Assembly (NCBI GenBank): GCA_937928555.1
Contig: CALFWR010000091.1
Span: 1-64,000 of the forward strand
Direction: 5' to 3'
From: an uncultured Pirellulaceae bacterium
GTDB lineage: Bacteria > Planctomycetota > Planctomycetia > Pirellulales > Pirellulaceae
Length of the DNA stretch: 64,000 nt
Both the position numbers and the translations under genes were made by a program. This document shows, in pieces, positions 1-64,000 of the stretch. How positions within the stretch are numbered: the stretch's first letter is position 1; the number at the start of each line of letters is the position of its first letter. The notes beneath the pieces were generated by a model. It had not been told where the DNA came from, did not search any database, and worked only from the letters and a program-made list of their open reading frames with translations.

Positions 1-94
1 CGTAGTAAATTCCGCCCGCAAACGCGACCAGCAACAGCAGCAGAACAGCTAGGCGAATGAAAAAGAAGGTGTTGTTTTTGTTGTCCGAACCCAT
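1..94 (-). CDS. N-terminus of a membrane-anchored protein (partial)
   Basis: The first 31 codons of a gene that runs off the left edge. It starts at the ATG at 94, with an AGGAAA ribosome-binding site a few bases upstream. A short polar N-terminus (MGSDNKNNTFFF) is followed by a run of hydrophobic residues (about 15-30), which reads as an N-terminal membrane anchor or uncleaved signal. N-termini like this occur on several envelope proteins, including FtsH-type proteases, but too little is visible to name a family. Confidence 0.6.
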   Translation of the reverse strand, partial: MGSDNKNNTFFFIRLAVLLLLLVAFAGGIYY

Positions 95-153
95 GGCGTT
101 TCCTGTTTGAAGGTTGCATTGAGTATAGCTGATTTGATTGCGATGTGCGTGAA

Positions 154-235
154 CCGGAATGATTCACGCCGACGGGCGTTGACGGGTTGAACGACGCCTA
201 ACCTAATCGAACGTCCAGGGGGATCGCCCAGAAGG
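154..235 (-). mobile_element. decayed end of an F2-type MITE
   Basis: CCGGAATGATTCACG followed by a CGACGGGCG block matches the right end of the F2 element seen intact at 8447 and 18909, and weak similarity continues to the GATCGCCCAGA stretch near 230. No opposite terminus can be found, so this is a one-ended remnant with an approximate right boundary. Confidence 0.4.
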
Positions 236-446
236 TTAGAGCCGCCCAAAATTACGATCAAGAAGGTTAGCAAGATTCTTTCCGTGCCTTTAAAAGTAGC
301 CTGACCCCTTTGAGTTTGCCTGGATGCCCGGAGTGAGCGATGCGACGCAGGAGCACGGGGCCGTAACGACGGCGCAGCGAAGGACAGGAGAGCGGCGGTG
401 CCGAAATGGGGAATTCGGAATCTGGAATTGGGAATGAAGTGCGGTC

Positions 447-806
447 GGTGACACCGGCATCGTATTTGGAGGTCGAAACATTGCCCAATTGATCGATGCT
501 GGCGATGGAGCGCCCGTAGCCATCGGTCAGCGAATGCGTTTGCTGGCCATCGATGTCCACGGCCGATGTTTTGAGTGTGGCGATGCCGGCGGTGTTGGCA
601 TCGTATTGATCATGGATCGTGCAGCTCCAGTTGATCAATTGGTTTGGCGTCGAGGAAGCCGGTCCCCACATCTGACCACTGAAAACACCACGGCCTGCCG
701 CATCACTGATCGAGACCTGCATCGTTTTCTGATCGGCACTGATGGAGACCGTGGCACGGCCCTTGGCATTACTGGTCCACGCCAAGGCAGCGCCACCGTT
801 GGCTTC
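447..806 (-). pseudogene. RHS/YD-repeat protein fragment
   Basis: The minus-strand frame reads as about 115 residues of RHS/YD-repeat-like protein: repeated 'DxxGR' and 'IDQLGN..T.YDA' patterns such as SLTDGYGRSIASIDQLGN. Such repeats belong to large secreted or surface proteins of well over a thousand residues. Here the frame is closed upstream by a TAG at 807-809. Downstream, the YD-like part gives way near 445 to low-complexity sequence (attccc/gaattc-like) with no repeat character. No start codon with a ribosome-binding site is seen. It is best read as a relic of a deleted RHS gene. Confidence 0.6.
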
Positions 807-934
807 CTAGTCAAGGATCCAGTCGAGTGGGTTGTGTTGTTTGGGGTCGATGGGCGAATCGTTCAGGCCCCGGCAACAAAGCAATCTCGGACGACTGCCG
901 GAGCATTGCCACCTTGATCTCATCAACGCGGTGG

Positions 935-1300
935 CTAGACACATTCGGATTGAAGTATTCGTCGATCAGTTTCCAGAATGAATTGGCGATCGCGGTTCAG
1001 ATTGCAGTTCAGACCGCAGTACAGGTCGAAGTCATCAAAATTATCCGAGACCTGATCGAGGACCAGCGCTACGCGCGTGCTGTCATCGGTGCCGTAGCGA
1101 ACCCCGGCGAAGTACTGACGCGGTCCTCGAAACTGGACTTTGACTGCAAGGTCTTTGGGTGCTGCATCATCCAGCGAAAACGTTTTGGCTTTCTCCCGCA
1201 TGCGTTTGGAGGGGAGTTCCGTTTCGTAATCACTCCGTGCGGCCAGGGAATCTGCTGCGATCAGTAGCAGTATCAAGTAAAGAACCCGGCTTAATCCCAT
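935..1300 (-). CDS. small secreted hypothetical protein
   Basis: A 121-residue protein starting at ATG 1300, with a GGGAGA ribosome-binding site. Residues 1-21 form a signal peptide (hydrophobic VLYLILLLIAA, then SLA-AR), so it is probably exported. The mature part contains RQYFAGVRYG, RVALVLDQV and FDLYCGLN segments; I believe similar segments occur in planctomycete secreted proteins of unknown function, but cannot name a family. It may be a shortened version, because the sequence stops right next to the decayed RHS region. Confidence 0.55.
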   Translation of the reverse strand: MGLSRVLYLILLLIAADSLAARSDYETELPSKRMREKAKTFSLDDAAPKDLAVKVQFRGPRQYFAGVRYGTDDSTRVALVLDQVSDNFDDFDLYCGLNCNLNRDRQFILETDRRILQSECV

Positions 1301-1398
1301 TCCGGTCTCCCAAAAAATCCGCCTTCATCGCCCCCAACGGATTCGAGCTTGCCGGAAGGTCATTGCGACCGCAAGCATTTTGGGAGTGGCAGCAGGAG

Positions 1399-2682
1399 TT
1401 ACTTCAGCTGAACCAGTGATTCATCAGCGGGTTTTGCGGCGCGATCCGAAGAGCGGGGATCGACCCAGTTTTCGTCCGAGAAGTGCTCGCTGTAGGCACC
1501 GTAGTCGTGGTAGGCGAACTTTTTGGCAAGGCGATAGGCCCAGCTTTTTTCCGGGATCGGCGTGGCGTCGGGATCGTATTGCGATGGGTGGGCGTTGGCG
1601 GCCTGAATTTCGGCGAGAGCTTTCTTGCGGGCGGTGGCGTCTTTTGCGCCGTGGCGGTCGGCGAGGGCTTCGATCAAATCGGGCCTTTCCAGGACAATGC
1701 AGCCTCGGGTGTGTCCCGCGGCGGTTTTGCGGAAGTCTTTCAGGTACTTCGAGTTGTTAAAGACTTCGTCCAGTGGACGTTCGTCGTGAATGGATTCTTT
1801 GGCGAACTGGATCACCGGGCAGGGTTCGATGTCGCCCCAGGGGTTGATGTGATGTGTGAATCCTGTCGCTGCCGGGCAAAGGGCCTGTCCGTCGGCGTCG
1901 TAGTAGGCGTCGATAAAGATGATCGGTTTCTTGCAGCGCATGTCGACCACGAACTGGCGGGCCTGTCGTTGCTGCGACGGGGTGAGTGCGAGGTCGGGAT
2001 TGGAATCCGGACCCACCGGGCGGTAGATGTGAAACCACGTGTACATCACGCCCATGTCGATCAGGTTGTCGACCCATTTTTCGGTGAGCAGGTCTTCGTA
2101 GTTGGTTTGACACAGGCTCGTGCAGACGCCGGTCATGACTTTATTGTTCAGGCAATTTTGCAGGCCTTTCATGGTCGCGGAAAAGACACCCGATTTGCCG
2201 CGCCGCTGGTCGCTGACGATTTCGGTGCCTTCGACGCTGATCAGCGGTGTGACGTTGCCGCACTTCCGCAGTCGTTTGGCGACTTCGTCGGTGATGAAGT
2301 GACCATTGGTAAAGACTTGAAAGTAAGCGTCGGGGTGTGCTTCGAGGATGTCGAAGAGTTCCTTGTGCATGAACGGTTCGCCACCGAGCAGGCCAAAGAA
2401 GCTGTTGCCCATCTTTTTTGCGGTGTCGATCATGCGGTTCATGGCATCGACATCGATCTTGTGTTGCTTGTGATCGACGTCGACCCAGCAGCCCTGACAG
2501 CGAAGGTTGCAGCTGTTGATGATCGAAATGTAGAGGTAGGGCGGGAAGAACTCGCCGCGCTTGAGTCGCGATTTGTGCTTCTGGACGCTGCGGATGCCTT
2601 TGATGCCCATGTTCCAGGCAAGCTTCCAAAGGAGGCGCTTGTCGGTTTCCAGGAGCATTCTTTTTGCGAGGCTGATATACAT
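1399..2682 (-). CDS. radical SAM/SPASM domain protein
   Basis: A 427-residue protein from ATG 2682 (AAAGGG upstream); the reading frame stays open to 2844, but that extension has no protein-like character. The radical SAM cluster motif CNLRCQGC lies at residues 58-65 (C58, C62, C65) and should bind a 4Fe-4S cluster and S-adenosylmethionine. GGEPF follows. Later cysteines (QALCPAA, IEPCPVI, RGCIVLE) suggest a SPASM-type auxiliary cluster domain. The tail has helical, charged repeats. It lies 103 bp downstream of a GT2 glycosyltransferase on the same strand and is probably co-transcribed, which hints at modification of a glycan, lipid or peptide. The substrate cannot be deduced. Confidence 0.85.
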   Translation of the reverse strand: MYISLAKRMLLETDKRLLWKLAWNMGIKGIRSVQKHKSRLKRGEFFPPYLYISIINSCNLRCQGCWVDVDHKQHKIDVDAMNRMIDTAKKMGNSFFGLLGGEPFMHKELFDILEAHPDAYFQVFTNGHFITDEVAKRLRKCGNVTPLISVEGTEIVSDQRRGKSGVFSATMKGLQNCLNNKVMTGVCTSLCQTNYEDLLTEKWVDNLIDMGVMYTWFHIYRPVGPDSNPDLALTPSQQRQARQFVVDMRCKKPIIFIDAYYDADGQALCPAATGFTHHINPWGDIEPCPVIQFAKESIHDERPLDEVFNNSKYLKDFRKTAAGHTRGCIVLERPDLIEALADRHGAKDATARKKALAEIQAANAHPSQYDPDATPIPEKSWAYRLAKKFAYHDYGAYSEHFSDENWVDPRSSDRAAKPADESLVQLK

Positions 2683-2785
2683 GCCCTTTAATATAGTGCG
2701 GATCGATCCCCACCTGGAGAACCAAACGCACGAAGTGTGGGGCAATTTACTGGCGACCCGGGTGCTGGCGAGGCTTGGGGGACGG

Positions 2786-3655
2786 TTATGCGGCTCGGGG
2801 AAGGCGATCGAGTTTTTGCTGGGCCAAGCGTTTCTTGCAGGCAACCGCGATGCGATCGGCGAACTGATTGTCGTGGCGACGGAACTGACCGGCTTTCAGG
2901 CGACCGCCCAGATGGATCAGGTGCGATGGCGAAACGGCCGAGCAGAGAAGTTCTTTGGCACTCGAGAGGAGGGCCAGTCCCCACGATTCGTCGGCGTGAC
3001 GGCGGATGGCACGCTGCGCCGAGAGCCCATGGACCTGCTCGGATTCCAGCAGGATTTGCTTGGGGTGATCGATTTCCGCCGTCAGGTCTGGAATCAGCTT
3101 GCAGGCAAAGCCCAAGTTCTGCAGCGCCAAAGCGGTGTCCAGATCCAGATAATGATCGGCGATCGTTTCATCAAAGCCATTCAGGTAATCGAGCGCGGAC
3201 TTGCGAAAGAAGCCAAACCAAGACGAGGGTCCCAGTGGCTTGCCTCGGGTGAGTTTGCGGTTGAAGCCAAAGTCGTGGCGAACGCCGGAGCAGATTAGTG
3301 TTGAGCGGGAAAACTGCGATTGGAGTAGACCGCTGACCGACGCCACGTTGGAGTCAGCGGAAACCTGTTGCAGGTGTTCCAGCGGATCGACGGCCCATTC
3401 GACGCCCGGTCGGACCACGCCGATGAACTCGCCGTTGGCTGCATCGAGAGCCACATTGAGAATCGCGGCAAGCGAATTGCAATCGCTCGATTCGATGACG
3501 CGAATCGCATCGCCGAGTTGCCAGGTATCCACGAAACGCCCGTCGTGAGCGACGATGACTTCTAGGTCGTCGCTGGCGTAGCGCAAAACGGAGGCAAGGG
3601 TGTCTTCGAAAGACAGGGTGTTGCCGAAGTAAGGAACGATCGTAGTCAATCGCAT
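2786..3655 (-). CDS. family 2 glycosyltransferase-like protein
   Basis: A 289-residue protein beginning MRLTTIVPYFGN, a typical GT-A N-terminus. DDLEVIVAHDG follows, and an acidic pair is visible around GFDETIADHYLDLDTAL (near residue 170), the usual location of the DXD/ED catalytic region. No membrane segment is apparent, so it is probably a soluble cytoplasmic enzyme transferring a sugar from a nucleotide donor. It is first in a two-gene unit with the radical SAM protein and is divergent from thyA, with a 246-bp gap holding both promoters. Donor and acceptor are unknown. Confidence 0.75.
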   Translation of the reverse strand: MRLTTIVPYFGNTLSFEDTLASVLRYASDDLEVIVAHDGRFVDTWQLGDAIRVIESSDCNSLAAILNVALDAANGEFIGVVRPGVEWAVDPLEHLQQVSADSNVASVSGLLQSQFSRSTLICSGVRHDFGFNRKLTRGKPLGPSSWFGFFRKSALDYLNGFDETIADHYLDLDTALALQNLGFACKLIPDLTAEIDHPKQILLESEQVHGLSAQRAIRRHADESWGLALLSSAKELLCSAVSPSHLIHLGGRLKAGQFRRHDNQFADRIAVACKKRLAQQKLDRLPRAA

Positions 3656-3901
3656 GATTTGAATCCGCCAGTGGGGGCGTGTTGCGAGTGAGGTGGCAAG
3701 AGAAAAACGGGTCTACCCTGTTTTCGGAGCCTGAAGCCTTGAAATCCATGCCAACAAATTGGCTGCCGAATGTCCGGTCGATAGCAGGTTTGATTCGGCG
3801 CAATTTCCCGAATTATCTAAAGTTCCCGATACCAACAGGATCGGGCTGCGTCGGGATGCCCCTTGGTTGTGAGAATTGGTTTCGCGGATTAAAACCGGAG
3901 C

Positions 3902-4696
3902 ATGCGAGCTTACCTGGACTTACTGCAGCACATCGTTGACCACGGCGTCGAAAAAACGGATCGAACCGGTACCGGTACTCGAAGCGTATTCGGCTATCAG
4001 ATGCGTTTTGATCTGGCGGACGGGTTTCCGCTGGTGACGACGAAAAAGCTTCACCTCCGCAGCATCATTTATGAGCTGTTGTGGTTTCTCAAGGGCGAGA
4101 CCAACATCGCCTACCTGAAAGAAAACAAAGTCCGGATTTGGGACCAGTGGGCTGACGAGAATGGCGAACTGGGTCCGGTCTACGGATCGCAGTGGCGTTC
4201 GTGGCGGGGAGCCGGTGGCGAAACGATCGATCAAATTTCGCAGTTGATCGATCAGATTAAAACCAACCCGGACTCAAGGCGTCTGATTGTCAGTGCTTGG
4301 AACGTGGGCGAGATTCCCAGGATGAAGCTTCCGCCCTGCCATGCTTTGTTTCAGTTTTACGTCGCCGATGGAAAGCTTTCCTGTCAATTGTATCAGCGCA
4401 GTGCGGATGTGTTTTTGGGAGTGCCGTTTAATATTGCGTCGTACGCGCTGTTGTTGACGATGGTTGCCCAGGTCACCGGATTGGGCGTCGGGGACTTCGT
4501 GCATACCTTTGGCGATGTTCACATTTACAATAACCATATGGAGCAGGTTCGGTTGCAGTTAAGCCGCCAGCCGCGGGCGTTGCCAAAATTGAAACTCAAC
4601 GCCGATGTAAAATCGATCTTTGATTTCAAATTCGAAGACATCGAAGTGACCGATTATGATCCGCATCCACACATCAAGGGCGAGGTGGCGGTGTGA
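3902..4696 (+). CDS. thyA: thymidylate synthase
   Basis: Converts dUMP and methylenetetrahydrofolate to dTMP and dihydrofolate in the cytoplasm. At 264 residues it matches the length of the E. coli enzyme. The catalytic cysteine is C146 in [12 protein letters not shown]. The RTGTGT phosphate loop (21-26), the RRLIVSAWN dUMP-binding segment and the [20 protein letters not shown] block are all present. It overlaps folA by 4 bases (GTGA), so the two are translationally coupled, which makes sense because DHFR recycles the dihydrofolate that ThyA produces. Confidence 0.98.
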
Positions 4697-5211
4697 GCAT
4701 CAAGCCACAGGTCCCCGGCGATGTGGAGGTGTCGATCATTGTGGCGGCGAGTGAAAACGGAGTGATCGGCAAAGACGGCGACATGCCGTGGCGATTACGA
4801 TCGGACTTGCAGCGATTCAAAAAACTGACCATGGGTCACACGATGATCATGGGCCGCAAGACTTACGAGTCGATCGGCAGGCTGTTGCCGGGCCGGACGA
4901 CGGTGATTTTGACCCGCCAGGCGGGATACGAGGTCGAAGGTGCGATTGTCGTCGGAAGCCTGGAAGCCGCCCTTGTGGCCACGGGGGAAAAGAGCCCTTT
5001 TGTGGTCGGTGGTGCCGAGATATACCGGTCGGCACTGCCGCTGGCCAACACGCTGTATTTGACGAGGGTGTTGGCTCAGATTGAGGGCGACACTTTCTTT
5101 CCGGAGGTGGACTTTTCGCTTTGGGAGAAAATAAGTGAGCAAAGCGTCATTCAGGGGCCGCGAGATTCGCATCGGACTTTGTTTCAGGTATTCCAACGCA
5201 AAACGAGCTAA
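4693..5211 (+). CDS. folA: dihydrofolate reductase
   Basis: Reduces dihydrofolate to tetrahydrofolate with NADPH. The 172-residue protein starts at a GTG inside the thyA stop (GTGTGA). Family motifs are clear: [15 protein letters not shown] with the substrate-binding acid at D38, [15 protein letters not shown] and [11 protein letters not shown] for NADPH, and [13 protein letters not shown]. An extra ~12 residues precede the first strand compared with E. coli FolA. The partner of thyA in one operon. Confidence 0.97.
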
Positions 5212-5428
5212 CTTGTCTGGCTCAAGCCCGTTTTTTGCGGACTGAGGCGATTTGCGGGGTCGTTCTGGCTGTTTTGGATTGTCCGCAGGAGAAGCAAAAG
5301 CTACAATCAGCGGAGCGTGTCACGGCAGGATGGCTGGGCAATCAGGACAAAGGCAACATGGACTGGGTGCGACCGGCCAGATGCTGCTGAGATCGTCCGT
5401 TTCTTTTCGAGCCAATCGCAGGTGAGCT

Positions 5429-5731
5429 GTGGAAATCAAAGTGAACGCCAGAAATGGCGAATTGACCGACTCCGTCCATGAGACCATTGAGTCCAAGGTT
5501 TCCAGGCTGCCACGATTTTACGACCGAACCACTGCCATTCAGGTCATCGTTGATCTGAAGCACGACGAGCCCAAAGTTGAGATTATTCTCTCGGCTGAGG
5601 GTGCGAGCGACTTTTTCGCGTCCGACACCGGAACGAATGTACTTTCCGCGTTGGATACCACCATCGACAAGATGGAAACACAACTACGCAAACACAAAGA
5701 AAAAATTACAGAACACCGCGATCGCCACTAG
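5429..5731 (+). CDS. hpf: ribosome hibernation promoting factor, short form
   Basis: A 100-residue protein of the HPF/RaiA (YfiA) family, which binds the 30S subunit and inactivates ribosomes under stress. It starts MEIKVNARNGELTDSVHE and follows the beta-alpha-beta-beta-beta-alpha pattern of short HPF; the C-terminal dimerisation domain of long HPF is absent. The start is GTG 5429 with an AGGTGAG ribosome-binding site 4-5 bases upstream. It is followed by ptsN and HPr, the same order as the hpf-ptsN-(rapZ)-npr part of the proteobacterial rpoN cluster, although rpoN and rapZ are not here. Confidence 0.92.
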   Translation: MEIKVNARNGELTDSVHETIESKVSRLPRFYDRTTAIQVIVDLKHDEPKVEIILSAEGASDFFASDTGTNVLSALDTTIDKMETQLRKHKEKITEHRDRH

Positions 5732-5856
5732 ATCTCTGTCTTGCCCACCAGAAAGGGCAACCAGATTCTGTCGTAACCCCGACCATCCCATAGCGTCTAC
5801 GGTGCTACAGAATTGCCGGTCGTTGTCGCGGACAACAATTTCAGGAAACAACTAAA

Positions 5857-6333
5857 ATGAAATTTTCCGATTTCATCCAAATGGATGCCATCAACGCGGA
5901 AATGGGAGCAACCGAAAAGGAAGCTGTGATCCGCGAATTGGTGGAAGGCCTGGTGTCTTCAGGCGGCCTCAAATCAGCCGACAAGGACGACATCATCCAG
6001 GCGATTCTCAAGCGTGAGGAACTTGGTACCACCGGCATCGGCCGCGGTATTGCTGTGCCTCATACAAAGCACGCCAGTGTCAGCAGTCCCGTTGGGACGG
6101 TCGGCGTAAGCTCTGAAGGCGTCGACTTCAAAAGCCTGGACGGCGAACCGGTTCAGCTTTTCTTTATGCTTATCTCTCCTCCCGACCAGCAGAGCGAACA
6201 CCTCAAGGCGCTCGAGAACATTACCAAAAAGCTTCACGACGAAACGTTCTGCCGATTCCTCAAGCAGTCACGTTCGGCTGCCGATGTCCAGCAGATTTTG
6301 GCAGAAGCTGACGACAATCAGTTTGTTTCCTGA
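5857..6333 (+). CDS. ptsN: PTS EIIA (nitrogen-regulatory/fructose-type)
   Basis: A 158-residue PTS EIIA-2 domain protein. The phosphorylated histidine is H69 in GRGIAVPHTKH, and LFFMLISPPDQQSEHLKALENI is the conserved C-terminal part of the fold (residues 105-126). No EIIB or EIIC domain is attached, so it is likely a regulatory EIIA rather than a sugar transporter component. It lies between hpf and HPr and would take its phosphate from HPr. EI is not in the window. Confidence 0.92.
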   Translation: MKFSDFIQMDAINAEMGATEKEAVIRELVEGLVSSGGLKSADKDDIIQAILKREELGTTGIGRGIAVPHTKHASVSSPVGTVGVSSEGVDFKSLDGEPVQLFFMLISPPDQQSEHLKALENITKKLHDETFCRFLKQSRSAADVQQILAEADDNQFVS

Positions 6334-6356
6334 GTCCTAACTCACTGACAGAATTG

Positions 6357-6665
6357 ATGTCCAGTACAACGGCCACCACAAAAGTCACCATTCAGAATCC
6401 GCAAGGGCTGCACATGCGGCCGGCGTATCTGTTTGCGGAGACCGCATTGAAATTTGACAGCGAAATAGAGCTGATCAAGGACGACGTGCGGATTAATGGC
6501 AAAAGTGTTCTGGATATTTTGACGTTGGGTGCAGCTCAGGGTACCGAGATTATTTTGGAGGCCGTCGGCGATGACGCCGAAGCCGCCATTGTGACTCTCG
6601 AACAACTGGTCGAGTCGGGCTTTCCGACTCCCGAGCGCGATGCAGGGTCTGCAGGGGCCGAGTAG
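6357..6665 (+). CDS. ptsH: HPr-type phosphocarrier protein
   Basis: A 102-residue HPr/NPr-like phosphocarrier. The active histidine is H19 in NPQGLHMRPA. S50 in NGKSVLDILTLGA sits at the position of the regulatory serine phosphorylated by HPr kinase in some bacteria. The C-terminus has a polar tail (PERDAGSAGAE) longer than usual. The ATG at 6357 is preferred over the adjacent TTG at 6354. It follows ptsN by 23 bp and should pass phosphate from EI to that EIIA. Confidence 0.92.
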   Translation: MSSTTATTKVTIQNPQGLHMRPAYLFAETALKFDSEIELIKDDVRINGKSVLDILTLGAAQGTEIILEAVGDDAEAAIVTLEQLVESGFPTPERDAGSAGAE

Positions 6666-6782
6666 CACGAGCACGTCAACATTCTTCAGTGATGGGACCG
6701 GGTCCGAAGGGATCTGAAGTCTTACGCGTTTCGTGCGAAAGCAGATCTCTTTCGGGTTGCACTTACATACAACCGAAAGAAC

Positions 6783-8414
6783 ATGATGAAGAAAGAAATG
6801 TTGATCAACGCGCTCCAGGCCGAAGAGGTCCGGATCGCCGTTGTCGAAGATTCACGACTGGAAGAACTCTACGTCGAGCGCGCCAGCCAGGACAACTACG
6901 TCGGCAACGTCTACAAGGGCAAAGTCGTCAATCTCGAACCGAGTATCCAGGCGGTGTTCGTTGATTTTGGTGTGGGCCGCAATGGCTTTCTGCATATCAG
7001 CGACGTCGAACCCAGCTACTTTCGTCAGGGCGGCTACGATCCCGATGAGATGATGCGCAAGGAAAAAGCGGACGCCGCGAGGAATCAGCGTGGCCGCAAG
7101 GGACCGCCGATGCACGGTGGGTTTCGACCGCGAAATAAACCGCCGATCCAGGAGATCTTTCAACGCGGCGACGAAGTCCTCGTCCAGGTGATCAAGGAAG
7201 GCATCGGCAACAAGGGCCCTACCCTTTCGACTTACATCAGTATCCCCGGTCGCTATCTGGTTTTGATGCCGGCGCTGGGGCGGGTAGGTGTTTCCCGAAA
7301 AATCGAAGACGAAGACGAGCGGCGTCGACTCAAGGACTGCCTTTACGATCTTGATCCACCCAAAGGTTTGGGCTTTATCGTTCGCACCGCCGGTTCGGGT
7401 CGTTCCACAAAAGAACTTTCCCGTGACCTGTCGTATTTGTTGAGGCTGTGGAAGGCCATCGTCAAGCGAATCCAGACGACCGATGCGCCAACGGATATTT
7501 ACGAGGAAAACGACATGATGATCCGCACGATTCGGGACATGTTAAGTTCCGACGTCGATTCGGTGGTCATCGATTCGCGGGAAGCCTACGACCGGGCGAA
7601 GAACTTTCTCAAGGACGTGATGCCGCGGATGTCCGACAAACTGAAACTGTACGAGGGCAAGGAGCCGCTGTTTTATCAGTACAAAGTCGAAGAAGAAATC
7701 GCCAAAATTCACTCGCGAGAAGTGCCGCTTCCTGATGGCGGTTCGATTGTGATCGACCAGACCGAAGCCCTTGTCGCGATCGATGTTAACAGCGGTAGTT
7801 TCCGCACCGACGATTCGGCTGAAGAAACGGCGTATCGCCTGAACCTTTCGGCCGCGCGTGAAATTTCGCGACAATTGCGACTCAGAGACCTCGGCGGCGT
7901 GATCGTGAATGACTTTATCGATATGCGTCGCGATAAGCACCGTCGAAACGTGGAACGTGCCTTGCGGGATTCGATGAAGCGGGATCGGGCGCGGACCAAG
8001 ATTCTGCGAACGTCGCCTTTCGGGTTGATCGAGATGACGCGGCAGCGGGTCAAGCCCGGCTTCAAGCGTAGCCTGTACAAAGAGTGCCCCTGCTGCACGG
8101 GCCGCGGCAACGTGAAGACCGCCGAAAGCATGGCCTTGGAAGTCATCCGCACGATGCTCTTGGCGAGCGAACAAAAGAACGTATCTGTGGTGCAGATCAA
8201 AGTCCACGCTGACGTAGCGTCCTATCTGAACAACCAGAAACGCCGTGAGCTCTCCGAACTTGAAGGTCGCGGGAACATGGAGATTCGGATCAATGGCAGC
8301 GAAGCGATTTTCCCCGAGTACCTAGAAATCGAGTGCTTGGACGCCAACGAGCGATCGGTGAGCTTGCCCTCGCAGAAAACTAGGGGCCATGGTGGCGGCC
8401 GTCGTTCGCGGTAG
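6783..8414 (+). CDS. rng: ribonuclease E/G family endoribonuclease
   Basis: A 543-residue RNase E/G catalytic-type protein that cleaves single-stranded A/U-rich RNA in mRNA decay and rRNA maturation. An S1 RNA-binding domain (about 38-145) holds an Arg/Gly/Pro-rich insertion at about 82-123. The RNase H-like region carries the Mg-binding acids D334 (VAIDVNSGS) and D377 (GGVIVNDFIDMR). C435 and C438 in CPCC form the zinc-link. The long disordered C-terminal scaffold of E. coli RNase E is missing, so this is the short RNase G-like form with a basic RGHGGGRRSR tail. ATGATG gives two possible starts; 6783 is used. Confidence 0.93.
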   Translation: MMKKEMLINALQAEEVRIAVVEDSRLEELYVERASQDNYVGNVYKGKVVNLEPSIQAVFVDFGVGRNGFLHISDVEPSYFRQGGYDPDEMMRKEKADAARNQRGRKGPPMHGGFRPRNKPPIQEIFQRGDEVLVQVIKEGIGNKGPTLSTYISIPGRYLVLMPALGRVGVSRKIEDEDERRRLKDCLYDLDPPKGLGFIVRTAGSGRSTKELSRDLSYLLRLWKAIVKRIQTTDAPTDIYEENDMMIRTIRDMLSSDVDSVVIDSREAYDRAKNFLKDVMPRMSDKLKLYEGKEPLFYQYKVEEEIAKIHSREVPLPDGGSIVIDQTEALVAIDVNSGSFRTDDSAEETAYRLNLSAAREISRQLRLRDLGGVIVNDFIDMRRDKHRRNVERALRDSMKRDRARTKILRTSPFGLIEMTRQRVKPGFKRSLYKECPCCTGRGNVKTAESMALEVIRTMLLASEQKNVSVVQIKVHADVASYLNNQKRRELSELEGRGNMEIRINGSEAIFPEYLEIECLDANERSVSLPSQKTRGHGGGRRSR

Positions 8415-8446
8415 CCAACGGAATCACCTGTCTTGCGCGTCATCAA

Positions 8447-8828
8447 CCGGAATTATTCACGACGACGGGCGTCAATTTGCGTTGAACCACACCGACGCAA
8501 AGGTCAAAGCTGGATTGTCGCCCAGATTGTTCGGTTCACCTCGTTGATAACGTCCATAACCCCGGATTATTCACGACGACGGGCGTTGATTCTACGTTTG
8601 GCCAACCGGAGCAAGGGAAACGCTGAATTTCAACAAGAAATGTGAAGCATCCGGTAGATGAAAACCACAGCGATCGTTTCATCGCATCAGAGTCGCGGAT
8701 CACTGTCTCAACTGATTCTGACGCCCACGCCTCGTGAATAATCCGGGATAACAGAGACTTTTTTCTATCCTGCACCTTGCTCATCAGGCGAACTGAAAGG
8801 CACGCCCACGCCTCGTGAATAATCCGGG
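8447..8828 (-). mobile_element. F2 MITE, full length, split by a nested F1 element
   Basis: An F2-family non-autonomous element in minus orientation. Its ends are CCGGAATTATTCACG on the left and CGTGAATAATCCGGG on the right, with a perfect 5-bp target duplication ATCAA (8442-8446 and 8829-8833). Removing the nested 187-bp F1 copy and its 5-bp duplication leaves about 190 bp, the same size as the F2 copies at 18909 and 39181. It encodes nothing and lies 33 bp after the RNase E/G stop. Confidence 0.88.
8561..8747 (+). mobile_element. F1 MITE, 187 bp, nested in F2
   Basis: A complete F1 element, CCCGGATTATTCACGA ... TCGTGAATAATCCGGG, with a perfect 5-bp target duplication ATAAC on both sides (8556-8560 and 8748-8752). 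It interrupts the F2 element, so F1 moved here after F2. No open reading frame of note. Confidence 0.93.
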
Positions 8829-8878
8829 ATCAAAAAAGGCATGCAAAATGGGTACAGAAAAACGAATCGTTATAACCG

Positions 8879-8898
8879 GCCCGATGGTTTCATCGGGC
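8879..8898 (+). terminator. possible hairpin terminator
   Basis: A perfect 8-bp stem GCCCGATG/CATCGGGC with a GTTT loop, followed by TTCGTTATTTC. It lies downstream of the RNase E/G gene, beyond the MITE insertions, and may be the original terminator displaced by them. The T-tract is weak, so a stable hairpin of another role is possible. Confidence 0.4.
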
Positions 8899-8990
8899 TT
8901 CGTTATTTCAGACGACGAATTTGCAATTTTTGGATCATGGCCGGGAATTTACTTCGTTGTGAGGGCTTTCGAAGTACTTTGAAAGCTCTT

Positions 8991-9065
8991 CCGGAACTAT
9001 TCACGACGACGGGCCTCGGGTGTTGTTACCACAAAGGTGGCGTCACACCTCGTGAGTAATCCGGG
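8991..9065. mobile_element. 75-bp mini-element with MITE termini
   Basis: The ends CCGGAACTATTCACGACGACGG and CCTCGTGAGTAATCCGGG match the F1/F2 termini, but only about 35 bp lie between them. The flanks CTCTT/CTCAT agree at 4 of 5 positions. It looks like an internally deleted F2 derivative. It ends 30 bp before the ATG at 9096, so it may lie in or replace part of that gene's promoter. Confidence 0.65.
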
Positions 9066-9095
9066 CTCATCCCGAACCACATCTGGAGTCCAGAA

Positions 9096-9785
9096 ATGAA
9101 ATACCTTTTGTCCGCTTTTGCAGTTCTCGCATTGTCCTTCTCAGCAATGGCAACGGCACAAGAAGAGACGGTCGGAAAGATCGCCGAAGTTCCTGTTCAA
9201 TCCGCCGAAATCAACGAAGCTCGCGCGAAATTTGAGCAAGCCAAGGCTGACATCGAGCAGGCGCGAGTCCAAGCCGAACAGGCCCAAGCGAAGCTGCAAG
9301 CTGAAATGGCCAGAGCTCGTGCAGAGCAGCAGGCCAAAGCCGCAGAGATGCGAGCCCAGCGCGACGCCAAAATTGTCGAACTTCAGAATGAATTGCAGAT
9401 GCTTCAGGCCCAGCGAACGGGCGAAATGAATTCAGCGATGATCAGCCAGTTGGCTCCCGCTGTGAGCTACGGATCCGGAACAAGGTATGCCGCTCCCATG
9501 CAGCAGCCTGTGCTTTCGCAGCCCATCTACACCCAGCCCGCTGCTCCGATGATCGAAGCACCGCTTGTCCAGCCAGAAATTGTCCAGGCTCCAATCATCC
9601 AGGCTCCGATTGCGGAAGTTGCGCCTGCGACCATTCAGCCCGCACCAGTCGCTGTTCCGGCGTTTCAGTTCGTTCCAGCACCGACTGCGGTTGACTACCT
9701 GCCTCCAGTGTTGGCACCGATCTACAACCAGCCATCAATCGTTATTCCCAAGCGTGGCTGTCGTCATTGCAAAAAACACCGCTAG
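9096..9785 (+). CDS. secreted coiled-coil protein with Pro-rich tail
   Basis: A 229-residue protein with a clear signal peptide (MKYLLSAFAVLALSFSAMATAQ). Residues 35-110 are rich in A/E/Q/R/K with heptad character (EQAKADIEQARVQAEQAQAKL) and form a coiled coil. Residues 115-215 are Pro/Ala/Gln-rich with repeated 'QAPI', 'QPEI' and 'APVA' motifs. The end is Cys/His/Lys-rich (RGCRHCKKHR), which might bind metal or a surface. Not recognised as a family. The start is fixed by a GGAGTC ribosome-binding site. A short mobile element sits just upstream. Confidence 0.75.
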   Translation: MKYLLSAFAVLALSFSAMATAQEETVGKIAEVPVQSAEINEARAKFEQAKADIEQARVQAEQAQAKLQAEMARARAEQQAKAAEMRAQRDAKIVELQNELQMLQAQRTGEMNSAMISQLAPAVSYGSGTRYAAPMQQPVLSQPIYTQPAAPMIEAPLVQPEIVQAPIIQAPIAEVAPATIQPAPVAVPAFQFVPAPTAVDYLPPVLAPIYNQPSIVIPKRGCRHCKKHR

Positions 9786-9857
9786 TGCACCGACACAAGC
9801 CAGGAGTCAGGTTGCCAGTTACTCAGCGCGACTCTCGGAGAATGTAATTGTTTCGAT

Positions 9858-9902
9858 CACCCTCCCATCTGGGAGGGTCGGCGGTTCACCGCCGGGGAGG
9901 GT
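9858..9902. repeat. CCCTCCC/GGGAGGG and GGCGG/CCGCC palindromic repeat
   Basis: Two hairpins in tandem: CCCTCCC-atct-GGGAGGG, then GGCGGTTCACCGCC, followed by a further GGGAGGG copy that could pair with the first arm. It lies about 75 bp after the stop at 9785, so it could act as a terminator or mRNA stabiliser. Repeats of this look are, as far as I recall, common between planctomycete genes, but only one copy is in this window. Confidence 0.55.
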
Positions 9903-9925
9903 TGCGTTCGATTCTCAGAGTTAAG

Positions 9926-10112
9926 CCCGGATTATTCACGACGACGGGCGTTGCTTCTACGTCTGGCCAACGGGAGCAAGGGAAAAGCTAAATTTCAACA
10001 AGAAATGTAAATCATCCGGTAGATAAATACCGCAGCGATCGTTTGATCGCATCAGAGCCGCAGATCACTGTCGGAACTGATTCTGACGCCCACACCTCGT
10101 GAATAATCTGGG
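9926..10112 (+). mobile_element. F1 MITE, 187 bp
   Basis: Full length, with more substitutions than other copies (for example ATCTGGG at the right end), so probably older. The flanks TTAAG and ATCAG do not form a clean target duplication. Placed between the secreted coiled-coil gene and a minus-strand gene ending at 10145. Confidence 0.88.
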
Positions 10113-10144
10113 ATCAGACAGAGCGGATGAAGAATTGTGATTTG

Positions 10145-10690
10145 TCAGTAGGTGTCGCGAGATGCGAAATTACTGCAAAACGACACGACACCGAGAAAGA
10201 TTGTACCCGCGGCGAAACCTGCGGTGCTTTGGTAGTCGCCATTGAAAAAACCGGCAATCGCGATGCATGCAGAGACAACCGACGCGATCCTCAGTGCCCA
10301 TCTGATGCAGGCATTTCTTCTGTTTTGGGGTGCCGGAGACTTAAGCAGGTCGCAACCCCGGGGTTCGTGTCCGGCGGCAATGTTCATTGGAATTGAAAAC
10401 AGGTCAATGACCTGGAGCAAAACTTCGTCAGGACAGTCAGGCTTGACCGAAATGAACGATGTCACTCCGCTGTGCGAGTGGCAATCAACAAAAAAGTCAT
10501 GATTCAAAAACGAAAACGAAACAATCCATGGGTCGCCGTGGTCGCGAACCTGACAATGCTTCAATTCGGGGATCAGGGAGACGTGCTTTTCGGTTGATGG
10601 ACGTAGTAGCGCGAAAGGATGTTCGAAGAAACATCGTCCCGTCGCACCGTACCTTGACCACTCAAAATGTTGTAGCACATGGTCGGTCAT
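10145..10690 (-). CDS. hypothetical protein with C-terminal membrane segments
   Basis: A 181-residue protein if started at ATG 10690 (MTDHVLQHFEWSRYGATGRC); an upstream TTG at 10771 would add 27 residues, but neither start has a strong ribosome-binding site. The N-terminal ~120 residues are soluble with several Cys/His. The last 50 residues contain two hydrophobic stretches (ALRIASVVSACIAIAGFF and STAGFAAGTIFLGVVSF) that should be membrane helices. Family not recognised. It lies among several small unknown genes interspersed with mobile elements. Confidence 0.6.
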   Translation of the reverse strand: MTDHVLQHFEWSRYGATGRCFFEHPFALLRPSTEKHVSLIPELKHCQVRDHGDPWIVSFSFLNHDFFVDCHSHSGVTSFISVKPDCPDEVLLQVIDLFSIPMNIAAGHEPRGCDLLKSPAPQNRRNACIRWALRIASVVSACIAIAGFFNGDYQSTAGFAAGTIFLGVVSFCSNFASRDTY

Positions 10691-10900
10691 GGCAGGCTGA
10701 AGCGAGGTAATGAATTGCGGTGTTGGTTGGGTTGGGTGGTGTTTCTCAATTCCCGTTTCATTTTCGATCAAGGACGTCTTTTGAACATGCGTCCCGAAGG
10801 TCTGGGCCGAACAGTTTCCGGTCGATCTTTACAGCGTTTGCGAATGAAATGCCGGGCCATGGGATGATGCCAACAGATGACAATCGTTCACTGGTGACCA

Positions 10901-11248
10901 TCAGTGATCTCGCGAGACCTGGCGAGAGGATCCGAATGATATGGCGAATTGTTCGATTCCTTGCAAGTTGGCTGAATGGGGCCCGTCTTTCGCTACAGCG
11001 GAATAGAACATCACAAGGCGTCGTCGTCCGGTCATGCGATCAAAGAACGTAGTTTGATCGCGAATGCCTTCGAGCTTGAGGGTTACTTGTCCCGATAGAT
11101 TTTCGATTTGTGCAAATTGCTGCGGATCTTGTTGGATTTCTTCTTTGAGTTGGTCGGCCTTGGATTGCACATCCTGATCGATCGCGAGTGCGACCGCAAC
11201 CAGAGTCACGACAATGAGTAGTAGCCTTAATGTGTAGCGTCGTTTCAA
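10901..11248 (-). CDS. small membrane-anchored hypothetical protein
   Basis: A 115-residue protein starting at TTG 11248 with a GAGGAA ribosome-binding site. An N-terminal basic-hydrophobic segment (MKRRYTLRLLLIVVTLVAVALAI) is a signal anchor. The rest is hydrophilic, with a Gln/Asp-rich helix (KADQLKEEIQQDPQQFAQIE) and a mixed C-terminal domain. Unknown function; possibly periplasmic. Sequence around both of its ends resembles that upstream of the next gene (see findings). Confidence 0.55.
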   Translation of the reverse strand: MKRRYTLRLLLIVVTLVAVALAIDQDVQSKADQLKEEIQQDPQQFAQIENLSGQVTLKLEGIRDQTTFFDRMTGRRRLVMFYSAVAKDGPHSANLQGIEQFAISFGSSRQVSRDH

Positions 11249-11429
11249 GAATGTTCCTCGTGAGAGAATTGAAGCGCGATAACGAATAGCGATGCTGCGT
11301 GGTGTTTCTCAATTCGGCCAGGTCTGGGTGGGGGTGAGGGTTCCGTCTTTGGCGGTCCGGGCCGAACAGTTTCCGGTTAATGAATACGCGGAAACCCAAA
11401 TGTATCTGCGGGATTTGGCTCGGATTTGC

Positions 11430-11738
11430 CTAGCGGTGTTGGTTTCTTTTTCTCAATCGCACTGCAAACAGTATGGCATTGGGAACCGCAAAAACCAGAA
11501 CAATAAAGATCAACCCGTTCATTGGGTAAAAGTGATGTTCGTGATCATAGCTTGCGTAGCGTCGGCCCAGTTGCTGTGCCGTCTGTGCCTGATCAAATTT
11601 AGCCCAGAGAAAAGATATCAGAACCAAGAATCCCAGTGTGACGGTGATCGTAATGTTCAGCAGCGCAAACGACCATCGTGGCGACTTGTCTGCGGGACGC
11701 TGTTGGGGCGACTGGTAAGGATTCTCGGTTGCTGGCAT
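11430..11738 (-). CDS. 'NPYQSP' small membrane protein
   Basis: A 102-residue protein beginning MPATENPYQSPQQRPADKSP. The NPYQSP start is, from memory, a recurrent signature of small planctomycete membrane proteins of unknown function. Two hydrophobic helices follow (ITITVTLGFLVLISFLW and GLIFIVLVFAVPNAILFAV), then a basic end (RLRKRNQHR). The ATG at 11738 is directly preceded by the 5-bp flank of a deleted mobile element (11744-11814), so any original leader and ribosome-binding site have been displaced. Confidence 0.65.
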   Translation of the reverse strand: MPATENPYQSPQQRPADKSPRWSFALLNITITVTLGFLVLISFLWAKFDQAQTAQQLGRRYASYDHEHHFYPMNGLIFIVLVFAVPNAILFAVRLRKRNQHR

Positions 11739-11743
11739 ATCAG

Positions 11744-11814
11744 CCCGGATTGTTCACGACGACGGGCGTTGATTCTAGCGGATTCTGACGCCCACGCCTC
11801 GTGAATGATCCGGG
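11744..11814 (+). mobile_element. internally deleted F1 MITE, 71 bp
   Basis: Left end CCCGGATTGTTCACGACGAC, right end CCTCGTGAATGATCCGGG. The interior jumps from F1 position ~35 to ~152, a deletion of 116 bp. The flanks ATCAG/TTCAG agree at 4 of 5 positions. It sits 5 bp upstream of the start codon of the gene at 11430-11738. Confidence 0.8.
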
Positions 11815-11905
11815 TTCAGGTCGCATTTCGTGTCAACAGGTCTCGAATTGGGCTTCTCCAATCCGATCCCGTCAGGTTCACCGCGTCACGTTTGTTGTGC
11901 CACGT

Positions 11906-12553
11906 TTAGTCTTGGTACAAAATTTGGAGGTTCCGGCCGACAGGGTAGCTTGGTGTTGTCAGCACCAGTGTTGTTGTTTTTGCGTTCCGGTTTTCCTGAA
12001 TCACGATTGAGTATTCCGGGCTACCAGTCAAATATTCACCCGGATTGTTCACGAGGCGTGGGCGTCAGAATCAGTTGCGACCTTGATCCGCGACTCTGAT
12101 GCGATGAAACGATCGCTGTGGTTTTCTTTCACCGGATGATTTTCATTTCTTGTTGAAATTCAGCTTTTCCCTTGCTCCCGTTGGCCAGACGTAGAGTCAA
12201 CGCCCGTCGTCGTGAATAACTCGGGATTCATATTCATTGACTCCCCATCTCCCATCGATCGTCGAGGTCAATGACAAATACAGCTCATGGCGAGAGAGCC
12301 CCAGTTTTTGAAAGCACTGCTCCCGGTTCATGGTCGCATCGAGTCTGTCGAATCGCGTGTCGAGCTTAATCATCTCGTTTTTGCCTGGAGGCGCAAACAC
12401 AGGACGCGGCGGCCATGCAGTTTGGTAAACATACAGACCCATCCCGATGGCAGCGGTTAGCAATAGAAGAAATTTGATGCTGAATTTCACGTTAGTCCGG
12501 AGGGAATCATCTGATCGTCGAGATTGGGCCATCGCAAGTGGATGTCCGCTCAA
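11906..12553 (-). pseudogene. small membrane protein gene interrupted by an F1 MITE
   Basis: The 5' part (12553-12226) encodes a protein with one membrane helix (FSIKFLLLLTAAIGMGLYVY) and a soluble region. At 12225 it runs into the F1 element, which supplies ten foreign residues ending VIHDDGR and a stop at 12197-12199. Deleting 12034-12225 (one ATTCA duplication plus the element) joins GAA-T to AT and restores the frame for 42 more codons to a TAA at 11906-11908, giving a 151-residue protein. The intact form is inferred but the reconstruction is exact. The TTG at 12553 is 3 bp after the stop of the secreted coiled-coil gene; ATG 12532 is an alternative. Probably the last gene of the broken sigma-factor operon. 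Confidence 0.8.
12039..12225 (-). mobile_element. F1 MITE, 187 bp, inside a gene
   Basis: Full length, minus orientation, with a perfect 5-bp target duplication ATTCA (12034-12038 and 12226-12230). It splits the reading frame of the small membrane protein gene 11906-12553. Confidence 0.95.
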
Positions 12554-12556
12554 ATG

Positions 12557-13384
12557 TTACTCTTGCTCTTCCATCCTCTTGAGGTGCTCTTCGGCGTCAC
12601 GAAGCAGGCTCTGGCTGTTATTTAGCTGTTTGGTGAGTGTGACCATACGCTGGCGGGCAAGTTCACGGCTGCGGTCAAGATTCTCTCGCTCGGAAAGAAC
12701 CGGACGGGCTTTGGCGATGGTCGCCAGTAACTCTTCAGTTTTGGCTAGGCGGGCTTTGCTTTCGGCGCGTTCGATTGAGAGTTCGAGCATTGCCGCGTTT
12801 TCTTTGGAATCGCTGGTGCGGGGTTTGGCTCGGATTAAACGCAGCCGGGATTCCGAAAGAGAAAGCTTGGCTCGGATGAGGTCCGATGTGGAACGTGTTC
12901 CTTTTTCGACCAGCGATTTGGTGCGTCCGTAAATTTTGGCGTACTGCGCGTAGATGTCCTGAAGCAGCTCGTATTCCTCATTCGATTCGTCTTCTTTTTC
13001 CTTGAGCGATTCGATCAGGACTTCTCTTTTGGCGTCCATGCCTGCCATTTCAATCATCAACTCAATCCGCTGGGTTTGCAGCGTGCGAATCATGTCCGGG
13101 AAGGATTCCAGCGAGACGCCCAGTTCCGATTCTTTGACAAGCAATTTTTGCAATTGGGTCTCGGAAGCCTCCAGGGATTTGGTTGCTTCTCGAAGTTCTG
13201 TTTCGTGCCGTTGGAAGTTGCGTTGTGCGTTGAGCACAGCAGCTTCGGCCCGGGCGAGAGGCGAAGCCGGTGCCCGAACGCTGCCTCCCGGGCTCTGGGC
13301 CGAACAAGCCTGCATGTCGATAGAGGACAGAAGGACGATGGCAGTCAGGCACAAGGTAAGCGGAATCGATGTTGGGAGTTTCAT
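12557..13384 (-). CDS. secreted coiled-coil protein
   Basis: A 275-residue protein with an N-terminal signal (MKLPTSIPLTLCLTAIVLLSS) and a long helical remainder rich in E/L/R/K/S (about 45-270), with heptads such as RNFQRHETELREATKSLEAS. It looks like a periplasmic coiled-coil protein of the outer-membrane-efflux or cell-envelope type, but no family can be named. Its ATG overlaps the stop of the upstream anti-sigma-like gene by 4 bases (ATGA), so the two are translationally coupled. Confidence 0.7.
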   Translation of the reverse strand: MKLPTSIPLTLCLTAIVLLSSIDMQACSAQSPGGSVRAPASPLARAEAAVLNAQRNFQRHETELREATKSLEASETQLQKLLVKESELGVSLESFPDMIRTLQTQRIELMIEMAGMDAKREVLIESLKEKEDESNEEYELLQDIYAQYAKIYGRTKSLVEKGTRSTSDLIRAKLSLSESRLRLIRAKPRTSDSKENAAMLELSIERAESKARLAKTEELLATIAKARPVLSERENLDRSRELARQRMVTLTKQLNNSQSLLRDAEEHLKRMEEQE

Positions 13385-14073
13385 GATTTGGTCCTTTCGG
13401 ATTCGTTTTCGGTGGTTTGTTCGATAAATTCGCGAGCGATTTTCGCGCCGCGTGTGTTCGGGAAAGTTTCAATAACGTTCTGCATGTCAGAGATCACGTC
13501 GTCGCTGGATGAACCAAGTTCGGCTGGGGTTTGGTCGGCAACGGCGTGGGTGATTGAGAGGACTTCGTGGCGAGAAAGGGAGATGGGTAGAGTCCGTTCG
13601 TGATCGGCGATGGAAGATTCGACTTTGGCCAGTTCGTTGCCAGCAAGGACGTACTCGAATTCGGATTCGAGTGCTTTGAGTTCGGCCAACAGTGCGCCTT
13701 CTTCTGCTGAAAGAGCTTCTGTTGGCGGCGCATCGGGTGTGACGGGGTTGGGCGTGGATTGGGCGACGATGGATGGGGTGACGATGGATGGGGTGAGGGT
13801 GTTGCCTGGTTTGTCACCAGACTGGAACTTCCACCAGCCAAAGAGCGCGATTGCGGCAAAGGAGGCAACAAGGCACGCCGTCATCGCCCGTCGCCATGGT
13901 TGGAGCCCACTGGAGGTGGTGGCTGTTTTGATGGCCGCGTGATCGGTGGATTGGACTTGATCGGGAATCGTCAACAGGTCGGCGACGAGGCTTTCCGGCA
14001 CCGCGACGTCCCGCAAGGCGGCGTCAAGCTGCGAGTCGCTGAGTGGGTTTGGGCTGTCTGGTGAGTCGTTCAT
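13381..14073 (-). CDS. anti-sigma-factor-like single-pass membrane protein
   Basis: A 230-residue protein from ATG 14073. A soluble N-terminus (DSQLDAALRDVAVPESLVADLL) precedes one membrane helix at about 60-78 (AMTACLVASFAAIALFGWW). A long Pro/Thr/Glu-rich and helical region follows, presumably periplasmic. The position directly after an ECF sigma remnant, with ATGA overlap, and the cytoplasm-membrane-periplasm layout fit an anti-sigma factor, but no zinc-binding HxxxCxxC motif is visible. The frame is fused upstream to the sigma remnant without a stop; I take ATG 14073 as the real start. Confidence 0.6.
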   Translation of the reverse strand: MNDSPDSPNPLSDSQLDAALRDVAVPESLVADLLTIPDQVQSTDHAAIKTATTSSGLQPWRRAMTACLVASFAAIALFGWWKFQSGDKPGNTLTPSIVTPSIVAQSTPNPVTPDAPPTEALSAEEGALLAELKALESEFEYVLAGNELAKVESSIADHERTLPISLSRHEVLSITHAVADQTPAELGSSSDDVISDMQNVIETFPNTRGAKIAREFIEQTTENESERTKS

Positions 14074-14322
14074 TGTTTGGGGTTGAGTAGGTCGTCGTCG
14101 GCACGGACAAGGATGGCTTTGAGAGTCCCTTTGTTCTGTTGTCGGGTTGTAGGCGAGGTCTGCAAAGGATTCCGTTGGCGTTGGTGATTTTGATTCTTTG
14201 GTGATCAGTTCCCGGGCGAGGGTGTGGTTGCCGGTCAGACGGAAGGCGACGCGATACATCGAGTCATCGCATGCGTGAATGCACTGCTCGAATTGTTCGC
14301 GGCGGTCCGTTGTCCTGTTCAT
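14070..14322 (-). pseudogene. ECF sigma factor remnant (internal deletion)
   Basis: The first ~40 codons read as the start of a sigma-70 region 2 (FEQCIHACDDSMYRVAFRLT, then GNHTLARELI) typical of ECF sigma factors. After about residue 41 the similarity stops. The last stretch, in a different frame, reads GTLKAILVRADDDLLNPKQ and ends in a TGA overlapping the next gene's ATG, as expected for the tail of region 4. Only about 84 codons remain of the usual ~180, so most of regions 2-4 has been deleted and the frame shifted. Not functional as a sigma factor. Confidence 0.6.
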
Positions 14323-14514
14323 TTCGCCCCGTAGGTGGTGTTTGAATGTGAAGTACTCGAAGTTGGACGGTTGATTCGGTGAAAATGAAAAATGTTGCAG
14401 AAAAGTTTCGCGTTTTTGGTGGCTGATTGGCTTTGTGGCCGTTGGCGGAGCGGTGCTGTGGGTTTGAAGTTAGCCTGTTGGTGGTTGAAAAAGGGGCGGG
14501 TCATGGTCACTTAT

Positions 14515-14701
14515 CCCGAATTATTCACGAGGCGTGGGCGTCAGAATCAGTTCCGGCAGTGATCCGCGACTCAGATACGATGAAACGATCGCTGTGGTTT
14601 TCATCTACCGGATGATTTACATTTCTTGTTGAAGTTCAGCTTTTCCCTTGCTCCGGTTGGCCAGGCGTAGAATTAACGCCCGTCGTCGTGAATAAACCGG
14701 G
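14515..14701 (-). mobile_element. F1 MITE, 187 bp, upstream of speA
   Basis: Full length, minus orientation, with a perfect 5-bp target duplication CTTAT (14510-14514 and 14702-14706). It ends about 50 bp before the speA start codon, so speA transcription must begin within or just after the element, or read through it. Confidence 0.95.
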
Positions 14702-14752
14702 CTTATGTGAGATTCAGTGCATGGACTTTGGCCTGTTGTGCGAAATTTGCGT

Positions 14753-16756
14753 ATGGAAATCGAACCAGTGGAAACCGAATCGGAGTCTTCCAAAATCAAA
14801 AAGTCCGTATCTCATGGAAACCTTCGCCGGGTCCATCGGGCTCACGGGGATGCGACCTGGACGATTGAGGACTCCTGTAGCGTTTATGGAACCGATCGTT
14901 GGAGCAAGGGCTTCTTTGGGATTGGTGATGACGGATACGTTTCGGTCGCTGCTCCAACGGCGTCGGGAACGGTCACGATTTCGATGAAGCAGATCATCGA
15001 CGGGATGCGGGATCGGGAGCTTTCGATGCCGGTGATGCTGCGAATCGAGAACCTGATCGACGAGCGGGTGGTGCGGCTTAACGAGTGCTTCGGCAACGCG
15101 ATCCAGACCACCGGTTACCGCTCGGAGTATCGCAGTGTGTTTCCGATCAAGGTTAACCAGCAGAAGCACGTGATCGAATCGATTTCGCGAGCGGGCGAAA
15201 CTTTCTCGCACGGCCTGGAGGCTGGTAGCAAGCCCGAGTTGATGGTGGCCCTGGCGATGGTGGGTGGACCGGAGAGCTTGATCATCTGCAATGGCTACAA
15301 GGATGAGGAGTTCATTGACCTTGGTTTGCAGGCCCGGCGGCTAGGGTATCGATGCTTTTTTGTGGTCGAGTCGCTGGACGAGTTGAAGTTGATTGTCCAG
15401 AGATCGAAGCACTGGGCGGTTGAGCCACTGATCGGTTGCCGCGTGAAGCTTTCGACGAAAGTCGATGGTCATTGGTCAGCGGACAGCGGCGACCGCAGCC
15501 TGTTTGGCTTGACGGCGCAGAAATTGATCGCGGCGGTGGATGTGTTGCGCGAGGAAGGCATGCTGGACTGCCTGAAGATGTTGCATTTTCACCTAGGAAG
15601 CCAGTTGACCAACATTCGCAATGTTCGTGACGGTGTGCGGGAGGCGTGTCGCTACTACGTGGGGCTGGTCGAAGACGGTGCGCCCCTGGGCTATCTGGAT
15701 CTTGGCGGTGGGTTGGCGGTTGATTACGACGGAACGTTCAGCACTCAGCCGCACAGCCGCAATTATGACTTGAACGAATACTGCGTGGACATTGTCGAAT
15801 CAGTGATGGAGACGATGGACCGCCACGATGTGGCTCACCCGGTGCTGGTAAGCGAGTCGGGTCGCTGGACGGTGGCGCCGATGTCGGTGCTGTTGTTCAA
15901 TGTGCTTTCAGTGACGGATTTTGAACCGATCCCGATCGAGCCGGATGATTCGAGCGAGTTTTGCGAGTCGGTGAAATGTCTGCTGGACGTGATTGAGAAT
16001 CTCAATGCGCGGCGTGTGCAGGAGAACGTCAACGATGCGATGTACTATCGGGACCAGTTGCGGGATCTGTTTCGCGGCGGCCAGATTGGGCTTCGCGAGC
16101 GGGCCTTTGGTGACAATCTTTATCTGAAGATCCTGAACAGAATCGTGTTTGAGGTCTTGCCGCAACTAAAACGTATCCCGTCGGAGTTGGAGTCGCTGCC
16201 GGACCAGTTGGCCGACATTTACTACGGGAATTTCAGCGTGTTTCAATCGCTTCCCGATGCCTGGGCGATCGAGCAGGTGTTTCCGGTAATGCCGCTTCAT
16301 CGGCACCATGAAGAACCGCGACGCAATGCGATCATTGCAGATTTGACCTGCGACTGTGACGGAAAGCTGGATCGGTTTTCAGATTCCGAGGGCGACGTGG
16401 TGCGGACGATTCGGTTGCATGAGTTCAAGGAAGACGAGCCGTATTACCTTGGCGTGTTTCTGGTGGGTGCCTACCAGGAAACGTTGGGCGACTTGCACAA
16501 TCTGTTTGGGGATACCAACGTGGCGAGTGTTGCGGTGACGTCCGAAGGCAGGATTAACTTTGTGGAAGAGATTCAGGGCGACAGTATTTCTGACGTGTTG
16601 AGTTACGTGGAGTATCAGCCGCAGGAGTTGCTGCAGCGGTTTCGTGCCAAGGCCGAGGAGGCGTTGAATTCGGGCGCGATCACGGCCGATCAGCGGCAGA
16701 AGATGTTGAATCTGTATCGCGAAGGGATGCAGGGGTATACGTATTTCGAAGATTGA
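14753..16756 (+). CDS. speA: biosynthetic arginine decarboxylase
   Basis: A PLP enzyme that decarboxylates arginine to agmatine, the first step of the agmatine route to putrescine. 667 residues from ATG 14753, close to the ~658 of E. coli SpeA. The start region WTIEDSCSVYGTDRW, the PLP lysine at about K133 in FPIKVNQQKH, HFHLGSQLTNI, LDLGGGLAVDYDG and SESGR are all characteristic. A GTG at 14717 would add 12 residues; neither start has a good ribosome-binding site. The promoter region is occupied by an F1 element, and an F2-like element starts 2 bp after the stop. Confidence 0.95.
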   Translation: MEIEPVETESESSKIKKSVSHGNLRRVHRAHGDATWTIEDSCSVYGTDRWSKGFFGIGDDGYVSVAAPTASGTVTISMKQIIDGMRDRELSMPVMLRIENLIDERVVRLNECFGNAIQTTGYRSEYRSVFPIKVNQQKHVIESISRAGETFSHGLEAGSKPELMVALAMVGGPESLIICNGYKDEEFIDLGLQARRLGYRCFFVVESLDELKLIVQRSKHWAVEPLIGCRVKLSTKVDGHWSADSGDRSLFGLTAQKLIAAVDVLREEGMLDCLKMLHFHLGSQLTNIRNVRDGVREACRYYVGLVEDGAPLGYLDLGGGLAVDYDGTFSTQPHSRNYDLNEYCVDIVESVMETMDRHDVAHPVLVSESGRWTVAPMSVLLFNVLSVTDFEPIPIEPDDSSEFCESVKCLLDVIENLNARRVQENVNDAMYYRDQLRDLFRGGQIGLRERAFGDNLYLKILNRIVFEVLPQLKRIPSELESLPDQLADIYYGNFSVFQSLPDAWAIEQVFPVMPLHRHHEEPRRNAIIADLTCDCDGKLDRFSDSEGDVVRTIRLHEFKEDEPYYLGVFLVGAYQETLGDLHNLFGDTNVASVAVTSEGRINFVEEIQGDSISDVLSYVEYQPQELLQRFRAKAEEALNSGAITADQRQKMLNLYREGMQGYTYFED

Positions 16757-16757
16757 G

Positions 16758-16940
16758 CCCGGATTATTCACCAGGCGTAGGCGTGATTTTCAGTTCGCCC
16801 GATGAACGCTGTGTCCGTTGGGAAAATTCCCTGTTTTGAATTCATCAACAGGGTGAACTTTGGCGAGTCCTGTTTTTCGCGAGTCAATTGGGAAAGCGTG
16901 TGTCGACGGCCCACTGCCGAAGTACTAGAATCGACTTCGG
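16758..16940 (+). mobile_element. diverged F2 MITE
   Basis: The left end CCCGGATTATTCACCAGGCG and the following ~110 bp track the F2 consensus (TTTCAGTT, GATGAAC, TTCATCAACAGGGTGAAC). The right end is decayed; a CTTCGG at 16935-16940 fits the expected length. The possible target site TTGAG at 16753-16757 would include the speA TGA stop. Confidence 0.6.
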
Positions 16941-17047
16941 TTGTTTGGCTTTGATGCGGCGGACGTTGGCATGGGGTTTCATGTCCGGGCCAACGGGCAG
17001 CTTGCAGGAGATGATGTTGGGTACAACGTTTGTGCTCAGGTAGTTCA

Positions 17048-18889
17048 ATGACTGACTGGATTGTGTTGATGAGAGTTTCGTTCATTTGTCTGTTGGCGGT
17101 TGGTTTTGCATCGCTGTCGATGTCCGTATCGCGGGCTCAAACTTCTCCCGTTTTCGTTGATGGCGAAGCGCAGCCGGTGGACGCGTTCAAGGGAAAAGCC
17201 AACTGGGTCATTCATGACCTGTGGGTGGAAACGGAGTTCGACAGTGACGGGACCGGCACTTTGGATCGCGTTCATGTGTCGGTCACCCGACCGAAGCAAA
17301 CAGATTCCGAGGGACTTAAAGTGCCGGTGGTCTACAACACCAGTCCTTACTTTGCGGGCACCGCTGGCAATGAAAAGGGAACGTTCTGGGATCCGAAGCA
17401 TGAGCTTGGCCAAACCCCGCCAGAGCACCGGCATCCGAAACCGATCAAACAAAGGACACTGCGGCCACGGATTTCCGGTTCGCATACCCGTTACTGGGTT
17501 TCGCGTGGGTTTGCGGTGGTTCATTCGTGTTCGCCAGGCACGGGGCTTTCGCAGGGCTGTGTGACGATTGGTGGCGAGAACGAATCGCTTGCGCCCAAAG
17601 CTGTGATCGACTGGCTGAATGGGAGGGCGAAAGGATTTACCGCGCCCGAGGGTGGCGACGAGGTCGTGGCGACATGGTGTACGGGAAAAGTTGGCATGAC
17701 CGGCACCAGCTACAACGGGACGCTGCCGCTGGCTGCCGCGACGACCGGTGTTGACGGTCTGGAGGCGATCATTCCCATTGCCCCCAATACTTCGTACTAC
17801 CACTACTACCGATCCAATGGCCTTGTGCGGCATCCCGGTGGTTACATGGGCGAGGACGTCGATGTGCTTTATGACTTTGTTAACAGCGGCGATCCCGGGA
17901 AGCGGGAATACTGCGATTGCGAAGTCCGCGACAAGGAAATTCTTGAGAATATCGATCGGGAATCGGGCGACTACAGCGACTGGTGGGCGGGACGCGACTA
18001 TGCCAAAAAACTGGACAAAGTAAAAGCAGCAACGCTTTTGGGACACGGGCTCAATGACTGGAACGTGATGCCAGCGCATTCGGTTCGGATCTATGAGGCG
18101 TTGAAAAAGCGCGGCGTGCCGACCCAGATTTACTTGCATCAGCGAGATCACGGTGGTGGTCCGCCGCCCAGTTCGCAGATGAATCGCTGGTTCACGAGGT
18201 ATCTGTACGGGATTGAAAACGGTGTCGAGTCGGAACCCAAAGCGCGGATTGTCAGAGAGGGCGATCGCCGAAGTGAGCCGACATCGTATGCGGATTATCC
18301 GAATCCCGACGCTGTTGATGTGATGCTGTATCCGCGTGCCGGCGGCAACGGCGTGGGTGGGCTTTCGCTGGAAAAGTCTCCCGGTCAGGGAAAGGAAGTC
18401 CTGGTGGACGACGTTTCGATTCGGGGAAGCAAGTTGGCGGCGCAAGCCAAATCGGAAACCCGTTTGCTTTACGCGACGGAAATCCTGAAGTCACCGGTTC
18501 ACATTTCGGGCACGCCCAGGGTCAGGATCCGGCTGGCCAGTGACCGGGCGGCGGCCAATCTGTCGGTGTGGCTGGTTTCGCTTCCGTGGGACAAGTCGTC
18601 CAGATCGATCAATGCCAATTTGATCACCCGAGGGTGGGCCGATCCGCAGAACCATGAATCGATCAGCCAGAGCAAGCCACTGGTTCCGGGTGAGTTTGTG
18701 ACTGTTGAATTTGACTTGCAGCCCGACGACCAGATCATTCCTGCGGGTCAGCAGATCGGTTTGATGATCTTTTCGAGTGACCGGGAGTTTACATTGTGGC
18801 CTGATCCGGGAACAGAATTGTCGATCGATCTCGATGCGACGCAGTTGACGGTTCCTGTCGTTGGCGGAACGAAAGCCTTGGGGCAATAG
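17048..18889 (+). CDS. secreted CocE/NonD family hydrolase (X-Pro dipeptidyl-peptidase-like, S15)
   Basis: A 613-residue protein with a signal peptide (MRVSFICLLAVGFASLSMSV) after a short leader; ATG 17069 is an alternative start. An alpha/beta-hydrolase domain shows the triad S221 (GTSYNG), D337 (GHGLNDWNV) and H368 (HQRDHGGG). The C-terminal ~190 residues form the beta-sandwich (PepX_C) domain typical of CocE/NonD and X-Pro dipeptidyl peptidases (PVHISGTPRVRIRLASDR). It should hydrolyse a peptide or ester in the periplasm or outside; substrate unknown. Stands alone between two F2 elements. Confidence 0.88.
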   Translation: MTDWIVLMRVSFICLLAVGFASLSMSVSRAQTSPVFVDGEAQPVDAFKGKANWVIHDLWVETEFDSDGTGTLDRVHVSVTRPKQTDSEGLKVPVVYNTSPYFAGTAGNEKGTFWDPKHELGQTPPEHRHPKPIKQRTLRPRISGSHTRYWVSRGFAVVHSCSPGTGLSQGCVTIGGENESLAPKAVIDWLNGRAKGFTAPEGGDEVVATWCTGKVGMTGTSYNGTLPLAAATTGVDGLEAIIPIAPNTSYYHYYRSNGLVRHPGGYMGEDVDVLYDFVNSGDPGKREYCDCEVRDKEILENIDRESGDYSDWWAGRDYAKKLDKVKAATLLGHGLNDWNVMPAHSVRIYEALKKRGVPTQIYLHQRDHGGGPPPSSQMNRWFTRYLYGIENGVESEPKARIVREGDRRSEPTSYADYPNPDAVDVMLYPRAGGNGVGGLSLEKSPGQGKEVLVDDVSIRGSKLAAQAKSETRLLYATEILKSPVHISGTPRVRIRLASDRAAANLSVWLVSLPWDKSSRSINANLITRGWADPQNHESISQSKPLVPGEFVTVEFDLQPDDQIIPAGQQIGLMIFSSDREFTLWPDPGTELSIDLDATQLTVPVVGGTKALGQ

Positions 18890-18908
18890 AAAAGGCCACG
18901 GTCTTTAC

Positions 18909-19100
18909 CCCGGATTATTCACGAGGTGTGGGCGTAACTTTCAGTTTAGCCAATGAACATCGCAACCGTTGGAAAAGAGTCTCTGGCCTGGACTTCATTC
19001 ATCAACGAGGTGAACCGAAATCTGGACGACAATCCAGCTTTGACCTTCGTGTCAGTGAGGCTCATCGCAAATCAACACCCGTCCTCGTGAATCATTCCGG
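18909..19100 (+). mobile_element. F2 MITE, 192 bp
   Basis: Full length. Left end CCCGGATTATTCACGAGG; right end CCTCGTGAATCATTCCGG. Perfect 5-bp target duplication TTTAC (18904-18908 and 19101-19105). Lies 19 bp after the hydrolase stop. Confidence 0.93.
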
Positions 19101-19200
19101 TTTACTGCGGCCAGCTTCCGCCGGGCAAACGAAAAACATGAACTGTCAGATAGGAAGTGGGATTCGCCAGAATTCCCGGCTCCGCCAATGCTACGCTAAG

Positions 19201-19995
19201 CTAAAGCAGAATCGGATCGGGGTTCGGTGGTGACGGATTGTTATTGCCGTCGTTATTTGGGGGCGTTGGGGGCGTTGGGGGCGTCGGGTTGTTATTCGGT
19301 GGAGTGGGCTGAGGATCCGGTTGAGGGTTGGGATCGGGATTTGGGGGGGCCGGGTTAGTCGGTCCGCTTCCGTTGTCCTCTGGCGGCGGCGGGGAGCTTT
19401 GGCCATCGCCGGGACCATTGGAGCCCGAATTGTCTCCGGAATTCGAGTTTCCTGAACCGGTTTCTCCATCGTTGGACCCCGAGTTGCCAGTCGGCGGATC
19501 GGGCTGTTGCGACTCCTCGTAATCCCGGGTTGCTTCTTCGATGGCTAGGGCCTGAATGCCCGGACTGCGTTCTGTGCGCAGAGTGGTGTCGTAGCTCAGG
19601 GTCATGTTCCTTGCGAATATGCCAACGCCCCACGAATTGGTATTCATGGGGATTTCTATTTTTGTGGTAACGAATTGTGTAGCTTCGACGATCGTCTCTG
19701 GTTCAATCTCTATTCTCGCGTCGTTGATTCCGCAGATGGCGAGAACTTCGTTGGCCGTTTCGATGGCCTCCTGTGCCGAAGCGCCTGGCACAATACCGGT
19801 GCGGGTTGCTTCGTAGGCCGCGTTTCTGGCGGTGTGACGTACAACATTGATTCGAACGATTTCAACGCTTCCGAATACGAATAGCAAGACAACAGGGATA
19901 ATGAATGCTGCTTCGACAGCGGTAGCACCTTTGCGTGGCAAATTCAATTTAACTCTCCGTTGGGTAATGCGACTGGCTCTTTGGCTGCGGCGCAC
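19201..19995 (-). CDS. TadE-like pseudopilin with Pro/Asn-rich tail
   Basis: A 264-residue protein. Residues 22-45 are a TadE-like N-terminus (RKGATAVEAAFIIPVVLLFV), where a glycine-preceded hydrophobic helix is processed and inserted in the membrane. The body to ~165 is a TadE/F-type periplasmic domain. Residues 170-264 are low complexity: Ser/Gly/Asn/Asp, then Pro-rich repeats (PTPPTPPTPPNNDGN), encoded by GGGGGCGTT-type tandem DNA. The tail is unusual for TadE and may span or attach to the cell wall or outer layers. Third gene of a Tad-like operon, 23 bp after the VWA protein. Confidence 0.85.
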   Translation of the reverse strand: MRRSQRASRITQRRVKLNLPRKGATAVEAAFIIPVVLLFVFGSVEIVRINVVRHTARNAAYEATRTGIVPGASAQEAIETANEVLAICGINDARIEIEPETIVEATQFVTTKIEIPMNTNSWGVGIFARNMTLSYDTTLRTERSPGIQALAIEEATRDYEESQQPDPPTGNSGSNDGETGSGNSNSGDNSGSNGPGDGQSSPPPPEDNGSGPTNPAPPNPDPNPQPDPQPTPPNNNPTPPTPPTPPNNDGNNNPSPPNPDPILL

Positions 19996-20018
19996 GATGG
20001 TCCGGTCGGTGGGCAGGA

Positions 20019-21161
20019 TTACTCGGTAAGCAGCGTTGGAAGTGTTTTGGCGATTTCCTCAAAGACGGTAATCAGGTCGTCGCGTGTCTGGGCATGGAAG
20101 TGCAATCCACCACCAGACATCGCTGTTTCAATCATCGTTTGCTCGTCGGCCTCTTCAGAAAATGTGACCGTGAAGATCGTGACGCCTGCGCCGGCAATCG
20201 ACTGCGCGACGATTCCGGGATTTCCACCCAGATTGTATTTTCCGTCGGTCATCACGATCGCGACTTTGGTCGCGAACGGGCGTGCCGTCGTGTCGTTAGT
20301 CAACGCGCGTGCTGCTCTGCGAAGTCCACTGGAAATGTTGGTGCCGCCGCCGCCAAGCGAATTTGAATAGGTGTTCAAGCCGAATTCGATATCGGCGTAA
20401 GTGTGGCTTAAAGGCACGTCCACGTTTGCGTTGTCAGCGTAGGTGACCAGGGCCACTTTTTCGCGTTGTGGTGTTTCGCTGAGTCTGCTCAGGAATGCGT
20501 CAGCGGCGTCGATCGCATCGAGCCAACGCGAGTTTGGAGGAACGGGAGAGTCGAATGTCCATCCAGCGGGCGCGGTAGATGGTGCCGGGGGAAAGCTTGC
20601 CGGTTCGTCTGTCGCATAGGCCATGGATCCGGAGCGATCGAAAACCAGCACGATATCCACTTCCGCCTGAGTGGAAACGGCTGATTTGGCGAATTGAATT
20701 GTTTTGGAAGTGAAAACCGGAAAGATGTAGTTCACCGCTCCGTTGGGTGAATCATCTGTCCGAAGCCCATGCAGCCTGACGGCGTTTGTGTCTGTGCCAC
20801 CGGGTGTAAAACGATACCTTGCACCGACATCGTTGCGAATCGAAACGCCGATCTCCAGGTCTTCCGGACGAAATTTGAGCGGTGACCCGCTGACAGGATT
20901 TCTGTCAGCGATTTCGTTGGCTATTTGCAGAGCCAAGGCACGATCCTGCGTCGAGTTATATGTTCGGCCCGCAGCTCTGGCAGATGCATCTGTTGCGCAT
21001 TGGATTTCGGTACGGACCAGTTGTACCTGTGACAGATTGATGGCGAATCCACACAACAGAATCAGGATTGGGAGCATGATCGCAATCATGACCAAGCTGA
21101 CGCCCTGTTGGCTTGCCAGAGACTTTCTGTGAAAAGAATTTCTGCGACGACTCAGTCTCAT
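20019..21161 (-). CDS. TadG-like protein with von Willebrand factor A domain
   Basis: A 380-residue protein with a TadG-type N-terminal helix (QQGVSLVMIAIMLPILILLC), then a periplasmic domain and a VWA domain from about 168 to the end. The metal-ion-dependent adhesion site is complete: D175-S177-S179 in DRSGSM, a Thr in GGGGTNISSGL, and an Asp in MTDGKYNLGG. This layout is known for TadG-like components of Flp/Tad pilus systems, with roles in adhesion. Middle gene of the operon, 4 bp after the upstream TadE gene. Confidence 0.88.
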   Translation of the reverse strand: MRLSRRRNSFHRKSLASQQGVSLVMIAIMLPILILLCGFAINLSQVQLVRTEIQCATDASARAAGRTYNSTQDRALALQIANEIADRNPVSGSPLKFRPEDLEIGVSIRNDVGARYRFTPGGTDTNAVRLHGLRTDDSPNGAVNYIFPVFTSKTIQFAKSAVSTQAEVDIVLVFDRSGSMAYATDEPASFPPAPSTAPAGWTFDSPVPPNSRWLDAIDAADAFLSRLSETPQREKVALVTYADNANVDVPLSHTYADIEFGLNTYSNSLGGGGTNISSGLRRAARALTNDTTARPFATKVAIVMTDGKYNLGGNPGIVAQSIAGAGVTIFTVTFSEEADEQTMIETAMSGGGLHFHAQTRDDLITVFEEIAKTLPTLLTE

Positions 21162-21165
21162 CTTC

Positions 21166-21573
21166 CTAGTACTCTTTCATCATGGTCATACGTGTCGTGA
21201 TGACTTTGTCTTTTGCGAATACGCCACGAAACATGGTGTTGGCAGCGGCTTCTGCGGAGACCTCTACTTCGATCGGAGTGCGGAAGTCTGCGCTGACGAA
21301 GTCAGTCGGGTTGACCGAGATGTTGCGAGGAACAATTCCACGCTCGCCGAGGATCACGTTGACCTGTGCTTCGACGTCTTCGATTTCCGAGCCAGTGGTG
21401 ATGGCAACTCTTACGCCTTCATGGGCCGCAATGGTCATGTGCTGGCGGAGGAAGATGAGGTTGCAGATGTCGACCGTTGCGGCAACTAGGAGGACCAGTA
21501 CGGGAAGCGCAACGGCGCACTCGACGGCAGCGATGCCTTTGGGATTAGTCGATTTTCGTTGGGCAGGACGCAT
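21166..21573 (-). CDS. TadE-family pseudopilin
   Basis: A 135-residue TadE/TadF-type protein: basic start, then NPKGIAAVECAVALPVLVLL with the conserved Glu in the hydrophobic segment and a periplasmic domain. First gene of a three-gene minus-strand operon (TadE, VWA-TadG, long TadE). The ATPase, secretin and prepilin peptidase of a Tad machine are not in this window, so these may be accessory proteins served by a distant machine. Confidence 0.87.
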   Translation of the reverse strand: MRPAQRKSTNPKGIAAVECAVALPVLVLLVAATVDICNLIFLRQHMTIAAHEGVRVAITTGSEIEDVEAQVNVILGERGIVPRNISVNPTDFVSADFRTPIEVEVSAEAAANTMFRGVFAKDKVITTRMTMMKEY

Positions 21574-22113
21574 GGAAAACCATAGCTTTTTGCATCCGGT
21601 TGGCTGGCTCGTATTTCAACAAAACGCCGAGGATTCTGGGGAGAAAACGGACTTTTTGTGATTTTACGGATTGGGCAGCTTGTAGCTTTTGTCGGCCACG
21701 TTTTCGGACCCGGTTCCGTCTGTGACGCTCTGTGATGAGGTCCAAGCAAAGGGTTCAGGTTTTGATGCGCGGCCAAGACGGCCCCCCAAGCTCACGAACA
21801 ATTCGGGTTCAGTGACAGGTGATCAAACAGATGATGTCAGTTGATTGTGAATTCGTACCAAACGGTTTGATAGGCTGGCCCGATGGTTATCTCCCGGGGA
21901 TTTCGAGCGGAATTGGGCTTGGTCCCAGGTTCAGTTGCAGGCTGACGGCTGAATCGATGGTTTCGCGTGGCGAGGTGATGTGTTTGACTTATTTCCACTG
22001 ACTGCCAATCCGGATGCTTTCAAAGAGCCCAAGGTCTCTCCATTGGTCGCCCTCCACGATGGAGCATTCCAGCCCCAAGGGCCGTTCCTGATCATCGCGG
22101 GCCCAGAATTTAG
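21574..22113. other. 540-bp intergenic region upstream of the Tad-like operon
   Basis: No protein-like frame is seen. The part next to 21573 must contain the operon promoter, but no convincing -35/-10 pair stands out. A weak match to the MITE terminus (TCACGAACAATTCGGG at 21792-21807) may be a decayed element end. Confidence 0.4.
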
Positions 22114-22300
22114 CCCTGATTATTCACGACGACGGGAGTTAATTCTACGTCTGGCCAACCGGAGCAAGCGAAAAGCTGAAATTCAACAAGAAATGTGAAT
22201 CATCCGGTAGATGAAAACCACAGCGATCGTTTGATCGCATCAGAGTCGGAGCTCACTGTCGGAACTGATTCTGACGCCCATGCGTGGTGAATAATCCGGG
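22114..22300 (+). mobile_element. F1 MITE, 187 bp
   Basis: Full length with some terminal drift (CCCTGATTATTCACG; TGGTGAATAATCCGGG). The flanks TTTAG/TTCAA agree at only 3 of 5, so the target duplication has decayed or was never perfect. Intergenic, between the Tad-like operon and the FucP-like gene. Confidence 0.88.
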
Positions 22301-22680
22301 TTCAAAGGCGGTTGGCATGCTGCGGTGGTCACATGGGTAACGCCGGCCCTGGTAGTGTTTTTGGCTTCAGCGCAAAGAAAAACCGATTGAAAGGAGGCAG
22401 GTTGAGCCGACTTTCGCCGAGCTTGGGCAGAACGTCCAGGTAGGCTGGTTTTGTCAGCCACTTTCAAAAGCCCGCGAGACTGCGGCAGGCAATTGTTGGA
22501 GTCGACAGCCACAAACTTGTATTGTCAGAAGGAGGCGTTTAGTTGCGGAAGCGTCGCTAAACTCAGCGTGTGTTTCCCATTTTTTCTGCGGATCTTGCGG
22601 GTGTTTGGTTCGATCGCTTTCGCGACGCAGCGCAGACAACTAAATTGGTCTCTTCCAGATCACCAATTCAGGGCGACAAC
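22301..22680. other. intergenic region upstream of the FucP-like transporter
   Basis: 380 bp with no convincing gene. It should carry the promoter and any operator for the sugar transporter at 22681, but I cannot pick one out. Confidence 0.35.
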
Positions 22681-24246
22681 ATGTCAAATGCGAATGCGGG
22701 CGAAGATAAGAAATCGCTTTCAAGTGAATCGACCAAAGCGGAGATAGTGCCCAAAAAGTATCTACTTCCTTTTATCCTGACGACGTGCTGTTTCTCGTTG
22801 TGGGGTTTCGCGAATGACTTCACCAACCCATTGGTAAAGGTCTTCGAGCAGGTGTTCATCATCACGACCGGTCAGGCATCGTGGCTGCAGTTTGCTTTTT
22901 ACACCGGCTACTTTTGTATGGCGTTGCCGGCCGCATTTTTTATTCGCAAGTTTTCCTACAAAGCTGCGATCATGGTGGGATTTGCTTTTTATGTGCTTGG
23001 TGCGCTGTTGGCAGTTCCGGCAAGCATGACTGCAACGTTCGGGTTGTTTCTGCTGGGCTCCTACGTACTGACTTACGGATTGGCTTTTCTGGAGACTGCC
23101 TGTAATCCCTATATTCTCTCGATGGGGCCAAGAGAGACCGCGACTCAGCGGCTGAATCTCGCACAGGCATTCAACCCGATCGGTTCGCTGATCGGAATGT
23201 TTGTGGCCAGTCAGTTGCTTGCTCCCAACTTGCTCGTTACCGAGTTTCAACAAGACATCAAGGATGGCAAGCCAGATGTTGTGAAGTATCTTATTCAGGA
23301 CGAAGCGAACTTGCCGTCTGGTGCGACTTTGAGTGAAGACAAGAAGTCATTTATTCTGAGCGATGCTCAAAAGACAGAAGTTAAACTTTATACTGGTGGC
23401 ATACCTGACTTTGATGCCAAAGTCGGAGCATTGGGCGATGCCACGACCGACGCGATGAAAGTTTTTCGCGCTACTGATCCTGATGGGTTCAAGAGTCTGC
23501 AACAGGCGGATCTGGGCTACGTCAGAACGCCTTACGTCGTCGTTGCTGGCGTGGTGTTGGCGTTTTTGGGACTGTTTGCGGTCAGCAAGATGCCAGTGTT
23601 CAAGTCGGAACAGCAAGAAGCGCCGTTTCTTGAGATTACGGCGAGGATTTTCAAAAGGCCTCGATTCTTCGGTGGCGTATTGGCGCAGTTGTTTTACGTC
23701 GGGGCGCAGATTATGTGCTGGACGTTTGTGGTGCACTATGGGATGGAACAAGTCGGTCTGACCTTGGCCCAAGCACAGACTTATAACATTGTTGCCATGG
23801 TGATCTTTTTGCTGAGCCGCTGGATTTGCACATTTTTGCTGCGGATTTACAGTCCGGGTCGGTTGCTATTCCTGTTTGCAAATGGTGGAATCTTTTTCAC
23901 GATCGGTGCAATCGTCCTTCCGGGACACGTCGGGCTAATTTCTCTGATTTTGATTTCGGCCTGCATGTCGCTGATGTTCCCGACCATCTATGGAATTGCT
24001 CTCAATGGCATGGAAGAGGAAGAAGCCAAACTGGGTTCGGCTTACTTGATCATGTCGATTGTCGGTGGTGCAGTGTTGACCAAGCTTCAGGGTGGTTTGA
24101 TTACAGACTACGGAGTGCGTCAGTCCTTTTGGCTACCGGTGATTTGTTTTGCAGTGATTGCGATCTACGGACGCCTGACTTTTCAATTCTTCGAGCCTCA
24201 GGCGAAACGGGAGTCGGCAGGAAGTCGGGAGTCGGCAGGAAATTAG
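22681..24246 (+). CDS. FucP-type sugar:proton symporter (MFS)
   Basis: A 521-residue MFS transporter of the fucose:H+ symporter family, with 12 predicted membrane helices. Family marks: FSLWGFANDFTNPLVKVFEQ near the start and FLETACNPYILSMGPRETA. The large loop between helices 6 and 7 (about 195-295) is longer than in E. coli FucP (438 residues) and is hydrophilic. The tail has a duplicated RESAG motif from a 15-bp DNA repeat. ATG 22681 is used; the frame is open upstream without protein character. The actual sugar cannot be told from sequence. Confidence 0.88.
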   Translation: MSNANAGEDKKSLSSESTKAEIVPKKYLLPFILTTCCFSLWGFANDFTNPLVKVFEQVFIITTGQASWLQFAFYTGYFCMALPAAFFIRKFSYKAAIMVGFAFYVLGALLAVPASMTATFGLFLLGSYVLTYGLAFLETACNPYILSMGPRETATQRLNLAQAFNPIGSLIGMFVASQLLAPNLLVTEFQQDIKDGKPDVVKYLIQDEANLPSGATLSEDKKSFILSDAQKTEVKLYTGGIPDFDAKVGALGDATTDAMKVFRATDPDGFKSLQQADLGYVRTPYVVVAGVVLAFLGLFAVSKMPVFKSEQQEAPFLEITARIFKRPRFFGGVLAQLFYVGAQIMCWTFVVHYGMEQVGLTLAQAQTYNIVAMVIFLLSRWICTFLLRIYSPGRLLFLFANGGIFFTIGAIVLPGHVGLISLILISACMSLMFPTIYGIALNGMEEEEAKLGSAYLIMSIVGGAVLTKLQGGLITDYGVRQSFWLPVICFAVIAIYGRLTFQFFEPQAKRESAGSRESAGN

Positions 24247-24417
24247 CTGCTTTGCCAAGATTCAAGCGTCGTTAGCCCATGCGGTTGCTGGAGCATCGGT
24301 TGCTGTAGCATCGGAAGCATCGAGAAATTTCTCAACTTGATAAGTTGCGACCACTGAACTCCGTGTTTCAAATTTCCACAAATCGGTGTCCTTGATCCGG
24401 CCTACGTCGCGCCGTGG

Positions 24418-25536
24418 CTATCTAAACGCTGTGTTGAGCGTTGTTTCGAGGTAGTCGCGCCAGACGCGCCAGGTGTGGCCGCCCTTGCTCCAGTGGTAGG
24501 TGTGCTGGATGCCTTTGTCGTTGAGCCACTTTTCGAAGGATTCGTTCTCCTGTTTGAGAAAGTCCGACGTTCCGCAGCCGATCCAGAGCTGAGGTTGGGC
24601 TGCGATGATGGCGTCGACGTTGGAGTTGAGAACTTCCTCGCAGGAATGCCAGTCCAGCGCCGAGCTGTAGCCATGGACGTACTTGAATTTGTCCAGGTGA
24701 GTCAGCCCAATGCGAATCGCTTGTCCGCCGCCCATCGAAAGGCCTGCGATCGCCCTGCCCTCACGCCTTGCATCGGTCCGGTAGTGGTTTTCGACCAGTG
24801 GCATGACGCCGTCGATCAATTCTTTTTCGACGCCAACATAGTTCTCTTCTGCGTGCTCTTTGGTGGCGTCGGTTGTTTTGGGGATGTTCACGTGACCCAG
24901 GGGCATCACGATGATGCAGGGGTTGGCTTTGGAAGCCGCGATCAGATTGTCGGCGATAAAGTTTGCTTTGCCGACGCGGTACCAACCCGATGCGTCATCG
25001 CCAAATCCGTGACACAGATAGAGCACGGGAAGTTTGTCGGTTGATTCGGCGTATCCCGGTGGCGTGTAAACGAATAGTTCGCGATTCTGGTTCAAACGCG
25101 GTGAGTGGTAAAAGTGATGATGGACCTGTCCGTGGGGGACGTTGTGGTGTTGCCAGGGGGTGTCGTCGTGGTCGGGGACTTCGACGAGATTTTCGTTCAG
25201 AATCCAGGCTTTGGTGTGACGGTTGAGCGGATCGATGACGCGGGTTCCATCGACGTTGAAGTGATAGGGGTAGAGGTTGGGTTGGAGTGGGCCGACGGTG
25301 ACCGACCAGAGTCCTTCTGCGTCTTTTTTCAGGTCGGCTTTCATTTCGGGGACGTTGCCCTGAAGTTTGACCGACATCGCCTGGGGGGCGTGCAGGTGGA
25401 AGGTCACGGTTCGATCGTCGTGGACTTGTGGGCTGACCGCTTGCAGGGCAAGGGCAGCATGCGGGTCGTAAGTTTGGCTCATGAGGATAATTATCAGGGT
25501 GGCGACTGTGGAAAAGTGCCTGGGCCGAATATACAT
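24418..25536 (-). CDS. secreted esterase (CE1/esterase-D-like) with N-terminal E-set domain
   Basis: A 372-residue exported protein with a hydrophobic N-terminus (STVATLIIILMS). Residues 35-115 form an immunoglobulin-like/CBM48-type domain (VTFHLHAPQAMSVKLQG...YPYHFNVDG). An alpha/beta-hydrolase of the feruloyl-esterase/esterase D group follows, with triad S267 (GLSMGG), D325 (CGTSDF) and H354 (KGGHTW). This architecture is known for enzymes releasing acyl or feruloyl groups from plant or algal polysaccharides. Divergent from the MscS-type gene. Confidence 0.88.
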   Translation of the reverse strand: MYIRPRHFSTVATLIIILMSQTYDPHAALALQAVSPQVHDDRTVTFHLHAPQAMSVKLQGNVPEMKADLKKDAEGLWSVTVGPLQPNLYPYHFNVDGTRVIDPLNRHTKAWILNENLVEVPDHDDTPWQHHNVPHGQVHHHFYHSPRLNQNRELFVYTPPGYAESTDKLPVLYLCHGFGDDASGWYRVGKANFIADNLIAASKANPCIIVMPLGHVNIPKTTDATKEHAEENYVGVEKELIDGVMPLVENHYRTDARREGRAIAGLSMGGGQAIRIGLTHLDKFKYVHGYSSALDWHSCEEVLNSNVDAIIAAQPQLWIGCGTSDFLKQENESFEKWLNDKGIQHTYHWSKGGHTWRVWRDYLETTLNTAFR

Positions 25537-25613
25537 CGGAATTCCTCGACGGTTGGATGTTCAGGAAGCGGACTCGTCTTCGCTGAGTTTAGACGATGCT
25601 TTAGGATATCCCA

Positions 25614-28600
25614 GTGAAAAGATCAATCGAAGGGATTCTTGTGAGACAACGCGCGTGGCAATTTGTTTTTTGGGGATGCCTTGTGTGTTGCCTGTCGCTG
25701 GCCGCTGCGTTGCCGCCGGCTCATGCTCAAAGTAGGCTTTTGCAGGAAGACAAGCCGGTACGGGTCAATCGCAGTCAGGTTGAGTCGGAACTGGCGAAAG
25801 TTGAAAAGGCCAAGGATCTCAACGAGGCCACCCGCGGTGAAATCCAGAAAAACTATCTGGCGGCAATGCAGTTTCTGTCAGCCTTTGAAGCCGACCAGGC
25901 CAGCGAAGGCCAGTTCCGCGCCGACACGCAGCAGGCGGCGGCGGATCTGAGGAGTATCGGCGAAGAGATCAACAGGTATTCCATTGATCCGGACGTCGAT
26001 AGCAGGAAAGACCCGACGCAGGAGTTGCAGAAGCGGCGAAGTTTGCTGCAGAAGCTTGAGCGACAGGTGAAGGAATTGGTTGCCGAACCGGGCCGTCGTC
26101 GCGGACGCCTGTTGGAGATTCCAAAATTGGAAGCCGCGGCCCAGGAGCGGCTTGGTGGGATTGACGTTCAGCTGAACATCGAGCCCGCGGTTAGCGATGA
26201 TCCGATGTTGACATTGTCCAAGCGGCTTCAGCTTCTTGCCGAAAAGCAGGGCATCGAAAAAAAGCTGGAGTTGTTCGAGGCAGAGCAGCAGGCCTACGAA
26301 GCGACGTCGGGTTTGCTTTCCCAAGAGTTGGAGTTGGGTAACCGGAAAATCGCAAAAACGTCGGCTGAGATTCTGGTGCTACAGGATGCGATTGCCCGCG
26401 TGCAGGACAGGGAGTTGGATGCGGTCGTTGGTGACGCGGCGAAAATGGTTGACAGGACTCCCGCAGCGATTCGACCTGCTGCCGAGAAGTCCTACGAGTT
26501 GGCGCTCCAGTTGGCACGCAAGTCAAAACTTTTGTTGGGTGTTCCCGAAGACCTGACCAGCAATGGCTTGCGACAGGAAAGCGAGCAAGCCAACAGTGCC
26601 GTTCGCGAAATGGAATCGAATTACGAGTTGATGCGTTCGCGTGTTGAAACGGTTGGTTTGAGCGATCGGCTGGGCGAGATGCTCAGGCGGACCAAGTCCG
26701 AATTGAGTTCGCGGCAGTCGGGCATTGGTCGTAGCGACTATGGTGACAAAATGATTCAGGCCCAACTGGACAAGTTCCAGTGGCAGGACAGCCGGACGGC
26801 TTTGCAGGACCGCAGGAAGGCCGCGATTGCTTTGTTGGCTGAAAGTGGTTTGGCAAAGGAAAGCTCTGAGTCCAACGCGCAGGTTGAGCTGCAGAGGAAT
26901 CTTGAGCTGTATCAGTCGGACCTGGATGTGTTGCGCAAGTCGCGAGATGACATCCTAGAAAAACTTGTGGCTGTTGAAACGGATTTGTTTCACGAGTATT
27001 CGCAGTTGCAGAAGGCCCGGACCGACTATGCGACGACCAGCAAGGCGTACGCGGACTTTCTGGACGAACGAATCCTCTGGTTTCGCAGCGAGCCAATGGT
27101 TGGCGTCGGGGACATGGCCGGGATTGCGGCGGCGGGAAGCTGGTTTGTTTCAGCGGATAATCTTCAGCAAGTTCACTCGGTTTTCTGGGAATCGTTTCGT
27201 GGCAAGAAAGCTCCCTTGGTGGCGACGGTTGCGGTTGGGCTGCTGGGTTTGCTGTTGCTGCGTCTTTCGTCGGGATCGGAGTTGCACCGTCTGGGCGAGT
27301 TGGCGGTCAAGCGGAGTTGCCGCGACTACAGCTTGACGGTTGCCGCGTTTTTGCAGACCGCCGCGCGGGCCTGCCTGTTTCCCGCGATTGCGTTGTCGAT
27401 CGGTTGGACCCTTGCCGGCCACGCGACTGCCGGTTCGTACACTTCGGCGATTGCGCGAGGGTTGACTGTGTCCAGTTGGTGTCTGTTGCCGTTTGAGTTT
27501 CTCCGCGTTGCGTGTCGAAAAAATGGATTGGGCGAAAGTCACTTTGGGTGGTCGGAAGGCTTTCGCAAAATGGCTCGCCACAACCTGATCGGGTTCCTTG
27601 CGTTCGGAGCTCCGTTACTGTTCGTTGCGGTGACGATTGAAGCCAGTAATATTTCAGAACACAATCGTCTGGGACGGCTGGCGGCGATGGGATTGCTGTT
27701 GGTCGCGTTGACCGTCGGAGGACGGTTGTATTTTATTTTTCGTCCCGGCGGGTCGGCGTGGAATGAAGATGTCAGCGGCTTGCAGGCGTCGATCCATCGG
27801 CTTCGCTCGTTCGCGGTTTTGGCGGTTCTGGCAGGACTGGGGTTGCTGCTGCTGTTTGCGGTGATGGGGTTCTACGAGTCGGTGTACAAGATCGGCAGTA
27901 GCCTGCTGCAAACGGTGATCGTGATGGTTTGTTCGGTCATTGCGTTCGCGATGGCGATGCGTTTCCTGTTGGTCCGGCGTCGAAGGCTTCGTTTTGAACA
28001 GTTGATCCAACAGCGACGTGCGGCCATTCAGGCTGCCGAAAAAGAGGCGCAAGGCAATGTCAATATCGCCACCGAGGCGCTGGATATTGATTTGCAGAAC
28101 GAAGCCGGTTTGGACATTACCGACGTCTCACGGCAGGCTCGCGAGTTGACGGGTGTGATTTTTCTGATCGTGATCGGCGTGGTGTTGTTGGCGATCTGGC
28201 AGTATTTGCTTCCCGCGACAAAGATCCTGGACGGTGTTGAACTGTGGCGGGTGAAGATTGAATCGGAGTACGAATTTGTCACCGCGCGGGATTTGTTGCT
28301 TTCATTGATCGCTTTTGGGTTGACGTTTTTCGGTGTGCGGAACATTCCCGGAATGTTGGAGCTGTTGTTGCTGCAGCGACTGCCGCTTGATGCCGGAGCT
28401 CGCTACGCAGTGGCTTCGATCTTTCGCTATGTTGTGTTGGTGATCGGGCTGATCGTGGCACTGAGTTTCCTGAAGATTCCGTGGTCGAATTACAGTTGGC
28501 TGGTGGCGGCGGTTTCGGTCGGTCTGGGTTTTGGCTTGCAGGAGATCGTGGCGAATTTTGTTTCCGGTTTGATTCTGCTGTTGGAACGGCCGGTGCGTGT

Positions 28601-29099
28601 TGGCGACGTGATTACGGTCGATGGCGTCGAAGGCGTGGTGTCGCGAATTCAGATGCGGGCCACGACGATCACCAACTGGGACAACCAGGAGTTGGTGGTG
28701 CCGAACAAGGATTTGATTTCGGGCAAGCTGCTGAATTGGACGCTGTCGAGCGTGATCAACCGGATCGCTTTGAAGTTTGGCGTGGCCTACGGGACCGATG
28801 TAGGCAAAGTCCGCGAGTTGGTGACCAAAATCGTGGAGCGCCACCCGGATGTGCTAAAAGAGCCTAAGCCGTTTGTGACGTTTCAGGAGTTTGGCGACAG
28901 CAGTTTGAATTTCGTGATACGCTGCTGCACAACGACGATTCAACGGCGTTGGAATTTGATTGACGAAATCAATACTGCGGTCAACGAAGCGTTTGAACGC
29001 GAGGGGATTGAAGTTCCGTTTCCGCAGCGTGTGGTGCGTTTTGTTTCTGAAGAGCAGGTGCCGCCGCCCAAGGGCTCGCCTTCGCCTGCTAAAGACTGA
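25614..29099 (+). CDS. large MscS-family mechanosensitive channel (MscK/MscM-like)
   Basis: A 1161-residue protein: signal peptide (to ~AHAQ, residue 39), a long periplasmic coiled-coil region (about 55-490), about 10-11 membrane helices (from ~525), and the MscS pore and beta domain near 960-1080 (GLGFGLQEIVANFVSGLILL, RPVRVGDVITVDGVEG, ITNWDNQELVVPNKDLISGK). It would open under membrane tension to relieve osmotic shock. The GTG start at 25614 has AGGAT upstream. The stop codon (TGA 29097-29099) lies inside the F1 element that begins at 29094, so the last residue is element-encoded. Confidence 0.93.
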   Translation: MKRSIEGILVRQRAWQFVFWGCLVCCLSLAAALPPAHAQSRLLQEDKPVRVNRSQVESELAKVEKAKDLNEATRGEIQKNYLAAMQFLSAFEADQASEGQFRADTQQAAADLRSIGEEINRYSIDPDVDSRKDPTQELQKRRSLLQKLERQVKELVAEPGRRRGRLLEIPKLEAAAQERLGGIDVQLNIEPAVSDDPMLTLSKRLQLLAEKQGIEKKLELFEAEQQAYEATSGLLSQELELGNRKIAKTSAEILVLQDAIARVQDRELDAVVGDAAKMVDRTPAAIRPAAEKSYELALQLARKSKLLLGVPEDLTSNGLRQESEQANSAVREMESNYELMRSRVETVGLSDRLGEMLRRTKSELSSRQSGIGRSDYGDKMIQAQLDKFQWQDSRTALQDRRKAAIALLAESGLAKESSESNAQVELQRNLELYQSDLDVLRKSRDDILEKLVAVETDLFHEYSQLQKARTDYATTSKAYADFLDERILWFRSEPMVGVGDMAGIAAAGSWFVSADNLQQVHSVFWESFRGKKAPLVATVAVGLLGLLLLRLSSGSELHRLGELAVKRSCRDYSLTVAAFLQTAARACLFPAIALSIGWTLAGHATAGSYTSAIARGLTVSSWCLLPFEFLRVACRKNGLGESHFGWSEGFRKMARHNLIGFLAFGAPLLFVAVTIEASNISEHNRLGRLAAMGLLLVALTVGGRLYFIFRPGGSAWNEDVSGLQASIHRLRSFAVLAVLAGLGLLLLFAVMGFYESVYKIGSSLLQTVIVMVCSVIAFAMAMRFLLVRRRRLRFEQLIQQRRAAIQAAEKEAQGNVNIATEALDIDLQNEAGLDITDVSRQARELTGVIFLIVIGVVLLAIWQYLLPATKILDGVELWRVKIESEYEFVTARDLLLSLIAFGLTFFGVRNIPGMLELLLLQRLPLDAGARYAVASIFRYVVLVIGLIVALSFLKIPWSNYSWLVAAVSVGLGFGLQEIVANFVSGLILLLERPVRVGDVITVDGVEGVVSRIQMRATTITNWDNQELVVPNKDLISGKLLNWTLSSVINRIALKFGVAYGTDVGKVRELVTKIVERHPDVLKEPKPFVTFQEFGDSSLNFVIRCCTTTIQRRWNLIDEINTAVNEAFEREGIEVPFPQRVVRFVSEEQVPPPKGSPSPAKD

Positions 29100-29280
29100 T
29101 TATTCACGACGACAGGCGTTGATTCTACGTCTGTCCAACCGGAGCAAGGGAAAAGCTGAATTTCAACGAGAACTGCGAATCGCTTGGTGGATGAAAACCA
29201 CAGCGATCGTTTCATCGCATCGGAGCCGCAGTTCACTGTCGGAACTGATTCTGCCGCCGACGCCTCGTGAATAATCCGGG
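29094..29280 (+). mobile_element. F1 MITE, 187 bp, overlapping a gene end
   Basis: Full length; the left end is drifted (GACTGATTATTCACGA), the right end intact. The flanks CTAAA/TTAAG agree at 3 of 5. The element supplies the stop codon of the MscS-type gene. Confidence 0.88.
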
Positions 29281-29325
29281 TTAAGTAGGAATGGCTTTGG
29301 CTTTGGCTGGGAAGGTGCAAGCGGA

Positions 29326-30375
29326 CTACCGGGGGAGCACTTTGGGGTCGGGGTAGGTGTTGGCCGAAGAGCCAAGTTGGAAGTTTTCCACGCGCAGGTT
29401 ACGTTTGCGGTAGAAGTTGAATCCGTCGTCGGGAAAGCCGTAAAACGAAGGTTCAAAAGGATCGACAAATTCAACGTTGGCTTTGGCGGGGACTTCGAGG
29501 TCACAGAGAAACAACGCCGCGTTGACGATCAGGCGGCGGAGGCCTTCGCTGCGGAAGTCAACCGACGCGCCGCCGGTGGTTGCGAAGCATTTGCCGGACG
29601 TTTTGCCTGTTGGTGACGCGTAGTCTTTGAGCCAGGCAAAGGGCATCATGGGGTCGTTCTTTTCGCCAGCGATGAGCTGTGAGGCGGGGTCAAGTGTTTC
29701 GGTGACGCCGCCGCGAAGTAGCACGGTGGCTTTTTCCTGATCAAGGGCGGCGATGCCGTAGATGTCCGAGGTGGTAAAGATATCCGCGACCGAACGGAGG
29801 ATTGGGTGGTCTTTGTTTTCAGGCACCACGAAGCCGCGTCCGCCCTAGATCTTGTGGTCGCCGTGATGCGAAAGCCAGTTCTCACCGATGACTTGGCGGC
29901 CAAAGTCCGACCAGTCGTAGTTGCCGAAGTTGCCTTCTTTGAATGCATGAGTGGCGGTGCGACAGCCGACGATGGGCTTGCCGGCTTCCATGTAGTTGTA
30001 AACGTGTTTGATCTGATCGTCAGGAAGGATTCGCCAGCGGGTGCAGAGGACCATCAGGTCGGCCGAAGCGAGGGATTCGAGTCCGGGGATGTTGGTGAGT
30101 TCGAAGGGGTTGATGCAGCCCGTTTGCTTGTCGATCGCGAACAGGACGGTGCATTTGAATCCATGGCGTTGGCTGAGGATCTTGGCCAGCATCGGGCAGG
30201 TTTCTTCGCCCCGGTATTCTTCGTCGCCGGAAACGAAAACGATGTGTTTTCCATTGGCGTTTTCGGTGGGCTCGAAGACCAGAAAGGATTCCTGGGCGCG
30301 GATCGATGGGAGCTGCCAAGCGATCACGATGCAGGAAAAGAAAAGAATGGTTTTGACGAATCGAATTCTGTTCAT
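29326..30375 (-). pseudogene. secreted ThuA-like domain protein with an in-frame stop
   Basis: A single frame of 349 codons from ATG 30375, broken by one TAG at 29845-29847. The part before it has a signal peptide (TILFFSCIVIAWQLPSIRAQ) and a ThuA-like (class I glutamine amidotransferase-like fold) domain (IVFVSGDEEYRGEETCPMLA, ADLMVLCTRW, GKPIVGCRTATHAF, HHGDHK). The part after it continues the same fold (PENKDHPILRSVADIFTTSD...). There is no frameshift, so a single substitution explains the break: nonsense mutation, sequencing error, or suppressed stop. I see no reason to assume recoding. Confidence 0.8.
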
Positions 30376-30512
30376 TGCAGGCTCATGGATGGGTTGTTGC
30401 CGATTCAATTGTACACGCTGGCGGTGCGCGGTTGCGCAGGGAGTCTTGGCGCGGGGTTGTGCGGGGCGGTGGTTTGTTGCTTTGTTGCTTTGAGGTGGTT
30501 TTGAATGGAATA

Positions 30513-30535
30513 CGGCCGGTGGGAACCGGCCCTAC
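30513..30535. repeat. GNRA-capped hairpin repeat
   Basis: CGGCCGGTGGGAACCGGCC plus CTAC: a 7-bp perfect stem GGCCGGT/ACCGGCC closed by a GGGA (GNRA-type) loop. One of four copies in the window, two of them here between the ThuA-like pseudogene and the radical SAM gene. Could stabilise RNA ends or stop transcription; no T-tract follows. Confidence 0.75.
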
Positions 30536-30590
30536 GCTCGCGGGGTCGCTTGGGATGGTGAGTTGCTTTATGGTGGTGTCGGCCCAAACA

Positions 30591-30613
30591 CGGCCGGTGG
30601 GAACCGGCCCTAC
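30591..30613. repeat. GNRA-capped hairpin repeat
   Basis: Identical to the copy at 30513-30535, including the CTAC tail. It ends 17 bp before the GTG start at 30631, so the hairpin would lie in the leader of that gene if transcription starts upstream. Confidence 0.75.
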
Positions 30614-30630
30614 TCAGAGATTGTGGGATA

Positions 30631-31752
30631 GTGAGCGATCAATCAGGACATAAAGTTACCGGTCGAGGATCGGGTCTGCGGACGGTGGGTCGCTTTGAGA
30701 GAATTCAAAGGATCGACGACCAAGAGGTGATCAACGATCCGGATTACCATCGGTCGCTGGAGGACAAGGTTCGTACCGAGTACTTGGAGGATGATTCGCA
30801 GTCGGTCGTCAGTGAGAACAACAGCCCGGATATTTCTTTTCGCTATAGCCTGAATCCGTATCGCGGTTGTGCTCATGGTTGCAGTTACTGCTACGCCAGG
30901 CCTTCGCATGAGTATTTGGGTTTTGGACCGGGGTTGGATTTTGAGACAAAGATCGTGGTCAAGAAAAAGGCTCCGGATCTGTTTCGCCGATGGCTGATTG
31001 AAGGCCATCGCAAGGGACGACGCAAGGTTCAACCAGTGATGCTTTCGGGTGTGACGGATTGCTACCAGCAAGCGGAGAAGGAATTTGAACTGACACGAGG
31101 TTGTCTGGAGGTCGCGTTGGACTTTCGCCAGCCGATGAAGCTGATCACCAAGAACGGATTGATTCGGCGCGATCTGGATTTGCTGGCCGAGTTGGCGTCG
31201 ATGAAGCTCGTTTCGGCCGCGATCAGCATTACGACGTTGGATCAATCGTTAACGCGGGTGATGGAACCCCGGACCAGTGCGCCCCAGGTGAGGCTTGATG
31301 CGATCGCGAGACTGGCCGAGGTGGGCGTTCCGGTGATGGTGATGGTCGCGCCGATCATTCCCGGTATCAATGAAGACGAGATCCCGAGGGTGTTGAAGGC
31401 AGCGGCTAGGGCGGGAGCGACGCGGGCGGGGTACGTCTCGCTGCGTTTGCCGTTGACGGTCGAGCCCGTTTTTCTGGATTGGCTGGAACAGCATTTTCCC
31501 GACCGAAAAGAAAAAGTGCTGGGTCGGATTCGCTCGATGCGGGATGGCAAGCTGAACAGTTCGACGTATGGTGAGAGGATGAGCGGGACAGGTATTTGGG
31601 GTCAGCAGTTGGCCAGCATGATGGAACTGTTCTGCAAGAAGTACGGTTTGGAGTCAGGCCTGAGCAACGAGGCTCGCAAGACGGAAAGATTGAGGACGGA
31701 TTTGTTTCGCGTGGTGGAACTTGATGGCGGCGTACAGGGTGAGCTTTTTTGA
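30631..31752 (+). CDS. PA0069-type radical SAM protein
   Basis: A 373-residue radical SAM protein related to spore-photoproduct-lyase-like and PA0069/Rv2578c-type proteins. The cluster motif is CAHGCSYC (C80, C84, C87) in SLNPYRGCAHGCSYCYARP, followed by SGVTDCYQQAEKEFELTRG and a typical TIM-barrel series (KLITKNGLIRRDLDLL). The biological substrate of this family is not established. The start is GTG 30631. The stop overlaps the next gene's ATG by one base (TGATG), so it is coupled to the MFS transporter. Confidence 0.9.
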   Translation: MSDQSGHKVTGRGSGLRTVGRFERIQRIDDQEVINDPDYHRSLEDKVRTEYLEDDSQSVVSENNSPDISFRYSLNPYRGCAHGCSYCYARPSHEYLGFGPGLDFETKIVVKKKAPDLFRRWLIEGHRKGRRKVQPVMLSGVTDCYQQAEKEFELTRGCLEVALDFRQPMKLITKNGLIRRDLDLLAELASMKLVSAAISITTLDQSLTRVMEPRTSAPQVRLDAIARLAEVGVPVMVMVAPIIPGINEDEIPRVLKAAARAGATRAGYVSLRLPLTVEPVFLDWLEQHFPDRKEKVLGRIRSMRDGKLNSSTYGERMSGTGIWGQQLASMMELFCKKYGLESGLSNEARKTERLRTDLFRVVELDGGVQGELF

Positions 31753-33092
31753 TGCCGACTGAAAGGGAGAATTCGAACGAGCCGAATCTGTCGCCGCAGG
31801 AGTCAGTTGACGCGCCCGGTCGTCAGGCGGCGATGCCTTTTATTTTGTTGACGCTGTTCATCGATATCCTCGGGATCGGGATTATCATTCCGGTTCTGCC
31901 GGAGTTGGTAAAGGACTTTATCTTCAATTCGATTGACCCGGCGGGAAAGACGCCCGAGGAACTCAAGGCGATTGTCGATTCGGCGGCTGGTTGGTACGTC
32001 GGTTGGATCGGGGCATCCTACGCGGCGATGCAGTTCTTTTTCGCGCCGATCCTGGGGGCGCTTTCGGATCGATTCGGTCGCCGCCCGATCATTCTGGGCT
32101 CGCTGTTCGGGCTGGGGATCGATTTTCTGATTATGGGTTTCGCACCGAGCATCGCTTGGTTGTTCGTGGGACGGATTCTTTCGGGGATCATGGGCGGAAG
32201 TTTTTCGGCGGCCAACGCTTACATCGCGGACATTTCTTCGGCCGAAGACCGGGCAAAGAATTATGGCCTGGTGGGGATGATGTTCGGGCTGGGTTTCATC
32301 TGCGGGCCGGCGATGGGAGGACTGCTGGGCGGGGTCTGGATCAAGCTGCCTTTCTTTGTGTCGGCGGCTTTGGCGTTGGCGAATTGGTTGTACGGTTTTT
32401 TCATTTTGCCGGAGTCGCTGCCCAAAGAAAATCGCGGCAGTTTTACATTTGCCAAAGCGAATCCTTTCGGAACGATCAGCAGACTGCGAGCCTATCCGCT
32501 GGTGGCGAGTCTCGCGGTGGTGTTTGTGTGTCTTTCGTTTGCACAACGCGGTTTGGAAAATGTGTGGGTGTTGTACACCGGGTATCGCTACGATTGGAAC
32601 GAGTTGACCAACGGTTTGGTGCTGGGCCTGGTGGGGCTGATGGCGGTGATTGTTCAGGGCGGTTTGGTACGGCCGATCATTGCGAGAGTCGGTGAACGGA
32701 AGGCGATCATGATCGGTATCGCGGTATCGATGTGTGCTTTTCTGGGTTACGGTCTGGCGACGCAGGGTTGGATGATTCCGGTGATTATTGTTTTTGGTTC
32801 CGTGGGCGGGATCACCGGTCCTGCGATTCAGAGCCTGGTCGCGGCGAAGGTCGATTCGAGTGAGCAGGGAAAGGTCCAGGGGGCGTTAACGTCGCTGATG
32901 AGTTTTACGAATATTTTTGCGCCGGTGTTTTATACGACGGGGTTATTCAGTTACTTTACGTCCAAAGGTGCGATCTTTCCGTTGCCGGGTGCGTCGTTTT
33001 TGGCCGGTGCGGTTTTCATTTTTCTGGGTTGGATGGTGGCGGCGCGGGTGTTTCGCAAGTTTCCCAAAGACGAGGATGGGGCGTCGAGGTAG
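31752..33092 (+). CDS. MFS transporter, TetA/DHA1-like
   Basis: A 446-residue 12-helix transporter. After a polar N-terminus, the first helix is FILLTLFIDILGIGIIIPVL, and motif A reads GALSDRFGRRPIILG, both like TetA-type drug:H+ antiporters. FGLGFICGPAMGGLLGG is motif C of exporters (GxxxGPxxGG), so it probably exports a small molecule. A ~35-residue loop (FIFNSIDPAGKTPEELKAIV) is inserted after helix 1. ATG 31752 overlaps the radical SAM stop; the two may act together, for example a modified product and its exporter (inference). Confidence 0.88.
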   Translation: MPTERENSNEPNLSPQESVDAPGRQAAMPFILLTLFIDILGIGIIIPVLPELVKDFIFNSIDPAGKTPEELKAIVDSAAGWYVGWIGASYAAMQFFFAPILGALSDRFGRRPIILGSLFGLGIDFLIMGFAPSIAWLFVGRILSGIMGGSFSAANAYIADISSAEDRAKNYGLVGMMFGLGFICGPAMGGLLGGVWIKLPFFVSAALALANWLYGFFILPESLPKENRGSFTFAKANPFGTISRLRAYPLVASLAVVFVCLSFAQRGLENVWVLYTGYRYDWNELTNGLVLGLVGLMAVIVQGGLVRPIIARVGERKAIMIGIAVSMCAFLGYGLATQGWMIPVIIVFGSVGGITGPAIQSLVAAKVDSSEQGKVQGALTSLMSFTNIFAPVFYTTGLFSYFTSKGAIFPLPGASFLAGAVFIFLGWMVAARVFRKFPKDEDGASR

Positions 33093-33151
33093 TTGACGCA
33101 GGCCGGATCAAGGGCGTGTGAAGTGGCTTGACGGTGCAAAAGAGGATTCAG

Positions 33152-33167
33152 CCCGGATTATTCACGA
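33152..33167 (+). mobile_element. solitary MITE left terminus
   Basis: CCCGGATTATTCACGA is perfect over 16 bp, but the following sequence (GAGAAGG...) matches neither F1 nor F2, and no second terminus is found in the next 250 bp. Either the end of a third, larger or decayed element or a solo-end remnant. Confidence 0.55.
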
Positions 33168-33362
33168 GAGAAGGTTTGGCAGTACGCTAGAAAAGCCGGC
33201 TGCTCCGGCATCGGTATCTGCATCAACGTTGTTTTGCCAGACGTCTCGCAATTCGGGAGCGATCGACAGAGACCGGATGACGGCCCGAAAACGTGTCGAA
33301 CGGAATCGCTTTGATCGTGTAGAATGGTGAGCTGTATCGCAATTTCCAAGTAGGAGAAAGTT

Positions 33363-34061
33363 TTGAGTTCTGCTGCGCCCGTTAATGGAAAGAGTCCACG
33401 ATTGCAGTTGCTGCAGAAGGTGGCTTTTTGGGGTGCGGTGGTGCTGTTCTTCAAGACGCTGGTGATGGTGGTGGCAGAGTACCGGAACTACTTCCCCGCG
33501 AACTTTGCGTCCGATTTTCTGATCGGCAAAGAAGGCTTCTTTCACGGCAGCTACCGGATTGCTTTTTATGTCCACATCTGCACCGGTCCGATCGCGCTGC
33601 TGATTGCGGCGTATCTGATGTTCAGCGGCCTGCGCAGGGACCATCGTGGCTTGCATCGGGCGCTGGGAAAGACGCTGGTCTGTCTGACGACGCTGTTGAT
33701 GTTGCCCAGCGGAATGGTGATGGCAACGCGAGCGTTGACGGGACCGATTGCGGGTGTCGCTTTCTTTCTGTTAAGTGGTCTGACGGCGGTGTGCATCGTG
33801 ATGTCGGCGTGGCATGCAAAGAACCGTCGGTTTGCGGTGCATCGTGTGTGGGCGACGCGAAGTTTTCTGTTATTGACGTCGCCGTTATTGCTGCGGCTGA
33901 TGACCGGGGCGACGATCGTGCTGGATGTGGAAAGCGATTGGACGTATCGGTTCGCGGCATGGGGAAGTTGGTTTGTGCCGCTGACGATTTTTGAAGTGCG
34001 ACGTCATTGGCGGTTCCAAAACGGCCGCATCAAAGTCCAACACAAGGGAGAGTTGATATGA
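33363..34061 (+). CDS. DUF2306-like membrane protein
   Basis: A 232-residue membrane protein with about 6 hydrophobic helices. HICTGPIALLIAAYLMFSGL and the HRGLHRALGK segment fit the DUF2306 family of unknown function; the conserved His and Arg residues at helix ends could bind haem or metal but this is not shown. The start is TTG 33363 with an AGGAGA ribosome-binding site. It overlaps the next gene by 4 bases (ATGA) and heads a three-gene operon with two DUF1559-type proteins. Confidence 0.75.
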   Translation: MSSAAPVNGKSPRLQLLQKVAFWGAVVLFFKTLVMVVAEYRNYFPANFASDFLIGKEGFFHGSYRIAFYVHICTGPIALLIAAYLMFSGLRRDHRGLHRALGKTLVCLTTLLMLPSGMVMATRALTGPIAGVAFFLLSGLTAVCIVMSAWHAKNRRFAVHRVWATRSFLLLTSPLLLRLMTGATIVLDVESDWTYRFAAWGSWFVPLTIFEVRRHWRFQNGRIKVQHKGELI

Positions 34062-35083
34062 GGATTTTCAAGGCAAGGCCTAGCTTTACGCTGATGGAGC
34101 TGCTGTTTGTGTTGGTGATCATTGGGATTCTCATCGGAATGCTCATGCCGGCAACGCGCAGCGTTCGTGGGGCCGCGCGGAGGACTCAGTGTTTGAATAA
34201 CGTGCGGCAGATTGGTTTGGGAGTTCTGAATTTTGAAGACAGCCACGGGCACTTTCCCGCTTGCGTCGGTGCAGAAGGGATCAGTGGCGCCGACAGTGAG
34301 AACATGAGCGGCTTGGTAACGATTTTGCCGTTTGTTGAAGGCGGTGATTTGTTTGCGGAGCTTGCCGGAGACGCCAATCGCCCTGCCCTTTGGGAAGCGG
34401 GTTATGGGCCGTGGGAAAGTCGAAACTCCCTGTGGATGTGTTCTGCGATGGGTGATCCCCAAGATGGATTCGCGCCAACGCACTATGCGTTTTGCATTGG
34501 CGACCGGGCCAGGAGTGTTGCTGCGCCCGAGGTGCTGCGCGGGGTTTTTGGAGGTGGTTTGAAGGCGAGCATGGGCGATGTCACCGATGGTTCTTCCAAT
34601 ACAATTTTGCTTGGAGAGATCGGCAGGATGCTTAATGGAAAGTCGCAGGGAATGGGCTATGCGGTCAATCAGCCGGCGAGGTTTTTGGAGGAGCCGGCAA
34701 TGTTTCTTGCTGCAACGATGCGCTCGGGCGAAGTTGATGAGTCCTGTTTGAATTCGGAGTCGAGTCGCGGTGGGCTGTGGGCAGAAGGTCGTTCAGGTGC
34801 CGCACAGTTCAACACAATTTTGCCGCCCAACTGCCCCAGCGCGGTCGTCGGTGGTGAGATGGGCGGGGACGGTTTCTTTTCGGTGGCCAGCCCGCATCCG
34901 GGAACCGTTGGCGTTGTCTTTGCTGATGGGTCATGTCACTCCATTTCGATGGAAGTGGATTGCGGTGATCTGACAGCGGCGACGTTGACCGAGGAACAAA
35001 TGAAGCAAGGGGCTCCGACGCCGTACGGCGTGTGGGGTGCTTTGGGGACGATTGCGGGAGGAGAGGTTGCTGATGAATACTAA
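34058..35083 (+). CDS. DUF1559-type prepilin-like protein (copy 1)
   Basis: A 341-residue protein with a type IV prepilin-type N-terminus: FTLMELLFVLVIIGILIGML, with Glu at +5 after the expected cleavage site, then CLNNVRQIGLGVLNFEDSHG, the start of the DUF1559 domain that is greatly expanded in planctomycetes. The C-terminal HPGTVGVVFADGS is the H-x9-DG motif of these proteins. Probably exported and assembled as a surface pseudopilin; the function of the family is not established. The start ATG 34058 overlaps the DUF2306 gene. Confidence 0.9.
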   Translation: MRIFKARPSFTLMELLFVLVIIGILIGMLMPATRSVRGAARRTQCLNNVRQIGLGVLNFEDSHGHFPACVGAEGISGADSENMSGLVTILPFVEGGDLFAELAGDANRPALWEAGYGPWESRNSLWMCSAMGDPQDGFAPTHYAFCIGDRARSVAAPEVLRGVFGGGLKASMGDVTDGSSNTILLGEIGRMLNGKSQGMGYAVNQPARFLEEPAMFLAATMRSGEVDESCLNSESSRGGLWAEGRSGAAQFNTILPPNCPSAVVGGEMGGDGFFSVASPHPGTVGVVFADGSCHSISMEVDCGDLTAATLTEEQMKQGAPTPYGVWGALGTIAGGEVADEY

Positions 35084-36089
35084 ACGTGGTCTTACGGTCA
35101 TTGAGTTGCTGGTGGTTGTTCTGATCATTGGGGTTCTGATCGGGATGTTGCTTCCGTCGGTTAGCCGGTCGCGGAGTGCGGGCCTAGGAGCACAGTGCCT
35201 GAACAATCTCAGGCAGTTGGCGTTGTCGTCGTTGAATTACGAATCGGCCAATATGCACTTTCCAATGGGTGTGGGCGTCGATGCGATCGGTGGCGTGGAC
35301 GCCGAGCACATGAGTGGCCTAGTGGCGATTTTGCCTTTCATGGAGCAGAACAATGTGTTTGCGCGGATCAGGGACGACAAAGAAAGACCGCCTTTGTGGA
35401 CGCTGGAATACGAGATGTGGGAGATGCGGATTCCTGTTTTCATGTGCCCGGCTGTTGGAGATGACGGACAGGATTTTGGGCCGACTCACTACGGCTTTTG
35501 CATTGGAGATCGGGCCAGAAATGTGGCCCGTCCCGAAGCGGTACGTGGCATGTTTGGTACGGGGCAAAAGGTGACTTTTGCAGACCTGCCCGATGGATCG
35601 TCGAACACGATTATGTTGGGTGAAATGGCACCGCATGAAGGGACAAGGACGGACTATGCCACAAAACAGTCAGCGGAAAGTTTGCGAAATCCATCGGTGG
35701 CACGAATGCTTCGTCACGAGGGTTCGGTGTGGCGGTTTCGCGGCGACGTGTCGTTATCGCCGTTGCAGCGGGGCGGGTTATGGGCTGATGGACGCTCGGG
35801 TGTCGCGATGTTTAACACGGTTCTGCCGCCCAACAGTCCGACAGCGGTTGTGGATGGGGTGCTCGGTGGCGATGGTTTCTTTTCCGCAAGTGGTCGGCAT
35901 CCGGGAGCCGTCAATGTGGTGATGGGAGATGCGTCGGTTCGTTCGGTTGCAACGGATGTTGATTGTGGCGATTTGACGGCTGCGACGTTGGGTGAACAAG
36001 AGATGGTCGATGGGGCGAAGAGTCCGTATGGGCCGTGGGGTTCGTTGGGTGCGGTCAATGATGGAGCGGGTGATGTGACGCAGTTTTGA
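35073..36089 (+). CDS. DUF1559-type prepilin-like protein (copy 2)
   Basis: A 338-residue paralogue of the preceding gene: N-terminus LTVIELLVVVLIIGVLIGML, CLNNLRQLALSSLNYESANM, SPLQRGGLWADGRSGVAMFN, and the H-x9-DG motif in HPGAVNVVMGDAS. The two align along their whole length, so this is a tandem duplication. The start is ATG 35073 with GGAGGAGAGG upstream, inside the end of copy 1 (11-bp overlap). Confidence 0.9.
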   Translation: MNTKRGLTVIELLVVVLIIGVLIGMLLPSVSRSRSAGLGAQCLNNLRQLALSSLNYESANMHFPMGVGVDAIGGVDAEHMSGLVAILPFMEQNNVFARIRDDKERPPLWTLEYEMWEMRIPVFMCPAVGDDGQDFGPTHYGFCIGDRARNVARPEAVRGMFGTGQKVTFADLPDGSSNTIMLGEMAPHEGTRTDYATKQSAESLRNPSVARMLRHEGSVWRFRGDVSLSPLQRGGLWADGRSGVAMFNTVLPPNSPTAVVDGVLGGDGFFSASGRHPGAVNVVMGDASVRSVATDVDCGDLTAATLGEQEMVDGAKSPYGPWGSLGAVNDGAGDVTQF

Positions 36090-36198
36090 GGCGGGTTTGT
36101 GGCGTCGCGTTGGTTCGTGGTTACGATTGAAAGCCACGACCACAACCTTGCGAAATCGGATAGGATTAGGGCGGAACTGATTCTTTCTGGAGAAGCAA

Positions 36199-36708
36199 TT
36201 GAGACGACCCGAAGCCAACGAATGCGATGCTTACTTTCACCCCTATATTGAGCTGTTTCAGGGCGATGATTTGCTGGCCGAATTCGCAGCCCAGCCGGCG
36301 GGATTGTCTGAGCTTTTGGGTGACTTGCCCGAGGGTGAAGATTCGAAACTGCACCCGCCGTACACGTGGACGCTCAGGCAGGTGATGGGGCATTTGCTGG
36401 ATACCGAACGGATTTTTGCGACCCGAATTCTGCGGATTACCGCCAACGATCCGACGCCCAATCCGGGATTCGAGCAGGATGACTTTGTGGCGAATTTTGA
36501 CTACCGGGGCGTGTCGATGGAGGACTTGCTGGAGGAGTTCGCGGCGCTGAGAAAAGCAAACGTGTTGCTGATTCGTCGCTGCAGCGAAGAGCAGCTTTCG
36601 CGAAAAGGAACCGCATCGGGCGGCCAGGTGACTCCGCGAGCGATCTTCTTTGTGTTGGGCGGTCATGTCGTGTACCACCAACAGATCATGCAAAAGCGAA
36701 TCAGCTGA
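36199..36708 (+). CDS. DinB-family protein
   Basis: A 169-residue four-helix-bundle protein of the DinB/YfiT-like superfamily. The metal-binding histidines are visible in LRQVMGHLLDTERIFATRIL and in the late LGGHVVYHQQIM. Members are metal-dependent transferases or hydrolases acting on small thiols or of unknown role. The start is TTG 36199 with TGGAGAA upstream. It is followed at 10 bp by a large membrane protein gene, probably co-transcribed. Confidence 0.8.
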   Translation: MRRPEANECDAYFHPYIELFQGDDLLAEFAAQPAGLSELLGDLPEGEDSKLHPPYTWTLRQVMGHLLDTERIFATRILRITANDPTPNPGFEQDDFVANFDYRGVSMEDLLEEFAALRKANVLLIRRCSEEQLSRKGTASGGQVTPRAIFFVLGGHVVYHQQIMQKRIS

Positions 36709-36718
36709 GAAAAAAATC

Positions 36719-39142
36719 GTGTTGAAATTTATCAGACGTTTACTCTGTCCCAACCGCGTCGATGCGATGTGGCTGGTTGTTGGCTTGCAGGTGCTCTGCA
36801 TGGTGGCGAGCGTGACGCTGCCGATGCAGTATCGTTTCTTTGACTACAGGGATCCTCAAGTTTGGCAGTTGTTGGTTTGTTCCGTTGGCGGCGTGTGGCT
36901 GGCGGTTGCGGCGGCGCTTTCCTGGCGGAGCGTTCAGTGGAGCCGGACGATCGTTGTGTTGCTTGCGACGGTAGCGGCAAGTCTCGTGTTTGGGTTGTGG
37001 TTGTTGTCGCTGGGAGCGGATGGTTTTGAAACGGCCGAAAGCTGGCTTGGCACTTTTGACGATTCCTGGCGGACCCCAGCAGAGTTGCTGTTCGAGTTTG
37101 GGAAAGGGGTTGCGGCAATAACAGTGTTGGCTGTTGTGGTTTGGGGAACCAACAGGTTGCTGGTCGGAGCGGGCCGTTGGGCTGGTCGCGGCACGCATGT
37201 TGGATACGTGAAAGAGAACCGTTCGCGAGTGTTGATTTTTGTGGCGATTGCCCTGTTTGTGTTGGCCGCAGCCAATAATTTGCGGGCTGAATTTTTCCCA
37301 GGCCCGACACTGGTGTCCCTTGACAGCATGACCGCTGCGATGCTCCTGCCGGTAGTTGTGACTGGCTATTTGTTGGTGTGTTTCTGGTTCAGTCGTTGCA
37401 TGAGCCAGCGCGGGTTGTGGTTGCAGAAGGTCATTTCACTTTGCATCGTGGGGGTGTTCGCGTTCTATGTCTCTACGCAGTTGGCGCATCGCTGGGGACC
37501 ATTGGGGCTGGTGTCGTCGGTGATTGGGTTTGTTTCGTTTTTCCTTTCCCTAGTGGCTGTTGGGGGTGGCGAATCGCCCAAGCCATTGCGGCCGCATTGC
37601 TGGCCGTCATTGTGGGGCGCGGCGATTGGAATCGTGATGGCGGGAGTGGCGATGATTCCGTGGACAATCGACTTGACCGTTATTGCGACCAGCGGAGACT
37701 GGCAGTTGGCTCGCGACGCTCGGTTGGTCACGATCGAATCGGAAGGTCGCCTGCGGATTTCAACGTACTGGGGCAGTAGCACCTCGATATGGACTTGCGA
37801 TCTGACGGGTGATGCTCCGGACGATGTGCTGGGCGTTCTGCGTGGAAGAAAAGTTGATGGTCTGCAGTTGGTTGGGATTGGTCCGAAAACTGATCTCAGT
37901 GGGATACAGTCTCAAGGTATGCCGCTGTTGTTGCTGAAGAACGCCCGCGTGACGGGTGATCAAATGGAGGCCCTGATGAGCGTGGGGCGACTGGATATCG
38001 CTGGCGATTTCAAATGGGAGTCCTTGCCCGACCACGATTCGCCTTTGACGCTGCCAGGTTTGGTGATGATTTATGGCCCGGAAGGAACGTTCGGAGAGCT
38101 TTTGCGAGGTTTTGAAGGCCGGCAAGGTGGAGGGCTCATCCAGTTGTATGACCAGGCTAATCAGGCAGATTGGGACGCGGTATGTAAAACCCCGGCGGGG
38201 TACAAGGTTTACTTTAACGGGTCAGTGAACCGAGATGTTGACTTTGCGGATGCCAAAAACCACGACCTGAAAAATGTCACAATTCAATTCGGTAGCGACG
38301 GCCTGGAAAGGTCCGTTGTTCTGGACTTGTTGTCCCATTCAAATGTCAGGATGTATACATACGAATTGAGTTCTTTGACGACGAAGTCGTGGTTCGAATT
38401 GTTGTTCTATCGGGGATCGAGTTTTGACTATCGGGATATGGAATTTATGGTGCTGGATGCTCGCAGCGCAAATCGCGATTTGACGTTCGCTGAATTGTTG
38501 GATGATTTGGGGTTGGTGTTTTCGAGGGATGCAGCGGGAAATGTGACAGGTGTGATTGTTCCTCAGTGCGCCGGATTGAAAGAGACTGTTGAGTTGGATT
38601 TTCTGAAACGTCTGAGCTTTGATTCCGATTGGATTGTTCCCGATTTTGAGGGCCCGGTGATGGCGACTGGTCCGGTCGATGTCGGATATTTGGCACGATT
38701 GAAAAACCTGGAGGAGCTGTGGTTTGATTCGCATTTTGTTCCGCTGAATTTGGAGTTCCTCGCCAGGATGAAGTCACTCAAGAGACTGCAAATTGTTGCG
38801 GTAGATCGCAACGTGACTGGAGCGGTGGGCTTCGATGCCTGTCCGACGCTGGAGTCGGTGGCTTTTTTCGGATGGCCTGACGGAAAAACGATTTTGGAGT
38901 TGCTTCAGATTCCCAATCTTCAACGCGTATCCGTCATTGATGATGGGGGCAGCTTGAGCGGCGTGATGACCGAGGACCAGTTGCGCAGAGCTCTGGGCGA
39001 AATAGAGCTTGTGGTTCTAAAAGGTACAGATGTAGAGCGGCGGGTTCCCGAAGATTTCAAGCAGTTTCGTGAAAACAGGCGAAAGGAACTTGGAGAAGAC
39101 CTCCGGTGGTTGGAAGAGCTGCTTGCGCCGCTATGGGAATAG
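36719..39142 (+). CDS. large membrane protein with C-terminal leucine-rich-like region
   Basis: An 807-residue protein from GTG 36719 (alternative ATG 36764). The first ~320 residues hold about 8-9 hydrophobic helices. The remaining ~490 residues are soluble with irregular leucine-rich-repeat-like units (LARLKNLEELWFD, LARMKSLKRLQIV, ELLQIPNLQRVSVID). Its topology (membrane sensor-like N-half, interaction domain C-half) suggests a sensor or scaffold, but no family can be named. Confidence 0.65.
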   Translation: MLKFIRRLLCPNRVDAMWLVVGLQVLCMVASVTLPMQYRFFDYRDPQVWQLLVCSVGGVWLAVAAALSWRSVQWSRTIVVLLATVAASLVFGLWLLSLGADGFETAESWLGTFDDSWRTPAELLFEFGKGVAAITVLAVVVWGTNRLLVGAGRWAGRGTHVGYVKENRSRVLIFVAIALFVLAAANNLRAEFFPGPTLVSLDSMTAAMLLPVVVTGYLLVCFWFSRCMSQRGLWLQKVISLCIVGVFAFYVSTQLAHRWGPLGLVSSVIGFVSFFLSLVAVGGGESPKPLRPHCWPSLWGAAIGIVMAGVAMIPWTIDLTVIATSGDWQLARDARLVTIESEGRLRISTYWGSSTSIWTCDLTGDAPDDVLGVLRGRKVDGLQLVGIGPKTDLSGIQSQGMPLLLLKNARVTGDQMEALMSVGRLDIAGDFKWESLPDHDSPLTLPGLVMIYGPEGTFGELLRGFEGRQGGGLIQLYDQANQADWDAVCKTPAGYKVYFNGSVNRDVDFADAKNHDLKNVTIQFGSDGLERSVVLDLLSHSNVRMYTYELSSLTTKSWFELLFYRGSSFDYRDMEFMVLDARSANRDLTFAELLDDLGLVFSRDAAGNVTGVIVPQCAGLKETVELDFLKRLSFDSDWIVPDFEGPVMATGPVDVGYLARLKNLEELWFDSHFVPLNLEFLARMKSLKRLQIVAVDRNVTGAVGFDACPTLESVAFFGWPDGKTILELLQIPNLQRVSVIDDGGSLSGVMTEDQLRRALGEIELVVLKGTDVERRVPEDFKQFRENRRKELGEDLRWLEELLAPLWE

Positions 39143-39180
39143 TCGAGGCTGGCACAGGTTTCAGCCAACAGAGACTTCAG

Positions 39181-39374
39181 CCCGGATTATTCACGAGGCG
39201 TGGGCGTAACTTTCAGTTTAGCTTTAGCCAATGAACAGCGCGCCGGTTGGAAAAGTGGCTTTGTCTTGGACTTCATCAACGAGGTGAACCGAAATCTGGG
39301 CGACAAGCCAGCTTTGACCTTCGCGTCAGTGAGGTTCGACGCAAATCAACGCTGGCCGTCTTGAATAATTACGG
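39181..39374 (+). mobile_element. F2 MITE, 194 bp
   Basis: The left end CCCGGATTATTCACGAGG is perfect; the right end (TTGAATAATTACGG) is drifted. A perfect 5-bp target duplication TTCAG (39176-39180 and 39375-39379) fixes both boundaries. Confidence 0.93.
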
Positions 39375-39419
39375 TTCAGTTAACGCAGAAAGGTTGGACT
39401 CAGGCTCGGTCGCAGCGTG

Positions 39420-40808
39420 TTACTTTCGCCATGGCGGAAGTTGTTCGCCAAGTTGACCAGCGGGGATTCGCGCGGAACGCTCGTGCCAGGTCTCGATGAG
39501 GGGAGATTGAGTCGTGTTGGCGGCGGGAGCCGGTGCGAGGGTCTGCGATTGAGTCGTGGTTGCCGCATCAGCGAGAGGTGTCGCAAGGGCTTTGGCTTGG
39601 GACGTTGTGGCAAGCGGTGTGCGTGGTTGTGATGTTTGGGCAGTGAACCGGTCAAAGAGTGGGCCTTGTCGGTCCGGAACCAGAAGGTTCGGCGCGTGGG
39701 TCGAGGGGACATTCTGGAACATGGGATTTTCGGAATCCGGTTCGACAAGAATTCGTGCTTTTACGTTTGTGTCCGAACCGGGCTGGATTGCTTTGAGGCG
39801 AATGTGCCGGGGGCTGCTGGCGGGCAGGAAGTTTGATTGCGGTGGCAGACTTTTGATTGGCGTAGGTTGCGGTTGGGCGACAGGCTGCGGTTGGGCCGCG
39901 ATTGGCTTTGGAGCAATCGGTGCGGGGGCTGTGCTCGGGCGGAGGCTGTTTAGAGGGATGGATTTTTTGAGCGACGTGGAAATTGCCGGGATCAGGTTTT
40001 TGCTGGAGGCAGGCAGTGAAGTGGGGCGCTTGAGCGAGTCGACCGGCCGAGCTCTGAGTTTGTGTGTTTTGTCGCCAGTCATTGCGATGCGGGGGGTAAG
40101 GCGGGATTTCTGTTGTTGCTCGTCAAAGTCTTTTTTGGCGGGAGCGAGTTGAGGGTCTAGCTGTGTATCGGTGTCGGAAATCGCAAAGGAAGTATCGACT
40201 TGTGGCAGAGTGTCGGTTTCTGATTCGACATCTGTGTCAGAATCAGCATCAATGTTGGCGTCAGAAGCGATTTCGATAGGTGCTGGAGAAGAAGGCTCAT
40301 CGGATTGATCCGAATTGGTCGCCGGAAAGTCTTTGCTTTCGTTCTTTGTGCTGCTTCCACGGTTGATGATGTCTGACGGCGATTTGAATTGTCCTTTATC
40401 GACCTGTGGAATATCGGTGGCAGGATCGGATTCGATGATGTCCGCAGGGGCAATTGATTCGAACGCATCGTCGTTGGAAATCTCGGCAAGCGGAATTGGC
40501 TCTATGAACGTGGGAGTCGATTCTTCGACATAGTAAGGCGTTCTTGTATTGGCAGGCTGGATCGATTCGACGGTGATCGGATACTCACCTGTGTTTGTAA
40601 ATTCCGTATCGACGACAGCTTGGTGATTGAAGTTGTTGCCGAGAGCGGTTGAGCCTTGTTGACAACTGTAGCAGTCACAGCCTTGGGAGATTTGTTCCGT
40701 TGGCGAAGGGTGGCTGAATCTTGAACCTTTGCGGCCCTTGAGTCCACAGCCGGACAGAAGGACTGAGGCAAGGGCAACGAAAACGAGAGATTGGGCGAAT
40801 CGATTCAT
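39420..40808 (-). CDS. low-complexity lipoprotein
   Basis: A 462-residue lipoprotein: signal peptide with lipobox LLSGC (C21), so it is lipid-anchored. A CDCYSCQQ cysteine cluster follows at about 43. The rest is disordered and rich in Pro/Ser/Thr/Asp/Gln (DTDTDVESETDTLPQ; AQPQPVAQPQPTPIKS; ATTTQSQTLAPAPAANTTQS). No catalytic domain. Likely an envelope or stalk-type spacer protein; unknown family. ATG 40808 is chosen since the lipoprotein signal begins there. Confidence 0.7.
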   Translation of the reverse strand: MNRFAQSLVFVALASVLLSGCGLKGRKGSRFSHPSPTEQISQGCDCYSCQQGSTALGNNFNHQAVVDTEFTNTGEYPITVESIQPANTRTPYYVEESTPTFIEPIPLAEISNDDAFESIAPADIIESDPATDIPQVDKGQFKSPSDIINRGSSTKNESKDFPATNSDQSDEPSSPAPIEIASDANIDADSDTDVESETDTLPQVDTSFAISDTDTQLDPQLAPAKKDFDEQQQKSRLTPRIAMTGDKTHKLRARPVDSLKRPTSLPASSKNLIPAISTSLKKSIPLNSLRPSTAPAPIAPKPIAAQPQPVAQPQPTPIKSLPPQSNFLPASSPRHIRLKAIQPGSDTNVKARILVEPDSENPMFQNVPSTHAPNLLVPDRQGPLFDRFTAQTSQPRTPLATTSQAKALATPLADAATTTQSQTLAPAPAANTTQSPLIETWHERSARIPAGQLGEQLPPWRK

Positions 40809-41033
40809 GACGGTTCTCTTTGGACGGTGCCGAAGCACCCGGGTTCATGCGTCCTCCCTTCCGCAGGAGTAGCGCAATGATTGATTTCCGTAGAACAGAT
40901 ATCGACGCGTAGAATCGAGAGCATCGGATTTTGGCCGTTAGCAGCAACAACCGCGACGACTGCTATAGCCCGAGAGGGCCGAAGATGTGGCAATGGTGTA
41001 AGGGTTTGGCTAACCCGAAAAAATTGCCAGAGG

Positions 41034-41110
41034 AAGTGGGGAATGGGGAATGGGGAATGCGGAGTGCGGAGTGCGGAGTACGGAGTGGGGAGTGGGGAGT
41101 GGGGAGTGCG
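41034..41110 (+). repeat. 7-bp tandem array, GGGGAGT/GCGGAGT/GGGGAAT
   Basis: About eleven imperfect heptamers, drifting from GGGGAAT through GCGGAGT to GGGGAGT. The same unit makes up the longer array at 51973-52076. Such arrays are prone to slippage and vary in copy number. Confidence 0.85.
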
Positions 41111-41143
41111 TGGCGGTTGATGCATGCACTGAGCTGAGAGGGA

Positions 41144-41208
41144 TAACCCGACGCGTGAGCGAGGAAAAACACGAGGAAATTACGGTGCCTCGCTGACGCT
41201 TCGGGTTT
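41144..41208. repeat. inverted-repeat element TAACCCGACGCGTGAGCGAGG
   Basis: 21-bp arms (41144-41164 and 41188-41208) related to each other as inverted repeats: AACCCGACGCGTGAGCGAGG against CCTCGCTGACGCTTCGGGTT, with 23 bp between. It resembles palindromic intergenic repeats I recall from planctomycetes. No target duplication is seen. Unrelated to the F1/F2 termini. Confidence 0.65.
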
Positions 41209-41277
41209 CGATTTCTGCGAAGTTTACGAAGAAAAAGAACAATTGCGAAAGTCGAACTGAAAGACAGAGGGGGTTAT

Positions 41278-41464
41278 CCCGGATTATTCACGACGACGGG
41301 CGTTGATTCTACGTCTGGCCAATCGGAGCAAGGGAAAAGCTGAATTTCAACAAGAAATGTGAATCATCCGGCAGATGAAAACCACAGCGATCGTTTCATC
41401 GCATCAGAGTCACGGATCATTGTCTCAACTGATTCTAACGCCCACGCCTCGTGAATAATCCGGG
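41278..41464 (+). mobile_element. F1 MITE, 187 bp
   Basis: Full length, both 16-bp ends perfect, with a perfect 5-bp target duplication GTTAT (41273-41277 and 41465-41469). Intergenic, 80 bp from the end of the PCD gene. Confidence 0.95.
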
Positions 41465-41544
41465 GTTATGACACGTGACCCACTTGAGCGGCGCGAGGTG
41501 AAATTGCCCCCGGGAAGCCACCACGATTGCGCTCGCGTGGTGGG

Positions 41545-41907
41545 TTATCTTTTGGTTGGAATTGGGATCTGGTCGATCTTTGCGGCGAGGATGAAGTCGT
41601 TTTCGCTAAGCCCGCCAATGGCGTGAGTCCAGATCTCGATCGAGAGATCGCGGTAGCTGACCAGGTGCAGATCGGGGTGATGGGCTTCAGATTCTGCGAC
41701 TTTACCGACAAGGTCAAAGAACTCTAGGCCCTGAACGAAATTGTCCATCTGCCAGTCTTTGCGAATCCGTTGATTCTGATGGGTCAGGTACCAACCGGGC
41801 AGAGATTCCAGTTGTTCGGTGACAAAGGGGAGCGGGCAAGGGTCCACTCCGCCTTCGCAGGGAACGCACTTTTTGCCGACAAGCTGATCTGAAGATTGAA
41901 TGTCCAT
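41545..41907 (-). CDS. pterin-4a-carbinolamine dehydratase
   Basis: A 120-residue PCD/DCoH-like protein. The catalytic histidine block EAHHPDLHLVSYRDLSIEIW and the THAIGGLSENDFILAAKID end are diagnostic. The N-terminal KKCVPCEGGVDP is common in bacterial PCDs. The enzyme dehydrates 4a-hydroxytetrahydrobiopterin; without a visible aromatic amino acid hydroxylase, its role could be in other pterin or molybdopterin metabolism. ATG 41907 starts 4 bp after the TPR gene's stop, so they form one unit. Confidence 0.93.
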   Translation of the reverse strand: MDIQSSDQLVGKKCVPCEGGVDPCPLPFVTEQLESLPGWYLTHQNQRIRKDWQMDNFVQGLEFFDLVGKVAESEAHHPDLHLVSYRDLSIEIWTHAIGGLSENDFILAAKIDQIPIPTKR

Positions 41908-41911
41908 GGGC

Positions 41912-43900
41912 TTATTCCTTTTCGCTTTCTTCGTCGTCATCGTCAGCGTCGTCATCGTCTTTATCAGAATCGTCTTTGTCCTGTGACTTCTTTTTGTCTT
42001 TCTCTTTTTCGGCTTTCTTCTCTTTTTCGAGGGCTTGGTTTTCGCGCCAGGGTTTGTCCTGTTTGTAAAACGCAAGCTCCTTTTCGAGACTTTCTTTCTG
42101 TGAGTCGATGGCCTCCATGTCGGCGTCTTCCTTTTCCCGTTCCTCTTCGTTGACTTCGAGGCCTTTTTCGGCCCACTGGATGGCAGATTTGAAGTCTTCT
42201 TTTTCGGCGTAAGCAGCAGCGAGTGTGCTGAGGATGTGCGGCTTCTTGTAGTTAGAGGCTTCGCAGGCCCGCAGGCCGTACTCGACGGCCCGTTCGCCGT
42301 CGCGGACATCTTCGTCGTCGGAAGTCGCGAGAACCCAGGAGAAGTTGTTGAGAACACCTTCGATGATGGCATCGGAGAATTCGGCATCGGTGCTAATTGA
42401 GCTGGCGATTTCTTCGATCAGTTCGGCAAGCTCAAGGGCTTCCTCGTAGTCGTCGACCGCGTCAGCGTGGTCACCGGTGGAAAGATAGGTGTCGGCACGT
42501 GAGCGAAGCAGGTCCATGCGACCGATCGCTTGCCCGACCGCAGCGCGAGGGGCAGCGTTCTGGATTTGGCTGATTCCGGGAAGTTGACTCAGGAGAGTGT
42601 TGTAAATCTCTGCGGCTTTTTTTGGTTTTTCGGTGATCGAATAGAGGATCGCCAAGTTTTGCATTGAACCGAAATTCGGTTCCGATTCGTTGGCTTTCTT
42701 TGCCTCTTGGAGTGCCTTTTCGAAGTCTCCCCGGCGGGCAAAGTAGGCACGACGACGGTCGAGCGTTCGGGGTGCGTAGGGGTCGAGGTTGGCGGCTTTA
42801 TCGAGGCATTCAAGTTCCTGTTCGACTTTGGATTCGTCGTTCTGGAGAATTTGGGCTTTGAGTAGCCAGGCATCGATGTTGCTGCTTTCTTTATCCAAAA
42901 ACCCGTCGATCGCCGTGATGGCTTCTTCCTGTTGTTCAAGCATCAGGTGGGTTTGTGATTTAACGAGCAGGTATTCGTGTTTGTCCTGGTTCAGGCCGAT
43001 GGCTGAATCGATAAATTCGAGCGACTTTTTGAAAAGTTCGTCAGCGGCTTGTTCAAGTTCTTCGGCTGATTGGGCATCGTCATCGTCGTCTTGTTGGGCG
43101 GCATTGAGTCCAGCCAGAAGCCTGGATTTGGCGTCGGCCTGGTCGCGGAGAAATGCGGCTTGTTGAATAAACGTGGTATCACTGGCACCGTCGATTTGGG
43201 TGATTGCTTCGGAATCTTCGATTCCGCCCTCGATGTCGCCTTCGTTGATAAGAATCTGAGAACGTCGTAGCCGGGCACCGACGTTGGTGGGGTCGAGTTC
43301 GATGGCTTTGTCCAGGTCATCGCGGCCGTCTTCGGGATCGGACCGACGCAGCAAAGAGCTGCGTAGAAAGTGCGCCTGGGAGAGTTTTTTGGGTTCTTCT
43401 TCGGCTAGGCCAATGGTTCGGTCGAGCGCCGTGGCGGCTTCGTCCAGATCGCCATCACGGAGCATGTTCAGTTGTGCGACCATCAGCCATGCATCGGTTT
43501 GATCGGGATTGAATTTGGTTGCTTCGCGAAGTCGCACAAGGGCTTCCCTGCGCCATAGTTGCGGGTTTCCGCGTCTGCCGATGCGAGCGACGAGTTGTTG
43601 AGCGTGCTCGAAGAGTGCCGAACTGGCGAGCAATTTTGCTTCTTTTTCGTCTTCGGCGTCGAGGCCTTTGTCGATTGCGGATTTGCAAAGTTCGACGACG
43701 GTATCAAAGTCACCGATCGTCTTTGCCTGGATTTTGCGGTCAAAGGCGGCTTCGAGGTCATCGCTGGCAGAGCTGGACGGGTCTTCCTGGGCGGCAACGG
43801 CAGCGGCAAGGCAAAGAACCAGTAGCAGAGATCTGGTCAGAAGCCCTGAAACCTGACCAGAAAGCTTTGTTAAACGGCTGTTTGATGCATCCAGATTCAT
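41912..43900 (-). CDS. secreted tetratricopeptide-repeat protein
   Basis: A 662-residue protein with a signal peptide (LLTRSLLLVLCLAAAVAAQE). At least eight TPR-like helical pairs follow between about 50 and 580 (for example DLDKAIELDPTNVGARLRRS and FEKALQEAKKANESEPNFGS). The end (about 600-662) is a highly charged Lys/Glu/Asp tail (SDKDDDDADDDDEESEKE). TPRs mediate protein contacts; the partner is unknown. Upstream of PCD in the same operon, though the link is probably only positional. Confidence 0.85.
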   Translation of the reverse strand: MNLDASNSRLTKLSGQVSGLLTRSLLLVLCLAAAVAAQEDPSSSASDDLEAAFDRKIQAKTIGDFDTVVELCKSAIDKGLDAEDEKEAKLLASSALFEHAQQLVARIGRRGNPQLWRREALVRLREATKFNPDQTDAWLMVAQLNMLRDGDLDEAATALDRTIGLAEEEPKKLSQAHFLRSSLLRRSDPEDGRDDLDKAIELDPTNVGARLRRSQILINEGDIEGGIEDSEAITQIDGASDTTFIQQAAFLRDQADAKSRLLAGLNAAQQDDDDDAQSAEELEQAADELFKKSLEFIDSAIGLNQDKHEYLLVKSQTHLMLEQQEEAITAIDGFLDKESSNIDAWLLKAQILQNDESKVEQELECLDKAANLDPYAPRTLDRRRAYFARRGDFEKALQEAKKANESEPNFGSMQNLAILYSITEKPKKAAEIYNTLLSQLPGISQIQNAAPRAAVGQAIGRMDLLRSRADTYLSTGDHADAVDDYEEALELAELIEEIASSISTDAEFSDAIIEGVLNNFSWVLATSDDEDVRDGERAVEYGLRACEASNYKKPHILSTLAAAYAEKEDFKSAIQWAEKGLEVNEEEREKEDADMEAIDSQKESLEKELAFYKQDKPWRENQALEKEKKAEKEKDKKKSQDKDDSDKDDDDADDDDEESEKE

Positions 43901-44331
43901 AAACTCAATCTCGAAAAGTTGAATAAAGCAGTGACGAATTTCGTACCCGACACTCGGTGTCTTGCCGCAGATCCCGGCTTGAGGGAACCTTTGGGAGTGT
44001 CCCTGTATTTTCCATCTTACTCAATCGCGGCGGTTTCCAGAATTGAGGAATAGGAACTTGGGGATTAGGTGGTTCTGCCCACAGATGTTGAAACTCGGCA
44101 GGCGGCTCAGGGTGCCGCCGGTCTGAATTGCGACAAAAAAGTTTACGGGAATAAGCGGGCTTTCCTTGCCGAGAAAAAGGTTGTCAAATACTCTGCCTTA
44201 ATCCGGGATTGCCCAATAGTGTCCGGCTAGACGCTATCAGGTGCCCTTAAGGGTATCTTTTCGCCCTTTTTGGCGGAATTTTGCCCTGCAAACATAAGAT
44301 TCTCACCACAACTAAAAATAGGCTTTTCAAT
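43901..44331. other. intergenic region between the TPR gene and hppA
   Basis: 430 bp between divergent genes; must contain both promoters. A CCCTTAAGGG palindrome lies at about 44243-44252, about 80 bp before the hppA ATG, and could be an operator. No gene-like frame. Confidence 0.4.
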
Positions 44332-46758
44332 ATGTCGACGACGATTCGACGATGGTCCTGCCCAGGACTGCTTTTTGCTTTTTTGATTTGCGTGCTGTTC
44401 GCTACCTCGGAAGTCCAGGCGTTTCAGGAATCTGCCCCGTCAGTCGAAGGCGGTTCGAGTGCTGAATCGGGTTCCGGCGGGCTGCCATGGGTGGCTTGGG
44501 TGATTCCGGTCTTGGGTGCTTTGGGGCTGGTATTTACTTGGTGGAAGTCCAAATGGGTTGCTGAACAGGAGGTTGGAACCGAACGGATGGGTCGGATCGC
44601 GGACAATATCGCCGATGGTGCGATGTCGTTCCTGAAGGCCGAGTATTCCATTCTGATTGTTTTCGTTGTGGCCGTTGCGGCCCTGTTGGGCTGGTCGGCT
44701 TCGACGCAGGGAGATGCATCGAGCCCACTGATTGCGCTTTCGTTCGGCTTGGGTGCGCTCTGTTCGGCACTTGCCGGGTTTATCGGGATGAAGGTTGCGA
44801 CCATGGCAAACGTCCGCACAACCAATGCGGCGCGAAGCGGTTTGGGTAAGGCGCTGGAGGTTGCTTTTGCCGGCGGCAGCGTGATGGGAATGGGCGTTGT
44901 CGGTCTGGGCGTGATGGGGTTGAGCCTGTTGCTGATTCTCTACGCGAACCTGTTTGGCATGGACAGTCCGGGTTCGATCAACCGGGTGATCACGGTGCTG
45001 ACCGGATTTTCGTTTGGTGCATCGTCGATCGCGCTGTTTGCGCGTGTGGGCGGAGGCATCTACACAAAAGCTGCGGATGTGGGTGCGGACCTGGTCGGTA
45101 AGGTCGAGGCGGGTATTCCCGAAGACCATCCACTGAATCCGGCAACCATTGCTGACAATGTGGGCGACAACGTTGGCGACGTTGCAGGGATGGGGGCAGA
45201 CTTGTTCGAGTCCTACGTCGGTTCGATCATTGGAACGATGGTATTGGGGGCGGCATTTTTTGGGCTGTCGCCGTTCACAGACGATGGCTTCGGTGGGCTT
45301 TCGGCGGTCATGTTGCCACTGGTTTTGGCAAGCGTCGGGATCCTGACATCGATCGGCGGGACTTTCTTTGTCAAAGTCCGCGAAGGTGGAAGTCCTCATA
45401 CCGCGCTGAACATTGGCGAATTCGGTTCGGCATTGGTGCTGCTCGTTTTGACTTACTTCATCATTGACTGGATGCTGCCTGACGCATGGGTTGACGTTCA
45501 AGGCAAGAAATACACATCGTTCGGAGTTTTCCTCGCGATTCTATTCGGGATGGCATCGGGGTTACTGATTGGAAAAGTCACCGAGCATTACACCGGTTGC
45601 GATACCCGCCCGGTAAAGTCGATTGTTCGTCAATCGATGACCGGTTCGGCGACGAACATCATTTCGGGTATGGGTGTGGGAATGCAGTCGACAGCGATTC
45701 CGATCATCATTATCGCGTTGGCGATTATTTGCGCCTATTCGTTTGCGGGGCTGTATGGAATCGCGATTGCAGCGGTGGGAATGCTGTCCAACACGGGGAT
45801 TCAGTTGGCGGTGGATGCCTACGGTCCGATCTCCGATAACGCGGGCGGAATCGCGGAGATGGCGGATCTTCCCAAGGAGGTTCGCGAGCGAACTGACAAG
45901 CTTGACGCGGTAGGCAATACGACCGCAGCGATCGGAAAAGGGTTCGCGATTGGTTCGGCGGCACTGACGGCGTTGGCTTTGTTTGCCGCATACATTACGT
46001 CTTATAACATGACGCATGATGTCGACATTGATGGCATCAGTATTACCAACCCTTACGTGATGGCGTCCCTGTTTATCGGTGCGATGCTGCCGTTTCTGTT
46101 TTCGGCTTTGTCGATGAACGCGGTGGGTCGTGCGGCGATGGCGATGATTCAGGAAGTTCGTCGTCAGTTTCGGGATATCCCCGAACTAAGGGCTGCCTTG
46201 GATGTGATGAACAAAAACGATGGGAAGGATTTTGATTCGTGGTCCAAGTCTGACCAGGAGACATTCGATGCTGCCGATGGAAAGGCGGAGTACGCGAAGT
46301 GCGTCGCGATCTCAACGCGGGCATCGATTCGTGAGATGATAATTCCGGGCTTGGTGGCGGTCCTTGTACCGGTTGCATTTGGTTTCGGGCCGTATTATCT
46401 GAGTACGTTTGCCGGCGACAATCCTGATTCGTTGGTTTACCAGTTGCTGCATGGCATGAGCGGCAACACTAACGCACTGATGCTTGGTGGACTGTTGGCG
46501 GGAGTGACCGTCAGCGGCGTGTTGATGGCTTTGTTCCAGTCCAACGCAGGCGGCGCATGGGACAACGCCAAGAAGATGATCGAAGTCGGTTTCGAGGTTG
46601 AAGGCGAGAAGCTGACCAAGGGCAGCGAAGCACATAAGGCGGCGGTTGTTGGTGACACCGTTGGTGATCCATTCAAGGATACATCGGGGCCTTCGCTGAA
46701 TATCTTGCTGAAGCTGATGAGTGTAGTGGCCTTGGTGATCGCTTCGATGATCCCGTGA
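44332..46758 (+). CDS. hppA: membrane-bound ion-translocating pyrophosphatase
   Basis: An 808-residue V-type pyrophosphatase with ~16 membrane helices that couples PPi hydrolysis to H+ or Na+ pumping. Substrate motifs: [37 protein letters not shown], and near the end [19 protein letters not shown]. In [14 protein letters not shown] the alanine and glycine at the positions that are Lys/Thr in K+-independent enzymes mark this as the K+-dependent subclass, which includes the Na+ pumps. An extra N-terminus with a signal-like helix ([11 protein letters not shown]) precedes the usual first helix. Start ATG 44332. The stop lies in an 8-bp tandem repeat. Confidence 0.96.
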
Positions 46759-46789
46759 TCGCGTGATCCCGTGATCGCGTGATCGCGTT
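46747..46789 (+). repeat. 8-bp tandem array GTGATCGC/GTGATCCC
   Basis: Five units: (G)ATGATCCC, GTGATCGC, GTGATCCC, GTGATCGC, GTGATCGC. It starts within the last codons of hppA, and the hppA TGA lies within the second unit, so slippage here would alter the end of the protein only slightly. Confidence 0.85.
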
Positions 46790-47338
46790 GATGGGGATTC
46801 GTTGGAGGTCAATTCGAAGCTTGTCGAAGCTTGCCGAGGGTTGCGTGTTGGTGTGCCTTGGTGTGCCTTGGTGTGCCTTGTGAGAGAGCGTCGAGCGCTC
46901 TTGTTGCGGCTTGATGGTTGGTGGGCGGGGTGTGTTGACCGATCTGGCGCGTGCTGCGATCTGGATGTAGGGGTTGTGAGGTTCGCAACGTGTTTCCTCG
47001 TTCCCGGCGGTATTGATCCTTTCAAAGATTCCGTTGGTCATGGCTTCACATTGCCGAACCGGGCCACCAAAGCGTTATGTGTTGTTGTTGGCCGGGGTGG
47101 TGTCCGATAGAGCCTGATAGCATTGGTCTGCCTCTAGGCTTGCCGATGCCGGGAAAAATGGGATCAAAATCGCACATCTTTCACAATTAGGGCGGTGAAT
47201 TTTGATGCACTTGTATCTTTTTCTGACTATTCTGCCAGAACCGCATTCGATCGGCGGATCAGCGAATATATTTGATTGAGACGTTCTATATTCCGGCGCT
47301 GGCAAGGTGCGTCGGTTCCAATTCAGGGAGTTCTTTTG
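46759..47338. other. 580-bp intergenic region
   Basis: Contains the rest of the 8-bp array, a 10-bp array at 46848, and no credible gene; a 102-codon frame at 46802-47110 has no ribosome-binding site or protein character. The right part should hold the promoter of the Gly-rich gene. Confidence 0.45.
46848..46882 (+). repeat. 10-bp tandem repeat GGTGTGCCTT
   Basis: Three and a third perfect copies. Just upstream, CGAAGCTTG is also repeated in direct order. Non-coding. Confidence 0.85.
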
Positions 47339-48337
47339 ATGAGAACATCAATGTCGAAGTTGCCATTGAGTTTTGCCGTGATGGCTTTGATGGTGTTGGT
47401 CGGTATGACCAATGCCCAAGATAAAACGGAAACTGTTCCTGCAAAGGAAACAGCAGCGGCAAAAAAAGCAGCGCGGGAAACCGCTAAAGCAAAAAAAATC
47501 GCAGCGAAGCGGCTTGGCCGAGTCTGGAAGACCACAACGCCGGTCGAAGGATTCGAATCAACCGAGATGTTTTCGGCGATGGAGTCGGGTGACATCGAGG
47601 TTGTCATCAAGACAGTCAGTGAAAAGAAATCCAACGTGATTGTCACCAACAAAACGGACAAGCCATTGGCGATCGCGATGCCAGGCACGTTCTCGGCTGT
47701 TCCTGTCTTGCGACAGGGAGGGCTCGCTGGGGGTGGCTTTGGCGGTGGTGGTCTCGGTGGCGGCGGCCTCGGTGGCGGCGGTCGCGGAGGCGGAGGTCTC
47801 GGCGGCGGCGGTGGTCAGGGTGCCGGCGGTGGCTTTGGCGGTGGTCAAGGTGGCGGAGGCTTCGGCGGCGGTGGTCGCGGAGGCGGAGGTCTTGGTGGCG
47901 GCGGTGGAGTATTCAATATTCCTCCCGGCAAAGTTGGCAGAGTCGCACTGACGACTGTTTGTCTTGAGCACGGCAAGCCAAATCCTCGTTCATCGATGGA
48001 CTACACGATTCGTCCTCTCTCTGCGGTGACTTCGGATCCAAAGGTTGCCGAAATTTGCCAGATGCTTGCTCAGGACGAAATCATTCAGCCTGTTGCTCAG
48101 GCAGCGACCTGGAACATTACAGACAAGTTGAGCTGGAACGAGTTGATGGTCAAAAATCGTCTTGAGCGAATGGACGGCTATTTTGAGCGGTTCTTCTCTC
48201 CTCAGCAGTTGTTCTTTGCACAGCAGGTTGTGGCAGTTGCCGCGCAGCGAGCAGAGGATAAAGCAAAAGGCCCTGCCGGGGACGATCCTTATACTCCTCC
48301 AGGCGAACTTACTGCCGCTCAAACCCAGCAGAAGTAA
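47339..48337 (+). CDS. secreted Gly-rich-linker protein
   Basis: A 332-residue protein with a signal peptide (LPLSFAVMALMVLVGMTNAQ), an Ala/Lys-rich helix (TAAAKKAARETAKAKKIAAK), a small domain (about 60-118), a ~75-residue glycine-rich linker (about 125-200; repeats of LGGGG, RGGGG, FGGG), then a conserved-looking C-terminal domain. The linker DNA is a slippery GGTGGC repeat. ATG 47339 has AGGGAG upstream. Function unknown; possibly a surface or envelope protein. A strong terminator follows. Confidence 0.75.
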   Translation: MRTSMSKLPLSFAVMALMVLVGMTNAQDKTETVPAKETAAAKKAARETAKAKKIAAKRLGRVWKTTTPVEGFESTEMFSAMESGDIEVVIKTVSEKKSNVIVTNKTDKPLAIAMPGTFSAVPVLRQGGLAGGGFGGGGLGGGGLGGGGRGGGGLGGGGGQGAGGGFGGGQGGGGFGGGGRGGGGLGGGGGVFNIPPGKVGRVALTTVCLEHGKPNPRSSMDYTIRPLSAVTSDPKVAEICQMLAQDEIIQPVAQAATWNITDKLSWNELMVKNRLERMDGYFERFFSPQQLFFAQQVVAVAAQRAEDKAKGPAGDDPYTPPGELTAAQTQQK

Positions 48338-48352
48338 CTCATTGAAATCTCG

Positions 48353-48380
48353 AAAGCCCGGCTCAGTCCGGGCTTTTTTT
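48353..48380 (+). terminator. rho-independent terminator
   Basis: A 9-bp perfect stem AAAGCCCGG/CCGGGCTTT, 6-base loop CTCAGT, and a T-run to 48380. It lies 15 bp after the stop of the Gly-rich gene. Confidence 0.93.
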
Positions 48381-48447
48381 GTGCGCTTGCGCGTGATTTA
48401 GTTTTACCATTGAGATCTGTCAAATATTCGAAAGTGTCCGAGGAAGT

Positions 48448-51054
48448 ATGTTCAGTTGTCAATCTGTCTGGTTACGTTATTGCCTGCTGCCGGGTTTGGT
48501 CTGGAGCAGTTGGGTTGTGTCGGCCGATGCGCAAAGTCCAATGGTTGAGCAATCGTTGGTTTTCGAAGAAGTCGATGGTGTCGTGGCCGTCGAAGCGGAG
48601 CACTTTTTCAGTCAGGAGCTGACTTCGAAACGGGCTTTTTACATCACCGGTCCCAACATGGAGCCCCAGGCAAACTCGGACGGTGACCCGCCGCATTGGG
48701 TTGGAGCCAGCGGCAACGCCTACGTTGAGATTCTGCCCGACACGAGGCGCAACCATGGTGAAAAGCTCGTTGGCGGAGAGAACTTTTCCAACAAGCCGGG
48801 CAAGCTGGCGGTGCTCAGTTACAAAGTCCATTTCAACAATCCGGGTCGGTATTACGTTTGGGTCAGGGCGTATTCGACCGGATCGGAAGACAACGGGCTG
48901 CACGTGGGGATCGACGGAACATGGCCTGAGCACGGTCAGCGAATGCAGTGGTGCGAAGGCAAGCACTCATGGCATTGGGAAAGCAGGCAGCGGACCGAAA
49001 AGGCGCACTGCGGCGTGGCTCATGAAATCTGGTTGGACGTTGACAAGGCCGGCGAGCACACGATTTCGTTTTCGATGCGGGAAGATGGGTTCGAGTTCGA
49101 TCGTTGGATGATGACAAAGGACCGCCAGATGCCGCGTCCGGATGGCTTTGGACCGGCGGCCATGATCAAGCAGGGGCAGGCTCCCGCAGCGTTCAAGGCG
49201 GCGGTTGAGCAGGACGGCGACGGTTCGGTCGATGTAACGGGAAAGCTGGCGACGTGGCACAAGGTTACGTTGACTCAGGCAGGTCCGTTCGCGTTTGAGA
49301 TCAACGACACGGTTGTTCCCGGTGGAGCGAATCCGTTTCGTGACGTGCGGATGAACGTCACCTTTAGCCACACCTCCGGTTCGCCAACGTTGGTTGTGCC
49401 GGGTTACTTTGCTGCTGACGGCAATGCGGGCGAATCTTCGGCTGATCGTGGCAACAAATGGCGATGTCATTTTACTCCGACGGCGGCTGGGGTTTGGGAC
49501 TACAGCGTTTCAATGGTTGCCGGAAAAGATGTTGCGATCAACTCGCAGCTAGCCGGAACGGCGATTCCCGGCTGCGATGGCAAGGCCGGTACTTTGACGA
49601 TCACCGACGACACAGAATTGGACGCAGTGGACTTTCGCAGTCGCGGAATGCTGTTGCCAAGCGGTACGCATTATCTGAAATTTTCCCGCACGCAGCGTCC
49701 GTTTTTCAAAGTCGGTCCTGACGCTCCCGAAACGTTGCTGGCTTACAGGGACTTTGACGCAACGCGAACTCTTAAAAGCAAAGCTGGCCCACTGAAAACC
49801 TACAAGCCACATGTTACCGATTGGAGCGAAGGTGATCCAACGTGGCGTGATGGAAAAGGAAAAGGTCTGATCGGGGCAATGAATTATCTTGCCGGCAAGG
49901 GCGTCAATGCGATCTCGTTTTTGCCGTACAACAAAGACGGTGACGGCAGCAATGTCTGGCCGCACGTGGCTCCGACGGACAAATTGCATTTTGACTGTTC
50001 CAAGCTGGACCAGTGGCAGATTGTTTTTGACCACGCCCAAACGAAAGGTTTGATGTTGCATTTCAAACTGCAGGAAACTGAAATCGATGATCATCGGATG
50101 GGGGCCAAGGGCAAGGAAAAGAAAGTCGCCGGTTCGCTTGATGGCGGCAAGCTTGGCCCTGAAAGAATGTTGTACCTCCGCGAGTTGGTGGCAAGGTTCG
50201 GGTACCTTAACGCGATCGAATGGAATCTGGGCGAAGAGAACACGCAGAGCACGCTTGAGCAAATTGAAATGGCCGAGTTTCTGCGTGGCGTCGATCCCTA
50301 TGATCACCACATCGTGCTGCATACGTATCCGCAGCAGCAGAAGAAAAAGTACGATCCACTGCTGGGGCATTCGGCGCTAACGGGTGTTTCGCTGCAGAAT
50401 ATGTGGGACCAGGTGCACGTCAGAACGCTCCAGTGGGTGAAGGCTTCTGCTGATAGCGGCAAGCCGTGGGTGTGTGCCAATGACGAACAGGGAAAGGCCA
50501 AGCAGGGTGTGCCACCGGATCCGGGGTATCAGGATTTCGGAGGTGTGGTCGAAATGGAAGACGGCCGCAAGTATGACTTGCACGACATTCGCAAGCGAAC
50601 GCTGTGGGGGAACCTGATGGCTGGCGGCGCGGGGGTGATGTACTACTTTGGTTATTCCTTGCCGCAGAACGACCTGCTGGCCGAGGACTTTCGTTCACGT
50701 GACAAATCATGGGACTACTGCCGCATCGCGAAAGATTTTGTGGAACGCGCCCAACTGCCGTTGGACGAGATGCGTAACCGCAACGACCTGGTGGGCAACG
50801 ACGACAACAGCTACGGTCCGATGTGCTTTGGCAAGTCTGGCGACGTGTGGCTTGTGTATCTGCCCGAGGGCGGGGACGTTACGGTCGACCTGTCTCAGGA
50901 GGAAGTCGACTATAAAGCGGCGTGGTTCAACCCGCGCAAAGGCGGAAAGATCAAACGCTGCGAAATCGAAAAGCAACGCGGGAAATCGAAGTTCACCGCA
51001 CCGGGTGAAAAAGGCGACGACTGGTTGCTGTTCATGGCTCGCGAAAGAAAGTAG
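48448..51054 (+). CDS. secreted DUF5060-domain glycoside-hydrolase-like protein
   Basis: An 868-residue exported protein. Signal peptide to about residue 28; then a carbohydrate-binding-like domain (~40-200; GVVAVEAEHF, WVGASGNAYVEILPDTR). A DUF5060 beta-sandwich follows (~265-380; VTLTQAGPFAFEINDT, GAGESS-type segment), then a catalytic-type TIM-barrel (~430-770; NYLAGKGVNAISFLPYN, AIEWNLGEENTQ), and a C-terminal collagen-binding-like domain (DVWLVYLPEGGDVTVDL). The combination is typical of enzymes attacking complex polysaccharides; the glutamates in WNLGEEN are catalytic candidates. Substrate unknown. Confidence 0.82.
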   Translation: MFSCQSVWLRYCLLPGLVWSSWVVSADAQSPMVEQSLVFEEVDGVVAVEAEHFFSQELTSKRAFYITGPNMEPQANSDGDPPHWVGASGNAYVEILPDTRRNHGEKLVGGENFSNKPGKLAVLSYKVHFNNPGRYYVWVRAYSTGSEDNGLHVGIDGTWPEHGQRMQWCEGKHSWHWESRQRTEKAHCGVAHEIWLDVDKAGEHTISFSMREDGFEFDRWMMTKDRQMPRPDGFGPAAMIKQGQAPAAFKAAVEQDGDGSVDVTGKLATWHKVTLTQAGPFAFEINDTVVPGGANPFRDVRMNVTFSHTSGSPTLVVPGYFAADGNAGESSADRGNKWRCHFTPTAAGVWDYSVSMVAGKDVAINSQLAGTAIPGCDGKAGTLTITDDTELDAVDFRSRGMLLPSGTHYLKFSRTQRPFFKVGPDAPETLLAYRDFDATRTLKSKAGPLKTYKPHVTDWSEGDPTWRDGKGKGLIGAMNYLAGKGVNAISFLPYNKDGDGSNVWPHVAPTDKLHFDCSKLDQWQIVFDHAQTKGLMLHFKLQETEIDDHRMGAKGKEKKVAGSLDGGKLGPERMLYLRELVARFGYLNAIEWNLGEENTQSTLEQIEMAEFLRGVDPYDHHIVLHTYPQQQKKKYDPLLGHSALTGVSLQNMWDQVHVRTLQWVKASADSGKPWVCANDEQGKAKQGVPPDPGYQDFGGVVEMEDGRKYDLHDIRKRTLWGNLMAGGAGVMYYFGYSLPQNDLLAEDFRSRDKSWDYCRIAKDFVERAQLPLDEMRNRNDLVGNDDNSYGPMCFGKSGDVWLVYLPEGGDVTVDLSQEEVDYKAAWFNPRKGGKIKRCEIEKQRGKSKFTAPGEKGDDWLLFMARERK

Positions 51055-51075
51055 CTGGCCTCTTCGAGGCGTTAA

Positions 51076-51262
51076 CCCGGATTATTCACGACGACGGGCG
51101 TTGATTCTACGTCTGGCCAACGGGAGCAAGGGAAAAGCTGAATTTCAACAAGAAATGTGAATCATCCGGCAGATGGAAACCACAGCGATCGTTTCATCGC
51201 ATCAGAGTCGCGGATCACTGTCGGAGCTGATTCTGACGCCCACGCCTGGTGAATAATCCGGG
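51076..51262 (+). mobile_element. F1 MITE, 187 bp
   Basis: Full length; the left end is perfect, the right end has one change (TGGTGAATAATCCGGG). The flanks GTTAA/GTGAA agree at 4 of 5. The right flank ends at the base next to the stop codon of the HAD gene (TAA at 51268-51270), so the element sits exactly at the gene's 3' boundary. Confidence 0.93.
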
Positions 51263-51267
51263 GTGAA

Positions 51268-51972
51268 TTACTCGCAGCAAAACGCATCGACCAGGGAACT
51301 GACCGACGGTGCATTTTGTGGTGAAGGATTCGCGTTTCGGTTTCGGTTTCGATTTAGATGGATGCCCGTCCAGCCGAAAAGGCTGGGCGCGACGCAGTCG
51401 TTTTCGTGATCGTCGCCGATCATGATGACCTCGTGGTCGTTCGGGATTCGTTGTGCTATGGCGCGGTAGAATTCCGGATCGGGCTTGCGAAAGCCGACTT
51501 CGGCGGAACAGTAAACGGTCGAGATCGCAGCCAGTGGCGTGATCGAGTCCATGATTCTGTGAAGCCGCGAATCAAAGTTCGAGGCCACAATCAGGTTGTC
51601 GCCACGCTGCTGTAGTTGGGCAAGGCAGGCCGTGACGTCGTCGTAGATCGCCCAGTTGGACGGCGACGCAAAATGGTCCCAGAGTTGTTCGAAGAGGCGC
51701 GAGGGGTTGACGTCTTCGAACACGAAATCGACGAGCTGCTTCCAGAGCTGATGTTCGATCGCGTCGCTGGACGGCAGTGAGCCGGCGGGTGTGTTGGCGG
51801 CCGAGTTGTCGCAACTGAAAAAAGTTGCACGGGCCTGTTTGAATCGGCCAGCCACATCTTCGCGAGAAAGCCGACTGCCATGATCGATGCCCGCATCATG
51901 GTAGGCCGTGATGACGTCGGGTTGGGGTTTGAGGATGGTCCCGACGGCGTCCAAGACGATGGTTCGAGGCAT
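51268..51972 (-). CDS. HAD-superfamily hydrolase (HDHD3/YjjG-like)
   Basis: A 234-residue HAD phosphatase: motif I LDAVGTIL (D8, with the usual second Asp replaced as in the DxVGT subgroup), motif II in NLIVASNFDSRL, motif III Lys in EVGFRKPDPEFYRAIA, and motif IV in VIMIGDDHENDCVAP. A helical cap sits between motifs I and II. The Asn/Arg repeat NRNRNRNAN near the end is unusual. Likely a phosphatase of a small metabolite. The ATG is immediately preceded by a 7-bp tandem array, so there is no recognisable ribosome-binding site. Confidence 0.85.
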   Translation of the reverse strand: MPRTIVLDAVGTILKPQPDVITAYHDAGIDHGSRLSREDVAGRFKQARATFFSCDNSAANTPAGSLPSSDAIEHQLWKQLVDFVFEDVNPSRLFEQLWDHFASPSNWAIYDDVTACLAQLQQRGDNLIVASNFDSRLHRIMDSITPLAAISTVYCSAEVGFRKPDPEFYRAIAQRIPNDHEVIMIGDDHENDCVAPSLFGWTGIHLNRNRNRNANPSPQNAPSVSSLVDAFCCE

Positions 51973-52076
51973 GGGGAATGCGGAGTGCGGAGTGCGGAGT
52001 GCGGAGTGCGGAGTGCGGAGTGCGGAGTGCGGAGTGCGGAGTGCGGAATGCGGAATGCGGAATGCGGAATGCGAAT
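51973..52076 (-). repeat. 7-bp tandem array abutting a start codon
   Basis: About 14 heptamers, GGGGAAT then GCGGAGT repeated about nine times, then GCGGAAT copies. On the minus strand it is the leader of the HAD gene (ACTCCGC repeats), running right up to the ATG. Same unit as the array at 41034. Confidence 0.9.
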
Positions 52077-52107
52077 AGGATAATCCTCGGTCACGACTCT
52101 TCCGGTC

Positions 52108-54705
52108 CTATCGGTCGCGGTAGACGCGGGTGGTTTCTTCTTTGGTGACCGGTGTCTGGCGACCGTCGGCTCTCATGTTGACTGCGACGCGGTGGTCTCC
52201 ATCGGTTTTGCCGATCGCTGCAATGTTTACGGTAAGTTCTTCGCCGGGACGCAGTGAACTGATGGGTTCAAAGATCACTCGTTGGCCACGAATCTCATTG
52301 CGAAGGCTCCCGTCAACGGTGCTCGGTGCGATGCCCTGCGGAAAGTCAACCTGAAGTTGTACATTGGAAGCTGCCTGGGTTCCCTGATTGACGACCCGGA
52401 TTCGGTAACGGGTTTCGGCACCGATTTCGATGGGATCAATGACGTCGTCGATCGTAAAGAACACATCGACAAGGTGTTCGACGTTGAGAGCCTGATCGGT
52501 TTCTGACTTTTGATTTAAATCGGCAATTGCTTCGAATTTGATTCCTTGGTCTCCGGATTCGACGGGCACGGTTGTGACTTCGACGTTGCCGGTCACACCG
52601 GGGTTCAGTGTCGGCATCACCCAGGTGACAGCGTGAGCCCCCGGGTTGTAGCGGCCACGGTTGTCGGCGCTGACGAATCGCAGCCCGCTGGGCAATCGTG
52701 CGATCAGCTGCACGTTGGTGGCTTTGGCGGTGCCGGAATTTGAAACCGTGAACTGGTGGGTCGCCTGGCGTTGAAGGTAGCGATGCGTCGGCCCGGAGCT
52801 GGCTGTGTTCAGTTTGGGGGCGACAATTTCGAGGTTCGTTTCGTGTTTGGCTTGCAAACCGCCTTGGGCAGAAGCAAACATCACGTTGCGAAGTTTTCCG
52901 ACGCGGGCGGCTTTGAGCCCCAACTGGACGCGGCGTGTTTGGCCGGGCATCAACGTCCCGATTTCGTATTCGATTTCGCGTGAGCCATCTTGGTACTCGA
53001 GGAGCTCGGGAACCTGTTCCTGAACGATAACATCGCGAGCCGGTCCGTTTCCTGCGTTTTCGACGACCACATCAAAGATCACGTTGTCGCCAACAAGGTA
53101 CGTTGATTCGGTCGAGTGCCGAATTTTCAGTTCGGGACGGGTGACAAGCGTTCGCATTGACGCTCGGGTCGAAAACAGCACCTGGGCAACGCTGCCGATT
53201 TCCCCGGGTTCGATGGGCTTGAGTTGGTAACGAATTGTTTTTTCTTCGCCGGGTCGGAGCGATCCAATTTCCCATTGGAGGTCACCGGAGGCATTGGCGA
53301 CCGAAGGTTTTGGGGTCGCGCCAATAAATTGGCTTCCCGATGGGACTTTGTCGACAACCTGTACGCCTTCGGCAGTGACGCGTCCGACGTTGCGGATGCG
53401 GAATTCAAAGTCCGCTGTCTGGTTGACCTGGACTTCACGGGGACAGCGTTTTTCGATCATGATCGACGGTGCCTGGGCTCCGTCGTATTTCCGGTCGCCC
53501 GGCACGGAACTTGCGATTCCCGATCGAACGATCGATCGACTTGATGCGGGCCTTGCCGGGGTGCGATCGTTTCGAGGTGGACCGGTGGATGGGCGGCTTG
53601 ATCGCGCCAGCGGATTGGACTGCGGTCTGGAGATGGGGTTGGACGGTCGGGCCAGTGGATTGGAAGTCGGTCTGGCGGGAGGTGTTTTGGCCGGCGGGAA
53701 GGTGCTTGCCTGGGGCCTGGTGCTTGATCGGCCAGTTGGTGGGGCGGTGGAACGGGAGATGGGGTTCAGTGATTGGCTGCGGAAAGGTCCGGCGTCTTTC
53801 GGGGTCGATCTTGTGTCTCCAAAGTTCGACGATCTCCCGGCGTTCGATGGCGCAGGAGCAAAAGGTTTGTTGTTAAGCGAATCGATTCTTGGTTTGGCTT
53901 CGATTGTTTGAATCCGTCCGGTGGGTGGGGCTTGGGGTTTGTCCTGGCCGCCGAGTGAAAACGCATTGCGTGCCCTGTCGGTGATGCCATTGGCTCCCTG
54001 CTTTGCCTGATTGATGACGCCGCTGGTTTTGTTGGCGGCATTACCCAAGAAGCTGCCGGTGTCTTTTTTGATCTGGTTGACTGTTGGGCCGAATGGATTT
54101 TGTGTGGGCGGCGCGGCGGTTTTTCTCGCGGGTGGAGTAAATCCCGGCGGTCCCGTTTGCGGAAGTGCGGCAAAGCGATCTGGCGGTGGCGATTTGCGTG
54201 GTGCAGGCGCGTTGATACCACCGGCGATTACAACAGGCGGGCCTGAAGTCGGTGGCGCGGTTTTGGGCGCGGGAAGGGTGACGGGGGTTTGCCGGGTGGT
54301 GGGTGGTTTTGAGGCAGTGAACTTTTGTGCCGGTGGTTTGATGGGGGGCGCAGTAAGTTTGTTTTTGACAGAATCGAGAGCTGATTTTGCTTTGGAAGCG
54401 CCGTTGGAGACGAATTCGCCTGTCTTGTTTTCGATGTCGTCCAGGGTCGGAGTGCTGGAAGCGGTTTGCTTGACCTTGTTGATCAAATTGCCAACGAGAT
54501 CCTCGGGCGGATTTTCGTCGCCGGTTTGAGTGATGACTTTGTCGTCGCTGGATGGCTCAGAGCTGCCCGAAAGCGACTGGATGACGGCGAAGGTTCCTAA
54601 TGCCACAAACAGGCCAACGGCGAGGAATCTTCCAATCAGGGCGTAGCCGCCGCGTGGTGCGGGTTCTTGTTCGGGTTGCAGTGTTTCGTTTTGAGTATCG
54701 GCCAT
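52108..54705 (-). CDS. DUF11-repeat envelope protein
   Basis: An 865-residue protein from ATG 54705. A short polar N-terminus, one membrane helix (FLAVGLFVALGTFAVI, about 26-42), a long disordered Pro/Arg/Ser-rich region (to ~400), and then at least four DUF11-type beta-sandwich repeats (for example DFEFRIRNVGRVTAEGVQVV, VIFDVVVENAGNGPARDVIV, THQFTVSNSGTAKATNVQLI, TRYRIRVVNQGTQAASNVQL). DUF11 proteins are large cell-surface proteins. Likely anchored in the cytoplasmic membrane with the repeats outside it. It lies divergently from kdsD. Confidence 0.87.
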   Translation of the reverse strand: MADTQNETLQPEQEPAPRGGYALIGRFLAVGLFVALGTFAVIQSLSGSSEPSSDDKVITQTGDENPPEDLVGNLINKVKQTASSTPTLDDIENKTGEFVSNGASKAKSALDSVKNKLTAPPIKPPAQKFTASKPPTTRQTPVTLPAPKTAPPTSGPPVVIAGGINAPAPRKSPPPDRFAALPQTGPPGFTPPARKTAAPPTQNPFGPTVNQIKKDTGSFLGNAANKTSGVINQAKQGANGITDRARNAFSLGGQDKPQAPPTGRIQTIEAKPRIDSLNNKPFAPAPSNAGRSSNFGDTRSTPKDAGPFRSQSLNPISRSTAPPTGRSSTRPQASTFPPAKTPPARPTSNPLARPSNPISRPQSNPLARSSRPSTGPPRNDRTPARPASSRSIVRSGIASSVPGDRKYDGAQAPSIMIEKRCPREVQVNQTADFEFRIRNVGRVTAEGVQVVDKVPSGSQFIGATPKPSVANASGDLQWEIGSLRPGEEKTIRYQLKPIEPGEIGSVAQVLFSTRASMRTLVTRPELKIRHSTESTYLVGDNVIFDVVVENAGNGPARDVIVQEQVPELLEYQDGSREIEYEIGTLMPGQTRRVQLGLKAARVGKLRNVMFASAQGGLQAKHETNLEIVAPKLNTASSGPTHRYLQRQATHQFTVSNSGTAKATNVQLIARLPSGLRFVSADNRGRYNPGAHAVTWVMPTLNPGVTGNVEVTTVPVESGDQGIKFEAIADLNQKSETDQALNVEHLVDVFFTIDDVIDPIEIGAETRYRIRVVNQGTQAASNVQLQVDFPQGIAPSTVDGSLRNEIRGQRVIFEPISSLRPGEELTVNIAAIGKTDGDHRVAVNMRADGRQTPVTKEETTRVYRDR

Positions 54706-54945
54706 CGTCTGGTCCACTGTGGTAGGACATGCATGGACCGAGGGTGCGAACCGATGGTGGTTTGCGTCGACTTCCATGCCTTTGGCTTGCGATCCGCTAT
54801 CACTTTTCACAAGTCTTGCGCAATAATGAAGTCGTTCGATACCAAATTTTGAGGCTTTCTGGCAAGATCAGTTCAAGTTTGGCGAGCCTTTTGTCGGTGC
54901 TGGCCAAGTCCATGTGGTGGCTGAGCGACAAGCGGCCGAAATATA

Positions 54946-55992
54946 ATGGGTTGGCACCCGGTTTTACGGCGATACTACGCGGACCCTGATTTGCACGACG
55001 ACGCATCCAAAATTGATAGCACACTTTGCGACTGGTTTCGCGAGGTTTTGGTGCGCGAAGCCGAAGCGATCCGGGCCGCGGCACAGCGCTGCGATTCCCG
55101 GGTGGCGCGGGCAGTCAGAGTTCTGGAGGCTGCCCAAGGTCATGTGGTGGTGACCGGGATGGGAAAAATGGGATGCGTCGCCCGCAAGGCCGCCGCGACG
55201 CTTAGTAGTACCGGGACGCCGGCGATCTTTTTGGATCCGGCCGATGCGATGCATGGTTCGTTGGGGATGGTGGTCAGCGGTTCGGTTTTGTTGGCGCTGT
55301 CCAATAGCGGCGAAACGAGAGAAGTGCTGGACTTGCTGCCGTTTATGCTTCGTCAGAAAGTCGCCACGATCGCGGTGACCGGTTCGCCGGGGTCTGCGCT
55401 TGCCCGCCACGCCGATGTGGTGCTCGATTCAAGCGTTACCAGTGAAGCGGATCCCGATTCGATTGCACCGACCAGCAGTTCCACAGTGGCCCTTGCGATT
55501 TGCGATGCGTTGGCGGTAACGCTGATGCGTCTGCGGGGATTCACCAAAGAACAGTTCGCGATTTTTCATCCGGGTGGGCACTTGGGCAAAAAGCTGCTGT
55601 TGAAAGTCACCGACGTGATGCACACGCAGGCAAAAGTTCCTTCGGTCGCGGGGGAATGTTCCCTAGGTCAGGCGATTGCCACGATCAGCGAGAAAAATCT
55701 GGGTTGCGTATTTGTCTGTGATGACCAGGGAACGCTCGAAGGCATCATTACCGACGGCGATGTGCGGCGGACGTTTGCAGCGACCGCAAGCTCGAGCGAC
55801 AATCCGCTTGTCCGGCCCAGTCGCGAGTTCATGACGTCATCGCCTGCAACGGTTGCCGCGGATGAGCTTGCTGCGGTTGCGATCAACGTGATGGAAGAAA
55901 AACAAATTTCCGTGTTGCCGGTTGTGGGTGCCAGAAAGCGTATCGTGGGCGTGGTTCACTTGCATGACTTGATTCGCAGTGGGTTGGCGTGA
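54946..55992 (+). CDS. kdsD: arabinose-5-phosphate isomerase
   Basis: A 348-residue KdsD/KpsF/GutQ-type sugar-phosphate isomerase that makes D-arabinose 5-phosphate from ribulose 5-phosphate for Kdo synthesis. SIS domain at about 60-190 (VVVTGMGKMGCVARKAAATL, ALSNSGETREVLDLLP, TSSSTVALAICDALA), then FHPGGHLGKKLL, then two CBS domains (DVMHTQ... and EFMTSSPATV...). The N-terminus is longer than usual, and a TTG near 54990 is an alternative start. Its last base pairs overlap the ABC permease (GTGA), linking Kdo supply to polysaccharide export. Confidence 0.92.
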   Translation: MGWHPVLRRYYADPDLHDDASKIDSTLCDWFREVLVREAEAIRAAAQRCDSRVARAVRVLEAAQGHVVVTGMGKMGCVARKAAATLSSTGTPAIFLDPADAMHGSLGMVVSGSVLLALSNSGETREVLDLLPFMLRQKVATIAVTGSPGSALARHADVVLDSSVTSEADPDSIAPTSSSTVALAICDALAVTLMRLRGFTKEQFAIFHPGGHLGKKLLLKVTDVMHTQAKVPSVAGECSLGQAIATISEKNLGCVFVCDDQGTLEGIITDGDVRRTFAATASSSDNPLVRPSREFMTSSPATVAADELAAVAINVMEEKQISVLPVVGARKRIVGVVHLHDLIRSGLA

Positions 55993-56921
55993 ACGTGACA
56001 GAAGAGACAACCGAATCAGAATTGCCCGAAGAAGACAGCGACGCCCTGGCGATGATGGAGATCGAGACCAGTGAGCAGGTGACTGTTTACGATTCGGGAT
56101 CTGAAATTCGTCAGCCGTTGACTTTGTTTCGCAACATCCATGCGGATTTTCTTGCCGGCAGGGAACTTGCCTGGCGACTGTTTCTGCGAAACCTGCGCGG
56201 TATGTATCGCCAGACGGCGCTGGGTTTGTTTTGGGCTTTTCTGCCGCCGGTGGCCAATACGGCGATCTGGGTTTTCCTTCGTCAGGTCGGCGTGTTCCAA
56301 CTGGGCGGCGACATTGAGGTTAATGGGACGGTCTACATTCTGACCGGAATGATTCTGTGGCAGACTTTTGTGGAAGCCTTCCAGATGCCGATGAAGGTCG
56401 TCACGCAGAACCGGGCGATGATCAGCAAGCTGCGTTTTCCGCGCGAGGCATTGCTGTCGGTGGGGTTGGGCGAGATCTTTTTTGACCTCGCGATTCGTTG
56501 CCTGTTGCTGATTCCGGCTTTTCTGTCGTACCAGGTCATGCCCGGGCCGATGATTCTGCTGGCGATTCCACTGGCGATATTGATGATTCTGTTTGCCAGT
56601 GGATTGGGCATGTTGTTGATGCCGATCGGTTCGCTTTACCAGGACGTGGGACGGTTCATTCAGTTGGCGATGCCGTTCTGGATGATACTGACGCCAATTA
56701 TCTATGTTGCCGGGACCGATTTTGGCGGGCAGTTGATGGTGTGGCTTAATCCGGCAGCGCCGCTGATTGTACTGGCCAGAGATTTGATCCTCCTGAACGA
56801 ATCGGCTTTCTGGTTGCCGGGGCTGTTGGTATCCGCGATTTCGATTCCTTTGTTTCTGTTCGGATTGGCGGTCTTTCGGATTTCGATTCCGGTCATCGTT
56901 GAACGTATGCAGGCGTTCTAG
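55989..56921 (+). CDS. ABC-2-type polysaccharide export permease
   Basis: A 310-residue membrane protein with six helices from about residue 75 (LGLFWAFLPPVANTAIWVFL...), preceded by ~70 soluble residues. RNLRGMYRQTALGLFWAFLPP is the typical start of the Wzm/KpsM/TagG-type permease domain. The GTG start overlaps the kdsD stop. With the adjacent Wzt-like ATPase it should form an exporter for a lipid-linked polysaccharide across the cytoplasmic membrane. Confidence 0.9.
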   Translation: MNVTEETTESELPEEDSDALAMMEIETSEQVTVYDSGSEIRQPLTLFRNIHADFLAGRELAWRLFLRNLRGMYRQTALGLFWAFLPPVANTAIWVFLRQVGVFQLGGDIEVNGTVYILTGMILWQTFVEAFQMPMKVVTQNRAMISKLRFPREALLSVGLGEIFFDLAIRCLLLIPAFLSYQVMPGPMILLAIPLAILMILFASGLGMLLMPIGSLYQDVGRFIQLAMPFWMILTPIIYVAGTDFGGQLMVWLNPAAPLIVLARDLILLNESAFWLPGLLVSAISIPLFLFGLAVFRISIPVIVERMQAF

Positions 56922-56931
56922 GAGAACCGAA

Positions 56932-58185
56932 ATGCCAGACGAACAAACCATCCTTGATGTCTCCAATGTGACGAAAGTCTATTGCCGCAATCTGAAGCGG
57001 GCGATGCGCTACGGGCTGTATGACCTTGGTCGCGAAGTGCTGGGGCGGGGCAAGGATCGCGAACCGGGAAAGCTTCGTCCTGGCGAGTTCCTTTCGGTTA
57101 AAGACGCGAATTTCAGTATCGGGCCGGGCGAGTGCGTGGCCATGATTGGACCCAACGGTGCGGGCAAAAGCACGATGCTGAAGATGATCAATGGCTTGAT
57201 CAAGCCGGACATGGGGCGGATTCAGATTCGTGGAAAGATCGGTGCCCTGATCGAGTTGGGGACGGGTTTCAATCCGGTGCTTTCAGGTCGTGAGAACATT
57301 TATATCAATGCTGCGGTGCTGGGGCTGTCCAAGCGACAGGTCGACGAGGTGTTCGACAAGATCGTGGATTTTTCCGAATTGCCGCACGTGATCGATGCGC
57401 CGGTGAAGACTTACAGTTCCGGGATGCGCGTGCGGTTGGGGTTTTCTGTGGCTGCCAACCTGCGACCTCAATTGCTGCTGATCGATGAAGTCCTGGCTGT
57501 GGGCGACGTGGGTTTTCGAATGAAGTGCTTCAAGCACTTGAGAACGCTGGTGGCCAATGGCGTGTCGATCATTCTGGTGACACACGCGATCGGGATGCTG
57601 CAGCGGGTCGCCACCCGATCGATTGTTTTCAATCACGGTCGAATCGTCCACGATGGGGAACTCGAAGCCGGTTGCGCGGTGTACGAGGAAGTTCTGGGTG
57701 CCAGTGAGCGGGAGCGTGTTGAGCGGCGGCAGAGTGCCGCGCGGGCCGCCGAAGTGGCGAATGCGTTTGTGGTGAGCCACGATGGAGAGGAATCCAAAGA
57801 GTTTCATACCGGCGATGTGGTTCAGTTGCGGATTCAACTGACCTCTCAGGAGAAAGTCCACAATGCCCGAATCGTTGCGGCGCTTTGTTCGCCAACGCTG
57901 GGCGTGTTGGCTTCGATTTCAACGGCCCACCAGAATTTTGTGTTCGATATCGACCCGGCGACGCATCCCGATGGCGTATGGGTCACGTTGGAGTTGCCGC
58001 GTTTGCCGTTCCTGATCGGAGCCTTTCACTTCAATATTTCGTTGTACGGTCCGGAGACGACCGAGTTTTATCATCGCCGCAGCGCGTGTGCGAACTTTCG
58101 GGTCGTGGGACCGCCGGTCGATGTTGATGGGCGGGGGATTTCTGGCGTGGTGGGACTTGAGCATTCCTGGTCAATCGAGAGTTAA
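56932..58185 (+). CDS. Wzt-like ABC transporter ATPase
   Basis: A 417-residue ATPase of the polysaccharide-exporter type. Walker A GPNGAGKST (73-81), signature YSSGM (161-165), Walker B LLLIDE (181-186), H-loop THAIG. Like Wzt it has a C-terminal ~170-residue beta-sandwich domain (HTGDVVQLRIQLTSQEKV..., FHFNISLYGP), which in Wzt recognises the modified end of the exported glycan. ATG 56932, GGAGAA ribosome-binding site, 10 bp after the permease. Confidence 0.92.
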   Translation: MPDEQTILDVSNVTKVYCRNLKRAMRYGLYDLGREVLGRGKDREPGKLRPGEFLSVKDANFSIGPGECVAMIGPNGAGKSTMLKMINGLIKPDMGRIQIRGKIGALIELGTGFNPVLSGRENIYINAAVLGLSKRQVDEVFDKIVDFSELPHVIDAPVKTYSSGMRVRLGFSVAANLRPQLLLIDEVLAVGDVGFRMKCFKHLRTLVANGVSIILVTHAIGMLQRVATRSIVFNHGRIVHDGELEAGCAVYEEVLGASERERVERRQSAARAAEVANAFVVSHDGEESKEFHTGDVVQLRIQLTSQEKVHNARIVAALCSPTLGVLASISTAHQNFVFDIDPATHPDGVWVTLELPRLPFLIGAFHFNISLYGPETTEFYHRRSACANFRVVGPPVDVDGRGISGVVGLEHSWSIES

Positions 58186-58188
58186 CAC

Positions 58189-59130
58189 ATGGCCGACACG
58201 GCATTACATTTTGTCATCAGTGCCCCTCGCAGTGGGTCAACGTGGCTGACGAAGGCTTTGAATCAGCATGCGGAGATCTTTGCGACCGAGCATCGACTGT
58301 TTGGCGAGTTTTGCGAAGTTTGGCAGAACAACGACGGGACGACGTCGCCGCGGATTACTTTTGACAAGTACGCCCAGGCGTTTTCGGTGCATTACTTCTT
58401 TGAAGAAATGGGACTTCAGCGGAACGCGTTTCAGGAGGCGTTTACAAAATCGTTTGCGAATTTTGTGGTGGGTTTTGCCAAGCGTCGCACGGGTAAGAGC
58501 GTCGTGGTGGATAAAATTACGCCTTATCCGGGCACGGCGGGTTTGGTTGTGGAAAAGATTCGAAAGCTGTTTCCCGATTCGAAAATTATCCAGTTGGTCC
58601 GCGATGGCCGCGACGTTCTGACCAGCGGGACGTTTGACTGGTTGCTCAAGGATGCCCAGGGCACCGATCGGTATCGGTACTTTGTGGACAAGGAGCCGGG
58701 GTTTGAACTGAAGCGATTCTTTGATGATGAAGTGATCCGAAAGTGGGCGGAGAACTGGCGGGAGACCGTTGAGGTGTTTGACGGGTCGCCGGCCGATGTG
58801 GTGGTTAGCTATGAAGCAATGAAAGCAGATCTTTCTGGCGAGCTGCGAAGAGTCGCAACCACGCTGGGAGTCAACACTGGCGGGTTTGATGGCTTGGGAA
58901 AGGTTACTTTCGAGCAGATGTCGGGACGAAAGGAAGGCGACGGTTCACAGCCGACGGCAAAGGCTCGCAAGGGAGTCGTCGGGGACTGGAAAAGCCACTT
59001 CACTCGCGCCGATGGCGAGCTGTTTGACTCTCTTGCGGGACCGCAGCTGATTTCGGCAGGCTACGAGTCGGGGCCCGGTTGGACTTCGACACTTGAGGAG
59101 TGTCTTGGTTTCTCGCCGCAGTCGCAGTGA
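58189..59130 (+). CDS. PAPS-dependent sulfotransferase
   Basis: A 313-residue sulfotransferase-family protein. The 5'-phosphosulfate loop is SAPRSGSTWLTKALNQH (residues 11-27) and the 3'-phosphate motif is IIQLVRDGRDVLTSG. It transfers sulfate from PAPS to a carbohydrate or other acceptor. Starts 3 bp after the ATPase, so it belongs to the same operon. The context suggests that the exported polysaccharide is sulfated (inference). Confidence 0.9.
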   Translation: MADTALHFVISAPRSGSTWLTKALNQHAEIFATEHRLFGEFCEVWQNNDGTTSPRITFDKYAQAFSVHYFFEEMGLQRNAFQEAFTKSFANFVVGFAKRRTGKSVVVDKITPYPGTAGLVVEKIRKLFPDSKIIQLVRDGRDVLTSGTFDWLLKDAQGTDRYRYFVDKEPGFELKRFFDDEVIRKWAENWRETVEVFDGSPADVVVSYEAMKADLSGELRRVATTLGVNTGGFDGLGKVTFEQMSGRKEGDGSQPTAKARKGVVGDWKSHFTRADGELFDSLAGPQLISAGYESGPGWTSTLEECLGFSPQSQ

Positions 59131-59275
59131 TAATGTGGTCGATGCTGAAGGCTCATCGCAGTATCGAATGGCCGCCAATGTAGACAGCTTCGAGAGTTGA
59201 GTGGCAATCCCGGTTCTCCGGGCCGATAGCGCTGGGTTGGGAATGGATGTGTTAAGGATCGGTAAGGCGTGAGGA

Positions 59276-59298
59276 CGGCCGGTGGGAAGCGGCCCTAC
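59276..59298. repeat. GNRA-capped hairpin repeat (variant)
   Basis: CGGCCGGTGGGAAGCGGCCCTAC, one base different from the 30-kb copies (AAGC instead of AACC), which weakens the stem. Lies between the sulfotransferase and the kinase. Confidence 0.7.
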
Positions 59299-59304
59299 GA
59301 AGAT

Positions 59305-59326
59305 GGCCGGTAGGAACCGGCCCTAC
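59305..59326. repeat. GNRA-capped hairpin repeat overlapping a stop codon
   Basis: GGCCGGTAGGAACCGGCCCTAC: stem GGCCGGT/ACCGGCC with loop AGGA. Its terminal CTA (59323-59325) is the TAG stop of the minus-strand kinase, so the hairpin begins at the gene's end and could protect or terminate its mRNA. Confidence 0.75.
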
Positions 59327-60204
59327 GCTATTTCTTCGTTGGCGACGTTGCGGATTCTTGAGAGAAAGCGTTTGCAGTTGGGCATTCGTTTGTCGGGATT
59401 GATTTCGAGGCACTTGTGGATGGCTTTGGCTAGGTCCGGGTGCAGGTGCGGTCGATGTTTGGTAATCGGGATAACTTCCGAAGTGTCGTGGGCCAATGCG
59501 GCGACGCCGGTGGTATCGGTTGATCCCCAAGGGTGCTCGAATGTCAGCAGTTTGTAGCAGGTGACGCCAAAGGCAAAAATGTCCACTCGCTGGTCGGTTT
59601 CGCGGCGGCGAACAATTTCAGGAGCCATGTACTGCGGTGTGCCGGTGCGGTTGCCCGGCATCCGGTAGGGTGCTTCGTCGGGCAACGTCAAACCAAAGTC
59701 AATCATCTTGAGGTGGTCGAGCGGTTCATAGCAGATAAAGTTTCGCGGACAAACATCGCGATGGATAAATCCCTGTTCATGGACGGCCTGAAGCGACTGC
59801 GCCATTTCCCGAATCAGCGTCATGCGATTTGGCAGTAGCTTGGGGTCGCGGGCGCGAATTGCCTGGTCCAGCCCAGGGCCATGGATGTATTCCATGAGGA
59901 TGTACTGACCCCCGACTGTCGTGACGCCATACTCGTGGGTGATGACGATGCTGGGGTGGCTGATCTGCATCGCGATTTCGCCTTCGGAAGGCTTGTTGAG
60001 GCCCTTGAAGCGATTGTTAAAGTAGGCCAGTTTTTCGGCGTCCAGGAATTTGATGCCAAAGAACTTGCCGGTGCCGATTTCTTTGGCGACACGAAACTTG
60101 GACATCGTTCCGGTGAAGGCATGACGGTCCAACTGAAAGCGAGCAGAGACATCCAGCGGTTCTTTGCGGGTTTTGCCTTTGAAGAGTTTGTCGAAAAGGC
60201 TCAT
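59323..60204 (-). CDS. Ser/Thr protein kinase (Hanks type)
   Basis: A 293-residue soluble kinase from ATG 60204. The invariant lysine is K52 (FFGIKFLD); catalytic loop HRDVCPRN (HRD 148-150, N155); DFG 169-171 (MIDFGL); MAPEIV for the APE motif. The glycine-rich loop is degenerate (FTGTMSKFRVAKEIG instead of GxGxxG), but all catalytic residues are present. There is no membrane helix or PASTA/WD40 domain, so it is cytoplasmic. The frame is open to 60468 but overlaps accD there; the MSLFDKLFKG start is preferred. Confidence 0.88.
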   Translation of the reverse strand: MSLFDKLFKGKTRKEPLDVSARFQLDRHAFTGTMSKFRVAKEIGTGKFFGIKFLDAEKLAYFNNRFKGLNKPSEGEIAMQISHPSIVITHEYGVTTVGGQYILMEYIHGPGLDQAIRARDPKLLPNRMTLIREMAQSLQAVHEQGFIHRDVCPRNFICYEPLDHLKMIDFGLTLPDEAPYRMPGNRTGTPQYMAPEIVRRRETDQRVDIFAFGVTCYKLLTFEHPWGSTDTTGVAALAHDTSEVIPITKHRPHLHPDLAKAIHKCLEINPDKRMPNCKRFLSRIRNVANEEIA

Positions 60205-60307
60205 TGTTTGCGGGTCACGAAATAGTTTAATGCGGGTACGTAAAAGTATATCGTGCCGCCAGAAGCTGGCAAAATCCAGGTTCCGTTTGGACCAACCGCG
60301 ACGACAT

Positions 60308-61153
60308 TTACTTGCCGCAGTAGTCGATCGTACGGGCAATTTCGGTTTTAAGTTTGTCGCGGGTGACGATTCGATCGATGAAGCCGTGTTCCAGAAGAAA
60401 TTCGCTGGTCTGGAATCCCGATGGGAGCTCGACGCGGATGGTGGCTTTGATGGTGCGTGGGCCGGCAAAACCGATCAGGGCTTTGGGTTCGGCGAACACG
60501 ACGTCACCCAGGGAAGCAAAACTGGCCGCGACGCCGCCCATCGTGGGATTGGTCAGCACTGAAATGAACAGCCCGCCAGATTCATCGTACCTCGCGAGGG
60601 CCGCCGAGATTTTAGCCATTTGCATTAGCGAGAAGATTCCTTCGTGCATCCTCGCGCCGCCACCGGAGCCACTGATGATGATCAGGGGCAAGCCCTGTTC
60701 GGTAGCGCGTTCGGTAAGCCGGGTAAGTCTTTCGCCGACGACCGATCCCATCGATCCCATGATGAATTGCGAATCGGTGATTCCGATCGCAACGCGGCGA
60801 GCCCGGATCATCCCGGTGCCGGTCAGGGCGGCATCGGAGAGGCCCGTTTTCTTTTGTTCGGCAATGACGCGTTCGGGATAGGTGCGGCTTTTGTCAGCGA
60901 ACACCAGTGGGTCGGCGGAAACGAGATCGGCGTCCCACTCTTCAAACGTGCCGCTGTCGAGGACTTGTTCGATGCGATTGCGAGCCGACACGTACATGTG
61001 GTAGTCGCAGCTGGGGCAAACGCGAAGTTTCCGCTGGGCTTCCTTGTTGACGATCGCGGCCTTGCATCCGGGACACTGAATCCAGGTGCCTTCGGGAATG
61101 GATCGCTTGCGCGGAGTGGGGGCAGATTCTTCTGGAGGATTCGTGATGGACAT
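60308..61153 (-). CDS. accD: acetyl-CoA carboxylase carboxyltransferase beta subunit
   Basis: A 281-residue AccD. N-terminal zinc ribbon C27-x2-C30...C46-x2-C49 (CPGCKAAIV... VCPSCDYHM). The crotonase-fold core has [20 protein letters not shown] and [20 protein letters not shown], and [14 protein letters not shown] near the end. It carries out transfer of CO2 from biotin to acetyl-CoA as the first step of fatty acid synthesis, together with AccA, which is not in the window. ATG 61153. Confidence 0.97.
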
Positions 61154-61372
61154 GCGGTAAATTCTTGGACAACTCGCCGGTTCGTCGGTGCCATGTATTT
61201 TCGCACAAGCCTTGAATTGCTCCAACGGTACAATTGAGAGAACTGGGAAAATATTATTGCGATGCGATTGCGTCGATAGGGGTCTTTTCGGATTTTTGCA
61301 GTGGAGTCAATCGCAGCCATGCCGCTGACAGGTGTGGGTATTTGGATTTCCGGGTGCAAGCCACAGCCACGT

Positions 61373-62032
61373 CTAGCCGGGCATTGGATCAGGGTTGGCT
61401 TGTTCGATTTTGACGCCATCGGAGCCCGGTGCGAGGCGGTAGACGCGGTCGGCGTAGTCACGGAACAGCCCAAGGTCGTGGTGCGAAATCATGATCACCT
61501 GAAACTGCATCTCCTTGGCCGCCTGGTGGACGATCTTGACCAGTTTGGGGACAAGCTCCGGACGCAGCCAGCAGTCCTGCTCGTCGAGCACCAGGAAGCG
61601 ACGGTGCTCTGCGTCACCGAGTTGCGTCAAGGCAAACATCCGCAAGCCGACGCTTAGTACATTTTGCACCGAACCGCCCTGCCCTTTGAGGACGTCTTCG
61701 GTAAAGCCATCTCGTTCCACCGAAAACGTCACCGCGGCGGTGCCGGCTTTGAACGCCGCCTGGGTTTTGAACACGATCGGCTGACCGAGGACTTCCTGGA
61801 CCGCGATGGTGAGTTGCGATTCGATCACGCCCAGAACGCGCTCGAACAGTTGCTCGCCAAGTTCCTCCAGGGCGACTGAAACGTCGTCGGCGATTGAAAG
61901 TCGCTGGTCAAGATCCTTGAGCCGACCGGCAATGCGAACGGCGTCCTTTTGTAGTCGCTCACGCTCCCAGAAAAGCTTGTCGGTGCGGTTGCGAATCGCC
62001 GTCGGCGCGGCGAAGGCCTGCGGTTCGCTCAT
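61373..62032 (-). CDS. stand-alone Rad50/SbcC-like C-terminal ATPase lobe
   Basis: A 219-residue protein that reads as the C-terminal half of an SMC/Rad50-type ABC ATPase. A helical lead (about 15-80), a signature-like GQGGSVQNVLSVGLRMFAL (117-135), Walker B RRFLVLDEQD (144-153) and an H-loop SHHD (183-186) are visible. There is no Walker A anywhere in it, so it cannot bind ATP alone. The ATG overlaps the previous gene's stop (ATGA). With the upstream genes it would form a split Mre11-Rad50-like complex. Alternatively it could be the lobe of another SMC-like ATPase, but the operon partners favour Rad50. Confidence 0.8.
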   Translation of the reverse strand: MSEPQAFAAPTAIRNRTDKLFWERERLQKDAVRIAGRLKDLDQRLSIADDVSVALEELGEQLFERVLGVIESQLTIAVQEVLGQPIVFKTQAAFKAGTAAVTFSVERDGFTEDVLKGQGGSVQNVLSVGLRMFALTQLGDAEHRRFLVLDEQDCWLRPELVPKLVKIVHQAAKEMQFQVIMISHHDLGLFRDYADRVYRLAPGSDGVKIEQANPDPMPG

Positions 62033-62328
62033 TCGCTTTCCTCGTCGGCTGTGGTTCGTTCGAAGTCCGCTTCGACCTGGGCAAGTTCGGTTTCGATTTT
62101 GTCAAGGCTTTCCTGGTAGGACTGGCGTTTCTGTTCGTTGGATGACTTCATGGTCGCAAGCTTTTCGGTCAGCTCGTTAATGTTATGAGTGCCGAATTCT
62201 TCTTTGGCCTGCTTCTGAAGATCCTTTAGCCGCTTCTGTGCCCCTTCCAGTTCCGCCTGGACTCGGATTTTTTGCTCGTGAAACTTGCTGTAGCGTTTTT
62301 TGAGTTGGTCGATGGTTTGCTTGGTCAT
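62029..62328 (-). CDS. small coiled-coil protein of the split Rad50-like operon
   Basis: A 99-residue all-helical protein from ATG 62328 (TTG 62337 is an alternative). Nearly the whole length has heptad character (VQAELEGAQKRLKDLQKQAK; SLDKIETELAQVEADFERTT). It lies between the Mre11-like nuclease (12 bp after its stop) and the C-lobe gene (4-bp ATGA overlap). Its size and position suggest it might supply coiled coil that the split Rad50-like protein lacks; this is inference. Confidence 0.7.
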   Translation of the reverse strand: MTKQTIDQLKKRYSKFHEQKIRVQAELEGAQKRLKDLQKQAKEEFGTHNINELTEKLATMKSSNEQKRQSYQESLDKIETELAQVEADFERTTADEESE

Positions 62329-62340
62329 GATATTCAAGGC

Positions 62341-63306
62341 CTATGGATTCTGGTTGACGTCGTTGGCTAGTTCGCGAATCTCGGCCGCGACGTCGGGTTT
62401 GTACTTTGGCAGATTGTGGTCGAGAAACTCCATCAGCCCAGCGCCGGAATCGGTTTTGATGTTCAGTAGCTGTTTCAGGCCGGCAACAAAGTTCGATGAT
62501 TCATCGCCGTCGGTTTCTTCGACTGTTGATTCGTGAAAGACTTCGTCGAAGGCCTGGTGTGGAATTGTGATTTTCTTTGACACGAATCCGGTCTCCGGAA
62601 ACGTCAGTTCCAACACCGACGGAATCCGTTTTCGCGAATGTTCGCTGCGTGACCTGCGGACGATGTTGCCGGGATTCATCCAGGTGGTTTGGCCTTTGCG
62701 AACCGGTTTGGCTTCGCGGTGAATGTGGCCGTTGATCAACAGGTCCACGTTGATCATCTCGAAGGGTCCAAATTTGCCGTTTTCGTAATTGCCGATGTCG
62801 ATATCGTGATGTGAAAGCCAAACCACAAACGGCGCTGCGTCGAAGAGAGAGCTTTTGGGGACGCTGTCCAAATCGAATAGCTGTGGGATGTCCTGGCGGT
62901 AGGAAGAGCCGGCCACCACGACGCGGCGGCCTTGGATGTCGGCGGTCCAAAAATCGGTTGCGCTGACGAGCTTCAAACAACCGGCTTTGACCAGAATCGA
63001 GAACGAGTCGTTGTCGCTGAGCACCGGGTCGGCGCAGTCATGGTTCCCGTAAATGCTGACCCCGGGGTAGTCTTTCATCATCTCGATCAACTCGCCGATC
63101 ATCCACGTCGGGTTGTCGCGAGGTTTGTCAAAGATGTCGCCCAGGAAGGTCGGTAGCAGGCGGTTTTTACGCGCGTACTCGATGCACCAGCGGACTTTGC
63201 CCAGGATCGTGCGGGGAAAGTCGTCTTTGCGGAATCCGGGCTGGCGGCCTTCGATGTGCGGATCGCCGATCACCAGCAGTCCGCGATAACTGCGGGCTTT
63301 ACTCAT
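62341..63306 (-). CDS. Mre11/SbcD-like metallophosphoesterase
   Basis: A 321-residue calcineurin-type phosphoesterase with all metal motifs: GDPH (14-17), GDIFD (56-60), GNHD (87-90), SHHD (165-168), GHIH (193-196). The C-terminal ~90 residues have helical segments that may bind the ATPase coil base. In E. coli SbcD and Mre11 this domain is a 3'-5' exo/endonuclease acting with SbcC/Rad50. Here it is coupled to a Rad50-like N-part (8-bp overlap upstream), which supports the same role. Confidence 0.85.
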   Translation of the reverse strand: MSKARSYRGLLVIGDPHIEGRQPGFRKDDFPRTILGKVRWCIEYARKNRLLPTFLGDIFDKPRDNPTWMIGELIEMMKDYPGVSIYGNHDCADPVLSDNDSFSILVKAGCLKLVSATDFWTADIQGRRVVVAGSSYRQDIPQLFDLDSVPKSSLFDAAPFVVWLSHHDIDIGNYENGKFGPFEMINVDLLINGHIHREAKPVRKGQTTWMNPGNIVRRSRSEHSRKRIPSVLELTFPETGFVSKKITIPHQAFDEVFHESTVEETDGDESSNFVAGLKQLLNIKTDSGAGLMEFLDHNLPKYKPDVAAEIRELANDVNQNP

Positions 63307-64000
63307 GCGCGTGGCCTCCGTCCAGGACTACCGCTGCGGACATCTCGCCGCCGCACGTGGGGCAGGTCGGGTTGTCTTGGACCCAGTCTTCGATTTCGGA
63401 TTCGGCGGCGGCAAGTTGCTGTTGGGCTTTGCCGGCCAACTGCTGTCGCTGGTGGAGGTCTTTTTCGGCTTCGATCAGACCGCGGGTGATGCCGCTGAGT
63501 TTTTCGATTGATTCGAGGTCCAGATTGGGCGGCGGGTTGATGTTGTCGAGCGTTTTTGAGCGCCTGGCAAGACGCCGCGATGCGAGGAGTTTTGAGCTCA
63601 GTTGGTGAATCGTGTCGGCCAGGGAGTGCTCGTCCTGCAAGCTTGGCGGTTGCTGTAGTTCGCTGATTGCTGCCAGGGTTTTGTTGCACCTGGCGATTGT
63701 GGTTTGTGCTGCGGCAAGCTCTGGCCCGAGTCGCTCAAGCCGCCGGGTGTCTTCGAAGTCAGGTACCGCAGGAGTCTGGGCCACGACGCGGGCGAGTGCC
63801 GTTAGCGTGCTGGTTTCCAGGCTGAGGGAACCGATCAGGTTGAGCTTCTTTTCCAGTCGCGTGGCGGCCTGGTCCGACTGAGAGATGGATTCGAATTGTG
63901 TTTCCAGTTCGCCGACTTGTTCGGTCAATTCGTCCAGCGGCTCGAACAGTTCGAGGGCTTGTTGGGTGCGGTCGGCCTGGGAAGTCAGTTGGCGGTGCTC
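63299..64000 (-). CDS. Rad50/SbcC-like coiled coil ending in a zinc-hook-like CPTC (partial)
   Basis: The 3' 233 codons of a gene that continues beyond the right edge. The visible part is a long coiled coil (for example LFEPLDELTEQVGELETQFE) and ends NPTCPTCGGEMSAAVVLDGG..., where CPTC fits the CPxC zinc-hook of Rad50. The protein stops about 20 residues after the hook instead of continuing into a descending coil and a second ATPase lobe. That lobe is in the separate gene 61373-62032. The Walker A half should lie just outside the window. The stop overlaps the nuclease start. Confidence 0.8.
   Translation of the reverse strand, partial: EHRQLTSQADRTQQALELFEPLDELTEQVGELETQFESISQSDQAATRLEKKLNLIGSLSLETSTLTALARVVAQTPAVPDFEDTRRLERLGPELAAAQTTIARCNKTLAAISELQQPPSLQDEHSLADTIHQLSSKLLASRRLARRSKTLDNINPPPNLDLESIEKLSGITRGLIEAEKDLHQRQQLAGKAQQQLAAAESEIEDWVQDNPTCPTCGGEMSAAVVLDGGHAHE

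Follow-up and report, generated by a model that had tools for sequence, protein, structure and literature searches.

The window analysed here, a stretch of 64,000 nucleotides from an uncultured Pirellulaceae bacterium, is part of a 70-kb contig and carries at its end four adjoining genes, a to d, all on the minus strand, as are the features described below. Gene a (63299 to 64000, cut by the window edge and continuing on the contig to approximately position 64516) encodes a Rad50-type N-lobe, an outgoing arm and a C-terminal zinc hook; gene b (62341 to 63306) encodes a Mre11/SbcD-like calcineurin-type phosphoesterase of 321 amino acids with five metal motifs; gene c (62029 to 62337) encodes a two-helix coiled coil of 99-102 amino acids with a conserved (Y/F)GTxD(L/I) turn; and gene d (61373 to 62032) encodes a protein of 219 amino acids comprising a returning helix (residues 10-82) and a Rad50 C-lobe without Walker A. 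An earlier reading of this DNA, made without database searches and referred to here as the sequence-only reading, had placed the four genes in this order and on this strand, with overlaps of 8 bp between a and b and of 4 bp between c and d; the genes and both overlaps were found as described, the first overlap having the sequence ATGAGTAA and the second ATGA. The spacing between b and c is 3-12 bp and is set by the choice of the c start, since c is 102 amino acids long when read from a TTG codon and 99 when read from an ATG three codons further in.

Gene a can be read beyond position 64000 and is a 431-codon frame whose start is probably codon 27 (GTG, '..VIKRIELINFMSH'), at contig position ~64516. 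The sequence-only reading had left it to an extension past the window edge to reveal whether a Walker A N-lobe exists, and such a lobe is present: the Walker A motif GPNNCGKSA lies in gene a beyond the edge, on the same contig. The best Pfam match of the gene is AAA_23 (46 bits versus a cut-off of 27). Across 48 homologues of a, there is no variation in the Walker A residues, in the glutamine of the Q-loop, which likewise lies beyond the window edge, or in the two hook cysteines. The zinc hook CPTCGGEM (63341 to 63364), whose cysteines are C420 and C423 of the a-homologue alignment, is located 13 residues before the end of the protein, and in nearly all homologues the C-terminus lies no more than ~50 residues past the CPxC hook. 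The claim that the chain is cut right after the hook therefore holds, with d being a separate gene at every locus seen. A conserved histidine following the hook in five sequences was considered as an extra zinc ligand and was rejected, as it is not conserved in the larger set. The fold of a was taken from the homologue L058 (AlphaFold2, pLDDT 80 overall), the head of which matched SMC/Rad50 N-lobes in a fold search against the PDB (9a9j_A, Z 11.0; 1f2u_C, Z 10.7); SMC and cohesin heads scored as high as Rad50 against this model.

Between the head and the hook, gene a does not encode the simple coiled coil that had been assumed from the sequence; the middle of the a homologues is instead a tandem 39-residue helix-PP repeat with the consensus ALxxLxxPPxLxDxxxLxxLIxxLxxA. 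Self-similarity at lag 39 is 8.2 standard deviations above that at other lags (51 sequences), and the predicted helices of L058 are placed at 256, 295, 334 and 373, exactly 39 residues apart. Because the copy number of the repeat varies, the distance from the start to the hook is quantised, with clusters near 380, 419, 458, 499 and 536 residues and the longest distances, 655-658, in loci L088 and L089; a few loci are ~11 residues off these clusters. In the window's own gene a, the arm (63365 to 63832, limits approximate) comprises approximately three weak repeats and a last helix before the hook, and 39 is still the best lag in this short and weak array. The repeat region matched no PDB sequence and no Pfam family above the curated cut-off. 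Since individual units come and go while the hook is retained, we infer that they are stacked in line and do not alternate in direction, although this remains an inference only.

The tip of the arm is variable as well. The hook is absent from two planctomycete homologues (L098, 2395-4665; L076, 429-1889), which share a different C-terminal tail, and also from gene a of Microbacterium phage Magritte. In L098, the tail is preceded by a membrane-spanning-like segment (Kyte-Doolittle 2.5 over 19 residues), which suggests, on sequence grounds alone, a putative membrane-anchored Rad50-like arm. The hook-less variants fit the notion of a tip that consists of a free C-terminus and is open to exchange.

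Gene d was predicted with confidence (AlphaFold2, pLDDT 90) to form a single helix of 73 residues and, after it, an ABC C-lobe, and its best PDB matches are the Rad50 C-lobe chains 9a9j_B and 1f2u_B (Z 13.3), with Lamassu LmuB also among the fold matches (Z 8.2). The motifs of a C-lobe lacking Walker A, which the sequence-only reading had recognised in d, are all in place: in 66 homologues, G117, G119, G120 and S121 of the signature GQGGS (61670 to 61684), the residues LDEQDCW of the Walker B motif FLVLDEQDCW (61568 to 61597) and S183, H184 and H185 of the H-loop SHHD (ISHHD; 61475 to 61486) are invariant. Together, the fold matches of the a head and of d indicate that both genes encode pieces held as separate chains in the Rad50 structures 9a9j and 1f2u. 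Gene d provides no return strand beyond approximately 75 residues.

The assignment of b as a Mre11/SbcD-like nuclease is supported by its five phosphoesterase motifs (GDPH, GDIFD, GNHD, SHHD and GHIH) and by a match to Pfam Metallophos PF00149 (36 bits, cut-off 21.5, E 1e-8), with the nuclease activity itself being inferred. No match of b to the SbcD model TIGR00619 is listed, and the window's genome has no match to that model at E 1e-10. An alignment reveals a conserved helical stretch at the C-terminus of b, for which binding to Rad50 is likewise an inference. Gene c, a coiled coil of ~100 residues, occupies the same place in 59 of 80 loci and has a conserved YGTDDL turn between its two helices and an ENExKRxxYQ motif; Pfam contains no family that it matches above the curated cut-off, and it shows no profile match to any known arm.

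We consider it likely that the four genes encode a two-chain complex of the Mre11-Rad50 type that processes DNA ends. What is observed here is gene content and order, the motifs and their conservation, the individual folds, the repeat, the tip variants and the occurrence in phages; the assembly of a with d, the pairing through zinc, the role of c and the activity are inferred. In the proposed complex, chain a would supply the ATP-binding N-lobe, the outgoing arm and the C-terminal CPxC zinc hook, and chain d the stub of a returning coil and the C-lobe with signature, Walker B and H-loop, such that one a and one d would build one ABC ATPase head and two heads would sandwich ATP as in Rad50. The nuclease b would be seated on the heads, and c, a small coiled-coil subunit, would probably brace the arm by standing in for the returning strand that is missing. 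The hooks of two complexes could then join around a shared zinc ion, and the joined complexes would tether DNA ends, or process them, in recombination or repair. Since the tip is the terminus of chain a, the arm may lengthen in 39-residue steps and the tip may be swapped without disturbing the ATPase. Against the proposal, sequence similarity to Rad50 is weak outside the motifs. Also against it stand the failure to pass curated Rad50 and SMC models, the lack of a match between b and the SbcD model, the lack of a profile match of c to a known arm, the presence of a further Mre11-like set in the genome, and an exclusion of SbcCD that amounts only to a trend.

An SMC-like complex that organises chromosomes or tethers DNA, with b in a structural or regulatory role rather than that of a nuclease, has to be considered here, given that the a head model scores equally against SMC/cohesin heads and Rad50, that the modular arm length recalls the arm-length periodicity of SMC proteins (PMC5344682), and that hook-less tips exist. 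However, d is closest in fold to Rad50, a CPxC hook is a typical Rad50 feature, the metal motifs of b are all intact, and no kleisin was seen; we regard such a complex as distinctly improbable.

When 84,980 species genomes were scanned with two peptide patterns taken from d, at least 126 relatives were obtained, 80 of which were kept; the order a-b-c-d is present in 59 of these 80 homologous loci, in several phyla, and the survey for this gene order that had been suggested from the sequence turned out positive. In most of the remaining loci, a contig end interrupts the set or d is unlinked. Four further genomes of the same taxonomic order also contain homologous a-b-c-d operons, and the arrangement is not a product of chance. 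The distribution is patchy, with good matches in 6 of 146 genomes of the order and d in 16 of 392 planctomycete genomes. Carriers include Planctomycetota, Desulfobacterota, Chlamydiota, Sumerlaeota, a Spirochaetes MAG, Bacillota MAGs and others, where binning errors of MAGs are possible for single cases. All four genes are under purifying selection (dN/dS 0.01-0.38 wherever computable in ten close pairs), and the divergence of a, b and c tracks that of d (r 0.71-0.85). The d genes found are frames of 208-300 amino acids, none of them fused to a. Of 12 genomes with an unlinked d, 10 have a on another contig, and in nine of those ten b is beside it; the halves are therefore separated yet both retained, and loci with d alone cannot be interpreted as loss of the system. 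In Pirellula-type genomes (L112, L113, L116, L119, L120, L122, L123), d does not share a contig with a and b, yet both halves are kept. A long open frame in G837 that resembled a c-d fusion was also rejected, its extra length lying outside the homologous part and another gene standing between c and d.

The sequence-only reading had named a frameshift explanation as one that would refute it. A frameshift, an assembly error or a decaying SbcC gene in the window's genome would have nothing in its favour beyond the unusual gene structure itself, and it is excluded by the presence of the same split in more than 50 loci across several phyla as well as in phages, by dN/dS values well below 1, by invariant catalytic residues and the lack of any fused d, and by the whole nuclease gene that sits between the two halves; we give it practically no credence.

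The arrangement described from the sequence stands, and to it we add that the set also occurs in phages. Microcystis phage Mvi-JY20 carries a-b-c-d in the same order with overlaps, and a 485-kb uncultured phage carries a, b, a c-like coil and d with insertions that include a clamp-like gene. In Bacillus phage vB_BboS-125, genes a, c and d are accompanied by a b-like frame; this Mre11-like frame of 326 amino acids (L141, 5924-6904; ~22423-23403 of the record) is missing from the annotation of the record. In Tunturiibacter phage Tunturi_5, a, a c-like gene and b lie together and d is gp14, ~110 kb away, gp179 having been ruled out as d by alignment; in Microbacterium phage Magritte, a (gp155) and d are far apart, and gp247 was rejected as a candidate for a, since it looks like a sliding clamp. 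The phage c genes were assigned by place and length, and the c profile matches only that of the Microcystis phage among them, weakly. The phage relatives were drawn from annotated phage records; scans of viral contigs with a and d found no relatives. The phage neighbours are replication and recombination genes (UvsX, RuvC, SSB and DnaB in Tunturi_5; a Holliday junction resolvase and a UvsW-like helicase in vB_BboS-125), which argues for a role like that of gp46/47. The PHROG families 16465 ('exonuclease') and 15167 ('ATPase') have a-like and d-like phage members, respectively, which co-occur; PHROG lists phrog_16465 and phrog_15167 as unrelated to each other rather than as parts of a single enzyme, and annotators should note that they probably represent the N-terminal and C-terminal halves of one Rad50-like phage enzyme.

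These phage copies also bear on whether the set is an anti-phage defence complex, with a Rad50-like sensor and a Mre11-like effector following a logic like that of Lamassu or Gabija, rather than a repair enzyme. The sequence-only reading had allowed for either DNA-end processing or defence. The patchy distribution, the weak matches of the a head to the AriA, GajA and LmuB ATPases in PADLOC, and the appearance of LmuB among the fold matches of d would be in keeping with defence; however, the PADLOC matches of a (25-41 bits) mainly cover the shared P-loop region and not the whole ATPase, b matches no PADLOC family, and c and d give only weak coiled-coil or ABC matches. Moreover, neither defence genes nor any other neighbours that would indicate another role recur beside the operon, the phages themselves carry the set next to recombination genes, and the halves are unlinked in some genomes, which would be unusual for a defence island cassette. 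A dedicated defence role is therefore unlikely, and of the two possibilities DNA-end processing or recombination is favoured.

Taking the two-chain complex as the preferred reading, we are somewhat inclined to view the system as a distinct branch of Mre11-Rad50, with a two-protein ATPase, a one-way modular arm of 39-residue units without a return strand, and a free tip that can be exchanged among a zinc hook, another domain or a membrane anchor, and old enough to be present in several phyla and phages. The literature searched, which did not extend to subscription papers, contains no description of a split Rad50 of this kind, in agreement with the sequence-only reading, which knew of no description either, and the four-gene system has apparently not been described until now. 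Jumbo-phage genomics reports split polymerases, and the available passages of that source make no mention of a split SbcC (PMC7824862). A natural complex without a covalent return strand tests the need for a continuous returning coil in signalling between hook and ATPase. SMC proteins function only with periodic arm lengths, and the same source calls the matter unclear for Rad50 (PMC5344682); with its 39-residue steps, the present arm provides a natural series of lengths in which a need for periodicity can be examined. For structural work, the system offers small separate chains.

In canonical Rad50, the hook lies in mid-chain, and two long antiparallel heptad coils link hook and head within one chain. 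The present system shares with Rad50-Mre11 and SbcC-SbcD, including gp46-gp47 of phage T4, the ABC head motifs (Walker A, Q-loop, signature, Walker B and H-loop), the CPxC zinc hook, the adjoining Mre11-type phosphoesterase, and phage copies situated among recombination genes. It differs from them in having the N- and C-lobes on two genes, the hook at a C-terminus, an arm of 39-residue helix-PP units, a short or absent return coil, and the extra gene c. The curated Rad50 and SMC models were not passed (NF003034, 40 bits versus 700), and a search of the window's genome with TIGR00618 does not single out the operon. Because the presence of both lobes in one chain is defining and is lacking here, the system falls outside the canonical single-chain Rad50/SbcC family, although it works, as far as its activity can be inferred, like Mre11-Rad50.

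The window's genome also contains, on contig C52 (L004), a 446-aa phosphoesterase frame adjoining a long AAA ATPase frame of 1176 codons, a pair that we take, from recognising the sequences, to be YhaO/YhaN-like. It likewise places a Mre11-like enzyme beside a Rad50-like ATPase, but its ATPase is in one long frame; the split system is therefore not the sole Mre11-like set of this genome. The ATPase frame of the pair has two membrane-spanning-like stretches. As to SbcCD, the suggestion that carriers might lack the canonical system received only weak support. There was no overlap between d and SbcD above cut-off in 392 planctomycete genomes (16 with d, 44 with SbcD; chance 0.14) or in 297 Desulfobacterota genomes (14 and 53; chance 0.06), both values being uncorrected for ancestry, but SbcD was present in 1 of 26 other carriers. 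Mutual exclusion of the split system and SbcCD is thus no more than a hint, and only a trend.

A head built from separate N-half and C-half chains, matched by a and d, is familiar from the Rad50 crystal constructs (PDB 1f2t, 1f2u, 1us8 and 1ii8), in which P. furiosus Rad50, encoded by a single gene in nature, is listed as separate chains; unlike in these constructs, the split between a and d is natural and conserved. The nearest published oddity is the Mre11-Rad50 fusion (Mimivirus R555 and others), found in viruses and sporadically in bacteria, which is also a non-standard gene structure of the same complex but represents the opposite rearrangement, with the nuclease and the whole ATPase in one chain (PMC3175470).
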